A stretch of 64,000 nt of DNA from Viridothelium virens (Eukaryota > Ascomycota > Dothideomycetes > Trypetheliales > Trypetheliaceae): the NCBI GenBank assembly GCA_010094025.1, contig ML991785.1, positions 400,462-464,461 on the forward strand, written 5' to 3'. The translations under genes and the position numbers were made by a program. The notes beneath the pieces are model-generated. The model searched no databases and was not told where the DNA came from. It was given only the letters and a program-made list of their open reading frames with translations. Positions 1 through 64,000 of this stretch are shown here, piece after piece. Within the stretch, counting starts at the first letter, position 1; each line of letters opens with the position of its first letter.

Positions 1-412
1 CACCATCCTTTCCACCGCCCTCTCCCACCCCACCACCCGCACCTACACCTTCCCAAACCTTGCCTCTCTCCACAAATTCCAAGAAGTCCTCACCGGCCAA
101 CGCGTCCGCTTCGATGGCCTCGCCGAACGCGTCAGCATCTCGCGCAAACGCACGGGAAGCGCGCTGCCGGGCCTCTCGAAGCGCAACCTCGAGGCGCGCC
201 ACGTCCGCGTGCAGATCGTGCGGGGCCTCAGCGGCTCGGACTTCGGCGGCGCGCCGACCAGCCAGATCGCGCTGTTCTTCGAGGGGTTCCCCGCTGCCGA
301 CGCGATGAACTTCCTGCTGCGCCCGACCGACGCGTACGAGCGGGTCGAAGGGAAGCACGCGCCGAAGGACAAGGAGCGGGAGAGTCGGGAGGGGAGTCCT
401 GCGCTCGGTGGT

Positions 413-444
<32 letters not shown>

Positions 445-1004
445 AGGAGGAGAGGGCAAGTTCGGGGTGCGGTTGGTGGATGCGAAGTTTAGCTTGCCGA
501 ACGCGGATTTTGAGGAGAAGGAGAAGGAGCGCAGGAAGGAGCGGGAGAAGGCGGAGAGGGCGGCGGAGAAGGAGGGGAGGGATGCGAAGAGGGATTCCGG
601 TGGGAAGGAGAAGGAACGCGATAAAGAGAAGGAGAGTCGGTGGCGGATGAGTCGCAGTGGTCATGGTAATGCAGCAGGGCAGGATCCGAATGCATATGCG
701 GATGGTGAAGGGCTGGAAAGGCGAGCGCAGGAATTGGGACTGGACGCAGCGCTTGGCGTGGGAGGTGGGAGGGATGCAGAGGCGTTACGAAGGCGGTTCG
801 TGTGTCTTGACGAGCTGGAGTTTGCGGAAATGCATGATGATGTCTTCATTGGGTTTGGCAGTGAGCAAGGTCAGTGCTCACCAATTTTTCTTGAGGTTTC
901 CAAAGAGCTAATGCGTCTATTCTGCAGAGCGCGATGCTTTCTGCGATGCCCTGCCCGCGGCGGCCACGACCATGAGTCGGGGGATGACTTTTAAGCGACG
1001 ATAA
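1..1004 (+). CDS. 3' part of an unrecognised gene, poly-Gly and charged linker
   Basis: The reading frame is open from base 2, so the 5' end lies outside the window. Exons are <2-869 and 928-1004; the 58-nt intron (GTCAGT...CTGCAG) restores a frame ending TTT AAG CGA CGA TAA. The visible protein has a folded first part (TFPNLASLHKFQEVLTG, then ALFFEGFPAADAMNFLLR), a run of about 16 Gly, a long Lys/Glu/Arg-rich low-complexity stretch and a compact C-terminus with FVCLDELEFAEMHDDVFIGF followed by SEQERDAFCDALP. The two ordered ends could be halves of a PH-like fold split by a disordered insert, but that is inference; I do not recognise the family. The unspliced frame would run into an unrelated tail, which is why I prefer the intron. 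Confidence 0.7.
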
Positions 1005-1494
1005 ATTTTTCTCCCAACGAGACGGCATATCGTCTACGAGAGCGCAAGATATATTCATTGCATAGGCATGATCTCTCTTCAGCCTTTTTGTTCAGATGTT
1101 CATTTTGATCTCTCCTGCCTTCACCAATCTCTCGCTTGGGCTTTGTTTTTGTTGGTGGTCTATCATGAAGCGTAGCGGGCCGGCCTCCTGTTTGAGCATG
1201 CTTGCCTTCCGATGTTTTTGTGCATTTTAGAGGCGTACTTGGGAATAAGGTCAGCATGTGCTGTACACAGCTGCATAAATAGCACAGATTGCGACCTGAT
1301 CTTGATGCCGATTTTACGAGACTTCAAGGGGGTGCTCTCAGAGGGTGGATGGTTGAGACGTTGCATTTATGAAGTCAAACACTGCATGAAATGAAAAGTT
1401 GATCAAAGTGCCACCCAGCTATGGAGCCGCCCTCGGTCTTATTTGAGCCTTTCATGTCTCGTGTTCAAGACCATTCACCGACTATACTGTCGTA
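1005..1494. other. intergenic gap between convergent genes
   Basis: This is the 3' flank shared by the left-edge gene and the ankyrin gene that converges on it. Overlapping short ORFs on both strands lack ATG context or family similarity. I see no RNA gene or repeat. Confidence 0.5.
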
Positions 1495-3416
1495 CTACTC
1501 ACAATGATCTATTCCAACAAATGCTTCTTTTGAGATATAATCCGACAGTAATCGTGCAGTCTGTTCGTGGCCATTTCTTTCTGCTAGGGCGATCGGCGTT
1601 TCACCTTCATCCGTTTTGACATCGACATCGCATCCGTTCTGAGCAAGAAGAAGTTCAACAATTTGAGCTTGCCCCTCGTGAGCCGCTATATGCAACGGGG
1701 TCCAAGATCGTTGGTTCCCGAGATCTGGGGAAGCAGAATACTGCAACAGAAGCCGGACCAAATCGGTATTGTGGTGATGACATGCCTCTGCCAACGCAGT
1801 CCGGCCGCTACTACTGTTTGCACTGTCGACATTGACCTTGCCAGTCTCGAGAATGGCTCTGACGGTGCGGACACAACCATTTCTGGCAGCTTTGACAATG
1901 GGTAGGCAACCAAGATGGTCTTCAGTGTCGAGATTTGCACCCTTCTCAATGAAGTGAATAGCGACATCCTCATGACAGTGGGCGCAAGCTGCTCGACAAT
2001 GGATAGGTGTCCTTTCATAGCAGCTAAACCCAGTGCTGTATCTCGACGGTCGTTCTGGGATCTCGCATTCACCTTGGCACCAGCTCGGTACAGTAGACCA
2101 ACGATAAAAAGATGGCCATGCTCAGCAGCTTTCATCAAAGGTAAGCCGCCGCACGCTCCAGCTTGATCTGGAGCTGCTTTCTGGTCCAGGAGTGATTTCA
2201 CAGTGGCGTCATCCCCATTCACTGAGAAATTGAACAAAGCCGAGTTGCCGGCCGGGTCCTTCGCATCCAACTCGGGGCCGTACTTTAATACCCAGGATAT
2301 CTCTTCACTCGCTGAATACTGGATGGGCTGGGAGTGAGCAACATCGACCGCCGATTGATCGGCACCTTTCTGGAGGAGAAGTCGAGTTGCCAATACGTGA
2401 TTTGCTTTCACAGCCAGGTGGAGTGGAGTCGAGAAAGTATCATCCTCAGCATTGACATCTGCACCTTTTCGAATGAGATAGGATACAATCTCTGTGAGGC
2501 CATTCTTGGCTGCCAAATGAAGGGGTGATTGACCCTGGCTGTCAGCTTCTCTAATGACCTCGGGTCGTTTGCGTAATAAGGCCTGGATCTCCCTTGCAGA
2601 GCCCTTTTCGATCAGCTCGTGTATACTGCCATCATCTTGGCTCTTATCTTGAGCGCTTTCTCGTATCTCTACAGGAGCGGAATTTAGACTCAGATTTGCA
2701 AATGAAAGAGAGCTTATCAGATCGCGGGTCTGATCATGCTGAGCGGTGAGAATGTTCATCAGGATGTCGGTTTGCGAGTTGAGCTGAGACGTGAAGAGTA
2801 ATTGCAGATTTCTGACGGAACCCAGGATTCTTCTTTCTCCGCGATCGAGATCGCCAAATCTCGTGGTTTGCTCTGCAGCCATCAACCTCTGACGTAAGCT
2901 ATCGATCGAATCAGCCCAGTTCAAGGGGTTCTATGGGTTTAGTACAGTGTTAAAATTAAGAGTCACTCACCTCATAGACTGCAGCAAGACGCTGTTAATC
3001 TGCTCTTGGAAGCTTTTCATTCGTTTGGCCATATTCTCGACTTTTTCCCTGCTGTATACCGTCTTGATTGCTTGCCGTACACTTTTGAAGGCAGACCGGC
3101 CTTGGTAGCTGCGGAGGGAACTTAGGCATTCTATAAGTTCCATAGCACCGCCGTTACAGTCATGCCCTAGACGTGCAAGAATAACGTCGTCGTTGTCAAG
3201 ATCTGAACTATCGCTATCGTTTCTCGTCAAGCTCTGCGAAAGTTGTTGATTGCGTAATATTAACTCTTTTGCACACTTCTCTATATCGCGATTTTCCTTG
3301 ATCGAGCCATCTACGGAGCGGCCTATTTCATTTGCCTTTGAAAGGAGTCTCACGGAATAATCTGCAACTTGCAGGACATTGCTGACCAAACCAAGCGCTG
3401 TAATAGGATCGATCAT
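1495..3416 (-). CDS. STAND-type N-domain + ankyrin repeat protein, with a 1-nt frameshift
   Basis: The start is the ATG at 3414-3416 (MIDPITALGLVSNVLQVADY), the usual opening of the fungal N-terminal domain found on STAND/NLR-like proteins; the frame extends upstream only to a TTG. Exon 1 is 3416-2971. The intron 2970-2899 (GTGAGT...GATAG, 72 nt) keeps frame; the nearer AG at 2931 does not. The N-domain (about 150 residues) is followed by a helical linker and about ten ankyrin repeats (for example SPLHLAAKNGLTEIVSYLI, TPLHIAAHEGQAQIVELLL). Near 1980-1988 the ankyrin frame jumps: GAG CAG CTT GCG runs on only if one base is supplied, after which repeats continue to TAG at 1495-1497. Unrepaired, the frame ends at 1686 with an unrelated tail. 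Either a genuine inactivating deletion or a sequencing error. Such proteins are known candidates for allorecognition and immunity; no NACHT or NB-ARC domain is visible. Confidence 0.78.
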
Positions 3417-4461
3417 TCTCCGTATTGGGAGGTGGCTCAATGCAAGGAGTCCGACGATGGGCCGCGTTGTCGCCGTGAACGCTGCGCAGAATTCAGTTAC
3501 CGTGTATCAAACTATATTGGTTGTTGTATCGGATCTGTGGGAGATCTGAAAGGCTGTTGTTTTGGTAGCGGTGGCCGTGTTCTGGCGTATGTAAGATCGG
3601 TTAGTGCCTCCATCAAGGCTTACCATATAGCACAGCCATCATCAAGGCTGTGCTTCTTGTCATTACAGTCAGCCAAGGAGCCCAAGGAAGATCCTCGGAG
3701 CTCAGCCCAAACACAATCCTTATCATTGTGGGTCTGAATACGTCTTCATGCTGCGGACTCCATAGGTAAGGTAGTAAGTACGTGATGGTAATGCTGCTAG
3801 ATGCGAAGCGCCAATTGGCAGCTCGACCGGGGACGTCGGAATTCACGGTAAGCCCATCCACGGCGTGAGACTCGTTCCTGTGAAGTTATCAGACCCGATT
3901 CACGCTAGCATTTACTATTTGCCTCAATCAGACAGATCAGAGACCAGTGCATGTGCTCCAGGATTGCGAGCGATCGAAATCACTCCTGCGCAGACATGGA
4001 GCTTGCCGCATAGGGGGCAATCGACGGCACTAAAACGTTCCGGGACTAGAGTAGAGCATGTGGTTAGGTACCCAAGCACCTAAGGTGCCACGGCACGGGA
4101 CGGGTACCTACTCCGTACAACTTGTACAGTCACCCCGCATTAGTCTCCGGACACTCCCGCTAATTCTCACCAAAATCTGATTACTTTAAGTATTTTTATA
4201 AATTGGGAGACAACAATTATTAAATTTATGTTGGAATTTTAATTTAAGGCTGTAAAAATATAATAAAAAAAGATGAAGGCCTTCATGTATTACTTTTTTA
4301 TTTTAATAGTCAATTAAAGTTTGGATTTTGTATCCCCACCTATTTTGGGTGAGGCGTGGGGATTTTGTATGTTGGGAAATTAATGCGCTAGTACTTGTAG
4401 GTAGGCTGAGGAGGCCCATGCGTCTTCACTCTCGACCCCATCATCCGAATTCCAACCATGA
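3417..4461. other. divergent intergenic region with an AT-rich patch
   Basis: This gap separates the reverse ankyrin gene from the forward hydrolase-ankyrin pseudogene. About 4171-4330 is almost pure A/T, unlike its surroundings, and may be a RIP-degraded relic. ACTCCGTA occurs at 4110-4117. Short ORFs here show no domain. Confidence 0.5.
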
Positions 4462-7039
4462 ATGTTGTCAAGAATGGCTGCGCGGTCTTATGCAACCGTC
4501 TACAGAATCCTTGGAGTGCCTCTGGAGTACGACCGAAAGCGATTAAGAACCGCTTTGATATCCATTTTTGCACTTTCAGGAACAAAGCACATCAGAATTC
4601 ATTCTTTAGCCCCTAATTACACCTTATCACGCCCTTCACAAGTTGCAACAGTTACCTTTGAGAATGACCCTAGTGTATTATTATCTGGGAAGAGGGAGAG
4701 TCCATTCGCGTTACCCAGTGAAGATAGCAGCGGTGACAGCGACGATGAAGATGCGCTTGACCGAGCGAAGATTACGCTTGATACGCGGTTCGAAGGCCTG
4801 ACACCCCTCAGATCTTTCAGTGATGAGGACGATCACCAGGTCGAGTAAGTGGTTTTTTATTTTGAAGGCATGGTATCGAGATCTCTTCATCGGACACTCG
4901 AAAGCCATTCCACGCTCGGAAGGAAAGCATTGGGAAATGCCTCTGAAGACGGTCAATCCTCAAGGAATCCCAAGTTCTGTACTAAAAACTTTGTGATAGC
5001 TGTATTGCAATCTGTGGCCTTGGGGGTCATGCATTTGGCTCTTTCAAAGAGAAGGGCGGAGACTATATGTGGCTCCGTGACTCTTTGCCAAGAGACCTTC
5101 CGAATACTCAAATATACCTGTATGGATACGATTCTCACCTGGCCCTCAGTGAGTCCTTTCAGGATATACCTACATTAGCATCGGCACTACAACAGACCAT
5201 AAGACGACTTACGATCCATTGCCGACCGAAAGTATGACAAAAATGACTTTCATGTGGGCTCCAGGGACTGACCTTGCTAGAATCGAGTCATTCCAAGACC
5301 ATTAGTGTTCATTGCTCACAGCCTCGGGGGTATCCTTCTGAAACAGGTATATTCTCCCCAGATGATTCAACTCAGATGTCGCCTTGGTCTGTACATCTGA
5401 ACCGACTGACTGTATGACCTTTAGGCCATTGTACAAATGGCACAGGATCCAAATGATCGGATGATTCCCTACTTTATTATTGGGGCGTTGTTTTTTGGTG
5501 TACCTAATCAAGGCATGGAAATTAATTCCTTGCGGACAATGGTTCAAGGTCAACCTAACGAGCCGCTACTTTTGCAACTAGGACAAGGCTCGGACTTTCT
5601 CCAGAAGCTCACACAAGATTTCGAACAGGCTTTTCCGTTCCCAGATTCCAGTATTATCTGCTTTTGCGAGACTCGGCTGTCTCCTACAGCGACTCGAAAC
5701 CCGCAGGTAAGCTCGGTCCAAGGAAACAAGAGCTCGCTAATGTGGTATTCAGACAGGAAACTGGAAAATGGGGGGACCTCCGATCAAACTGGTCGATCCC
5801 TCTTCCGCAATGAGTGGTCGCGTCCTCGATCAACAGCACCAATTGAACCCCATTGATCGAAATCACTCCGAATTGGTCAAATTTGCTCTTCATGATGAGA
5901 TGTATGATACAGTGTCTCACAGACTGCAGTATCTCTGTCAGATTGCTTCATCGCGAATATACCAGCGTTTCCCGAACCTTGAATTCGCCTTGCATGACGC
6001 CGTGGAGAACGGCAACGGCACTCTTACTGAATCTCTCCTCCGTTGTGGCGCAGATCCTCAGAAAGAGGTGCGATCAACGCAAAATGTATTAACACCTATC
6101 CATCTTGCCGCAGCTGCAGGGCATTCTAAAGTCATCCAAACGCTGATCAAGTACGGAGCGAAACATACCCCGCACGATCTTGCGCAGAGTTCAACAACTT
6201 CACCACTACATTTTGCAGCGTGGCAAGGCAGAGCCAAATCGGCTCTTTTGCTTCTTGCAATGGGTGCAAACGTGATGATTTGCGGAGCGCTTAAGAATAC
6301 ACCGCTGCACTTTGCAGCAATGAAGGGACATCCTGACTTGGTCGATATCCTGGTAGGACATGGCGCACACATAAACGCTCAAAATTACCAAGGTGCAACG
6401 CCACTACATCACGCTCTCGAAGCAGCTAGAGGCAATAACACCGATCGAAGGGCCGAGACTATACGCAGACTGGTAGCACTTGGTGCTAGAATCAACATTC
6501 TGGCTCGTGACGGCAAGACTGCTCTAGGAAACGCTATATATCATGGATTAGCTAAAGCGCTAGACAACTGGCTAAGCTGAGGGGCTCTCAATGTGAATTT
6601 TCGCAGTGAACCTTAAGACTGGACTGCTCTGCATCTAGCAGCATTGACCGGGAACTCTCAGCCGACGAAACTCCTTCTCAATGCTGGTGCGGATGTCGAT
6701 GCAGTCGATCACTATCACGAGACAGCTTTATGTTGTACATGTTCTGGAGGTCACGTGTCTGTCGTAATGGATCTCCTCAGTGTTAGTGCCAGAACCGACA
6801 TCCAAAGCTCTAGCTCTCTCACGCTAAAAGGAGTAGCATCATATCACGGGCATTTAGAAGTCGTCAGGCCTCTTGAAGAAAAAGAAGCTGCAGTAGCAAA
6901 GACAGCACGGAAGAAGGCGAAGGCAGCAAAGGGTAGCAAAGGGCAATCCAGCAGAAGACCAAGACACTCCAACTCTGAACGAAGTTCAAACCATGTGATC
7001 ATCGTCAAGAGGAAGCCGGGAATCAGTTATCTGGCGTGA
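4462..7039 (+). pseudogene. SERAC1/DUF676-like alpha/beta-hydrolase + ankyrin protein, two in-frame stops
   Basis: This is a paralogue of the intact gene at 10137-12659, with the same exon plan. Exons: 4462-4844, 5000-5231, 5281-5346, 5425-5706 and 5753 onward; the extra intron 5232-5280 is absent from the paralogue. The N-terminal module (ATVYRILGVPLEYDRKRL) is followed by the hydrolase: glycine loop CGLGGHAFGSFKEKGGDYM, nucleophile motif FIAHSLGGILL (Ser about 219), GALFFGVPNQGM, and the presumed catalytic His in IDRNHSELVKF (about 359). Ankyrin repeats follow. Exon 5 then meets TGA at 6578-6580 and TAA at 6614-6616, yet the same frame goes on with ankyrin sequence (DWTALHLAALTGNSQPTKLL) to 7037-7039. 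CGA-to-TGA and CAA-to-TAA would create both stops by single C-to-T changes, and CAA-to-TAA is the classic RIP change. A truncated protein of about 596 residues could still be made. Confidence 0.75.
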
Positions 7040-8472
7040 CAATGCTCGGACTATGAAGCCGCTTCTACAGCGATACGACAACGCAATACATTCTGCAACA
7101 GGCCGTATCATAGGATCCGCTTAGCTTCCTGTCCACGTCAATTGTTATATACCAATAACAGCGTCATCCTGTGCCCAAGCAATGGGTGTGATCGGACTAA
7201 GAATATAATGACGGATCTGGAGGGGACTCTGCAGAAATAGCCAACAAAAGATATCCGCCCAAGCCCTCTTGCTTTTTTGAGTGGGGTCTACCTCCGATCA
7301 CGGTTTGTTCTATGTCTTGATATTATTCTGTCATGGATTGAATGCGGACAGCTTGCTGCCTGGCTTGCCGGCAGTGTATAGTCTATCCATTTTTTCTTGA
7401 ATCAGACGTCCGAGCGCGTCTGGTGTTTTACGGAAAGCGTGTTGGCTTGCTGCATGGGCATGGGCATGATGCCCCGAATCATTTCGTATGATGGCGTACG
7501 CTTCAGTATAGAATCGCTTCCGTGATGATGAAGTGTAGCCCTCGAGGGGAGACATCGGATTCTGTTCCCAGAGGTTATTAGCATCGCCGATGCATTTAGT
7601 CATCTGTGCTATGAGACCGGAGAGTGCATCCTATCCATATTGAATGATAGGCAACTAAAGGTACCAGAAAATGGTCCTAAACACATTACAGATCCTTAAT
7701 AATGCGACGCGTACGTATACTGCAAAGATATCTCTCCTAGCGACGTCACAATAGCACTCGCCTAAATCGAATGATGTTGCACGAGGAGCAAAACTGGATG
7801 ATTGCGCCAAAGCACCTTCTTTCAAAAGGCGTGAACCGCTTCAAATACTAAATCCGGTTAGAAGTATTAGTCCCTTACTCCGTCGTTCTTGATCTTAGGA
7901 CCCATGCTTTATTGGCGCCTTTAATTAGGCCTCCTCTGAACCGTGGCTGAGCTCACACTGAACCGAGCTGAGTCACCGCGGTATGCTACCAAGTCTTGAA
8001 ATCGTGCCCACATAGATCGTAGAGGCCAGAGGAGATGAGCGAACCATTAGAGTAGCAGCCTGGGCCCTGGCTGAACTACTCTGAACATGCTTTGAAGGCG
8101 CCCTGAGCCGCGGCAAGTCACTGTAAGCCAGTAGAGTATGAGCGAGCATGGACGTAGCTTGACTTAGTATGATTTGATCTCAATGGTGCCTGGCCCCTGA
8201 AATTATCATTCTCTACCTTGGGCAATTGACTGTAATTTTTGATGGTACATTCAAAAGCTTCCGGACTGTTGTAAAGGTCCAAGAGCAGCGGAAGGCGCTG
8301 GAGCTCGAGGCTGAACGCGGGGCGCTCAAGAGATTCAGCTCCAACTCCATGCCGCATCATTCACTCGGCACAACACACAAGCTGCGCTACAGATTTCTAC
8401 TTCATTCTCGAGCTCGACACAGCTCTGCTAAGACTGTTTTCCTCCTTGTCCCGTCTCCGTGCTGCCTCCACA
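7040..8472. other. intergenic region with one orphan reverse ORF
   Basis: No recognisable gene. The reverse strand has an ATG-started 90-codon ORF (7603 down to 7331) rich in Arg and Lys, with HHAHAHAA in the middle. Its frame continues upstream to an AG at a plausible acceptor near 7630, so it could be the last exon of an unidentified or decayed gene. I see no other structure. Confidence 0.35.
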
Positions 8473-8925
8473 ATGGCGAACAACCTCCCCCCCATCCCCC
8501 TCGCCTATCGCATCCTCCTCCTCTGGTTCGAACCACTCGCAGCTTTCAACGGCGCCCTCCTCTGCCTCTTCTCGCCCTCCACCTTCCTCCGCACCTTCAC
8601 TGTCCTCCCTTACGTCGCCGCCTCACAAGTGATCTACGACCAACTCGCTGCTTGCTACGTTCTTTTCGCATGGAACGAAGCCATCGTCTTGCGCTACAGC
8701 CAAGATCTTCGGGTTTGGAAGGCAATTGTATTGGGTATACTGGTGTGTGATATGGTGCATCTGTACGCGAGCTGGCATGCGCTGAGCACGGAGGTGTTTT
8801 TGAGACCCTGGCTGTGGAGGGCTGAGGAGTGGGTGAATCACGCGTTGCTTTACGGGCCCGGGGCGATGAGGGTGGCGTTCTTGATGGAGGTTGGGTTTGG
8901 GAAGGAGAAAAAGAAGAGAAATTGA
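8473..8925 (+). CDS. DUF7704-family small integral membrane protein
   Basis: Single exon of 150 codons. The ATG at 8473 (context CCACAATGG) gives MANNLPPIPLAYRILLLWFE; the longer frame starts at a TTG and was not used. Four hydrophobic segments are visible, around residues 10-35, 45-65, 80-100 and 125-142, with a basic C-terminus (GKEKKKRN). The opening PLAYRILLLWFEPLAAFNGAL fits the fungal DUF7704 family of uncharacterised about 150-residue membrane proteins; the family name is from memory of its pattern. It sits between the two hydrolase-ankyrin paralogues. Function unknown. Confidence 0.75.
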   Translation: MANNLPPIPLAYRILLLWFEPLAAFNGALLCLFSPSTFLRTFTVLPYVAASQVIYDQLAACYVLFAWNEAIVLRYSQDLRVWKAIVLGILVCDMVHLYASWHALSTEVFLRPWLWRAEEWVNHALLYGPGAMRVAFLMEVGFGKEKKKRN

Positions 8926-10136
8926 TATAGAATGTGGGCGAAATAAGAAGTCGAAAGCAGTGAGACGGCGTCGGCGGCATGGCGTTTACTAAGTCTTTGA
9001 GCGAAGATTGAAATATTGCTCGGGTGTGAGGCCTTCGTGGAGAGTGCCGGAAAAGAGGTAGACTGTGAGTGACCTGTCTCTGGACGACGTATACTTGGAC
9101 GAGGCGCTGCTATGAATAAGACCGTGGCCCTCTGAGCGCCGGGAAAACACGCATAACGCCTTGAGAACATTATTTGAACGGGATAATTTTCTACAGGATG
9201 TTCTCCTTGCGCTATGCGTATTTACCCAATGCTTAGTATACTACATGGGGAGAGAAACTCCAACAGAGAGTCTTCTTATGATAGGCCGTGTGGAGACACT
9301 GGAGCAGAGTAGACAGCAATTTTTGCCCATCTCTGGGCATGAGCATTTCTGCGAGAGTTGCGTGGCGAAATCTACGTTCACTCGAATCCAGCAATGAAGT
9401 TCCTGAGCTCTAATGAAGTGCATTTCGCCTATGTAGCTATTTCCGGGAAGAAACTTGAGGCTCTCGACCTCGGGAGCCCCCAAAGAGTGCAAGTACCATT
9501 TGAAGCAGTGGTTATGGCGAACACAAGGTGAAACATATTCTTGATATTAGTCAATCGCAATTTTCACGGGAGAACACGTAGGAAAGGCGGAAAGATCCTA
9601 CAGGCGGTCTGCCGGTGGAGCGATCTTCCTTGATACTCTACCTAACGTTCGTTTCCTACGCCAAGTTTGGAAATTTGCCTTCCGCATGACTAAGCTAAGC
9701 AACCTCTGATGTCATATTTTGAGGCTTGGTAAATTTGAATGGAGATGGCTGACACTTTTGCCTTGTAAATCAAGAGCTCAGCAGAGGCTTACTGGGCTGT
9801 GCTAGGCAGATTACTCCACGGAGTACTCCGTAGATGCAGACTCGGAAGACATTGCACCTCTATTCCTCGGTTCGAGATGCGAACTCTTCTGGACGCACTC
9901 CGTACAATACAGCCTTTCCCCGTTGTTATCAGCCCTGCTCACCACTAATGGCACCTGCATCAGCGCAAGCCTTTCGTTATAAATTAAACAGCGTCAGCCA
10001 CTGCTTATTGCAAGAAACGGTCAGTGGTTCGCGAGTCAGATTGATCAAGCTGAGGCTGGGACCGGTAGGTTTATCTACCTGGGACGTCCGCAATGAGACG
10101 ATACCTACTTCTTTGACCTATTGGGGGTATACCGGG
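8926..10136. other. intergenic region upstream of the intact hydrolase-ankyrin gene
   Basis: No gene recognised. ACTCCGTA occurs twice (9825-9832 and 9897-9904); the first lies in a palindrome, ACGGAGTACTCCGT. The frame of the next gene is open without stops from about 9834, but that stretch shows no domain and its paralogue has no counterpart, so I treat it as 5' leader. Confidence 0.5.
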
Positions 10137-12659
10137 ATGCGATGGGAGATGGGAACCAAACAGTACTCAACAGTGTATAGGGTGCAAGGCATACCTATGG
10201 AATATCGGAAGAAACAGTTGAAGGAAGCGTTGACCTCAATTTTTCATCTCCTAGAGACAGAAAATTTTGTTCGCATTTACTCTTTAGCGCCAAATTATAC
10301 GTGGTCTCGCTCTTTGAAGGTAGCTACGATAACCTTCGATAAGGAAATAGAAGTCTTATCGGAAGGCAAAAAAGAAGCATGCTTTGTCGTCCCTACCGGA
10401 GATACTGACGACGATGACGACGATGGTGCGTTTTCTCAACGCGTCACATTCAAGCTCGATGTGCACTTCGAAGGCCTGACACCTTTGCGTGCATTCAGGA
10501 ACGAAAGAGATCATCTCATTGAGTAAGTGCCCTATGAGCAATCACAATCCTTGGCGGTATGCCGCAAGCTTTCGACTGAGCCATCCTGCATAGCGTCGTC
10601 GCCGTAACTGGTCTTGGAGGCCATGCCTATGGGTCATTCAAGGAAAGAGGCGGAGATCACATGTGGCTTCGCGACTCTCTCCCACAGGATCTAGAAGCGG
10701 CGCAAATATATCTGTATGGATATGACTCGCACTTGTCAAACAGCCAGTCTTTCCAAGGGATTGTGGCATTGGCGACTACTTTGAGACAGCGCCTACAAAG
10801 ACTCAGAAGAGTATCCGAACATGACGATAGGCCGGTCCCAAGGCCCTTGATTTTTATTGCTCACAGCCTTGGTGGCATCCTTGTCAAAGAGGTGTGTACG
10901 ACCTCTTCATAAAGAGAAGGACCAGCTCTTTCAGCGTTGTGTCTGATCAGACCTTGAACTTCCACAGGCTTTAGTGCAGATGCAAGATGACCCTCACGAT
11001 CAGAGAATGCTCAAGACGGTGTTTGGGGCTCTTTTCTTCGGTGTTCCCAATCATGGGATGGATATCACATCTCTACGCACAATGGTCCGAGGACAGCCAA
11101 ATGAGAATTTAGTCACACAACTAGGTCCTGATTCAGACATCCTGGATAGGCTGGCTTCCGACTTTGATAGGGTTTTCAACTTTTCGGACTCCCGCATAGT
11201 ATGCTTTTGCGAGACAGCTTTGTCCCCTACAGCAGTAGAAGACCCTGCAGTAAGTTGTGGCAATACATCAATCTGATTTTCCATCCATAGCAAACCAGAT
11301 GAACTCACGATCTTTTAGACGGGAGTATGGAAGCTTACCGGGCCTCCTGTGAAACTCGTTGGCAATTTCTCAGCAAAAAGTGGTCGCCCACGTGATCGCG
11401 AGTCCTACCAACTCAACCCTATCAATCGCAACCATTCTGATCTTGTAAAATTCCCTTTGTACGATGATGTGTATGAGACCGTTCGGTCAACACTGCGGGG
11501 ATTTGCGTCGATTGCGCCGAGAGTCATCTACAGTCGCTTCCCTTTGGATTCGAGCTTAGGATTGCATGAAGCCGCCAAAAAGGGAAACGTCGATCGAGCT
11601 CATCTACTTCTGTCATGCGGAGTTGATCCAGATGAAAGTGATGCTGATACAATGACACCCATGCATCTCGCTGCTCAACGTGGACACGTCGAACTCATTC
11701 GGATACTCGCAAATTTTGGGGCGAGTATAGATCAGGAAGGCGGCCAAAACCGGGAGACTCCGCTTCACTGTGCCGTGGCGGAAGGCTGTACTGAGGCTGT
11801 CCAGACCATCGTGGAGAACGGCGCTGACATTCACGCGCGAGAGGCATATGGTGACACGGCCTTGCATCTTGCAGCAGAACTAGGCCACGCCGACATCATT
11901 CGGATACTGGTGCAATATGGCGCTCGGATTGATGGTAGAAACAGGACAAAAGACGGCAAGACCGTTCTCCAGGCTGCCGTGGAGGCTGAGATTAAAATGA
12001 GCTACCAGGGAAAAAGAAACGAAGCCCTTGATACGCTCGTGGCTCTTGGTGCCGACGTCAATGTCGGAGGTGGTTTGGAGACACCACTACATTGCGCCGT
12101 ACGGGCTGGCAGTGTACGGGCTGCTCGCATTCTTCTAAACGGCGGTGCAAACGTCAATGTGTCGGAACCAAGGAACTTCGAATCACCTCTGCATGCGGGG
12201 GTAATTGCCGGAAATGCCGAGTTGACGTGTCTGCTATTAGAGAAAGGCGCGTATGTCAACGCAAGAGACAGTAGGGGAAGAACGCCTCTATTCCTCGCTG
12301 CAGAGAAGTGTCACTCGACTGTGATACCGGAGCTTCTTCGCTACGATCCTGATATTTTTGTTCAAGACTTTGAGCATAAGCTTACCGCATTAGAGATTTC
12401 CCGCCGAAAGATGCACTCGGCAACAATGCAGGTCCTAGAAGGGCATACATCTCTATCAACAACTTCTATTGAGGAAGGAAAAATACAAAATAGTAAGTAC
12501 GGTCTCAGACAATTACTTGCATTTCTTGTTGAAGCCTCTGTACATATATGCTCACCACTTACAGATATTCCAAGCGCTCCAACCGCGGCCGACGTTCTTC
12601 TCGATTTCCCCAATTACGAAATCGATCCTTCGCCATTTGCCGATAATGGACAGGGCTAA
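10137..12659 (+). CDS. SERAC1/DUF676-like alpha/beta-hydrolase + ankyrin protein, intact copy
   Basis: Exons: 10137-10522, 10594-10891, 10968-11249, 11319-12492 and 12565-12659, giving 744 residues. The start MRWEMGTKQYSTVYRVQG matches the paralogue's MLSRMAARSYATVYRILG; an internal ATG at 10149 is also possible. Residues 1-125 are the N-terminal module seen in fungal esterase-ankyrin proteins. About 129-361 is the hydrolase: VVAVTGLGGHAYGSF, DHMWLRDSLP, Ser220 in IAHSLGGILVK, GALFFGVPNHGM and His361 in INRNHSDLVKF. From about 385, roughly eight ankyrin repeats (for example TPMHLAAQRGHVELIRIL) reach residue 700. The last intron (12493-12564) is 72 nt and stop-free, so retention would add 24 residues. 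By analogy such architectures act as NLR-like sensors with an esterase effector; no experimental role is implied by sequence alone. Confidence 0.85.
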
Positions 12660-15600
12660 GGACCAGCCTTACCGACGTTGGCCGTCCATGAAGTCGCAAG
12701 AATGAACTTTGACTTCAATCCAGGCCAATAATACAGGCGTGCCGCACTCTCCGCCCCTAGCAGACAGCTAAGAAGACGATAGCACAAGAAAACGCTAACC
12801 TGACACAAGAGTATGGTCACATCCTGGGTGACTTGTTTTTGAGGTTGAAAGATCAGCTAATTCGAAAGCTGTTCATTACACTGGTCCACGACACCTTAGG
12901 AAAGCTCACCGAGTAGTCTTGGTTTCTACTAGTGTCTCCATCCTGGAGGATCCCGGCAGGAATCTTATAGACTTCACCACGAGATGCATTTCCGTTGCTC
13001 TCATGACCAACATCTCAACAAAAGTAGGCCATAGACAGCAACAAAATGTTTGGAAATCACTACCTTGATGAAGAGTTCTAAGACAATTGATTATGTAATA
13101 GATTACCTTCCCTCACCAAACATCACATTTCGCTGCGATCCTTCACATTCTTTCTTCGCTCCTGCCAGGGTCATCACTAATTACTCGCAACAATACAACT
13201 GTGATCGCTTTTTTCGCTGAAATGAATGGCGAATTGGTTTGAAAGCCGCCTCCGAAGCCACCCGAAATTACAGCGGTGCCGACATCAAGATGTAGGATCG
13301 AAAGATCGTGCGACTCGGGCGGCGGGCCTGCTTTCAAGTTGATTATAATGTATAACGTTGCCTGCAAATATGACGCTTACTTTCCTCATGAGCCCCAAGT
13401 CCGCCGGTCACTGTTGTGGTTCGAAATGATAAGGTACAGTGTGTAGCACTGACTACGAAGACGATGGTGAGCAGCATCTTACGTGTGTTGCATATACAAT
13501 TCGTCTTTTCGGCGCTCTCGCCCCTCAAGGAAGGGATAAATCCCAGTCCGGACCAACCATATCGCAAGTCAGTTGATATACTTCGCACCATTCCTACTTT
13601 TTTTTCCAACAGTCTTTCCCTCTTTTCTAGCCTTTGGTAGAGGCGTTCAGGACATCTAGGTCTCCTTGCGGATCTATTTTGCCAATATGCTCCTCATCAC
13701 CGGACACTCTGCGCTCGAGGGAGATTGGCTCTCTGGCATCAATGGTACTGGCCCGATTAGTTCGACCCGAGAGCCTCTAACGATATCCACAAGCACAGGC
13801 TCACCCCATCTTTTCTATCCCGGCATTCTTTACTGGCATTCCGTTGACAAGCGAGAACAGAAAAAGCACACAGATCGTGCCTGAAGTAACGGATAATCTC
13901 ATCTCGGTAGAATGATAATGATGTATCATGCAGAGCTGAGATCGATCATCGGCTTCTAACCTTTCGAATCGTGATCGTCGGAGAAGAACTTGACAAAAGT
14001 TGTGAGACGATATAAGGAACTCGAAGGTCATTACGAGTCAGTACATGTTTACATCGTCCTCAAAGCTTATCTTAAACTTTATATAGGTAACATTCCCAGT
14101 ACCTTTTCACTATGATGAAGCGGTTAGTAAACCACTAGAAGATGAGAGGAGACCAAGGTCGTTACCACTCTTAGCACCCACAGAGAGTTCTCAGCACCGA
14201 AGGAACCCAATATCAACAAAGTAACTCAACAAGAGCAGGTTCTATCCTCCTGTATGCGACGACTTCTTCTCTGATCTCTATCTACATTTGACACTCAGTT
14301 GGACCTCACAACCACTGAGCCTATAATAAGTAATCTCAGCTACTCCGAGCAACTTATCTGTCTTGACCCCGATATCCTTAACAGAAAGACTATAGCAGAC
14401 GAGCTCTACAGACCCGTATATCAAAATGCCAATAGTTGACGTTCATAATGCGTTGTTATGCTTGATTGGTAGAGTGATGAGTGATGCACCATGGCTAGGG
14501 TGAAAGGTCACCGTCCAAAAAACCAACAGGGAACAGCCCTTCCCTTCACAAAATCGAGACATATGACCAGCTGAAAACTCCAAACTTCCCAAAATCTGGA
14601 TCTGAAACAAGCCAAGTAAGTGGCCATGTGCCATGCGGACTCCACTGATAGGCCTATGCTTGCATCAACCTCTGCAAAGCTCCGTTGAACCATCCATCAT
14701 CTCCGTCCTTCGATTCGAACAAAGGCACCGCCAACTTCCCCACTCTGAAAAAAAAGTGATTCATTGGGGATTTGCACGGCAGAAAAGAGTTATGTGCTGA
14801 TGTGAGCCAGTGTTAAGCAATATGCGTCGCCGTAAAGTAAGGAAAGAAGTAGAGACATCACTGTCGTACGGGCAAGCAGAGGCTCCTGCCTTTTCAAAGT
14901 GCCCCTTCTTCCGGCAGTTCCATCAGATTCCGCTATCTTCACCATCATCGTCGGGTCAAAAAGATAGGCACGCTAACATCGAAGGGACGGAAGTCCAGCA
15001 AAGCTTGACGATCCGTTGAACGGTCGCGATTATTCCTGAACTCCGGAAATGTCAACTCATGACAAATGTTTGGGTTTTGAATTGACGGGCTTACCATGAG
15101 ACTTGCATCCGTGCATGTACCCGCTGAATATGGCAACCAAATGTGACGACTCCTGAAAGCAAGTCGCGACAACCAAGCTCGTTGAGGTGACCGGCATCTT
15201 CGGTTCGCATCGCCAAAGCCAGCAGCCCTGGGGGCACAGATGTCATCGAATACGTTGTATCAGAAATTTTATGCCTGAATTGAGGTATCAGGTCGATGTT
15301 TTATGTTCGCAAACGAAGCTGTTGAAGACCGATACCTCATCAGATGTCCTACATTTTTCCAAGGCCCACCCAAGCACCCACATAAAGCGGATGAATGGTT
15401 GGACCTATAGCCGGTCAGCTAAATGACTGTGGAAAGGCGCATCACTTTGAATGAAAATGATTGTGACTTTCTTGGTTTCTCCCTAAGTATGTGTTGATAC
15501 AACAGGTAACGTGAGATACTCACGCTCAACACTACGAGAAGGTGAAGTTCTTTCGTAGGGCTTAGGGACAAGCAAATGTGAAAAGTTCAAACGAATGTGA

Positions 15601-15812
15601 GGGAGAGGCGGAAGAGAGACGGCTAGGGCCTGGGGAAAGTAAGGAACGTGATAGAAAGGAACGGACAAGCGAATAGGACGTAGGTAAAAGAGTGAATATA
15701 GGGATAAGGATGACAGTAGCGAGCGACTAAAGGGTGAAATTAGCGACTTAACAGCAGAGGACAGCTCGAGTACCTAGGACCAGCTCATTAGCCGTTTCGC
15801 CGCATTGACTAC
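12660..15812. other. gene-poor intergenic region
   Basis: No ORF here has an ATG start and a recognisable domain. Short frames around 13143-13640 and 14040-14440 show no match to any family I know. The region borders a MITE and an LTR candidate and is probably old repeat-derived sequence. Confidence 0.45.
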
Positions 15813-15991
15813 CTTACCGCGGCTGGGGGGTTCCTCAACTGGTAATCAATACAATGTTATTTCAACTTTACTGTTGCGACCTTGTTGGCCCATGTTCTCG
15901 CCGCCTTAAGATAGGTCAACATGGTCATAACAGCTAAAGTGAGGTAACATTATGTTGATTATCAGTTGAGGAACCCCCCAGCCGCGGTAAG
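15813..15991. mobile_element. palindromic MITE, copy 1
   Basis: This is a 179-nt foldback element. The first 29 nt (15813-15841, beginning CTTACCGCGGCTGGGGGG) are the exact reverse complement of the last 29 (15963-15991). Inside these, the arms stay complementary with scattered mismatches up to a central spacer of about 17-20 nt, so the whole element can form one hairpin. It has no ORF. A diverged copy lies at 63112-63291. Flanks do not give a clear target-site duplication; CTTA...TAAG is part of the termini in both copies, which would fit a TA target but does not prove it. Confidence 0.85.
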
Positions 15992-16330
15992 TCAGGTTGC
16001 AGCCTTTTGATATCTGATGTCTACCGGACCAACGGCCACGATATGACACAACCGCCCCTCTTGATTGCAGATATTGCCAGTCGATGTTGTGGATATGAAC
16101 GTTATCCTTAGGTACAGTCTAAGAAGGCGTGGCGTTAAGTGTCCAGAAAGGTGAATACCGCCTACAGGTGACGCCCCTGCCCTCATTCACTGCAATGACT
16201 GATAAAGCCTAAGTCGGTCAGATCAAGCTACGCATGAGTTGTATACTAAAAGATTGGTCTTACAGGCAGTTTCAGGAACGTGTTCCCCAGGCATACACTG
16301 ATACCTAATTGCTGCGATGATGTTAGCAAC

Positions 16331-16651
16331 TGTTACGAACGCTCCTGGCCAAGGACGCGTCGGAGGTAGCCACTACTTGTAGTGCACCAATCGCGTAACA
16401 CTAGGCGCGTCTCGCAACAGAAGTAGCAACAATGCGGCACGGACACCTTAACCATCTCGCAGCAAGATAAGCGAGATCTCACCTCGCCAAAAGTAAGATA
16501 ACATCTCGCCCTTCTCACTGCGAGACCAGCGAGAAAGAAGACTATAGTGGAGGGTCAACGAATACTTAAGGAGCCCGGCTCCAGGCACATTCTTGTCTTC
16601 CCTCCTTGCGTTTTATTATCACACTGTTCCCATACCACACTGTACGTAACA
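16331..16651. repeat. candidate LTR (solo or remnant)
   Basis: A 321-nt segment starts TGTTACG and ends CGTAACA, a 7-nt inverted terminal repeat of the TG...CA type expected for an LTR. Internally it has a repeated GCGAGA-like motif (CTCGCAGCAAGATAAGCGAG), an ACTTAAGGAGCCCGG segment that could be a promoter/start region, and a pyrimidine-rich 3' part. I found no second LTR, no clear 5-bp target duplication and no intact gag-pol nearby, so this may be solo, truncated or coincidental. Confidence 0.4.
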
Positions 16652-17956
16652 GTTAGTTGCGAGCCAAATTAAACAAGCCTTATTCATTGCAAGTTGTTCA
16701 AACAAAGCTTAGTGACCTTCTTACATACATTGGATCCTTGACACTCCGCTCCTACGTGAAAAACCCTGAGACCATTCTACGTACCTGCTACAAGCTGCGC
16801 TTGTACCAGGGGTATAGGCTCATAACAGCAACTCAATCATCCACACCAAGCGCTTCCTTAGCGGATCCATGAATGATTTTAATAACCATCCCAGCTCGAT
16901 GATTACAGTGAGCTGGTAGAAATGAAAAGCCGAAATCAGCAATTGTGGAGTAAGGCTTGATCCTACCGTTCGCTGCTTGGACAGTGGCTTGACGACCTAC
17001 AATACAATAAGTCAAAAGTGTGACCGGCTGCAACAGCTCGCTCAGCAGATATGCTCCTTTCTCACCAATAACACAAATCAAGGCCAGGTGATGCGAGCGC
17101 ATCGGCACTGGTGAAATCCCACTGTTAGATAAGAGCGGGTTCTGAAACCCATTGGCGTGGAACTTATATTCGCAACCTTCTCGATGGATGTATTATTAGC
17201 GGCATAAGGATTGACAAGTGTATCTGATGGAACTTAGCAACGGCTCTACCACTCTTCTTATCCTGCCATTCTCCCTCAATCCCAAGTTCCTGAACGTCAA
17301 TGACGTACTTCTCGAGTGTATACTCTGCTACAACCGACATATGGTACAGTTGGCCTCCTTTTCCCTCGCTGCCCTTCTGATATCACTGTCGCCGTCATTG
17401 TTGTCACTGCTTACCAAATTACTGTAAGGCTATTAATATAGCCTGGTGGTACAAGATGTCTCCTTCTCCTTGGTCCAGCAGTGGGCGTCCGCTTATTCGA
17501 TTATCCTCGGTCTGCTGGCATTGTGTTAGGCATTCAATCTAGAGCCCTGAACGGTGAAAGCGTCGGGATGCGATGAGGAGCGATGGGGCTTAGATTTTTG
17601 CCTCCTGTAACGCGAGTTCTTGATTCCCATCAATTAGTATGCCCTTCTCGAAGTTTTCATGGCATGTCAAATCATGGGGTCCAGACATACATGTCTTCCA
17701 GATATTCAAAACAGCATTACCAATTTAGGCAAGATGTATATACTTGTTGTACAAAGATATACAGGAACCTTGAGTGATTGTCCCGAAAGACTCACATCCT
17801 CATCATACTGGCGCGGCCCGCACTGCCATTCATCGTATGACCATTTGCCTTGTCATTCTCCATTCCCACGCGCCCATTCGTAGCTATTTCGACCGCTGCG
17901 CTCCCATTGATGCGTTGTGCCTCGTTTGGCTCCGGATTTCCTTCCTTTTCTGCTCC
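16652..17956. other. gene-poor region between LTR candidate and the Ted1-like gene
   Basis: Short reverse-strand frames (16833-17108) have a phrase ATVQAANGRIKPY that loosely recalls retroelement protease regions, but nothing firm. No tRNA or coding gene recognised. The right end is 3' flank of the reverse-strand phosphoesterase gene. Confidence 0.35.
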
Positions 17957-19735
17957 CTAACCCCTGGAGTGCCTCCTGGATCCCCACTGGCTACAGTATG
18001 AAACTACTGCCGCCAAGACGAGGCCCAACAGTATCAAGTCGACGACATGGACCGCCCACCATACGTGCTGTACCACAAACGGACACGCGGCATACTCAAC
18101 CTTCCATTCACCCGCTTCTCTTCCTTTTGCGCCTTCCTCGTACCACGCACTTAGGAGACCTGCGTTACCACCGTACGAGCCCATCATACTTCGTACTGTC
18201 ACCTCTCTGATACCCGGAATATCTGAGGACACGGGGAGCTTAGCACGACGAGCGATCGGATAAGGCAACGCTGCCCAATCTCCAGTCTTTGTCTCTGCAC
18301 TCTCCCCGGAAATATCTGTAGTTTCGGAGCGATTGAAGTAATGCCAGACATCGCATCCCTCATGGTCGTGCCCGTCCAGAATGATTCCCATCCTTCCCAT
18401 TCCCGCCCGCGGCGCCCCCCTGTCTCCACTCATTCCAAAGATGGACTGCAGGACTTGGCGGCTGGCAAATTCGGAAAGGTGATTCTGTTCCCGGAGGAGG
18501 CCGGCATTCTCCTCGTAATAGGAGAAGTATGGGGCGTCGATGCAGACACCTGCTTGCTTGTGAAGGGGAACGTGGGTGAGGAGGACGGTGAGGACTGAGG
18601 GGTCTTCGACAGGGCGGGAGGTGGAGATGACGCTGTTTATGAAGGAGTAAGTGTCGGATTGGTGGGCGTGAGAGTAGACAGGGCCGTCCAGATTCATGTC
18701 ATTGAGAACGACGAGGCGGATGACGGGATCGGAGTTTATCCTGGAAGCCGTACTATCGAACGGGCTCAGCGGGGCTGAGGTCTGGGGATTACTGTCTGAT
18801 GAGGGAATGCGAGGCAGCCGGACCCAGCGATCCCAATTCACTCGACCAAATTGTTTCTCAAACCGGTCAATGGCAGATCCGTCAACCTCGCCGGCGTAGC
18901 CAATGTCGTGATTGCCGGCAATATTGATGATTCTATTCTCCCAAGCTTTTTCCACTCCAAGATCGTCACCTGGCTCATCACTGCCATCTCCGAGGGCGGT
19001 TAAGTCTTCGATCTTTTGCCCATCGCTGAACACTCTATTCCAAAATCTCCATGCTCTCCATTCGAATTCGTTGTCATCGATCCATTGGCTTCCCACCAGG
19101 TCTCCAAGCACGGTGACATGAGTCGGTCCCGCCCACCACTTCATGCTCCGATACACATGGGCAAGGTAATAGTCGTTACCCCAAAGATCTAATCTCTTCC
19201 TCCAACTACCAAAGAGCCGAGGAACATCCTGAACTACCAGATCTCTGAAGGATTCCAGAATACGCATGCAGCCAACAAGCTCCTTTTCCAAAGGTCTACC
19301 GTCTTCTTTGTTCTTGAAGATATGCTTTTCAAACAATTGTTTTAAACTCGGAAAAGTCGGTTCATCGGAGTTAGGGAGCGAGGTGTCGCCCTCGAGCTGG
19401 GGGTCTCCAAGGGCCAACAATCTGAAGGGAGCCTTCCTTCCTGCAAGCTTATTTCGACCATCCTCGCTTATTTCCTTCCACGTATGGACCACCTGCTTTC
19501 CCAGTCCTAGAAGCCCTCCTCTTGATCCCGTGGTGGCGCCATTAGGGTCTTGCGGCGCCTTGCCATGGCTTGCTTGCGGATTGAGGTAACATACCTCGGG
19601 TTCTGATCTCTGTGGAGGAGGCTCGGGAAACTCGCAGCCGTGGAGGAAAGGGTAGAAGTATATCCAAAGAGTGCTGATCAAGGCAGGCGTTAGGAGGAAG
19701 CGGACGAGGGTTAGGAGAAGGCCGGAGTTGGGCAT
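17957..19735 (-). CDS. Ted1/Cdc1-like metallophosphoesterase (GPI-anchor remodelling)
   Basis: Single exon of 592 residues starting MPNSGLLLTLVRFLL. An N-terminal membrane segment (about 6-30) and a C-terminal one (about 560-582) frame a calcineurin-like phosphoesterase. Metal-binding motifs are in order: GDPQLEG (Asp111), LGDLVGSQW (Asp212), AGNHDIGY (Asn275-His276), LLTHVPL (His388) and LDGHDHEGCD (His456, His458). The GDLVGSQW and GHDH spacing fits the Ted1/Cdc1/PGAP5 group, ER-Golgi enzymes that remove ethanolamine phosphate from GPI-anchor mannose. All metal ligands are present, so activity is expected. The promoter is shared divergently with COX4. Confidence 0.9.
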   Translation of the reverse strand: MPNSGLLLTLVRFLLTPALISTLWIYFYPFLHGCEFPEPPPQRSEPEVCYLNPQASHGKAPQDPNGATTGSRGGLLGLGKQVVHTWKEISEDGRNKLAGRKAPFRLLALGDPQLEGDTSLPNSDEPTFPSLKQLFEKHIFKNKEDGRPLEKELVGCMRILESFRDLVVQDVPRLFGSWRKRLDLWGNDYYLAHVYRSMKWWAGPTHVTVLGDLVGSQWIDDNEFEWRAWRFWNRVFSDGQKIEDLTALGDGSDEPGDDLGVEKAWENRIINIAGNHDIGYAGEVDGSAIDRFEKQFGRVNWDRWVRLPRIPSSDSNPQTSAPLSPFDSTASRINSDPVIRLVVLNDMNLDGPVYSHAHQSDTYSFINSVISTSRPVEDPSVLTVLLTHVPLHKQAGVCIDAPYFSYYEENAGLLREQNHLSEFASRQVLQSIFGMSGDRGAPRAGMGRMGIILDGHDHEGCDVWHYFNRSETTDISGESAETKTGDWAALPYPIARRAKLPVSSDIPGIREVTVRSMMGSYGGNAGLLSAWYEEGAKGREAGEWKVEYAACPFVVQHVWWAVHVVDLILLGLVLAAVVSYCSQWGSRRHSRG

Positions 19736-20414
19736 TGACGAAGCATCGGAGCACTCAATATGTTTGGCAAGCTGATAGAAGAGAGAGTAGAAAGGAGAGA
19801 GAGGAGGAGAGTAGCAAAGGAGCGCCGGTAAAAAGAACGACAGGAATCCACATGGGTTGAAAGGTTGTTAGAACCTAGCTATTTAGTTGCGTGCAACGCG
19901 AATGATAGTTGAACAACTGGTCCGTGCGTCACGGCCTCTCCTAGACCCAGGGGCCAGGGCTACACGGATCTACTCCGTACAATGAGATGAGAGCCGGGCG
20001 GTTGATTTGAATGGGCTTGTCAAATTAAACCGCCAAACATAACCGCACAACCTAGAAGCAAAAGCATATCAGTCAATGATCTAAAGCTCGTGGTTAAGCT
20101 ACTATATGCCTTGAAAGTGTCAGTCCCCTTTAGAGCCTGCAACACTGTCTCTGACCTATCGTCAAAGGTAATTCAAGTCCCATTTTTTTTTAACACATAA
20201 TGCCGTCGCGCTTACGTTTCCCATTCCACTTCGACGGAAGAACTGCTCAAATCACTGTTCCAAGCCACTGAAGAAGTGAATGCAGTAAGCGCGCGTGTGT
20301 ACTAAGCGCGCGTTCCGTGTTTTGCTACTTTGCTTAAGCTCCATCCTGAAGTGCCGCAACGAACAGCATCTCGAAATCTTATTGTCACGCTTTCTCTCAA
20401 CGACGGGTCTCGCC
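19736..20414. promoter_or_regulatory. divergent promoter region of the Ted1-like gene and COX4
   Basis: This 679-nt gap separates two divergent starts. It contains ACTCCGTA at 19972-19979, a poly-T run near 20185, and an 11-nt direct repeat, TAAGCGCGCGT, at 20286-20296 and 20303-20313. The repeat lies about 100-130 nt before the COX4 ATG and could be a paired regulator site; no factor is assigned. Confidence 0.45.
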
Positions 20415-21362
20415 ATGCTGCCTCTTAGGCGCTCAGTGCTTGCTTTAGCATGTCGCTCTGCTACTGTCCGACCAATTGCTTCCCGCACGTTCACTTCATC
20501 CTTCATTCGACGTGAGTCTACTTACCTCCTGGGCGACCCGTGAGCTCCAGTAGCAACTCCAGAGAGCCCAAATGGTCAATCAATGCTGAAACGTCGATTC
20601 CATCTTAGGGAAAGATGACCAACAGAGTGACCCTCTACCCGGCGAGCCATCGAAGCACATCAAGAAATTCAATGGTATCTCCGCCTTCTCTCATCTGACA
20701 CGAGATCATCCGCTCCCTCTCCCTCTCCCCTCTCTGCCTGCAACCTCAACCCACTTCTTGGACCGTACTTTCATAGACTGATCTCTGGCACCTGTCACAG
20801 AAATAAAGACGGAAGAGGATCTTCTTCCCCCTGGTGCCGAGCCTGGCACGATCCCGACGGATATCGAGCAAGCCACCGGTCTTGATCGTCTCGAAATCTT
20901 GGGTAAGATGCAAGGCATCGATATCTTCGATATGAAACCTCTGGATGCTAGCCGGAGGGGCACGCTCGACAATCCGATTGTAGTGCGGAGTGCTGGGGAT
21001 GAGCAGTACTGTGGATGCACGGGGAGTCCCGCAGATAGCCATGTGGTGAAGTGGCTCACGGTGAGTGCGACTTTTGCTTGATCGTGAATACCTGCCTGTT
21101 GCAGGATAGCGCTGGCCCTGGGGATACGAGATTGAATTTCAGCTGACGAGGATTGATCATATAGCTGTCGCGAGATCGCCCTGTGGAGCGCTGCATCGAA
21201 TGTGGGTCCGTATATCAAATGGAATATGTTGGCCCAGCCGAGGACCCTCATGGACATGGCCACGGCGAGCATGATGTTCATGGACACGATGCTGATGGGG
21301 CGCACAATTATGAGGGCGAGCCAAAGACGATGGCTGACTTTGTAAATCCTGAGTACAGATAG
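20415..21362 (+). CDS. COX4: cytochrome c oxidase subunit 4 (Vb-type, zinc-binding)
   Basis: Exons: 20415-20511, 20609-20674, 20801-21060 and 21165-21362, giving 206 residues. The N-terminus MLPLRRSVLALACRSATVRP is Arg-rich and acid-free, a typical mitochondrial presequence. The body has EEDLLPPGAEPGTIPTDIEQ, ATGLDRLEILGKMQGIDIF, then zinc ligands CGC in EQYCGCTGSPADSH and CIEC in ERCIECGSVYQMEY, the family signature. An unusual His/Gly/Asp-rich segment (HGHGHGEHDVHGHDADG) precedes the terminal NPEYR. The protein is a nuclear-encoded subunit of respiratory complex IV at the matrix face. It converges on uL14, with about 300 nt between stops. Confidence 0.95.
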
Positions 21363-21668
21363 GTATTCGAGGTGTCTTGTATGAGGTGAGGACGATTAGA
21401 CGGGGCAGCAAAACCGTGTACATCAGCTTGGCAATCATCAAGTATTAGAACAATATCGTGAACCGCAAGTACCAAGTTCAGTTACGGCTTGTACGTTGGA
21501 TTGGATTTAGTCGTGCGGCAGCCAAAGAAAGCAAGGAAACTCAAACGCCATGTCATTTGCTACCTAGTGCCTGGAGATGCACAATGCCTAATGAAATATC
21601 TCTCATTTAGACCTGAATGAGCCACACGCTATCCGATTGCTGGTATCTTTCTGCTTCTCACACCTACC

Positions 21669-22624
21669 TCACATCACGACACCGGAGTTGCTTGCGATAC
21701 GCTATGGAGCATTAGTAAATTGAGAGTAAGCATAAATTTTCAGAGGGAGCCTTACTGGCCAGAGCTCTGCTGCTTCCTTGCCAACAGGACCAGTAATGGC
21801 CGATCCCTTCATCTCACCCTTTGGATTGACGATCTGCAATCAAAAAGCCGTTAGCAAAAGAAATCTCGATCGACCATCTCAATCCAAGCCCCATCTCTCT
21901 ATTCTGCCACTTCTTGTCTCTGCCTCTTCTCTCTGCAATCTTGATCCTTCCCATCTCTTCCTCGCCCCATCTCCTTTGACCCACGTCTCTCTCCGACTCG
22001 CAAGTTTTATGTAGTGGGAATTCAACTCACCACTCCGGCGTTGTCCTCGAAATATAGGTATACCCCGTCCGCCCGTCTCCAGGGCTTGCTCTGCCGTACC
22101 ACCACCGCAGGCATGACCTTCTTTCGCAGCTCGGGCTTGCCCTTCTTCACTGTCGCCATCACCATGTCGCCCACACCCGCAGCTGGTAACCGATTGAGAC
22201 GTGCCCCGATGCCCTTGACGGAGATGATGTAAATAGAGCTGTGCAAGCATCAGAAATTGGCCCTGTCTCGTATGGTACGAAAAAAGGAGGGAGCTAACCG
22301 AGCACCGCTGTTGTCCGCACAGTTCATGACCGCACCGCTAAGAGGAATGGAATGTCAGCATTTGAATTGGGGAGGACGTGGTCCCAGTGGAACCCTTGCG
22401 TATTGGGAACCGATAGTAGGGGAGAGTAGCGCAGTGGGACGTACACAGGCAGACCAAGGGTCATCTTCAGCTTGTTTCCAGCCCCGGCGGCTCTTCTATA
22501 AGTCGCAATGTTAGTGCATTTACTCAAATATGAGGTGTCTTCTGTTGTCGCTTTGTGATCTAGCTAATCTTCCTCTTCTTGACACATAGAAATTCGAATC
22601 TTGGACGTACCCTCTGCCAGGCAT
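21669..22624 (-). CDS. RPL23: 60S ribosomal protein uL14 (L23)
   Basis: Six exons on the reverse strand: 22624-22611, 22495-22445, 22337-22299, 22238-22031, 21833-21756 and 21701-21669; all junctions are GT-AG and in phase, giving 140 residues. Diagnostic stretches are [59 protein letters not shown] and [19 protein letters not shown]. The protein sits on the 60S interface near the GTPase centre. The very short first exon (14 nt) and dense introns are usual for highly expressed ribosomal protein genes in fungi. Confidence 0.97.
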
Positions 22625-23211
22625 TTTGAGATCGTTTCCACTATTTCAGTCTTTCCAGAGGATTGAGTCGCAATGCACTGTATTAGGGGCCTCTCAGGTT
22701 ACAAATGTTCACAACCGTGCGTGAGTGGGTAGGTGGAAAGTTCGCCGGCATGAGGTGAAACGATTTTCCGTACTTTGTGTGGTTTCTGACAAGCGAGCAT
22801 CACCAGACGCGGGGCGCTGATAGGCTGAGATGAACTCCGTAGATCTGCTTGAGATAGGAGGACAAACTTCTCCTTGGGGAGGCAATAGATCCGAATTGCC
22901 CTTCAGTAGTATGAGTTTCCACTTCATACGATTATGTAGTTCTCCAAAAATACTGATCCGTAATTTGGATCACTCTTAGGCATCCAGACCATGGCAAATC
23001 GAGCGCATTTAGATCGATGGCATTGCCTATAGGCGTTTTCCATTTCTCTGCGAATTCAGATCGCTCTCAATTACAATACAATGCATATTCAAAATCCATA
23101 ATTCCAGATCGCCAATGCCTTAACATCCATACACCTCGAACGCTCAACGCTTCCCAACCCTCTCGATCCCTTCCGGATCCAACGCCCCCATCCATCCATC
23201 ATCCCGCATCG
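22625..23211. other. uL14 upstream region and Nbp2-like 3' flank
   Basis: The left part should hold the uL14 promoter. ACTCCGTA occurs at 22834-22841. No gene or repeat seen. Confidence 0.5.
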
Positions 23212-25047
23212 TCACCTTCCCCCGTCCAACTTCTCCATCGCATCTTCCGGCCCCTTACCCCTCAACTCCATCGTCTCTCTCTCCTCCCCCTTCCCCTCTC
23301 CCTCTTCCCGGATCTTATCCTTCTCCCTCTCTCTCTCCCTCCTCCTCCCCTCCTCGCTCTTCCGCCCTCCGCCCTCCTCACTCCGCCTCCCCTGCAACGA
23401 CGCCGGAATCTTCAGCGCAGGCGTCGACATCGCCCGGCCATGCATGATCTCGAAGTCTTTGCTCGACGTGCTGAACGTCGACACCACCGGCGGATAGTGA
23501 CCCCCGCCACCAGCAGCACCCCCAACAACGCTCCCATATGACCCCGCACTGGCATTCGAGCTCGCAGCCGACGCATTCGAATTCGAGTTGCTGTGGGAAG
23601 CCGGGCCGCGCCCGCCGCTGCGCTCGCCGCTGCTGTCTCTCTCGTGGCCTTGTCCGAGCTGCGAATGGTGGGACTGCGTGGGCGTAACCGCTTCGTTGCT
23701 GGTGGCAGCGCGCGGGGTCCAGGGGGAGGTGACGGAGGTGGGGTCTGCAGTGTCGGTGTACAGCGCGTGTCCAACGGAACCGTCGGCTTCAGTGGTGGTG
23801 TAGTGATGGTTTTGGTGGTTGTAGGATCCGCGATTGGTGTCAGTGGTGTCGTCGCCGATGCCGAGGCCTTGGACCGCTGGCCAGCCTTCGGCTTCTCCGG
23901 TTAGGTTCAGCTCGCGCAGGAGGCGGACGTATTCTTCGGGGACGAGCCCGCTTTCGCCGGAGATGGGGTCTTGGGCGACGAGCCAGCCCTGGCCGTGTCG
24001 GTAGCTCACGAGGATGACTTGGCCCTCGACAAGGGGAAGCTCGTTCTCGTTTTCCCGGGTGAAGTCGAATAAAGCAATGGCTTTGCCATGCATTTCTTCG
24101 TCAGGGGAGGCAATGGTGAATTGATAATCGCGTGAGTATCGAGATTCTTCCGCGGAACCTTGGGATGATAGGGAGTTATGATGATTTAAGTATGAGGCAT
24201 CATGTGATGGTATGCGTGTGCCAAATGGTTGTGGAGTGTAGGGACTGGAACCGTGTGACGTAGGTGAAGGCTGTGAAGTCGGAGAATGCGGATTGCGGTA
24301 ATGGCGCGCATATTGCCGTTGCGATGACGGATCATGATTCGTTTGCGCGAAGGCAGAGTCCTGTCTTCCATCATATTCGCCAAAGAGATAGCCGCCGTTG
24401 GAGGAAGAGCCCGCGTATGAAGCTCGCCAATCCGGCCGATCACGGCTTCGTCCTCGACTGTCAAAATCAACGGTTGATTTATGCTTCTTATGACGAGCGG
24501 CGGTAACCTTGGGGGAGTGTAAGTCTTCGTCCTCACTCCAGGGAGGACCATCAGCGAAAGATGTTGAAGGTAATTGGGGACCTCCGTGTCCATATGCCCC
24601 TGAAGCGCCTTCACCCCATGCAACCGCTGACCATTGTGCTCCGGGAGGTGGATCTGATAGTCGCCGTTGTGCTTCGCTTGCAGGAGTTGAGATTCCCGAG
24701 CCCAGATCGGGAGGAGGCCCATAATGCATGGCATGAAAGGAAGGGTATGCAAAGTCGCGAACAAGAGCATAGGGAAGACTCGAGTGAAACATGGGGAAAA
24801 CGCTAGATTGTGGTCTTGATCGTGAATATGAGTGTGCATTCGATATTGCGGATACAGCCGAGAGGCGCTTATTTGCGTATGCCGATATCCGTCGAGCACT
24901 CGATGGTTTTAGCGGCGGAGACGTGACGAGAGGCGGTAAGGATGTCCCACTGTTGTGGGTATTTGAAGTCGGCTGTGGTGATTTTGAGGATACCGAATTC
25001 GGAGACGGTGAGGAGGACTTCGTCTGTGGGGAGAGAACGGCCGCCAT
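23212..25047 (-). CDS. Nbp2-like SH3-domain adaptor
   Basis: Single exon of 611 residues from an ATG at 25045-25047. Residues 1-315 are Ser/Pro/Tyr-rich and probably disordered. An SH3 domain spans about 321-378: GKAIALFDFTRENENELPL, then VSYRHGQGWLVAQDP and SGLVPEEYVRLL. The HGQGWLVA and GLVPEEYV combination fits the fungal Nbp2 group, adaptors that link the phosphatase Ptc1 to MAP kinases in HOG and cell-wall signalling. The tail is low complexity, with a Gly/Ser stretch and an Arg/Glu/Lys-rich end that may be helical. The family assignment rests on the SH3 sequence only. Confidence 0.85.
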   Translation of the reverse strand: MAAVLSPQTKSSSPSPNSVSSKSPQPTSNTHNSGTSLPPLVTSPPLKPSSARRISAYANKRLSAVSAISNAHSYSRSRPQSSVFPMFHSSLPYALVRDFAYPSFHAMHYGPPPDLGSGISTPASEAQRRLSDPPPGAQWSAVAWGEGASGAYGHGGPQLPSTSFADGPPWSEDEDLHSPKVTAARHKKHKSTVDFDSRGRSRDRPDWRASYAGSSSNGGYLFGEYDGRQDSAFAQTNHDPSSQRQYARHYRNPHSPTSQPSPTSHGSSPYTPQPFGTRIPSHDASYLNHHNSLSSQGSAEESRYSRDYQFTIASPDEEMHGKAIALFDFTRENENELPLVEGQVILVSYRHGQGWLVAQDPISGESGLVPEEYVRLLRELNLTGEAEGWPAVQGLGIGDDTTDTNRGSYNHQNHHYTTTEADGSVGHALYTDTADPTSVTSPWTPRAATSNEAVTPTQSHHSQLGQGHERDSSGERSGGRGPASHSNSNSNASAASSNASAGSYGSVVGGAAGGGGHYPPVVSTFSTSSKDFEIMHGRAMSTPALKIPASLQGRRSEEGGGRKSEEGRRREREREKDKIREEGEGKGEERETMELRGKGPEDAMEKLDGGR

Positions 25048-26707
25048 CTTGAGAACTGCGCCACTCCAGCGAGTGGCCTATGAATACGCCCAAAACGAGA
25101 TATATCTTTTCCTAAACGACAGAACTGTATCCAGTGTGCCAATGGATCTGTGGGGTTTTCCAACGCCGCTCAGCTATCTTGCGCCTCTATAGGCTGACGA
25201 AGGTGGCGTAGCAACTCAAGGCAGCAATACGAGATGAATTCTGTCGCACGCAAACCTAATGCGACCTTGACACCGTATCATGCGAATAAGATCCACGCAG
25301 ACGACGCAGACGATATTAACCTGTTGCGCCAGTCGCTAGCCGCAGCAAAGACTTTCGCGCCCTCCCAGATATGCCCAACTTATTCAGATGTCGTGTATAA
25401 AGGATTTTGTCTCCAGAAAGTCCGGTCTTGACGCAGGCCAGTAATCGGATCGAGCGATTGAGCTCTGCCGGATTGAGAATGTTGTGCAGTCGTCTGCAGC
25501 AGAGATCGTGATGCCAAAGAGATAGTCGGGTTCACGAGAGTAATTGGAGTATGACAACGGTCAGCCGGAATGATCTCAAGAGTGCGAGAATGAAGAATAG
25601 CGACTGTCAAGGCCTCCAGTACTGGTTACGAGATTCTAGGCTAAAGATAACTTAGCGGTGAAGCTGTAACCGAATATCCAAGAACAAGGGCGGTTGCGCG
25701 ACTCGGGCGGAGGTCTTGGATGAAGGGTGAGGGGTTTCTCTGCAAGTTTGAGGCTCAACTGCAGGCGGGCAAGATCTTCAATTGTGGATCGGCGAGGGTA
25801 GAGGTGGTGATCGGGAGGTGATCCGAGGCTGGCGGGCAGCGTCAGAGAATTGAGGTGGGTTTTTGTCGAAGAAAGCCGGGCGAGGAAGAGAAAGGTGGCT
25901 ATATTTAGAAATTAACGGCTACTTTGTCGAGGATAGGAGACAGGTCGAGATGGAAACGCTTGCTCGGAGGGCGCGCAAATCGCCGGCGCATCATCGTTCG
26001 ACACGTCCTGTGGTACCGGTAGGCAGACAGCAAAGCAAATAGGGCCTGGTCGTTCGGAGGAGATTCTCGTGGGAGATGTTTGCAGTGGCTGGGCATCAGG
26101 GCGCTACATTTCCTTAGTCGTTTCACATCTGCGCCTAAGGATAGTTGACCCTCGTCTGCCTCTCCGCTGCTCTCCCCGCTCGCCCTCCCACGCTCCCTTT
26201 GTCAGCAGTGCCAACCCTTCGTATCTCCACAGGAATGTAAAATTGGGTATCGCTGTGGGCCAGGAATGTCGGTGAATCGTCCTCGTCTGTTTCAAGCTTC
26301 ACCACTTTTGTCACAGCATTTCCATCATGTTTGTCGCACTTATCCACTTGTTTTACCCGTAAGCATGTCACGTGGTGCTGCATGTCATCGTCTATCGATC
26401 TGCGGCCCCAAGATGCATCACAAGTGCTGACCGACTTGGACGAAGCTTTTGGTGCTTTGTTTTCCACTTGATTCCCGACCATTAGCACGTTCAATGACAT
26501 CAACTTTGCCATCCTAGGACTTTCTTTGGCTCGCCTACCCTGGTTCTGACAGAATTGCTGTGAATAAGAAAAATGTTGATTGAATTTCATATTAAGGACT
26601 TAGCTGAGGACATGGGAGTGACAGCCTTAGCGCTTCTATATCGTTTATCATCTCTACATCTCATTAATACAGAAGACTCTTGGTGGGTCTTCTCATCTAA
26701 CCTCAAT
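25048..26707. other. intergenic region with one weak reverse ORF
   Basis: This holds the upstream region of the Nbp2-like gene. An ATG-started reverse ORF of 151 codons (26590 down to 26135) is mostly polar, with no domain I recognise; it may be chance. Nothing else was seen. Confidence 0.35.
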
Positions 26708-27962
26708 CTACAGCCATTCTTTCTGCTTCACCATTGCCTCAATAACACTCTCGGTGCCTTCCCCCTCCCAAATCTGTACGATTACTAATTTTGCCCGTTT
26801 CAGCAATTTTGTCCATTGCTGCTCAGTCCTTTCCATACACATCCGCTGTTCTTGCTCCTCTGGGGTTCGAATGACTCCGAACTTCTGTCCGGCTTCTAAG
26901 ACGAGGGCCACCTTCTCTACGATTAACAAACGGGAATAATTCCCATCCATTGCGTCGACGGTGTTCTTCAATATCTTCAGAGCATCCTGATCGTGCTTCT
27001 CGTGCAGAACTCCATTCAAAAGATAGATGCGAGCGCCCTGCACGGGCTGTGGATCGGTCAGAATGTTATGCGGTAGAAGCTTGACCAGTCCATCAAATCT
27101 TCGCTCTCCATTGTCCCGTAAATGCTTTCCAGTCACTTCTAGTTCCTCTGGCAGAACTTCCAATACACATGTCCTCATGATGCTCGGGAATGCTTTGCGA
27201 AAATCGAGGAGTTCCTGGCCAGACGTCTCTGCCACGTCTACAAGAAGAGCGCGATCGGCCTTCAACCCGCCATCTGTCTTGCCAAGTTCTTCTTCCACAG
27301 GAAATATCCTAAACCAGGGGTACATTGCAATCCTGTTCTTGCTTCCAAAAGTTCTCATAATTTCTCCTTGCCTGGCTCTGACCACCCAATTTTTGGTCCT
27401 GGGTTTTCGAATAGCTCGCCTCTGCTCGGGGTTGTTTAGGACCCTCGTTACGTTGTTGGCTACGTATGTGCGCTCCCTGACTCGGTCGACGATGCCGGCA
27501 GACGCCAAAACATCCATAATGGCTTCTATTGGAAGTTGTATCATTAGCGTCTTCGATAAACATTAAGTAGAAATGGGTTCGCACCGATCCGATCCTCCGC
27601 CCATCCGGTAGCCTTGGCGAGCTGGACGACGTTCCAGTTGATGCGCTCTGGCAAACATAGTTTATTCAGCATGCCATTCTGCATGATGCCTCGCAAGCAA
27701 GCGGCTTCTAAATGCTAGATACAACCTAGTTAGTATCGCCAAGTTCTATCGAGACTGCCAGCAATCTCTCAGATATTAGTTCCTATATACGAACCTGCTG
27801 TATGATTCGAGCCGACGTATCCTCCGGACGTGCCACTACTCGACGAAGCTCCTCGATCGTACAAAGAAGACTCACTGAGGATTCAGATGATTGTTCGTGA
27901 CTTTGCAACTTCAACGCATCCGAAAGAGCTTTCAGTACTCGGTTGAGCTCGTCATAAGACAT
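26708..27962 (-). CDS. COMT-type O-methyltransferase, diverged SAM motif
   Basis: Exons: 27962-27795, 27714-27585 and 27525-26708, giving 371 residues; introns are 80 and 59 nt. The N-terminal part is the helical dimerisation/winged-helix region of plant-type O-methyltransferases (INWNVVQLAKATGWAEDRI, then IMDVLASAGIVDRV). The catalytic part shows YPWFRIFPVEEELG, the post-motif DFRKAFPSI, LTDPQPVQGARIYLL and a His in NGVLHEKHDQD. Motif I, normally VDVGGGxGH, reads VDVAETSGQ, so the glycine-rich SAM loop is lost, and the usual HDW after the catalytic His is HEK. The gene stands alone with housekeeping neighbours, not in a biosynthetic cluster. It may bind SAM weakly or be a non-catalytic homologue. 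Confidence 0.85.
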
Positions 27963-29012
27963 AGCTGCGATTCTATCCGTAGGAAATCTTGTGGCTTAAC
28001 GGAACGAAAGCGATGGCAAAAGGGGCTGCAGAGTGCTGTGATGGTCTTAGTGACAGGACGGAGAGAATAGTATGACTCGAAGCATTCACACTCCATTCTG
28101 ATAGTGTAATGTTGCTTCTAAAGTTTCAAAAAGATCTTCGTGAATGATTGAAGTTAGCATTGAATAAGAAAACGCTCGGCATGAATGCTAGTTTGCTCAT
28201 GGACAACCGCGCCAGCGAAATCAGGGGCGATGGACGGGATAGTCATAGAGAAGCTCGATATCCTAGACATTTTTCATCAGATGTCTATTCTTCAATGCCG
28301 CTTTGACTGATCAGGGTTACGATCGTCAACGCTAGCTCAACGTGCTGGCCTTCGGTAGGCAATTCCAAGCAGGGACTGCTAACAATCAAAAGAGGCCAGA
28401 ACAAGTTGTTGCATTAAACATCCATATTGAGCTGCAACGCGACATCACAGTGATTGCAAAGGACTCATCTCAAGCTCAATCGCTTTGGTTTCGCTATGGC
28501 TCTCCGCCTCTTGGTAGGAAGTCTCGTGGGGAAGTGCTGGCTTCGGTGTTGGAGGCAATTTTTGCCGAGGCTTTTCCACTCTTTGATATCTTAACCCATA
28601 ACAAGAAATCCGGACCTGCGCCGAAGCACACGACAATTTACACCAATGTTTGTTTAGACATCAGATGTAAGCTTCATCACCCAGCCAGCATTTGAGATCA
28701 AGAGATTTTTGCCCCTAGACTGCTTTCATGATGAATACCATAGAATTATTGGAGCTGTCCTATTTCCACCTGGAATGAGGACGAAAACTATACGCGCTTG
28801 GTTATCTGATATGTTCTACACTTCATTGAATTTGCTACTGGACTACACGATACTCTATGCTAACAGTGTCGGGAACTCAGGTGACCTATCGCCCAACATC
28901 ACTCAAATCTGCATATCTTACCTGACCTAACACTCTTCCCCGCCTGTCATCACTGCCATTACTATTGCGACACTCCGAACCCTAAAGCAAATCCTCTGAT
29001 ATCCACTCCAAA
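27963..29012. other. divergent region between the O-methyltransferase and SSU72
   Basis: Forward frames at 28342-28695 and 28709-28930 are open but lack domain similarity, and the first starts at GTG. They could be remnants of a gene. Otherwise this is promoter sequence for two divergent genes. Confidence 0.35.
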
Positions 29013-30306
29013 ATGTCATCAGATCCTCGTCTTCGACGGCGGCAAGCTACACAAACGCCTCCAGCGCCTCCACCTCCTCCACCTGATCCAGAACCAGACT
29101 CGACCATGATGGGACTTGATGGGACGTCCGACGATAGAATATCAGGACAACAGCAAAATGGGGATTCAGAGAACGAGGATGGGTTCAAGCTACGCTTTTG
29201 TACAGTGTGCGCGAGTAACAACAACAGGTACGCGAGACTCGCTTTTTCTGGCAGTGCAAAAACCACTGAATGCTCTTGGAAGACGAAGATCCTATCTCTG
29301 GTCGGCATTTGTGGAGCCAACTTGGACATGTACATACAAAACAATACCATCATTCCAGCTCCCACTCTGTCCATCCACTCCAGTCTGTAGATAGTATCAC
29401 CCTTCCCCAAGCAGCTCCCGCATCCTTCGCTCCCATTTCACCATTCCAATTCCTCCTCCACCCCTTACAAAGAACCGTCACTAACCTCCTCTCGTGCAAA
29501 CCAGATCAATGGAAGCCCACCTGCGTCTCTCCTCCCCCCCACACTCCTTCCCCTGCCTCTCCTTCGGCACCGGCAGTCTCGTCCGCCTCCCCGGCCCCTC
29601 CCTCAACCAGCCCAACGTCTACCACTTCAACACCACCTCCTACCACGCCATGCACTCGGAGCTCCAAGCTAAGGACCCGCGCCTCTACCGCGCCAACGGC
29701 ATCCTGCAGATGCTCGAACGCAACCGCAGCGTCAAGTGGGGCCCCGAGCGGTGGCAGGACTGGGTGCCGGGTGTGCCGCGGGTGGTGCCGAGAGGAGGCG
29801 GCGGCGGAGGAGGAGGAGGAGCCGTGGAGGGTGGCGGAGTGGAAGGAGTAGCAGGAGGAGCAGTGGGAGGGACAGAGGCGCCGAATGGAGTTGGGGAAGC
29901 GGCTGTGAACAGTGGCTTACCAGCTGGAGAGATGGATCGTGGGTCTAGGGGAGTAGAGGCTGGATGGGTGGATGTGGTGATTACGTGTGAGGAGCGGTGC
30001 TGGGATGCGGTGGTGGATGATCTGTTTCAGAGGCCTGGGGGCGGGAATCGGCCTGTCCATGTCATCAATGTGGATATTAAGGATAATCATGAGGAGGCGC
30101 TGATTGGGGGAAATGCGATATTGGATCTGGCAGAGAGACTGAATCGGGTGGCGAGGGAGGAGAGGGAGAGGAGTGGGACCATAGGGTGGGGGGGCGGCGG
30201 TGGAAGAGCGAGAATGGGATTCGATGAGAGAGTACCAGACGTGGTAGCGGAATGGCAGGAGAAGTGGCCGGGACTGCCAGCGTTGTGGACGTTGGCATGG
30301 TTTTAG
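29013..30306 (+). CDS. SSU72: RNA polymerase II CTD phosphatase Ssu72, enlarged by a Gly-rich insert
   Basis: Exons 29013-29227 and 29505-30306 give 338 residues; the 277-nt intron interrupts the Arg codon of the active-site loop. The catalytic loop CASNNNRS (Cys66, Arg72) fits the C(X)5RS signature. Further family blocks are [29 protein letters not shown], the [14 protein letters not shown] helix, [18 protein letters not shown] and [17 protein letters not shown], where Asp265 is the likely general acid. Ssu72 removes phospho-Ser5/Ser7 from the CTD and belongs to the cleavage and polyadenylation factor. Typical members have about 200 residues; this one has a Pro-rich N-terminal extension and a Gly/Ala/Glu-rich insert at about 168-220, between the two halves of the catalytic domain. 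Confidence 0.93.
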
Positions 30307-31286
30307 CAATAGTCAGGAGCGTGCGATTTACGTCTCGAATTCTAGCGATGGAGTCTTGTGAAATGGAGAAGGATATGCTTGCTCTGTATTTCGAGGACGA
30401 TAGAAGGTCAACACAATGTGGCTTCCAAATTGTCACGTAAGTGGTCAGCGTCAGTAGACTCCTAGTTGTTATTAAAGGTATAGCAGCAGGAGAATGCCAT
30501 CTCGCTGGCTCACTTTTGACGAGATGATTTCTAAATAATTGCAGGATGTACTATCGAGGTGAATATGACACAGTCGACACCGATAATTCGTGAATGCAAA
30601 TATGTATGAGCTGGTTGGTGAAGGGGAACTCGGTAGACGGAACGATTTCATACAAGAACACGGCTTGGTGATCTGGAGACGACAGGTGCTAAGGTCCAAC
30701 AAATCAGATTTTCTAAGAGACTTATCGGGCCGTGCAGAGTATGGAAGCGTACGAGAGGACGCGAAGAGTATTCTGGTCAATGGAAATAGTCAGTTAAATG
30801 CCTCTTGCCTGTTCACCTTCCGAGGGCTGAGATCAAGCTTCTGGGTATATCCTGAGCATTTCATATGTTTGCTATGCAGCAGATTCTGGGATGATCTTAA
30901 AAAAGCGAAGGTCTGGGTCGTGAAGAGTTGGTTCACGCGAGCGGCAGTTGCTGCCAGATTCTCACTTCTACGCCACAGAATAAAGTCTGTCGGCGGAACT
31001 TGGACTATGTGGCCAGAAAAGTAACATTGACAGGTAAAGTTAGATTTTTAATGAAATGAGTTTGGTGACAGTGGTAGCCACAGACGGACCAGAGATTTCA
31101 TGGGGTCTACGGTAAGATGGACGCTGATAGGAGCCTTCTGCACAAACCACATAACGTTGGCGTTTTATTATGGGCGTTGTGAGCATCAAGAACGTTCGAA
31201 TGTTGGTACACGAAATCTTTAGAAAGAGACAAACACAGGATCGATTATTTCAGGGGGTATACAAGGAATCAAAGCTACGAAAGGAA
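30307..31286. other. convergent intergenic region
   Basis: A forward frame at 30590-31024 (144 codons) has no recognisable domain. This is the 3' flank of both neighbours. No repeat seen. Confidence 0.4.
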
Positions 31287-32781
31287 CTATGTGGTGAGAC
31301 ACATCACTATTACTAGCAGAGCCCATGCACCCAATCCTAGATTGACTGCGCCTTTAGCAGCGGGACCGCTTGAAGTCGGCTTGCCTGTCCCAACGCCTGA
31401 AGGCGATGGTACGAAAGTCGAGCCTGGAGTTCCTAGTGCAGTAAAGGTTGGCTTCGACATGGTGGCATTCCTCGAATTGGGGATCCCATCCGGGCCCGAC
31501 ATAATCTCCAGTATCCGAGTTGGAGAGGTGGAGTTCAGCGCTGACTGAGCGAGGGAGATCTCATAGTTGGAAAAATCGTACACGACGTAAGCGTTTTGCA
31601 GGAAAGGATCGCCAAGAAGGTAGCTCTCATCGCTTTCCGAATCGATGTTGGCGAATTTTGGGGTCCAGATGTTGAAAGAGCATGCATTTGGATCGAAGCT
31701 ATCCCCTAGGCCCACGATGCTCCGCATGGGTACAAATATAGTCGTATCGCCAAAGGCAAAGCCGACTGATGCGGGAGAGGCACTCAGAGAACACGCACAA
31801 GTCGCTTGGCCTGAGAGATCATCGTAAGTGACATTGAATAAATCGTAGATCTTTCCAACGGCTCGGAGAGGGAGAAAAATCTGACTGGTGCCGCTGTCCA
31901 GAGTCACGTTGACGGGGAACGATTCTATTGTTGCATTTGTTGCATTGACGATAGTACCATTTTCATCGTTGGCATATAGACCACTAAGTGGCACCATGCT
32001 TGAGTAGTATGTACCATTGGGTCCGTCTGGAATCATGGGGAGTGATGAGAGGATACCTGTGTATTTGTTCACGTCTACACCTCCAAAGAGGAGCGAGCCG
32101 CTTGGTGCGTCAATATCATTGAGCCAAAGGCTATAGCTAGGACTTGAAATTAGGCCAAGCTGAGCCATATAATACGGTGTCAATCGATTCCCGGCTTGCA
32201 AAACATCCAAAGTGGTGTCAGTGCCGATACCCCAGGTACTGCAGTCTGGAGTTCCTTGCGGTTGTTGATAGGCCACTCCGAAGGTCATGTTAGGAAGAGT
32301 CGCGTTGCCAATCGTGACGATGTCGGTAGCGTAGTCCCCTGTGACAATAGTATTCGCATATGAAGTGTTCATGTCGCTGCTGCTGTACTGATAGGAAGAA
32401 GACTCGTTCGCGTTGTACATTCCGATAGGTTGTCCCGATATCTTTTCTGAGTACAGAATGAGTTCAGAGCTGCCGGTATCGACCTGTACAGTGAGAGGTT
32501 GAGGTGGTGTCCCAACGGTGATATTAGCGTAGTAGATAGTCCCAGCGTTCTGTATCAAGAGTGAGCACTATTTTGTCAACTTTGCAGGCTTCGTGAAATA
32601 CCGATCCATTGACCGTCACACTATTCGTAACCCGCTTGTCTAATCCTGAATGAATTATGTTACGTTCGCCAACAATGTCATAGCCAACGACTCGAGCTTT
32701 GCTTGCAGCAGGGGCCCTCAGATGTATCGCTTGTGAAAGAGAGAATAGTAGCTGACACAAAGACAATATCACGAGGGTCAT
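31287..32781 (-). CDS. secreted GPI-anchored aspartic protease (yapsin-like)
   Basis: Exons 32781-32602 and 32549-31287, with a 52-nt phase-0 intron, give 480 residues. The ATG at 32779-32781 gives a signal peptide (MTLVILSLCQLLFSLSQA); the longer frame begins with TTG. A short propeptide ends near a Lys-Arg (LDKR) that suits Kex2-type processing. The mature enzyme has both pepsin-family catalytic motifs, VDTGSSE (Asp84) and LDSGTSQ (Asp278), and flap-region sequence near 125-140. A Ser/Thr/Pro-rich stalk and a hydrophobic tail (GLGAWALLVIVMCLTT) after small residues predict a GPI anchor. It has many N-glycosylation sequons. It is expected at the plasma membrane or wall. Confidence 0.92.
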
Positions 32782-35013
32782 TTTGTTCAGCGTTGATTCA
32801 GAAAACAAGGAGAAGCGAGCCGAGGGTCAAGTCTGCAAAATAAGCGATGGGAAGGGATGAAGAAACAACGATAAACTTGAAACTGCTGAGGGAGCTTCTA
32901 GTTGCACATCGAAAGAATCGAGGTGCGACGCCCGATTTATAGCTCCTTTCCTGGCCGGAAATAGAAATCACATTTGGACATATTAGAGTAATGGTTGAAC
33001 GATGTAGTGAGGAAGGCCCCTCAAGCCGAGACATCGACTCATCTTAACAACCGCGTGATTTCCCAGCGTTACAGCTGATAAGAGCGTATTGAGAGGGGGC
33101 CGAATGGGCAGAATCGGCAGGCAGGATGGATTGACCGGTTGTGGTGTATTCTGGGCACAGCACATCTCCACGCCTACTTATGTAGAATTCAGTCTCCATG
33201 TGATGACATTTGGAGAGATCTGCGGCATTAGATGTCACTGTACAGATTGACTGATCCCATTCGGTGTGATTTGACGCGAGAATATCATGGAGTATAGGGA
33301 TACAAGCGGAGCGGAATGGAGTTTATGTACAGAGTACAGAGGAATGGTTTTCAAGAGAGCCACCTCGAGGTTCTTGCTGTGGCTGTGACTGTGGCTGCGC
33401 GGTGGCTGCGGCTGACGTCAACTCCTGGCTCTCCAAGCACAGGCCCATCCTGCACTAGATTTGCCATATATCTGCTTAAGTAGCGTCGTTCGATAGCCTA
33501 GAACAACAAGGAATCTGCCAACGTTCGCCCGCTGCTATACCAACCAGCTCCCTGGATGTGGATAGCCTGCACGCTCTAGTCCTGTATCCTGCTGTAAGGT
33601 TCGCTCCTTCTTTACTGGTTTCGTTCAGAACTCAAAGGTCTTGCTAACCCCAGCTGAAAAATACTCTCGACTTGCTCGATAAATCTTGCTAAATTAAAGC
33701 AACAAGCTCCTGTCGGGTAGCCAGCGCCTGGATGTGTTGAAAGATGCATTATTATCATCTCCTCCTATCCCTGGTCGTGGTGTTTCTAGCCCCTCTCTCG
33801 CTATCTCTTGTATCTCGCACCAAAAAAACGCCAGGCTTCCGACATGCGTACTCCTCTCAGTCCCACCTAATACCGGAAGAGCAGCGACTTTCTCAATGTG
33901 CCAAATCTACAGTGAATACCGCGCTCGTTCTTGTCCTCTTCACGCGTCGCTGAGGTTCCCACCACTCCTAGAGCTCCCCCAGCGGTCAATCCTTTGCAAT
34001 GACGGCAGGTCTTGCGGCATCCGCTCATACCCTTCATCCCTCACACCATACCCTGATCAAAGAGGAGGAATTTGTTTTCGTTGCAGCCTACCACCAGGCA
34101 AGCCTCTGAGAACGAGTGGTCACCCGAAACTTCCTGGTCCAAAGTGAAAGTTTGTCTAAGGAAGGGTATCATATCATGAATTATTTGTCATTCTTCCAAG
34201 TATGCCGCCCTTGTACAACAAATTCTTTTGACGTCGCACCACCGAAGATCCATCGACTCTAGCTTCTGCTAGCATTGTAGAAGATGTGCGACCTTTCTCG
34301 ATCATCTGATGTAGATGATACGCGATTCCCATAACCACCATATACGCCAACATGGTTGCAAATCAGTGATTTGATCTGTGGACAACAACGTCATCTCAGT
34401 AGAACCCTTTGTTTTTATGGCGCAGACTAAGAAGCGAGATGAGCGACATTGATACTTGACTAGCTGTGAATTCTCCGCAAATGGTAGACGAGCATCCACG
34501 AGGCTGTGACAGTACAGTAGTGGAACTGCTACTCGAAGCTAGATAACCAATCAGAACTTAGCATACCTCTAGTTGCTCCACGCCACCCGAAATAGGAATG
34601 TTCTGCAGCCTCCTACGCCTTCAGCCTGAGGCGCCTAGCGCTTTGACAGATCGGGAGGCTGAATTGACCGTCCATACCAGTTCTCAGTCAACACCAGCAA
34701 TGAGGCTGTGGCTTAGACATCTCCAGATTTTTCTTACTCTTCAACAGGGAGCGTCTGTAGACGATCCTGAGTTCAAGTTTCTCATTCTGTCATGGAACAA
34801 ATGGAAAAACTTGATGCAATGGAGAAAGGCACGTTGTATGAAGGACGTTGGCCAAACTGGCGGTCTTTAAGAGAACACATCTTCTCCCTACTAAGGGGTG
34901 GGCCTCGCCTTCCAGAGACTGCTTTACCATGGGGTCATCGTGAAAGTAGGCATTCTTCTCATCGCCATATACTACTTCTAATGGCGACCGCAACGCTAAT
35001 ATCTGCGACGCAG
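32782..35013. other. intergenic region
   Basis: The left end is the promoter of the aspartic protease. An imperfect GGCTGTG/GGCTGCG repeat lies near 33375-33412. No gene recognised; forward frames at 34598-35058 may contain an unresolved first exon of the next gene. Confidence 0.4.
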
Positions 35014-35933
35014 TCGAGAGATACAGACCTGGATACCCTCTGTACGCATCGCTCTTAGGGCGCCAGCCAGAGTTCCAGATGTTTCGCAAATTTCGCAGGG
35101 TTCGGATGCGACTGATTCTCTTGAAACAGGACCGAATTGTCCAGCTTGAGGGAAAACTAGATGAGCTAGACGCGTTAGAAGAGACAATCCCATCTCTTGA
35201 GAGTAGTCGACTTGACTGCAATCTTGAAAGGAAAGATGTTCTGGAGCAGCTAGACCGTGCTGTCTCAGACTATGGTAACTGATACCGGGATCGTACTTGA
35301 CAATTGTGAAATAATATTGATCATTACGGCAGATAACTTCCTGTGTCGGAGTCAATTTTCGCTCCATCAAGCCCAACCTTCAGCTCGCCACCGCGAGAGG
35401 CTACAAGGTTGGGTCGAAAAAAACGCAGCTATTGCCTGTACGGAGACTGGGTATCTATCACCGGATGACTATTGCGACCTGATGGGCCTCGGTCCTCTCG
35501 CAGAGCGAGATATGCCAAGCTTCTATCCCGCTGTAGAGAAGCTGCTGTATTTGCTCAGGATAGCATCAGCCAAGGTGAGGCTCCTTAGTCGCATCACAAA
35601 GGCCCCAGAGTGTGACTGTTACTGTAGATGTCTCGCAGAAATCACAACGAAACCATCGAAGCTAGTAGTCTACCAAAAGGCAATATTCGCGCAGTCACCC
35701 GAGCTTTGACTGCGTCATTCGCCATCGTCCTCCTTCTCGTGCCAGTCATCGTCTTGAATGCAGTTTCAACTACTGTTCATCGCTTCGTCATCATTTTTGT
35801 CTCAGCGACGTTATTCGTCTCGCTCCTCACACTTGCGAGTAAAGCGAGGATAACAGAAGTATTTGCTGCAGGAGCGACCTACGCTGCTGTACTCGTGGTC
35901 TTTGTCTCGGGCAATGGCGTGGCTAAGCAGTGA
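35014..35933 (+). CDS. DUF6594-family membrane protein, 5' exon unresolved
   Basis: Recognised exons: 35014-35274, 35333-35574 and 35628-35933, joined by 58- and 53-nt introns in phase. The first begins after a plausible acceptor (ATCTGCGACGCAG) with GYPLYASLLGRQPEFQMFRK, the N-terminal motif of fungal DUF6594. A coiled-coil segment (RMRLILLKQDRIVQLEGKLD) follows, then a variable linker. Three hydrophobic segments at the C-terminus (LTASFAIVLLLVPVIVLNA, FVIIFVSATLFVSLLTLA, AAGATYAAVLVVFVSG) match the family's membrane domain. I could not find an upstream exon with an ATG that ends in the right phase; the first internal ATG (35079) would lose the conserved motif. Function unknown. Confidence 0.72.
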
Positions 35934-35968
35934 GGAGATCGAAATGCGTCTGACGAATATGCGAAACC

Positions 35969-36716
35969 TCACCGCAATCGATAGAACGAAGTAAATACAT
36001 CGCGGCGACTAGGTGCACCGGCGTATACAGACCGAGGACTTCTCTAGCAAAGCGGAAAGTGATCATTACGGAGCATAACCAATAGTAGCATAGGTAGTAG
36101 TTTAAAACTGATTTACATTTTCGGCACCAAGTGCTTCCTGGATACATCTGCATCTCGACGCAATGTCGTAGATGCTCTCCTAACATGAGATAACAGTCAG
36201 TAAGCTGAAGATCCTTTCCTTTGCCGCCCGGAGCCACGTCACTTCCTTGAGCCACCATTGTCCCGGGGTAATGATTACGCCAGTCACTATCCCTCCCTTC
36301 CTATAGCTTGCAACAAAAGGTTCCATGATTGGTAGCGCATCACAGCAGGCGTAGATGGCCGATCTCGTGAGTTCGGCTGCCTCGAATCTATTGACTATTG
36401 AGCCAAGTGGGTCAGACGAGACCACTGCCACGTAACGTAGCCAATCTATGGCTCCTCCTCTCTGGGCGACCGTCTCCATCTATCGAAAAAATGACCGCAA
36501 GCTAGGGCGAAGTGAAGGTGGTAATGGGAAGAGACGCAAACGACGAGCGACAAGCACAACCGCACCGATACCAACGATGGCGGAGGTGAAGACGTAGTAG
36601 CTTCGCTCGCTTTCGCTGAAGTTAAAGTTTCTACCATCACATTAGTAAACTTCATCACCTCCGTCATCGTTGACGTCGCTGTGGTTGGGCTCGGCGATCG
36701 CCCGCTTGCCTCCCAT
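35969..36716 (-). pseudogene. unrecognised gene with two in-frame nonsense codons
   Basis: From the ATG at 36714-36716 one frame runs through TAA (36642-36644) and TAG (36480-36482) and stays protein-like on both sides (SERSYYVFTSAIVGIGAVVL before, GAIDWLRYVAVVSSDPLGS after). Further exons fit at 36179-36117 and 36043-35969 with GT-AG introns of 63 and 73 nt. A single membrane segment is likely in the first part. Both stops derive from Gln codons (CAA, CAG) by one C-to-T change at CpA. The second stop lies directly before an ATG in an acceptor-like context (TTTTTTCGATAG), so an unrecognised intron is possible. I do not know the family. Confidence 0.5.
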
Positions 36717-39700
36717 TTGAGTCCCTGTTCATTTATACACAGTTGGCCGGTCCTTCCATGTGGAGTGTCTGAATAGTCTCATCGGTCCCGTTACTTTCGT
36801 AAGCGTCCGATGAACGGCAGTCAGCTGGGTTCGATTGATGTGCTCCACCGGTAAGACAATGCATGATGAAACCATTTCCCAAGTAGCAGCACGGTTACAT
36901 CGACTGTACTCTACCTTCCGCAACGGCCTCACATCGACTGGATCGTCGGATTCGGAAGGTGACGCAGAACACCACCCGGATCCGACGAAGCCGTGGATAT
37001 GAGGCTGTTGCGGAGGGGTGAGAACAGACGATGATACCTTTCTGCGTGGCTTGAGAGATACATCTGACCACTGGTACGCAGCGCGGTCAACCCATTGTTG
37101 CTGGTCTCGACATAATTCTCACTACGCTGACATGATGACCACGACATGAGAGGCGGAGGAGACGGTCTTGCGATCGAACTAAATGCGCTGAGGGCTTGCT
37201 TAGCGGAGCCGGATTTTGTCAACACTCAGCTAGCAGAAACCACGTGAATGAGGTCGAAAGGATGCTGCGTCCGAATCGGTACCGGGTTCGTCGGACATGT
37301 GAGGTGCAAGTCGGAGAAAGACAACTGAGAAAGGCTGCTTGGCGCTTTATTGAAGTTGTGGCGTATGCTCGAAGTCGTCGTCAATACTCGGCTCTCTTAA
37401 CATTGTGACATTGATGTTCTGACTTTCAGGCATTGAGTCCTTGCTTTGTGTCTGTCAAGTTGCTGTGAAGTGTGCGGCGGCATCAGTTGGGCTATCTGGT
37501 AGTCGGAATGCGATAGGCTTGGTAGGCCCTGGGCCAAACGCAGCTGGACAGTGATGCTAGTTACTCCGATCGACGTCTGTCCGGGACTAGGTGCATGCTG
37601 CGTTCTTTGACCTAGTAGAATTTGCTCTGGACTATCTACTGGAAAGTTGTCAGCAAATGCAAAGCAGGCTCCACTAGAGTGAAGGTTAATATCGTACTCA
37701 TGGCGAATCTTAGTGGTCTAGAGGATGACTCCGTGGCTCGACAAATTTGGTGGCATGATGAGTTTGCAGGCTTGTACGCGTTGATGTCGCCAAGCAAGAA
37801 TTTGATAGGAAGTGGAAGGATATCTAAGATATGACCACGGTGCGGCGGCAATAAAGATGCTGCTTGCTCGCGACTACTAATTTAGAATGTCAGCGGACTG
37901 ATAAGAAGCACTAATTACGCAGCAACATACTTTGACTCGGTCTTGTAAGGGCTGCTTCTCGATGCCAAGTTGGATATCATGGCATTTCAGAATCCAAAGA
38001 GGGCGTTGATACTGCATCAACTCGTGAAGGCGCATGAGTCAGCGACACGAGAACGATCCTTGTTGTTGTGCTTGGTCTGAACTAGATCGCTCTACGATGA
38101 AGAATAAGGAATGGGCTGTATTTGAGTGAAGTTTGGCTCGATCAAGACTGGGTGCAGTCAGGTTCGGAAGCCATGGCAGACTGGGAAGATAATGGCGAGT
38201 GAAGCACGGGGATTGCGGAGAAGGGAGAAAGGGGCCGAAGGGGTAGTTTATATTTGACGGGTTGTCAGCCAGTCTGATTGATGATGCCCGTTCCCGATCA
38301 CAAGTTACATGCTCAAGTTGCACTAGACCGCGGGAAGTGAGTCAAGTTTGTAGGGCGTAGTTTGGAAAGTTGCATCAGCAATCAAAGAAATTGCGGAACC
38401 GCAACACCAAGTCCAGGGATCCGACTAGGATCGGTCGAGGAGAGAAGGCCTCTGTGTGATCATGCGTACCAGAAACCACTTTTTCGCAATAACATGCAAA
38501 AGCCATGTGCGGCAGGTCTTGGCTGCTATTGCTTCTGCATCTCCCGTCAGGCCCACCAGAGGCTAGGCAACGCGAGCCTAATTCTCACATCGTCATCTTC
38601 GCCCACATGCAAGTGATACGGCTCCCAAGATTATCCATTGGCCAAGATCACACGCCAATATGTTAAGGAAAGTACACAAGACGACGCCATTCTTGGACAA
38701 CGTGATGCAATTTATGCACAACTTAGGAAAAGAGCAAGAAGCCATAGTGTCAGTGAACGAGGACTACACAAGCATGACCATGAGGCATGAAATGTTTGAT
38801 GTCTGCAGTGACGCTGTATATGCTATGATGGTTGATGAAGACTTGATTGTTCGAGCATGAGAACTTTGAAAAGAATGGTGTAGAGTCTGTCACGTGACTA
38901 ACCCCCGAATGTCTTGGTGAGTTTGGAACTCATATTTTCGGCTGTATCTAGTGGACTCTGGACTCCAACCAAGGCACCGCATCTTGACATATATGTCATT
39001 ACGACTGTGTGAATGAATATTCTTTCTTCAATTGAAGAGATAAACCTAAGAGATTTGGAGAAAGGAGAAGAATCGGATATGAACCCGTACAATCTTGCTT
39101 AAGGTCCCTATCAATCGCGCGGTCCAGGGGTGCACGGGACGAAAACTGCAGGTAGCTTACCTCCTTAAGTTAGTTACCTTAGGTACCTACCTGGTATGTA
39201 CCCGCATCCACTCACCATACACTTCGACTACTACCTATCGAACGAAGACCAAGCACCCAGCTTCATTACAACACGCTGCCTTCCTGTGTTTCTTCCTTTG
39301 GCTGGAATGCATAAGGCTGACCATACCCCTTCATACCCTCGCGCCCTTGAGGAGATGCTGGATACCCTGCACAGTCCCTTACTCCGAAGCCAATGACGGC
39401 GGCAGGTCTAGGACGCGTCAACTAGGATATCTAGCACCAAATTTCGAAACATGAATAGCGCATATGGTTCCCGTCAATCGCAGAGATGGAAGTGATGGCC
39501 TTGGCGTTGGAGCACTCAATCTACACCGTCAAGATGCCATCAAGTCTACACATGAACAACGAAGACCTCTTAGTGAGCCGTGGTCACTTGGGAACTGGAG
39601 CGGGATCATGTTCAGTCCACTCTTCTCTGGCCTCGAAGACTGCTTGGTGAATCACGAGCAACCATAGATGTGGGCTAGAGCGGCTTCTTGAATTTGTAAA

Positions 39701-42381
39701 CATGACGGAAGTTACACCCTACTACCGAAGAACGCGACTTCTCTGGATTCTCTCATCTTGGCCTCCCTTTCATCGGAAGGATCAATGTCTAGACAGCATG
39801 GAGCAACTATGGGAATGCCTCACCTGCAGTCATAGTTGAAATTTATACGAGCTCTGGGCGGCGGCTGTCATGGGCGTTGCCGCCTACTGAAATCGCCGCA
39901 TCTGTCGTGCAGGAGGAAAGAGTGTCACACAAGGCCAGTCTGCGGTTTCGATATCAGGACTGCATACCTATAAACAATATTTCCTCTCATGCATGATTCA
40001 TTTCGAGAATCGAGCCTTGACAACGAGGCGCAGACAACTATACGCAGGCAGTTCCAGAAATATGAACCCTCGAGACTGAATCCGGTCCGTACACAGGCCC
40101 GTAAGTACTCCCCCTTTGAAGTCTTGTGAAGATTAGATCCTGACTCGTCTCATCAGAGCAATGATATGTTCGACAAAGACCCGGTGATACGAGATAGACT
40201 GCAATCTCCTAACTGAAATGACGCTGAAGGTAGATGGCTTGGCCTGGAAGGAAGGTACCATTCCGTAGCTGGATGCATTCGCAAAAGACCAGCAGCTCTC
40301 GATGTCTGTCTTGCAACAGCGATAAAATAGGCAACATGCGGCAGGGGCTTTCCCTGGTGAAGCGACAAGGCCGCTCTCCTCCTAGCCGCGTCAGTTCGTC
40401 TTCGATCAGATCTGACCCTTCGGACCTGTTCGTTCTATGCGACTCCCAAGTCTACACGCAATGGATCAGTGAGGATCGTCCTGGAAAGCCGTCGAGGTTG
40501 GGACACTAGTCTTGTCAGATATTTGAGAATCATGGAGCAATGTTCTTTAGTCGCCCTTTTTCGTCCATTCCCAGTATCATCAATTTTGGCAGCCGATCTG
40601 TATGGAGTCTTCCAATTCTTTCCTACTTTCTTTCGTTGATTCTTCTACTCTCTTCTTTATCCTTCCTATCCCTTTCTCCGCTTGGTCTGCATTGGATCTA
40701 ACCCAAACCGAACGTGCATTGTGTCGCCCCAGGACTTTGGCTCTCCCTCGATCTAAAGACTGCCCGACAGGAACGACCGACCCTCAAAATTCAATTGCTA
40801 ACGTTACGATCTCATTGCAATTAGATGTCATTGGAACTACAATGATGCTAGCGGTCCAGCCATTGTGGATTCGGACCGTCATGAAGTCTCCAATTGCGTC
40901 TTCCTGAACGTCTGGCATCACTTCAACAAATCAGACGGATGACACTCCTTGTGGAAAACCACTCCGCTGATCAGGTTATTCATAATTCGGGAGAACATTT
41001 TTTCCTGAAAAAGCTTTGCGTTGGAGGGGCCATTTTCACCTTGTGCTCTCCACTCGCTCCAATAATGAGTTTTTGCAAGATCAACGCGATGTAGCAGTGC
41101 GAATGGAACCAACGGCATGTATCTTCATTCAGTGTTAGCGCTCGGCATTCTGAATTAGATCTGTTATTAAGCGAATGAAGAAGGTGCTGCGGTCAGATGA
41201 GAACTCCCGCTCCCAAGACAGCTCATCCGTGGTCAATGGGAGTTGGTCTTCAGCGACTATCAGCAGTCGCTTTCGGGGGCAGACACCCGCCGGGAAAAGC
41301 TCGCCAAAAGTCAAGTCCACAGTATCTCGACCACGGATGTCTGGACCGCTTCTCCAAAGAGCGCAGTCCCTGAGTCCCAAGATTAGCCTCCTGCGACCCG
41401 CCCCCGATATGAAACCTCCCAGAGCTTCGGCACCAAAATCGTTCGTTATCGTAATCCTTGATCTACTGGCCGCCCCTTCACACGGTGCCTTTAAGGATTT
41501 ACGGGTGCGCTGTCGAGACTGTGCGAGTTGCGGCTGGCAACTTCATCATGCAACAAAGGTGATAATACATATGGAGAAAGCTTCTACTTACGCGGGTGGA
41601 CTTTTTGACCTCTCATATTGAAGATCTCAGAGAATTTCGGCCGTTCATGTATAGCTCTGAGTCGGAACTGCCTGGTTAAGCCGTCGATTTCGACAATACG
41701 TCTCAGCAAATTCGGACAAGTCAATCTGCGTAGCCAATGAGGCTTTTTGAAGTCGTCGTCCTCCAATGTCTAGTGGCTGCGGACTAAAAGGCCGAACGAC
41801 CGATACACCTTTATCGCCGGAGGCGTGCTATTCTAAAGAGCCAACCCAAATTAGCGATGATATCAGCGTCGAGCCAGCAGCAAAGAAATCGAGATCGAGT
41901 CACATCTCAGATTTATATTGAAGAGCGAAACATCAGCTACCAGTTTCGAACTGGCTTGACTTCAGGAATGAAAGATCCAACAGTGTTACTTCTCTCGGGT
42001 TTATTAACCTCCGTATCCCAGAGGTCAACCGCGGGGCCATGCTATACTTCTCAACCATTGCTCATTCCACAACATTTGTTGTAATCATCACTGTAGCATC
42101 CAAACGAGCTAATGAAATGGATAACTTACCGGCTATTTGAAAGCCCATCATTCCCATTCGTATCTGCATGAAGAATTTGATCAGATGAAAGTCTGCGGGA
42201 CGTTTCCAATGGGTTAGCAAGGATGCACACATGGATGTATCAATGTTGCTCGCGATGAGTCGAAAGCGCTCACATCTCAGCCCTGGCAAAGCCCATCACT
42301 TTCACTATCCACAATCGCTGTCAGGACACGCATCAGCCATCTCCGAATTGATGAGATTCCGGTCGTATTGGAGATTATCGC
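36717..42381. other. gene-poor region, left half
   Basis: No recognisable gene over more than 5 kb. ORFs are short, overlap on both strands and mostly begin at TTG or GTG. The longest ATG-started one here (41175-41621, 148 codons) shows no domain. GTACCTAC-type words cluster near 39168-39200. Composition is not strikingly AT-rich. Confidence 0.45.
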
Positions 42382-43155
42382 TCAGGCCACAGTGACCACC
42401 TCATGCGTTTTCAACCCACGCGCCTTACACATGCCTCCGAGTATAGGGGTTTCGGCTAATCCTGCCCAACCGTTGCCATTTGCCCTCATCGTCGGGCAAA
42501 AAAGGAAATAAGGGGAAATGAAAGGAGTTGTAGAAGCCTGAGAAAGCTGGCCATCGGAAGACTTTTGGTCAAATCTTCTGAATATCAGACACTTCTGAAG
42601 TGTCCCCTCTAAGCTTTCACAGCAGAGACGTGCCATCTTTGAGGCTTCTTCATCGTTGATTGTTTCAGCCTCATTGCCGAACAGAGTCGTAATTGAACTT
42701 AGGCCCGCTCTATCTGTGGGATAAGCGATCAGGTTGGCTAGGGTGCTGTATCTAATCACATCAGTTACTAGCATCATGTCGAGACATCTATTCTCTGTGG
42801 CTCGTGTACGTTCATGCCCTGCTGAGACTATTACCTCATCGATCGCTTGGATAAGCTTCAGCGCCTGGTGATCCAACGGGTCCATTCGTCCAACTCGCAT
42901 GCCAATTACGTTTGATCTCAGCTGCCTTGTTCTGTTGGAATCTTTCCCCTCCTCTTTCCGGGGCTGCCAATACAGCTCGACATATCGCTTCCTATTCTCA
43001 AAGGATCTGATCAATTTTCTCCAACGATTATACGGGGCTGATGAGGAGAGAGCGAATCGAGATGCATGCCGTGGAAGACGTCCAGATTTGAGTCTATTAT
43101 ATGTCGTTCTCTCGTTAGCGTGCAACTCAAAACACGATCTGCGAATCAGTTTCAT
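42382..43155 (-). CDS. hypothetical protein, 257 codons
   Basis: An ATG-started single frame opens MKLIRRSCFELHANERTTYN. The first 80 residues are very basic (YNRWRKLIRSFENRKRYVEL); the middle looks helical and more acidic (DPLDHQALKLIQAIDEVIVS, NDEEASKMARLCCESLEGTL). No family recognised. It is the longest frame in a 12-kb gene-poor region, longer than I would expect by chance, but it lacks conserved neighbours and could be an exon of a decayed gene. Confidence 0.35.
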   Translation of the reverse strand: MKLIRRSCFELHANERTTYNRLKSGRLPRHASRFALSSSAPYNRWRKLIRSFENRKRYVELYWQPRKEEGKDSNRTRQLRSNVIGMRVGRMDPLDHQALKLIQAIDEVIVSAGHERTRATENRCLDMMLVTDVIRYSTLANLIAYPTDRAGLSSITTLFGNEAETINDEEASKMARLCCESLEGTLQKCLIFRRFDQKSSDGQLSQASTTPFISPYFLFCPTMRANGNGWAGLAETPILGGMCKARGLKTHEVVTVA

Positions 43156-46100
43156 AGGATCAATTTGTGTAGCATTTCAGAGATCGAAAGACTTGTGTAT
43201 CTTCAAGAACATTGCAGTCCAATCAACGCAAATAAGTCAGTATCATCAAATGACGGAGAAAACGATAGTAAAACTGAGACTTCTGCGTACTAACCTTCAT
43301 TCGTGGAGAACTTGGACAAGTGCGGATGGACCGCGGCCCGGAGCCTACTTTCAAGAGAATATTGCACAATCCTACTTCGCACCAAAATACTGATCTGCGG
43401 TCTGCGAGGTCATATTGAGTTCCTTAGACGGTCGGAATCTGTCATGTGGTCTCATCAGTCGAGCCTCTCATCCCCACGAGCCAGAATAGATGGGAAAATT
43501 TCCACATTAGGCAACCACTTGTTCGTTAGCAGCGATGCTTATCTGATGGCGAACATTTCAAGCCTCCTTTTCAATCCACCATGTGGACGAAGAAGAAGTG
43601 TGCGCAATTATAGAATTGCGAGATCGACTCCTAGAGACTTGATGTTAGTGTCTTGAACTAATTCGTCTCTTTGTGATCGTGGTGCGGGCGGTAGCCATAG
43701 CTCTTCACAATCTGACTGCGGCCGTTCTCAAACAGACGATTAATACAAATTGCCATCAATCATTGTCTTTCTTCAATCTTGCAATCATCTCCAGATTTCA
43801 GTCCTCCTTCACTGTTCCCTAACTTAGAAGGACCGCATATCTGGGATATTCTATTAGAAAATAGGCTGTTCTCCGGTTGATAACTTGATTCGGATTTGAA
43901 AGTGTTAAAAGATGACCACGACCAGCACTTTTTCCCGGGTTTATGAGGATGCGGCATTCCTGGACGTCAGACTCCATCCATGGCGATCGATTCCAGGACG
44001 TCACAGTTTGGACCTTCTCGTTCTGAGATTGTTGAAGCTGCCAAAGTACGCCGTATGCGATGGTTGCCGGGAATCTATGAGTAAAGTTGTCGAGGGTCAG
44101 TCTTCTTTGCTCAAGACGCGTTGCGGAACTTTAGAATGTTGATGGATCATGCCCAAATCAGACGAGTGAGCGCGAGTCTGTCCCCCCAACCCTCTCTGAC
44201 CCTTTGACCCGTTTTCTCAATTTATCAAGGACAGGACGCTTGTCCAGCCTCACTCTTTGCGCTCGAGGAAAAGCCAGGTCTAGGTCTGCTAGCTCAAACA
44301 GGGCTATTGCCACTGACCACGAACACGCCGCTAGCTGCTGTGCGACACTATGTCTGTACACAGCTCGGACAAGCATAAAGAAAAAAATCCGAAAATAAGA
44401 TGCAGACTCAATTTTTGAAATTTCATCATGGAAAAGGCAAATAATTGTCGATAAGATTCATTGAAAGCTTGGGACTCACCATTCCTACGCGGCATTGTCC
44501 TATGCGAAGGCACCGAACCGGCTTCTGTACACCTTCAAATACCGGACAACCTTGGCTGGACCAGCTTCCGAGGACGTTTGAGGCTCTTGCAATCTCGCAA
44601 GGTCATAGGTTTCTTATGGGTCGCTGCCCAAAATTGCCTAAGGGATGAGAGGCCATTAGCTCATTGTCGTGCGCTCGTGTAAGCATCTACTCTTCCACAA
44701 AGTGATGGCCAGAGCCCCGTCCAAGCCCCGAAAGATGTGTGTTTTCGATATTCGCGTGAGGCTCTGTACGAATCATGCGATGAAGTCAGCGTATACTCTC
44801 GAATTCGGAACCGGACTTCTCGAAGTTGGTAAACGCAATCAGAACGATGTGACGGATGACTGGCTATCTTCTAGTAATCTTTCCATCACTTCACGATCAA
44901 GTCACTTGTATGTCTTCAGTGATAACCAGCCATTGATTTACTTGGGATTACACCTCGACTCAAGGTTACAACCCTGCGAGGACACCATCGGTAGTAGGAT
45001 CTGTGGCCGCCCCTTCCTAAAACTGCACTACACAGCACGACATAGGGTGCATTCATCAGGTTGCAGTGATTGCATCCGGTGCACGGAAACGGCTAAGAGA
45101 ATTGGTTGCATACTTTGGTGAGGATGTGAACAGAGCAGGCCGCAGAACCTGGGAGGACAAAGAGGTCAGTCTCGAGCTATGTGCCCACCAATGAAAGCAA
45201 TGGCAATCTTACCATACGGACTTGACAAAGGAGCCCCAATCGTCCAGTCCTACAGGTCTCAAAGGGATGTCGTGCTCAGCTCCACTCTTGCGAGCAGCTA
45301 TGTCTTGAATTGGCCTTGCTTTTCGCTCGTTCCGATTGACTGACAATCTTCGTCCGATGATCGTCTCACCAGCCACGGCAGCCGTTGACGAGCAGTCCAT
45401 TGTCGACGAGTGGAATTGCCGTGAAAGCCACGTTCGATGAAAAGTGACTGCAGCAGAATCAAAATTGTTCAACTCATCGACCGCATTGAAGCCACAGCAT
45501 TTGTTGCCCTAGTGCAGCTGAAGACCTGATCAAAACTCAGTGAGGTGAGGACGTAAGGTGATTCAATAGTGCCTGCGAGAGAAACAATGCGACGGCATTG
45601 TCATTGGCTCGAGGATCGTCTTTGTGCTGCGAAGAAACCATACTGGCCGATGCCCAGCTCACATTCAGCTCGACGCAGGTCCCGAAACTCTTGTGCCTCC
45701 GACCTAGAGATATTGTGTCGAAAGCAGGTACTCTTACGGTGGTTCTCGCGCAAGCGTCAAGTGTGCACGTCTTGGAGAAGTCGATGGGCCTGAGATACTC
45801 CTCTTGGAAGGGACGTCTCTTCGACAAGAGAAGGAACTGACATCAGCGCTATCTTATTAATCTTCAAGTGGCGTGCTGGACTTACCCATCGATGAAAAGC
45901 TGTTGAGACAGCAAACGTCTTGTCGGCTCCTCACCGAGCACAGACAAAGTGCCTGCACCTAGTGTCATCATGCACGTGAAGGTGAGCCTTGCTGCAGCAG
46001 CTTGTGTACTGCAGCTTACCCCACAGCAACTAAGTAGGTTTGAGCTTGAGGTATCTTGGCTGGGTCAGACACCACAGCCAGCCGCTGCGCGAATGAGACC

Positions 46101-48707
46101 TGTGGGCACAAGCTCGATGTCCCAACTGAGGACATGCTGAAGGAAGTAGTGGATAGCTACAGCCGATGGTCAAGGACCTCTATGCTGCGTAGCAGCAACA
46201 GCCACAGTCGGCAATAGTAACCACGAAATGCAGAGTCGACCAGTCCATGCCGATACGAGGATGCAGTCAGGGCTTTTCGTCAAGAATATAGACATTACGG
46301 TACTGCGCGTCGCAAGAAACCTCAAGCGCTCTAACGAAGAGGCACTCAAGGCATGCAGTACGCTGTTGCCATGGTGGATAGAACTTCGTTGTTGACGAGT
46401 GCTGTGGGTGGAAGAGGGGAAGGAAAGGAAGTGGCGGGGGGTCATGGGATATACAATTGGAAGGCAACAACAGTGAGGCTGCTAACCCACGGGCGACAAA
46501 GAGGCCGTGCGTCTGAGAACACCATGTCAATCAATACAAGATCCTGGAACAGGCCTCAACGACCCGAAACCGAACACACCCAGGAGATGACGGAATATGT
46601 TGAGTCCTCTTCTATGGATCATGACCATCTACGTGGGCAGTGTCCTTCGGGCTTCAACAGCAGACCCCGGCACTTGATGTGGGCCTTTAGAGGCAATCAC
46701 GCTATTCTTGATACCTGGAGTTCGGGAAGACTGCTGTATGAGCAAACGTCTGTTGCTAAAGCCCCGCTGCCTACCTCTGTAACTCCCTGATCACTTGATG
46801 ATCAAGATTGCCTTGTGGATCCAATATACGGTCCGCGTGGCTGTTCGAATCGGTTCGACTATGTTCCAGCCTAGCTTGGCTATGGCCATGGTCACCGACA
46901 AGGAGTTACGCCCTTGCACTAGGACTTGGCAAGTACTAAGGTTAGGTAGGTACTCAGGTTTGCCTGGATCAGCCTACTTCCCGAGTGACCTGGGGAATCA
47001 GGTATGCAAGATACTGTGGCCCTTGCCCCAACCAACCACTCCAATGCGGTGATGGCGAGCCATTTTCAAGGTTCTTTCCTAAGTCTCTTTGTTATCTGGG
47101 TTCAGGCTAGCTGAATTATACTAGAGCCAATTACAAATAGCAGTCGGCTCGCGATTGGGCTTTAGTGTTCAGGTTCGAGGGCTTTATTGGTGCTAACGGT
47201 ATTACATTACTGCTGAGTCAAGCATATCTGAAAGCATCACCAATCATAGTGAAATTAGGCTCCCTGAGAGGGTCGTCCAATACTTACTCTGTTTAGCAGG
47301 GCGCTCTCCTAATCGTCTTGAAATCAACTAGACCGTCGGACCCAATCGTACAAGTCAGTAGCACGACCTATAACCTTTTTGATCACAGTCTCAGATACAT
47401 AATTTGGACTAATATCTTGCATTGGTAATCAATCGGGAGATTTGGTCATATTTCTGAAAATCATCGATCCCATGACATCATTCAGTCACTCTCTGGGTTC
47501 AGATATGAGAGCGATTAAATGATTGAGGCACTTGCCCGATGCCAATTGGAACAAATCCCTCATTTTGAGCTTTGTGGGCTAAAGTCTGACTCAATCTCTT
47601 CAGCCACAATTAAACACATTGTTCTCGCAGATCAGTTGATAGAGGAAGAGCCATGCGTCTTTTGTTTGATCACTGAGCCTTGCCCAGATGATTGCAGCCT
47701 TGGTGCGAAGGGCGTGCATCATGGATTTTTAAAGCCAGCTCGAACAACAGCGCCGCGTAATGGAAGCAAGAGGCAAGGGGTTCTGGTACCACCACGGCGT
47801 GGGGTCAGTGGGAGAGAACAAAGATATTTCATCGAATGACAGACTACCTCCAGCCTCTTCCTGCGTCCGACGTCTACGGCGTCCCCCAATGGGATCTTTC
47901 AAACCCAAGTAAGATATTTACACAGGGGCTTTAGCAAATCAAAATCGAAGTATTTCCTCCACAATCCTGCAAATTCCCTTCTTAAGGAGCGATTATCATC
48001 ATTTTGTGTGAGACCACGCTAGTCTATATCAGAAACATTGATGCAGGAGAAAGCGACACTCGACTGAATCATTAAACCAGATCCCTGGATTGCAGGTCTG
48101 CTGCATAATTAGAGCTCCAGTGCGCTGTGTAGAAGAGGAAAAGCTGCTGCGGTGAACGAACCTCACTGGTCTAGCCCATATTTCCAACCCCTTTTGCCAT
48201 CAACAGGTACTCTCATCTTTAATCCATCTCACCACCATTTGGCACCAAAGAAGTCAACTCTATCTTCCCAAATCTTTCTAATGTTACAAACGTCCAAGCT
48301 TGCTACGCTTCTGGTGGCAATAGTCTTTCGGGCCCTTGTGTGGCGCTAGCCTGGGCTAGCCTTGCGACTTGCGCTCAGTCTCGAGAACCCTTCAATAACG
48401 TCCACGACTCAAGCAGGACTTGAGAAACACATCACTCAACCCCTCCCCAAACGAAGGCCAGATCGGGTCAGATCACTTCCACCATGCGATTGTCGAGGTT
48501 TTGCCAACGCTTACGCGATGATTGGTCCCATTACGGCGTCCTCACAAGATTTGAATTACGACAGGTTGTCAAGACCTTCGGAGACGTCCTCTCATGATCA
48601 CTTCTGCCTCAATTATCAAATTCCATTTAGCATATACTCTATTCGACCTATGGATGCCTACATCAGCCACAGCAAGACCAGAATAATCTCGACCCATGCA
48701 GCGGGGA
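43156..48707. other. gene-poor region, right half
   Basis: No recognisable gene. Frames at 44461-44682, 44669-45121, 46353-46790 and 47519-47839 have no domain I can name. No tandem arrays, tRNAs or intact transposon genes were seen. Confidence 0.45.
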
Positions 48708-50232
48708 TCACGTCGCTTTCAAGCCAAACCGAGCCCTGATTCTCCGGAACAACTCAGCAGCCATCGCCTCCCTAGTCGCCTTCGTCCTCCCTGCCGCGTC
48801 CCTGTTCTCTGCCGCTCTTCGCAGCAAATAATTCAAACAGTCCCTCATGCCACCCCAAGTCGTCGCCTTGTACGCTTTGGGTGGACCGACCATCCCTTCC
48901 TCGCCCGTCGCGCCAGCCTCCAATGCCGCCTTCGCAGCCTGCACAAGTTCGCACGAGACCTCATCCGCCATACCTTGCAGCTGGCCATAACATAAGTCGG
49001 GAAGATGATCAACGGACGTCTGAGATAACTGAGCGTTACGCAACTTCTGAGCCTTGCGTACGGAATCAGCGTTGTGCGTTGCCAACATCACAGCAATTCT
49101 TGGGAATGGATCTGGCTTGCTGTCCAGGGGCTGCAAGATACCACCATACTGTCGCTTTAAGAGATTCTCGACCAGCATGTCGTAGGCATTATCCGTGTCT
49201 TCTTTGGAGGCTTGGACAAGTTGTTTTGGTTCTGAAGCGAGATAAGCACCGCGGACAAGTTTGACGCCAAGTGTGTAATTGTTGGTCTTGGCATCGACCA
49301 GATGAGATGACAACACACCAGGAGTCGCGCGCAAATAGGCCTGGTATGTACTGTATACGGTAGGTCTGCGCGACCCGTTGGAAGACGGACGGTTATAAAT
49401 ACGTTGAAGATTTAATGTCCAGGCTTCATAGCCAGGATTTGTGTTTGATTCTTCAGCTGCGGGAAGCAGAGACACATTCTTTGCAGAAGCAGCATCGCAC
49501 ACTGCTCTCATTGCTGCGTCCATGGATCGTGAAGGAGGACTTTTATCCTTCATGAGTTGCAATGCACTACTACCAAGGCCAGACCATCTGAGAACCGGTC
49601 AGTAAACAGTTGAGTAATGCTAATGATCTGTGAGGGATAGCATGCGAGAAAACTGACTTGAGACCCACAAAGCTCCCTGAATTCGCCAACGCCACGGTTT
49701 CTAGCATGCCCTTCCGCCATCTTTCAACTGCAGCCTTGCTGTTCTCCGCCCCTCCCTCGAGCACTTCAAGCGCGTATTCGAGAATAACGTCTGTATATCC
49801 ACATGCATGCAGTTGCTGCATCGACTTTTGCACCTCCGCCCTCGTCTCACCTATGCAGAACTGCTTGTAAAATGTCTGGTATAGGAGGGCACGAATGACA
49901 GGATTTCGATCAACGTCAACAAGATAAGACTTGGACTTGAGCATCCGCTTCAGAAGACTGATAGAGGCACCCAGGATGGTAGGTGAGGAGGATACAGAAG
50001 TGATGAGGAATGTCCGCAGAACACTGGACAAGGGCAATGTGCTCAAAGGAGGCTCTCTGTGAGCCGGGGCCAGTGGCTTGTGTAACTCATTTGGATGACG
50101 ATTAGATCCCAGAGGCGCTGCAGAAGACTGGGTACCCTGCCCTTGTGTCGAGCGAATGGTCCGGATCTGCTGATATGAGCATGGTAACCTGGGTGATCGA
50201 AGACGCATCGTTCGTAATTTTGCGGGCTTCAT
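48708..50232 (-). CDS. PUT1: mitochondrial proline dehydrogenase
   Basis: Exons 50232-49658 and 49587-48708, with a 70-nt intron, give 484 residues. The ATG at 50230-50232 opens an Arg-rich, acid-poor presequence (MKPAKLRTMRLRSPRLPC); the longer frame starts with GTG. The FAD-dependent TIM-barrel signature is clear: TLGVKLVRGAYLASEPKQ, MLATHNADSVRKA, CYGQLQGMADEVSCELVQA, and the C-terminal LNYLLRRAAENRDAA that contacts FAD and substrate in PutA-type enzymes. It oxidises L-proline to pyrroline-5-carboxylate at the inner membrane, feeding electrons to ubiquinone. The P5C dehydrogenase gene is not in the window. Confidence 0.95.
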
Positions 50233-52504
50233 TGCTTGCAGTAGGTAGTGCCGTTGCCTGAGTAGATAAAGGGAGCTGTGTTGGGACACCCTCTCAATCG
50301 AGCTGTAGCCTGTGACAGATCCTTTGAAGTGCCCCAGGCGGTCAATGAAGCCCCACTTGAAGTGCTCTCTGTCACAAGTGTATCTGCCTAGTTAGATAGG
50401 CCGTAATTGACATGGCTGTCACGAACCTTCTCGCGTGGGGTAGATATGGTTTGAGTGAGGGGCAAATTCTGCGAGGTCTATAAGTAAGCGCCTGTTCCAC
50501 CAGTGCAATCGCTGGTTCATAAGGGCCCACGCAAAATGATCCTTGCTCTTCCACTTCTCTTACTCTGCAGAACGCTATCTGATCATAGCGTGTACCTTGT
50601 GCTCAATCAGAGCCTATGGCCTCTGCCCATTCACTCCCTTGTCTGACATTCACTACTCTTCCACCACAACCTCACTGCCACATCTCTCCGACGTCAATGC
50701 AGGTGAAAGGGCACGGGCTTGACAGAATGCCTTTGATATTTGGTCTGCATTTGGGAACAGTTCAACGGAATTCATTTATCAATCCGTCCTTACTTCTGGT
50801 CCTTCTCATGGATCAGAACCATCCTCACCGACAATCGAGACAACTTGACATGAGCAAGGGCTCAGTATGCGAAGGGACGAGCTTCAAGCGCTTGTGAAAC
50901 TCACAGGTATCTTAACGAGTAACTTAGCAATGGACAGATGCTATATGCTCACACTGATAAGCCGACTGTTTGGCAAGGCACTTACCAGCTACTCTACCCT
51001 TCCCCGGCTCGCCTTCCTTGCGACCTTCCCAATCAATGTTGGGCACTCTGACAGACAACATCGCTGGAGCCAGACAAGATCGATGTCGGACGACGGACCT
51101 CCTCTTAATCTCACATCTGTCTGGCTGTCTCATCTTGCGCGGATGCTCAATGCAGTTCTGACCAATGAGTCCTGAACAAACACCAAACCGAACGGCATCC
51201 TATAGACTGCATTGTCCATGGATAGATCGTCAAAGTCGACTTGCAGTATCGAGACCAGACACAGTGGACCCCTGCTCAACCCGTATACCATGCCAAGCTC
51301 TCATCCGATCACCAAGACACAATATCTATTCGTCCTAGGTTATGCTTACGGTTCTGAACACATGTGCAGCTTGCAAATCGAAGGAAACCTTGATTATCTT
51401 CCGTTATCTATGGTCTAGGTTATCCATCCATCCTCTGCCATGATCCAGCCTTGGAACTGCGCACGGACCCTTGCCTCTTTTCATCACGACGCTTCTCTTG
51501 GTTGGGATGAAAACATCGTCTCGTACCCATCACATCTCTGATACAGTAGGGTTCGCCGGATACAAGTCCTTGCTTCGAATGCTTTTCGATATTCTGGACT
51601 TTACCTCGCACTCGCCTGCACCGCCTAGAGTACCCCGCCTGCACCGCCACATACGGACCGGGGAGACAAGACCTTGAAACATATCGGGCCAGCTCTCGAT
51701 CTAACCCATCTCGTTCTCGGCTTCCGACCTTGATCTCAACGCCGTAGAATCGCTCGACATCTTTTCCTTCTTGGCCTTCGTCATGATATACTGTCCAAGC
51801 CTCCACCTGACCTCCAAACGCGTTGAGTTGATCTCAAATGGCGTCATTTGGTGCTCAGTTTTCTTCTCATCAACCCAGGCGACTTCCCAAGCAGGAAGGT
51901 CCCGGTATTCTTGACAAGATCGACAACCGTGGCAGAACTCTTGTCATTTTATTGCAAGATCCCTCGCGCCATCACCATCGTGGCGTCTCCAGCATACAGT
52001 CGACTTTTGAAACTATTGAATACACAGCTACGACCGATGCAATGAGAAGTGATATTGTCGTCGTCTCTAACATCCCGGGAGCGCTATCGATGTCTGTAAG
52101 GACTGAGTCTTTCTCGTATAGCGCAGGATGCTCCAATGCCCGGGTGGCTCCGCTGTTAGCCAACTCTTCTTCTCAACATGTGGATGGTTGAGAACCAAAG
52201 GTTACTATGAATCCAAGCATCCGGTGATCCAGGCATGTACAAACCGAGATTCATCTTGCCGGGACGACTTGTGACTGATGTGTCTGCGACGCTGTCACAT
52301 TCGTATTCTAGTCCTGAACCATTTTGTTCTCTCGGTAGCATTCATTATTTAGTAACACGTTCTCCCGCTCTGATGTCCTCGTGACATGGTCTTAACACCG
52401 GAAGATTAGCAGAGGAACAATTTCGTGACAAAAGAGCTGCTTATTGGCCTGGCCGATTACTGAGTAATTGGCATGCAATAAGCTTGGAAGCTTATTTGCG
52501 CGAC
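50233..52504. other. intergenic region
   Basis: The left end is upstream of proline dehydrogenase. An ATG-started 117-codon forward ORF (51838-52191) has no recognisable domain. Nothing else could be supported. Confidence 0.4.
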
Positions 52505-52752
52505 TGGATAAACTGGAAGCATATGACCTTGGAGGATATTCGAAAGCACTACTAGGAGATCAGGAACATCCCACACGATACCAAAGGGACTGAGTATACC
52601 TACAACGTTGTCCACTGAGGCAAAATAGTATGGGTTCCAGCTACCAAACATGTAAAAATGATTGATTTTGGCCAAACCTACACCTCTACCCTGAAGCTGA
52701 TGATAGCTTTTCCAAAAGCATCGTCGTCATGTTCTTTGCTGTCCTTGATCAG
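52505..52752 (+). pseudogene. decayed kinase-like fragment, inverted relative to its paralogue
   Basis: The forward translation HMTLEDIRKHY-stop-EIRN aligns with PMTLESIKEHQQEIRD of the kinase-like gene at 53113-53938, and PATKHVKMIDFGQTY aligns with PATKHPKIIDFGEAR. The catalytic loop HNDIHQNNIMW is degraded to YNVVH-stop-GKIVW. Stops are TAG at 52553-52555 (from CAG) and TGA at 52616-52618; after the DFG the similarity continues in another frame (ADDSFSKS against TDDGCLSK). His-to-Tyr in the catalytic loop and the CAG-to-TAG stop are C-to-T changes at CpA, as RIP produces. Confidence 0.75.
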
Positions 52753-52950
52753 GGTTAGTATAGCCGGCAATATCGAAAGCAGATGCAGCATCAAGTCAGG
52801 TCTATGAACGGTACAAGTGATACGTTCTGGGGAACCATCCTGCACCCGTCAGTCAATCTTCGATGCCCCTGCTGTGCGGTCTCTCTGCTGCAACTCACCG
52901 GCTCTCCTCAACTCCGCACCTTTTGGACAGACTGGAACATAAACTTGGTC

Positions 52951-52990
52951 GACAGCGACCGGGACGACAGCGACTAGGACGATAGCGGCC
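52951..52990. repeat. 15-bp tandem repeat, about 2.7 copies
   Basis: GACAGCGACCGGGAC, GACAGCGACTAGGAC and a partial GATAGCGGCC follow each other directly. The differences are mostly C-to-T. Short and probably a replication-slippage product. Confidence 0.7.
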
Positions 52991-53112
52991 GAGAAGGCAC
53001 GTAACTAGTTCAGATTCCCATTACGGCTTCGGCAGTCGTTCAGATTGGACAGCCACAGCCAGAGCTTTGGTTTGCCATGCAAGACGATCAATAGCTTAGC
53101 GGCCAAGCTTCT

Positions 53113-53938
53113 TCATTCGACAACTCTATCAACATCTGACACATCTTGGCCTGGGTTGTTGTCATTCTTGGCCGTCGGCGATGTTGGTGCCTGCTCGATC
53201 TGTGGTCGCAAGTCCAATAGTCTCGTCAAGTCGTCCTCGTCTCGCTTCGATAAGCAACCATCATCAGTCAAAGGTGTTTTTTCATCCACCTTCCGCGCCT
53301 CGCCAAAATCAATTATCTTTGGATGTTTTGTGGCTGGGTCCCACATTATGTTGTTTTGGTGGATATCGTTGTGTGTGTACCCAGCCTCTTTGATTTTGTG
53401 GAGGGCGTCCCTGATTTCCTGTTGGTGCTCTTTAATGCTCTCCAATGTCATTGGCTCCAGTCTCTCCATCCAAAACCCGACGAAGCTCCCGTTCTCGGGA
53501 TGCAGGACGGGCCCTTCTGACACTCGGACGACTGGCTGGATGCCTTGGTCTTGTAGCGACACCAATATGTCGTGTTCTTTCGAGATGTCGTTGAGCCATC
53601 TAGAGTCCCCCCAGGTCGTCGGCCATATACTCCCACGGCGGTTGCATCTGAGCACGCCGTGATCGGCGAATGTAGTTGATATCAGCACCTGTCACGAAGG
53701 ACTTCAGAGTTCCTTCATCAGCATCCGAGAAGAGGTCAGGCGATGACGATATCGCCTCCAATCTGCTCGGAGAGCCTTGAAAAGCCTGCTTTTGTTTGAT
53801 TATGGATCGTCCAACTACTTTTGGACGTGGGGGACGTGAATCGGGCCAGTTTTTCTGATGGCCCATTCCCTTAGCTCCCTCCGCGAACGGCTGCCCCAGC
53901 GTTGGGACGTGCTCGCTTGTCCCCTGATATTCATCCAT
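53113..53938 (-). pseudogene. kinase-like protein with a frameshift in the N-lobe
   Basis: The frame from ATG 53936-53938 (MDEYQGTSEHVPTLGQPFAE) runs to GADINYIRRSRR. The kinase sequence then continues in another frame from VLRCNRRGSIWPTTWGDSRW. The switch is at about 53650-53657, where the sequence reads CGTGCTC; a lost GT would explain it, and no GT-AG intron fits. The C-lobe has the catalytic loop YTHNDIHQNNIM (Asp and Asn present), the metal-binding IIDFGEAR, and an acidic tail. This resembles small fungal kinase-like genes with an HxD-I-H-x-x-N loop rather than classic HRD kinases. It is either recently inactivated or carries a sequencing indel. A decayed inverted copy lies about 360 nt away. 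Confidence 0.65.
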
Positions 53939-55462
53939 CGTTGATGGAGGCAGGAACTGTGCCTCCTCTGACGAGATAGCGTAGCCAAGACCTCAAATGG
54001 CATCTGAAGAATGCTATACAGTTTGTATGGGGGTCGTCCATTTGGATCGATTTCCATATTTCGCGACAAATCTCTCACATGTCACTGTGCCGCCTTCTGG
54101 GGAGCAACACATTACCCCTCTCGAGGAGATTACATTTTGTGATTGTTAGCAGAACTCCAGTGTTTACCATTACCGGATATGGGACTTTGGACACGTCAGC
54201 GACAAGGGAAATGCGAATTTTGTGTTTAGCAATTTCCCGAGGCATCACAACTACAAGCTACTGGTACTATGCCCTGACGATCGCATGACAGGAGATTCGC
54301 GTGACAAAGCCTACCTGAGGCTCATCATGATTGCCATCGAGATGCGGCAAAAAGGCTGCTGATCCCTGTACAACACAGAATCACAAGCCTATGGCAAGTC
54401 TGAAAGCATGATGACTGAGAGAATTGGGGGTGCATCCCTCGACAAAGGACGCTGGGAAAAGATACACCTTGTATTAAGAATCGATCCGAAACCCCATCTT
54501 CAAGAACTGGGGAGTTCTAAGATGACTCAATGACATCTCGGGAGAACGCCACGTATTGGAAGAACTGGGTAGCTCCCGGATGACCAAGGAAAATACAGGC
54601 GTTAGTGCTGCCTAGGCCCACCACCCACGCATCAAATTTCATATCCGACACGTCCGATCCCCGTGTCTTGGACAGTGATAGGCCGAGTTCTAGGTCTGGC
54701 CTCATGATTGCGCTCGTGCACGGTGCCGTCGAGAGACTTCTGGCTACCCGGCGCAAGGTGGAGATGGATTACACCGAAGACATGCAACCAGTAGCTCAGT
54801 AAGTAGCGATGCCTCCAATATGGTCCATTTCAACGCTAACATTAGTACCAGCTACTTTCGCGGTGCACAAGATGTATACGCGAGCAAGACTATCTTCATG
54901 AAACATTCTGCCTAATGGTACGCGGCGAAGCTTTTTCCAGATCAATCTGAGTAGAAGGCCTCAGCAATCGGACAAACTCAGCTCAACGCCCCACATATCT
55001 GAATTGCAACATGGGGAGCGTGACATATGGGTACTTCACGCAATCTTATCATTCCCTGACGCTATATCACTATCCGGATACTAAGGCATACTTGCGCAAC
55101 ACAATCACATTAATCACTTAGCGACTTGCTCGGCTGGGCTTTGGACAGAGCAGTGATGACGGGTTGCGGCTGTTTCCTCATTCTTTGCCTTGTCAAGCGT
55201 AGTTTACCCGTAGAAGTACTTATATTTTGATGGCAGAATTTCGCATCTCAATGTTCCGTAGATGTAATCCACTCCATCTTCGCGGTATACTTGATACCAC
55301 GGTACCTACATGGTAAGGGCACCGTGGTCGCAAAGGGCTGACTCGCGCGTCTCGATGGCCAATGGTCGAGTCGCAATTCCTCGGCTCGCTCCGAACTCTC
55401 CCCCCACCAAGCTGCGATTTCGGCGACGAGATGGTAATTTCTCGACTTCGCGACCACCGACC
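53939..55462. other. intergenic region upstream of the Zn2Cys6 gene
   Basis: No gene recognised. The frame of the next gene is open upstream to an ATG at 55310, so its protein could be 51 residues longer. GTACCTAC occurs near 55302. Confidence 0.45.
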
Positions 55463-58400
55463 ATGGATGCTACCCGTCCCTCTCCAACTGCAGTCCTTCC
55501 ATCGCTCGCGTCACGTCGTGCAGGCATTCCACCTCCTGTCCGAAGCTCAGGAGCCACTCCCCAGTCTCCGCCAAACTCATCATCACCCACAGGCACCTCC
55601 AAACGTCGCCGCAGCGAGTACGACGATGCCGACGAAGACGCGAGACGGCTGGGGGCCAACAAAAAGGCCTGCGATGAATGCAGGCAGCAGAAGGTAAGCC
55701 GACCCTCTTGACCATTGTATTGGTACTTCAAGTTCGCTGGTGCTTCATCCATGGATTCCTACCCTTCCATCATATGTTGTACAGTGAAGCAATCACCCGT
55801 CGCTAAGTCGAGGCTACTGTCGGGAATGATGGCCATGCAATGGACCTTGGAACGAGACTCAACCCTCTAAGTAATCTATATTGGGATTGGCTTGTATATT
55901 GATGTCAATATCTTCGCTTCAATGCCGTTGCGCTCCGATCTTTCTAACATCGTCCTCCACAGCTGAGATGCAATGTGAACACGGTCGAAGATGGAGAGAT
56001 CAGTCCGTGTGAGCGGTGCCAAAGGTTTGGGCTGCAATGTATCATCACCCCTGGTTTCAAACGCACTGCCAAACGAGATGAGCATGCCGCAATGAAAAAG
56101 GAACTTGCCGAGCTCAAAGCAGAGAACCAAGCGTTGCGAATGCAGCTTCACCAATCGAGTATCAACGGCCATGCGAGTACAAATCCTCCTGCTTCTGGGT
56201 TAGGTAATCCCTTGTCGTTTGGATCTCCATCGTCAGGCCCCACGACTACCGCGTTTGCAACCTCCTCTGCCTCCGCCAGCTATCCGATGGCGCTTCCTCC
56301 AGCTGCAGGATCAGCGGCAAATTCGTACTCGTTTCCCTACACCCCGAGCTACTCAGCTGTGCCGACTTCGAACTCTCTTTCACTCGGAGAATCTGCTAGC
56401 TACTCAACACCCACGCATATTAGGACCCCACTTGGTAGTAGTATGCCAGGACTTCAATTTGACGCAGACATAGCATCTAACGAAGCCGACGCGTCACACT
56501 CACTGCTACGTCTTTCTCAGCGAGGCGACGGGGACGATAGGTACGCCATGAAGCTTTTTCTTTATTGTGGAATATGGATTTTTCCTGTATTGGCGGAACA
56601 CGAGGAAGATCTTCATTCGCACCAAGCGCTTTTGTCAAAGATCGGACTTCGAATATTCATGCCACTCTACGCTGCTCAATACAGAGCTATGATTAGGGGT
56701 GGCTGACTTGGTTGCTTTTCCCGAACAGTTCGAATTTCCGCCGTGTCCACGCTTCGAAGACCATTGGCGACGTTCGTCTCCCTATAACGGAGATCAATGA
56801 GCTGTTCTCGCGATATTGGACGGAATTCCATCCCTATCTTCCACTTCTCGATCGGACCAAAGATCCAGAGGACTACTACAAAGAATGTCCGATGCTCTAC
56901 TGGACCATTGTCTTTGTGGCCTCGCGCCGTGATGAAGCCAACTCGGAGCGAATGAAAGATCTACGCGCGCCGGTCATGCAATTCATCTATAATACTGTTT
57001 CTCAAAGCTCGCAGAGCTATAACATTGTCAAAGGCCTCTGTTTAATCTGCACATGGCCTCCGCATACGAGCAGCACTTCGGCCGATCCTACGCTCGAGTT
57101 GACCGGGATGATGATGGCGATGGCAATGAGATTGGGTCTGCACAGGCCCAGCCATGCAAGGGATTTTGCTAGATACAGTCTCGTAGTTCCTCCTGCAGAG
57201 GTAGACGACCGGCTCCGCACTTGGACAGCTTGCAATATTGTGGCTCAGAGGTATGCATTGTTACGTCCTGCCAGGGGCCTTGCTAACTACTTCGCAGTAT
57301 ATCTACTGGTTACGGGCAGCCATCTCTGGCTCATTTTGACTATATGCTGCAGCCGGACGAGAATTCTGGTCCCGAGAAGCTTCCCCTGCCACCTGAATTC
57401 CAAATGCGGCTGGCGATAGAGTTACTAGTCAAAAGGATCTCAAGATTTCTCTACCGTGGTCCAACGGAAGACAGCAATCCTCAGGTAGAGGAGCAACGTC
57501 ACCACATAGTCCGTATTCTGGATGCCGAGTTGAAGAAGCTATCTTTCGATAATGCTGATACGATGTCTTGTGAGTACTCCTCAGCAAGCCTAGAAACATG
57601 CGACGAATACATGTAATCTCTCGTCAAGCCCGCAACTGCAACGCTGATTTTTCTTTCCCTCCCAGCCCTCGATCAACTCAACCTCAAAGCCGCCACCCTC
57701 CACCTCCACCTCTCCGCCTTCTTCGCCCCACCCTCATCCCCCGACTACACCATGGACCTGCACCACCTCTCCAACGCCGCAATGTCGTTCCTCGACCACG
57801 CCGCCTCGATCTCGCTCTCGCTCTCGCACGCGCCCTCCTACCTAATGCACCTCCTCCTCGCCGCGGGCTTCACCCTCCTCAAGCTGCTCTCCTCCCCCTT
57901 CTTCGCGCACTACCTCGACCGCAAGCGCGCCCGCGCCCTCCTCGCCGCCGCCGTCCGCCTCGTCCGCGACATCTCCGTCGCCTCCAACGACCTCCCCTGC
58001 CGCCTCGCCGAAGTCCTCGCCCAGCTCTCGCGCGCCACCGCCGCCTCCTCTTCCTCCGCCAGCCCCGTCTTGCACCGCGCCTCCACCTCTATCTCGCTCG
58101 CTTCGCCACCTATGGCGCCCAGTCTCGACGGCGGCAGCGTTGGCGGCGGTGGGGGCGTCGGCGTGGGTGGTGGGGGAGGAGGAATAGGAGGTGGGGGAGG
58201 AGGAGGTGTAGGCGTGCGACTCGACCTCGACGCGCTACTCCCCGCGACACCGCCCGCCATCGACGACAGCCTGACGCTCCGCGTCAAGTACCGGCGCAGC
58301 ATGAGCGTCGTCTATGACTCGGTGTGGAGCTGGCGCGAGAAGTACCAGGGGAAGGGAGCCGCGGGGAATCTGGACGAGGCGGTTAGGCGCCCCACGGAGC

Positions 58401-58600
58401 CGGACTCGGGCGTCCAGACGCCGGTGGCGGGGGGTGGGTTGGGAACGCAGTCATCTTCTTCCCATCACCCCAACCACCATCACCAGCAGCATGGAGGAGG
58501 GGAGGAGATGGATTTGTTCAGCGGGCTTGAGGGGTTCGAGGACTTTGGCGTGTTTGATCAGACGTTTGACCCGTTGGTGGGGCTGCCTGACGTCATGTGA
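55463..58600 (+). CDS. Zn(II)2Cys6 transcription factor with fungal-specific regulatory domain
   Basis: Exons: 55463-55693, 55963-56540, 56729-57250, 57298-57569 and 57666-58600, giving 845 residues; all junctions are in phase. The ATG at 55463 has good context (GACCATGG). The zinc cluster is CDECRQQK|LRC...CERCQRFGLQC (Cys70, 73, 80, 93, 96, 103), split by intron 1 as is common. A coiled coil (MKKELAELKAENQALRMQL) follows for dimerisation. After a Ser-rich linker comes the middle homology region (ELFSRYWTEFHPYLPLLDRT, MAMAMRLGLHRPS, DDRLRTWTACNIVAQS). The C-terminus has Ser/Ala-rich, Gly-rich and His-rich low complexity and ends with an acidic-aromatic segment (MDLFSGLEGFEDFGVFDQTF) that looks like an activation domain. 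The linker after the zinc cluster (GFKRTAKR) recalls the Leu3/PrtT group; target genes unknown. Confidence 0.9.
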
Positions 58601-61576
58601 TTGGATATCTGATATGTCAGGTGGTGTGATGTGGCTGGCGGTCTCTTGCGGCGCAAGAACATCTTCATCTCGGGACTTGGCAGGCGGCGCTTTTGAGCCA
58701 TTGAATGATATCCGTCCTCGATTTTATTGGGCCCTTGAAGGGCTGTGCTTGCTATCAGTCCCTCACTTTGACCGCCACTTGCCACCTAAAGTCTTCGCAA
58801 ACTGGTTAATCTCGTGCTGTTGGTGAAGGCCGTCAATGTACGGGAGGCCGACTGTGATCTGTGGTAATGTAGTCCTAGATTCAAGTGGGCCTACAAAAGG
58901 TAGCCAGAATCTTTGCTCCACTGCAGTAACCTACGTTTAGGTACAGTGGGTAATTGGCCATTGCAGCCGTACACTGTGCTCCGGTAGGGCAGGCCAATGA
59001 TCGAATGACTGATGGAGAGATTTAACAGCCCTTGGCAGTCATTTCAGCTTCCACACCTGGCGCGGTAACTTTATCCTGAAACGGAGAATTTTATCTTCCT
59101 TTGCTTATCCAATGCTTACCTTTGTGACCATGATTAGGTACTGTAGTGTGTGTCCCGTGTGCGGCGCCACTTCACGGGCAAGACCGCCAGACCGCAGACC
59201 ATCCCAACAAACTTTTCTGAGGCAATGTATTGGCGGATCAATTTGCTCTGCGGCAAGAGATGCGAGACTCTGAGCTTGGACGAGTGTGATCTTCAGGGCG
59301 CTAAAATTCAGACAGGAGCTCGTTGTCGCCGTTGACGCCCGTGGCGCGTAGGGCAGGCAACCCTCCATAATACCCGACTCAGACCGATCTTTGTTTTTCC
59401 ATGTGATATCATACGCAGAGTTGACTGAGGCTTCTGCTTTGCTACAAGTCAACTGAGTTGAAGCAAAGCTCCAATGTCGAAGAAGTAACAAAACCTGGAA
59501 AGGGCTTCCTTCATAATGGGCAAAGCTGAGGCTCGGATTCCGACTCCTTTACTTCTAACCAGAACTAGTTGCCTATATACAGCTCCGGATATTCCGAATT
59601 AAGCAATTTTAGCCCTGGTCTTCCCCCGCATGAGACTAGTATTTTCGATAGCGGCGCATATAATGGCACATCGCGTATAGGCTACAGCAGTCCTTCGAGA
59701 AAGACTTTCACGGTAAAGTATACAAGCCGGATCTCGGAGGTTCTCTTCGGCGGCATTCGTCGACCGCCTTGTTCGGCTCCCGTTTCAATTGACAAGCTCG
59801 AGAAAGAGAAGAAATTCATTAGGTACCGTACTCAATGGGAGGCGATGGTGGCTGCCACGGCATGACACGCGGTCCACGACCCTGACTCGAATCGGTGGCC
59901 AGACCACCACAGCCGCTTTTAGATCCTTCAGCCCTATGGTGCACGTGGACGCACTTCTAGGCTTTCCGTCATATTTCAGCGACATGATAATCCAGCATCA
60001 ACGTCACATTGATGGATGCAATTCACAGGAGATCCAGCGGTGAATAAGCGGTCACTCAAATAGCGGAAGCCTGGATCACTCGTCTGGTGATAGGATGTTT
60101 CGACTTATTTTTAATTCAGATGCAGCATCGTAGCTTCAAGTGGTCTACGGTTGGTCAGAGACAATCAGCCCATAAGCTTGACCAAGCGAATCCACGAGTA
60201 TACCCTGCCCAGTATCGTACTGATTAAATCAGCTGGATGCTGGGAATTGCAGATATGTTGTATGTTGTGGTGAGAGTTAAGGTGGGAATGAAATAAGATT
60301 ACATCCCGTGGGTCGAAGTAAACTAACTCAGTTTGGTAAAGCGTCGGGAGAAAGCTCTTTGGTCACAAGGAGAGAAGAAATTCCAGGCGGCGAAAGGATC
60401 GGAAATAAAATCCTGGTAATACTATTGGTCGATAAGAGGGACAGCAAGATCGAATCTTAGATGTGCAACTGCAGGTTGAGGGTTTTCACCTTGGCGATGA
60501 TGCAATCACCCAATGCTATGGGGGCACAGTTTTCGTGACGTCCGGGGGCAACATTGGGATGGGGTGATGGGATGGCTTCGCTACCAGTTTACATAAGATA
60601 GCATACTCGGGTACCGTACCGCGTACCTACCCAACCTAGTGGAAGTGATGTACTGGTGGGTAGAGTACTCCGTAGGTAGTAATGGTTACATGCGCGGCAC
60701 AATACATAAGCGGGCCGGGGTTGGCCGAGGGGAGCTCGGGATCCCCGCCCCAGCAAAACCTCGGAAGGAGTGGAAATGCAGGGTACGTTAGGGATGCTCA
60801 TAGTACCCTCAGTTACTTTCTTTTGCAGCCAATCCTAACCCCGCAAGTAAACGACTCTCGGGATGCTCGGCCAGCTGCATGGATGTGGCAGGTCACGTCT
60901 GGGCTTGGATTGGGTCGCATCGTACTTGTCGCCCTCGGTCTGTCGTTATGTCCGAAAGAAAACAAATCCATATCGTGGCCATGGGAATGGATACAATGAA
61001 CCCCCAAGTGATACAAGCATCTCCTGTTGCGTCATCGTGTGCTTCTGTGGATATCACTCTTTTAGCAAAGCCAACGAATCCTAGATCCTAACCACTAGCA
61101 TTTGTAAAGCTGCAAAGATGAGCAGTGGCTCGACAAGCTTGTGGGCCTTACATCAGCCTCGCATGGCGTCTGAAGCTGGGGTTGTAGATAAGGTGATGAC
61201 TGCTCCTGCATGCATACCTGTAGGTGAGGTTCCATCTCAGTGAGCAAGGCTCATAGCTAGTATCCTAGTTATACCACCGTTCTCTGCCGCAACGGATTTG
61301 TTAATCCGCACAAGCCCTTCCTTACACCGGTTTGGAGGGAGTGGCAGCCCCTCATCCTACTATTCTAAAATCCTTCCACACCGGTGAAAGCATATTGAGA
61401 AACTCAAGAGCTGCGAGTATGCGAAAAAGCTGATCGATGATACTATTGAAAGCCGCCAACATCAGAGCGAATATAATGAACTTGCGTATAGACACTTACC
61501 TGTTCTATTGTACGCCTCCCATATCTCAATCTGGATTTCTTCCTTCTCTGTTTCGAGACCATTTCTCTATCTCAAC
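58601..61576. other. intergenic region
   Basis: No gene recognised over about 3 kb. An open forward frame at 59569-59865 starts at TTG and has no domain. Words related to GGTACCTAC and ACTCCGTA (60667-60674) cluster at 60600-60680. No RNA gene seen. Confidence 0.45.
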
Positions 61577-62530
61577 ATGACGGCAGTGTCGAGCAAACTA
61601 AATCTTTCTGGTACAACACCCGCTCTCGCTAATATCTATCCGACTCTTTCGGATTACCTCTACGACCCTTCGAGCTCTCCATCCAAAGCTGCTAAATACC
61701 TATACGATATTTTCAATTCAAACAACGAGAAAACCGAAGAAAACCCACCCGCGCCTGGCTATCTCTGGGAAATTGTGTTCTGGCTCATCAAGCAAATTCC
61801 CGCGAACGATCACCGTCAAGATCAACTTGTCGTACTCGTATCTGAAATCCGAAATATCCCTTCATCATCCAACAACTATGCCTCACGGCGGGACAGCAAA
61901 GGTCCATGCCATACCTCATGGGCTGACCTCCCCTCTTTCTATACCGTCTGGCTAGACTTTGAGAGAGAGGCCCCTTTAGGCTCCCTTAGAGCGTCACGAG
62001 ATCCCCACACCACATCCCATGAGCCTCAAAATTCAACCGCCGAAATCTGGGGTGGCGTGCCCCTGACTGGAATCGAGTGGGCAAACTTACACACCTTCCT
62101 CGCCAGACTGCATTCTGCGACTGACTTCCGGGATCTCGAGCTCCGGGGTATGTTCGCACTGCTGGACGCCCTGGAAGAGGAGTTGACGCCGCAGCTGGCA
62201 GATGACTTGGTCCCGGCTGCTGCTCACTGGATCGCGTACGCCGGGAAGAAGCTCAGGGACCATCAGATCGTCTATCCTGGCAGCGAGCGCGATGATCAGA
62301 TCAAGCGGTCGCCCTCGAGTCGTGGGCCCCTCTATGCCGGCCCTCACGGTTTCTGCGGCGAGCGCTGGACCTTTTGGAAGACTCGATTTCGGATCCTGTC
62401 CGAGTGGGGAGATTTGGAGGAGGGGACGAGAGAGGCTGCTGGGAGAGCAGCGGAGGAGATGGAGGCGTTGGATCAGGGGCAGGTGCGCCTGCGGTTAGAA
62501 AAGGTTCGGTCGGCTTTCCTATTACGATGA
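61577..62530 (+). CDS. DUF3632-family protein
   Basis: Single exon of 317 residues. The ATG at 61577 (context CAACATGAC) is used because the longer frame starts with TTG. Blocks typical of this fungal family are LWEIVFWLIKQIPANDHRQD, GVPLTGIEWANLHTFLARL, WIAYAGKKL and FCGERWTFWKTRFRILSEWG, followed by an acidic helical C-terminus. The protein is probably soluble and cytosolic, all-helical, of unknown function. No signal peptide or membrane segment. Confidence 0.85.
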   Translation: MTAVSSKLNLSGTTPALANIYPTLSDYLYDPSSSPSKAAKYLYDIFNSNNEKTEENPPAPGYLWEIVFWLIKQIPANDHRQDQLVVLVSEIRNIPSSSNNYASRRDSKGPCHTSWADLPSFYTVWLDFEREAPLGSLRASRDPHTTSHEPQNSTAEIWGGVPLTGIEWANLHTFLARLHSATDFRDLELRGMFALLDALEEELTPQLADDLVPAAAHWIAYAGKKLRDHQIVYPGSERDDQIKRSPSSRGPLYAGPHGFCGERWTFWKTRFRILSEWGDLEEGTREAAGRAAEEMEALDQGQVRLRLEKVRSAFLLR

Positions 62531-63111
62531 GCTCTGGGGTGTTGAATCAACGATGCAATATTTCGGTTTGATAGAGTGATTTGGGAACAATGGCAGGACT
62601 CGCGTTCAACGGTTCGCGGCTTGATACGAATACATAGGATACCCGGATTTTGTCTTCGAAAGGCCATGTTTTCAGACCTTTTTCTTTTCTCTCTCTCGTT
62701 CGAACTTAGAGTACGCCTTCTCAGGAGTCTGAACGCCGTTGAAGTCTTCGTCTGCTCGTATAGTAGATTCTTCGGATTACACTCCATCGTATAGAGAAGA
62801 GGGTCGTAAATGCGTATGACTGTCTGGGCACATCGGGAACAGAGAAAAGACTTGGACAAAGTATTAATGAGTTTCTGAGAGGCCCTCCCCCAACGCCTTA
62901 CCTGTGATCGCTTATGTTTGGAAATTGAAATGTCATCCGGATATGTGATTAAGGTAGCAGCTTCTATTGAGCATTTCTTCGGTCACATAGCTATCTAGCT
63001 TGAATTGCGTCTTATACCTATTTCGAGAGCAAGCTAGGTGTTGCAACTTATTGAACTGGAAGCCAATTCTTCGTCATAAGCGATTCACGAGCAATATCCC
63101 TGACCAAGCTG
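62531..63111. other. intergenic region before the second MITE
   Basis: 3' flank of the DUF3632 gene. Nothing recognisable. Confidence 0.5.
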
Positions 63112-63291
63112 CCTTAAGGCGGCTGTGGGGTTCCTCAAATGGTAATTAATACAATGCTATTTCGACTTTACTGTTATGACCTTGTTGGTCCATGTCAACA
63201 CCGTCTTAACATAGGCCAACATGGTCATAACAGTTAAACTTAGGTAACATGTATTAACAACCAGTTGAGGAACCCCCCAGCCGCCGTAAGG
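63112..63291. mobile_element. palindromic MITE, copy 2
   Basis: This copy has the same architecture and internal order as the one at 15813-15991. The right terminus (63263-63290) matches copy 1 closely; the left terminus carries substitutions (CTTAAGGCGGCTGTGGGG). Differences between copies include several C/T and G/A changes, for example AATCAATAC against AATTAATAC. No ORF. It lies about 300 nt from the tRNA-Asp gene. Confidence 0.85.
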
Positions 63292-63476
63292 TGTGTATGG
63301 CTTTACAGCACAGAACAAATCTTCGACTGTGCTTCTCAAAGTGAAATAAAGACTTCCCTCCATGTTTTCAATGCCTTTTATATCCCACCTATGTGCGAGC
63401 GTCAAAATCAAGTAAATTAGACAATTTTCTGTAACAAGCCCCTCACTATTATATAATAGTTGCAGTGCTGAATCTC

Positions 63477-63575
63477 AACAGGGAAATAGAGAAGGACAAC
63501 GAGAGGGCTGGCAGAGGGGGAAAGGAAAGGAAAAGGAACAAAAGAAAAGGAAGAGGGAAAGAAGGAATGAAAAAT
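63477..63575. repeat. purine-rich tract
   Basis: Nearly 100 nt of mostly A and G on the + strand with only scattered pyrimidines, directly downstream of the tRNA gene. It could form unusual DNA structure or simply be low complexity. Confidence 0.6.
63570..63574 (-). terminator. Pol III terminator (T5) of the tRNA-Asp gene
   Basis: Five T on the reverse strand, 15 nt after the last tRNA base, the expected RNA polymerase III stop signal. Confidence 0.75.
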
Positions 63576-63588
63576 ATTGAATTCCAAT

Positions 63589-63721
63589 CTCCCAGACAGG
63601 GAATCGAACCCTGGTCTCCCGCGCCCGACGAATTGACAGGCGGAAACTGTACGAATTAGATTAGAGATGAATAATTTAGGGTGTTGGAAATGCTAACTCA
63701 TGACCACTAGACCATCTGGGA
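63589..63721 (-). tRNA. tRNA-Asp(GUC) with a 10-nt anticodon-loop intron and a 51-nt GT-AG insertion
   Basis: The acceptor stem TCCCAGA pairs perfectly with TCTGGGA; the discriminator is G. The A-box (TGGTCTAGTGG) and B-box (GGTTCGATTCC) are consensus, and the T-arm stem CAGGG/CCCTG is perfect. The anticodon stem TCCGC/GCGGG encloses CTGTCAC once a 10-nt intron (63624-63633) is removed at the canonical 37/38 site; the anticodon GTC is at 63635-63637. A second insertion, 63647-63697, interrupts the 3' strand of the D-stem after nucleotide 24; it starts GTTAGC, has CTCTAATCTAATTCG and ends TACAG. Removing both leaves exactly 72 nt with every stem paired, the normal length of eukaryotic tRNA-Asp. 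The intact promoters and terminator argue for a transcribed gene, but it could be an interrupted pseudogene. Confidence 0.85.
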
Positions 63722-64000
63722 TTTGATGACTAATGCATTCAATAATCGACTATAGCCCTATCGAGTCTACAGTTTTGCACTGGTGTACTGATATACACGA
63801 ACACAGCCACGAGTAGTCGCGCTGATTCTAACCACGATGCAAGCGAGATCAATGTATGCGACAGCGCACGTAAGCATAGCCAACCATGGAATAAATTATG
63901 CATATCCAAACTAGTCTGAATTGGATTTGGATAGAATGAATAATTGCGTAATTATCCGTAGTTGTGTCCAATCCCCTGTCAGTTTGGAGGTTAGTTTCCG
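63722..64000. other. tRNA upstream flank
   Basis: AT-richer sequence with no gene; it would carry the upstream region of the tRNA. Confidence 0.5.

Follow-up and report, generated by a model that had tools for sequence, protein, structure and literature searches.

Results

A tRNA-Asp gene with two inserts

The window analysed here, i.e., the whole stretch of 64,000 nucleotides, carries on its minus strand a tRNA-Asp(GUC) gene of 133 nt (63721-63589), which was recognised by direct reading, dissected by script and rechecked for its coordinates. Along the minus strand, 24 nt of tRNA are followed by an insert of 51 nt, 13 nt of tRNA that end with A37, an intron of 10 nt and a final 35 nt of tRNA. 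The first part (63698-63721) covers tRNA positions 1-24 and contains the A box (63704-63714). The insert, GTTAGC...CTAATCTAATTCGTACAG (63647-63697), as delimited by our script, separates tRNA positions 24 and 25 and resembles a spliceosomal intron: it starts with GT and ends with AG, and its putative donor GTTAGC (63692-63697) and putative acceptor CAG (63647-63649) enclose two adjacent CTAAT motifs (63655-63664) similar to branch sites, whose branch adenosines would lie 14 and 9 nt from the insert end. Positions 25-37 with the anticodon GTC occupy 63634-63646; the canonical tRNA intron ATTCGTCGGG, found by ARAGORN, lies at 37/38 (63624-63633), and positions 38-73 with the B box (63600-63610) complete the gene at 63589-63623. 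The three tRNA parts were delimited by both script and ARAGORN. A 7-mer on the tRNA strand, AATTCGT, is common to the 3' part of the insert (63651-63657) and the region of the 10-nt intron (63628-63634), which may be a chance match.

The first-pass annotation had described an ordinary 10-nt anticodon-loop intron and a further 51 nt in the D-stem, both of which must be removed to obtain a tRNA-Asp of 72 nt. Script and ARAGORN bear out this dissection. With both inserts removed, ARAGORN reports tRNA-Asp(gtc) with 72 bases, and when the 51 nt alone are taken out, its call is again tRNA-Asp(gtc), interrupted at 37/38 by an intron of 10 nt. The acceptor stem, the anticodon stem, the T arm as well as T54, T55, C56, A58, C61 and G73 are all in place. 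In the D-stem after removal, G10-U25, U11-A24 and C12-G23 are paired, and U13-U22 is a mismatch. Apart from the insert, we found no sign of a tRNA pseudogene at the locus, i.e., no decayed tRNA parts or Pol III signals; after both removals the locus has the complete cloverleaf, the A and B boxes and the T-run terminator of a functional nuclear tRNA gene. C32 is able to pair with a G, the third-last base of the 10-nt intron. Such an anticodon-intron pair is a feature of eukaryotic tRNA introns.

The Pol III signals flank the insert, with the A box at position 8 of the precursor and the B box at position 112, such that the two inserts together lengthen the interval between the boxes by 61 nt. 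This interval also houses the canonical introns of eukaryotic tRNA genes, whose lengths are given as 6-133 nt (PMC4090602). There is no T4 run inside the unit, and a T5 run (63570-63574, minus strand), which starts at the 15th base beyond the tRNA end, fits a Pol III terminator.

Automatic calls at the unaltered locus

Left unaltered, the locus yields no call by ARAGORN without introns, and Rfam returns a partial tRNA match of 17.9 bits, which is below the gathering score of 29; at the gathering score there is no Rfam match anywhere in the 64-kb window. When introns are allowed, ARAGORN calls a tRNA-Thr(cgt) with a 56-nt intron. It makes no further call of this kind in the window and none in three shuffled windows, and with or without introns it detects no other tRNA gene in the 64 kb. 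We judged the tRNA-Thr(cgt) call to be spurious: all 300 constructs in which the insert was shuffled also yield a tRNA call of one kind or another (74 Asp, 8 Thr), and the Thr identity therefore carries no weight. The locus is thus an annotation trap, in which ARAGORN overlooks the gene or, with introns allowed, assigns it to tRNA-Thr; similar genes in public genomes may carry wrong annotations. For tRNAscan-SE 2.0, a search for non-canonical introns is described for candidates of the archaeal model in the relevant part of PMC8450103.

Placement of the insert boundary

A block of 51 nt can be removed at four neighbouring placements, each of which leaves a tRNA-Asp call by ARAGORN. With GTTAGC...ACAG as the block removed, position 25 is U, which pairs with G10 and preserves three of the four D-stem pairs; at each of the other three placements it is G, and two of four pairs remain. 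U25 is presumably also the base of human and yeast tRNA-Asp. As the only one of four to keep G10-U25, the GT-AG placement is the one to which the tRNA itself points. The insert thus has the GT-AG ends of a U2-type spliceosomal intron at a boundary that the D-stem favours independently. The script saw no target-site duplication at this placement of the locus.

Intron layout and chance

The combination of a GT start, a YAG end and a CTRAY motif with its branch A 6-25 nt from the end occurs in 11 of the 127,898 51-mers of the window (8.6e-5), which were taken from both strands and include whatever real introns the window has; GT and AG ends alone occur in 460 of them. The same GT/CTRAY/YAG layout appears in 7 of 100,000 shuffles of the insert. 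Allowing for the four placements makes a chance layout about four times more frequent, i.e., a few in ten thousand, and we consider it unlikely that the layout of the insert arose by chance. Both CTAAT motifs lie at distances (14 and 9 nt) within the 6-36 nt that separate CTRAY from the acceptor in fungal U3 introns, and neither carries the upstream R of RCTRAY. The single CTAAT noted near the 3' end in the first-pass annotation is accordingly refined to two adjacent motifs.

The donor is the weak part of the layout. GTTAGC agrees with GTRWGT at +1, +2, +4 and +5 and deviates at two positions, +3 and +6; among fungal U3 genes, deviating donors deviate almost all at one position, as stated in the section of PMC5832005 on U3 introns. 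Scored with the frequencies of 2,022 Fusarium introns (PMC5677156), TGA|GTTAGC obtains -1.5 bits; 4.3% of simulated Fusarium donors score as low as this, and 19.9% of random GT sites attain the value. For the intronic bases alone the respective values on the same Fusarium scale are 9.2% and 14.1%. The donor contributes nothing to the case against a chance layout. Fusarium introns range from 42 to 529 nt with a median of 57 and have CTRAY at 91% of their branch sites (PMC5677156), and the insert with its 51 nt falls inside this length range. Its GC content is 33%, lower than that of either of the two flanks measured (39%, 42%). The insert is free of T4 runs, which is weak evidence, as 62% of its shuffles are free of them likewise.

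Predicted introns elsewhere in the window can serve as thin controls. Joined reading frames suggest two of them, 2970-2899 (GTGAGT, 72 nt) and 49657-49588 (GTCAGT, 70 nt). The latter, in a proline dehydrogenase gene, has a non-consensus pyrimidine at +3 like the donor of the insert. Pfam matches were obtained for the downstream frames only (ankyrin for one intron, Pro_dh for 49657), with none for the upstream frames. Two other acceptors of the 49657 intron are tied on donor score, and the 70-nt version was picked for its join, which we take to read like proline dehydrogenase. The two introns come from five pairs of open reading frames, three of which had intron candidates; those of the third pair were not trusted. 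A scan that bridges open reading frames gave 19 candidates, several of them overlapping, and a codon-based scan gave six with weak scores, a list that was left unused and whose first entry is 49657-49588.

Folding of the unspliced precursor

In the predicted fold of the precursor, the strand made up of exon bases 21-24 plus the donor can form a helix with the branch region (AUGAGUUAG/CUAAUUCGU), with pair probabilities of 0.71-0.85. The 5' boundary of the insert lies inside a continuous helix of nine pairs in the minimum-energy fold, and the native D-stem pairs have a probability printed as 0.0. Since the 9-pair helix replaces the D-stem in the unspliced state, the precursor would need the insert removed in order to form a normal tRNA. 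The same donor/branch helix could, if it forms as modelled, hide both sites and hinder the spliceosome.

The insert alone has no predicted fold. A foldback element with a stable hairpin is not supported, and the structure lacks significance as a whole: of 1000 shuffles, 63.5% give a precursor that, taken in full, is equally stable; with flanks of 5 nt this fraction is 2.3%, and with flanks of 8 nt it is 7.4%. At the four placements tested, we searched for a bulge-helix-bulge and found none, the central 4-bp helix reaching at most two of four pairs. The insert, at 24/25, thus has neither the 37/38 site nor the bulge-helix-bulge of an intron cut by the Sen endonuclease, and an archaeal-type tRNA intron was rejected on the latter ground. 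This is in agreement with the first-pass annotation, which had held that the insert does not look like a substrate of the tRNA endonuclease.

Discussion

A candidate spliceosomal intron in a tRNA gene

Judged by its layout, the insert is most likely an intron of the spliceosomal type, and the spliceosome is, as we infer from the ends, the known machine that would fit it. That the insert is a U2-type spliceosomal intron which is indeed spliced from a Pol III tRNA-Asp gene is the explanation we tentatively prefer, at a confidence just short of even. A nuclear tRNA-Asp(GUC) gene would have gained a short U2-type intron in its D-stem, e.g., by reverse splicing of a free intron, an origin that we offer because the GT-AG placement lacks a target-site duplication. 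Pol III would use the intact A and B boxes and transcribe the whole 133-nt unit up to the T5 run. From this transcript the 51-nt GT-AG insert would be excised by the spliceosome and the 10-nt intron at 37/38 by Sen, the tRNA endonuclease, together with a ligase, in an order that may also be the reverse. It is a real, if somewhat less than even, possibility that one nuclear Pol III tRNA transcript needs two unrelated machines in this way, the spliceosome at 24/25 and the Sen endonuclease and ligase at 37/38. The first-pass annotation likewise saw a spliceosomal-like insert: a layout that is unlikely to be chance upholds that description in part, the weak donor GTTAGC detracts from it, and splicing itself is a prediction from the sequence.

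Tentative as it is, the preferred reading has precedents in other structured RNAs. Fungal U6 and U3 genes carry introns (PMC5832005), and U6 is a Pol III transcript (PMC10484740). The fungal U6 introns resemble our case in lying within a small structured RNA gene of fungi (PMC5832005), whereas the host here is a tRNA gene, which has internal A and B boxes and carries an endonuclease-type intron as well. In the comparison of fungal U3 genes, 138 of 310 have introns, and these share with the insert the GT-AG ends, the CAG acceptor, CTRAY, a branch-acceptor distance of 6-36 nt and an insertion into a stem-loop; they differ in donors closer to GTRWGT, an average length of 92 nt and a host that is no tRNA (PMC5832005, U3 part). 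Ascomycete rDNA also holds introns of the spliceosomal type within a structured RNA gene, for which PMC11889510 proposes reverse splicing as a mechanism of spread. Unlike our insert, they reside in 18S rRNA, and the intron family described in that paper measures 355 bp and has a conserved site and many carriers. In view of the introns known from fungal U6, U3 and ascomycete 18S rRNA genes (PMC5832005 and PMC11889510), the suggestion of a new class of tRNA intron in the first-pass annotation went further than the evidence does.

tRNA introns and spliceosomal introns have been treated as separate worlds, and a review of 2026 classes tRNA splicing as independent of the spliceosome in its pertinent passage (PMC13149111). 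A spliced GT-AG intron in a tRNA, if true, would mean that the spliceosome is able to act on a pre-tRNA; such an intron would bring two splicing systems together in an unusual way and provide a test case for intron gain through reverse splicing into structured RNA. Among the matches listed from the open-licence literature, a scope outside which most subscription papers fall, none described a nuclear tRNA gene with a spliceosomal intron.

Alternative explanations

The strongest competitor, quite conceivable although we would lean against it, is a recently dead copy, which the first-pass annotation had also listed as a precise insertion that killed the gene. In this view, a 51-bp sequence landed in a member of a redundant set of tRNA-Asp genes, its resemblance to an intron is accidental, and no splicing takes place. 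Several tRNA-Asp genes are usual in fungi, the donor is weak and the native D-stem is absent from the predicted unspliced precursor, all of which suits a dead gene. It is also the usual reading of short insertions in the D and T arms of eukaryotic tRNA genes: most of them affect a single member of a large synonymous set, and the genes concerned are presumed to be pseudogenes, nucleomorphs and Cyanidioschyzon being named as bearers of real non-canonical introns (PMC4090602, in the passages on such insertions). However, the 72 bases still form the Asp cloverleaf with U13-U22 as its single mismatch, and both an intact 37/38 intron and the Pol III signals have been retained; a very recent insertion would leave all of these undecayed as well. 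Also at odds with a dead copy is the GT/branch/AG layout at the boundary favoured by the tRNA, a coincidence with a chance of about 1e-4, which rises to a few 1e-4 when all four placements are counted.

An improbable variant is a spliceosomal intron by origin, an introner or a reverse-spliced copy, that is at present removed inefficiently, if at all, from a silent or weakly active gene. It would draw on the same layout and would explain the weak donor. The absence of a target-site duplication at the GT-AG placement fits as well, since ascomycete introners are described as lacking TSDs and TIRs in the respective part of PMC9860276, and fungal introner-like elements in general are short intron-like inserts without target-site duplication (PMC4457414 and PMC9860276, in the parts on such elements). 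Unlike them, the insert has no second copy among the matches listed from the 64-kb window, where the next matches measure 9-13 nt.

We regard it as very improbable that the insert is excised by the tRNA endonuclease as a non-canonical intron of the sort known from archaea, nucleomorphs and Cyanidioschyzon. Introns outside 37/38, including the D arm, do occur there alongside a canonical intron (PMC4090602, on non-canonical introns), but those of Guillardia measure 3-24 nt compared to 51 nt here, and our insert shows GT-AG ends and a branch motif instead of a bulge-helix-bulge. The 5' boundary buried in the continuous helix argues against such a cut, too, and eukaryotic Sen is considered in the same text to measure its distance from the tRNA body. 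Hardly credible at all are a faulty assembly or another gene at this locus, such as the tRNA-Thr(cgt). That call is the sole one with introns in the window and has no counterpart in the three shuffled windows, but shuffled inserts always give a tRNA call of some kind, and the remainder of the locus fits tRNA-Asp throughout its length.

Searches of other collections

Exact pattern scans of viral and prokaryotic contigs gave no match; these collections are uninformative on conservation. A search of the open-licence literature for letters of the tRNA sequence gave no paper. Using blastn against phages, we obtained 19 records with matches of 21-24 nt around the B box, located in tRNA-Thr and tRNA-Glu genes, and against plasmids one record that covers 35 nt of the query; neither was helpful.

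Other features of the window

Six proteins of the window were scanned against Pfam. Four match DUF3632, an aspartyl protease, proline dehydrogenase and a fungal transcription-factor domain, respectively, one has kinase-like matches and one has no match. These proteins point to a filamentous ascomycete. A palindromic, MITE-like element of approximately 180 bp is present in two copies (63112-63291 and 15809-15998) that are 84% identical over 183 nt; its outer arms of 42 nt are 88% complementary, and about 300 bp separate one of the copies from the tRNA gene. Three ankyrin-repeat proteins were recognised by Pfam at 1686-2924, 5768-6580 and 11349-12659.
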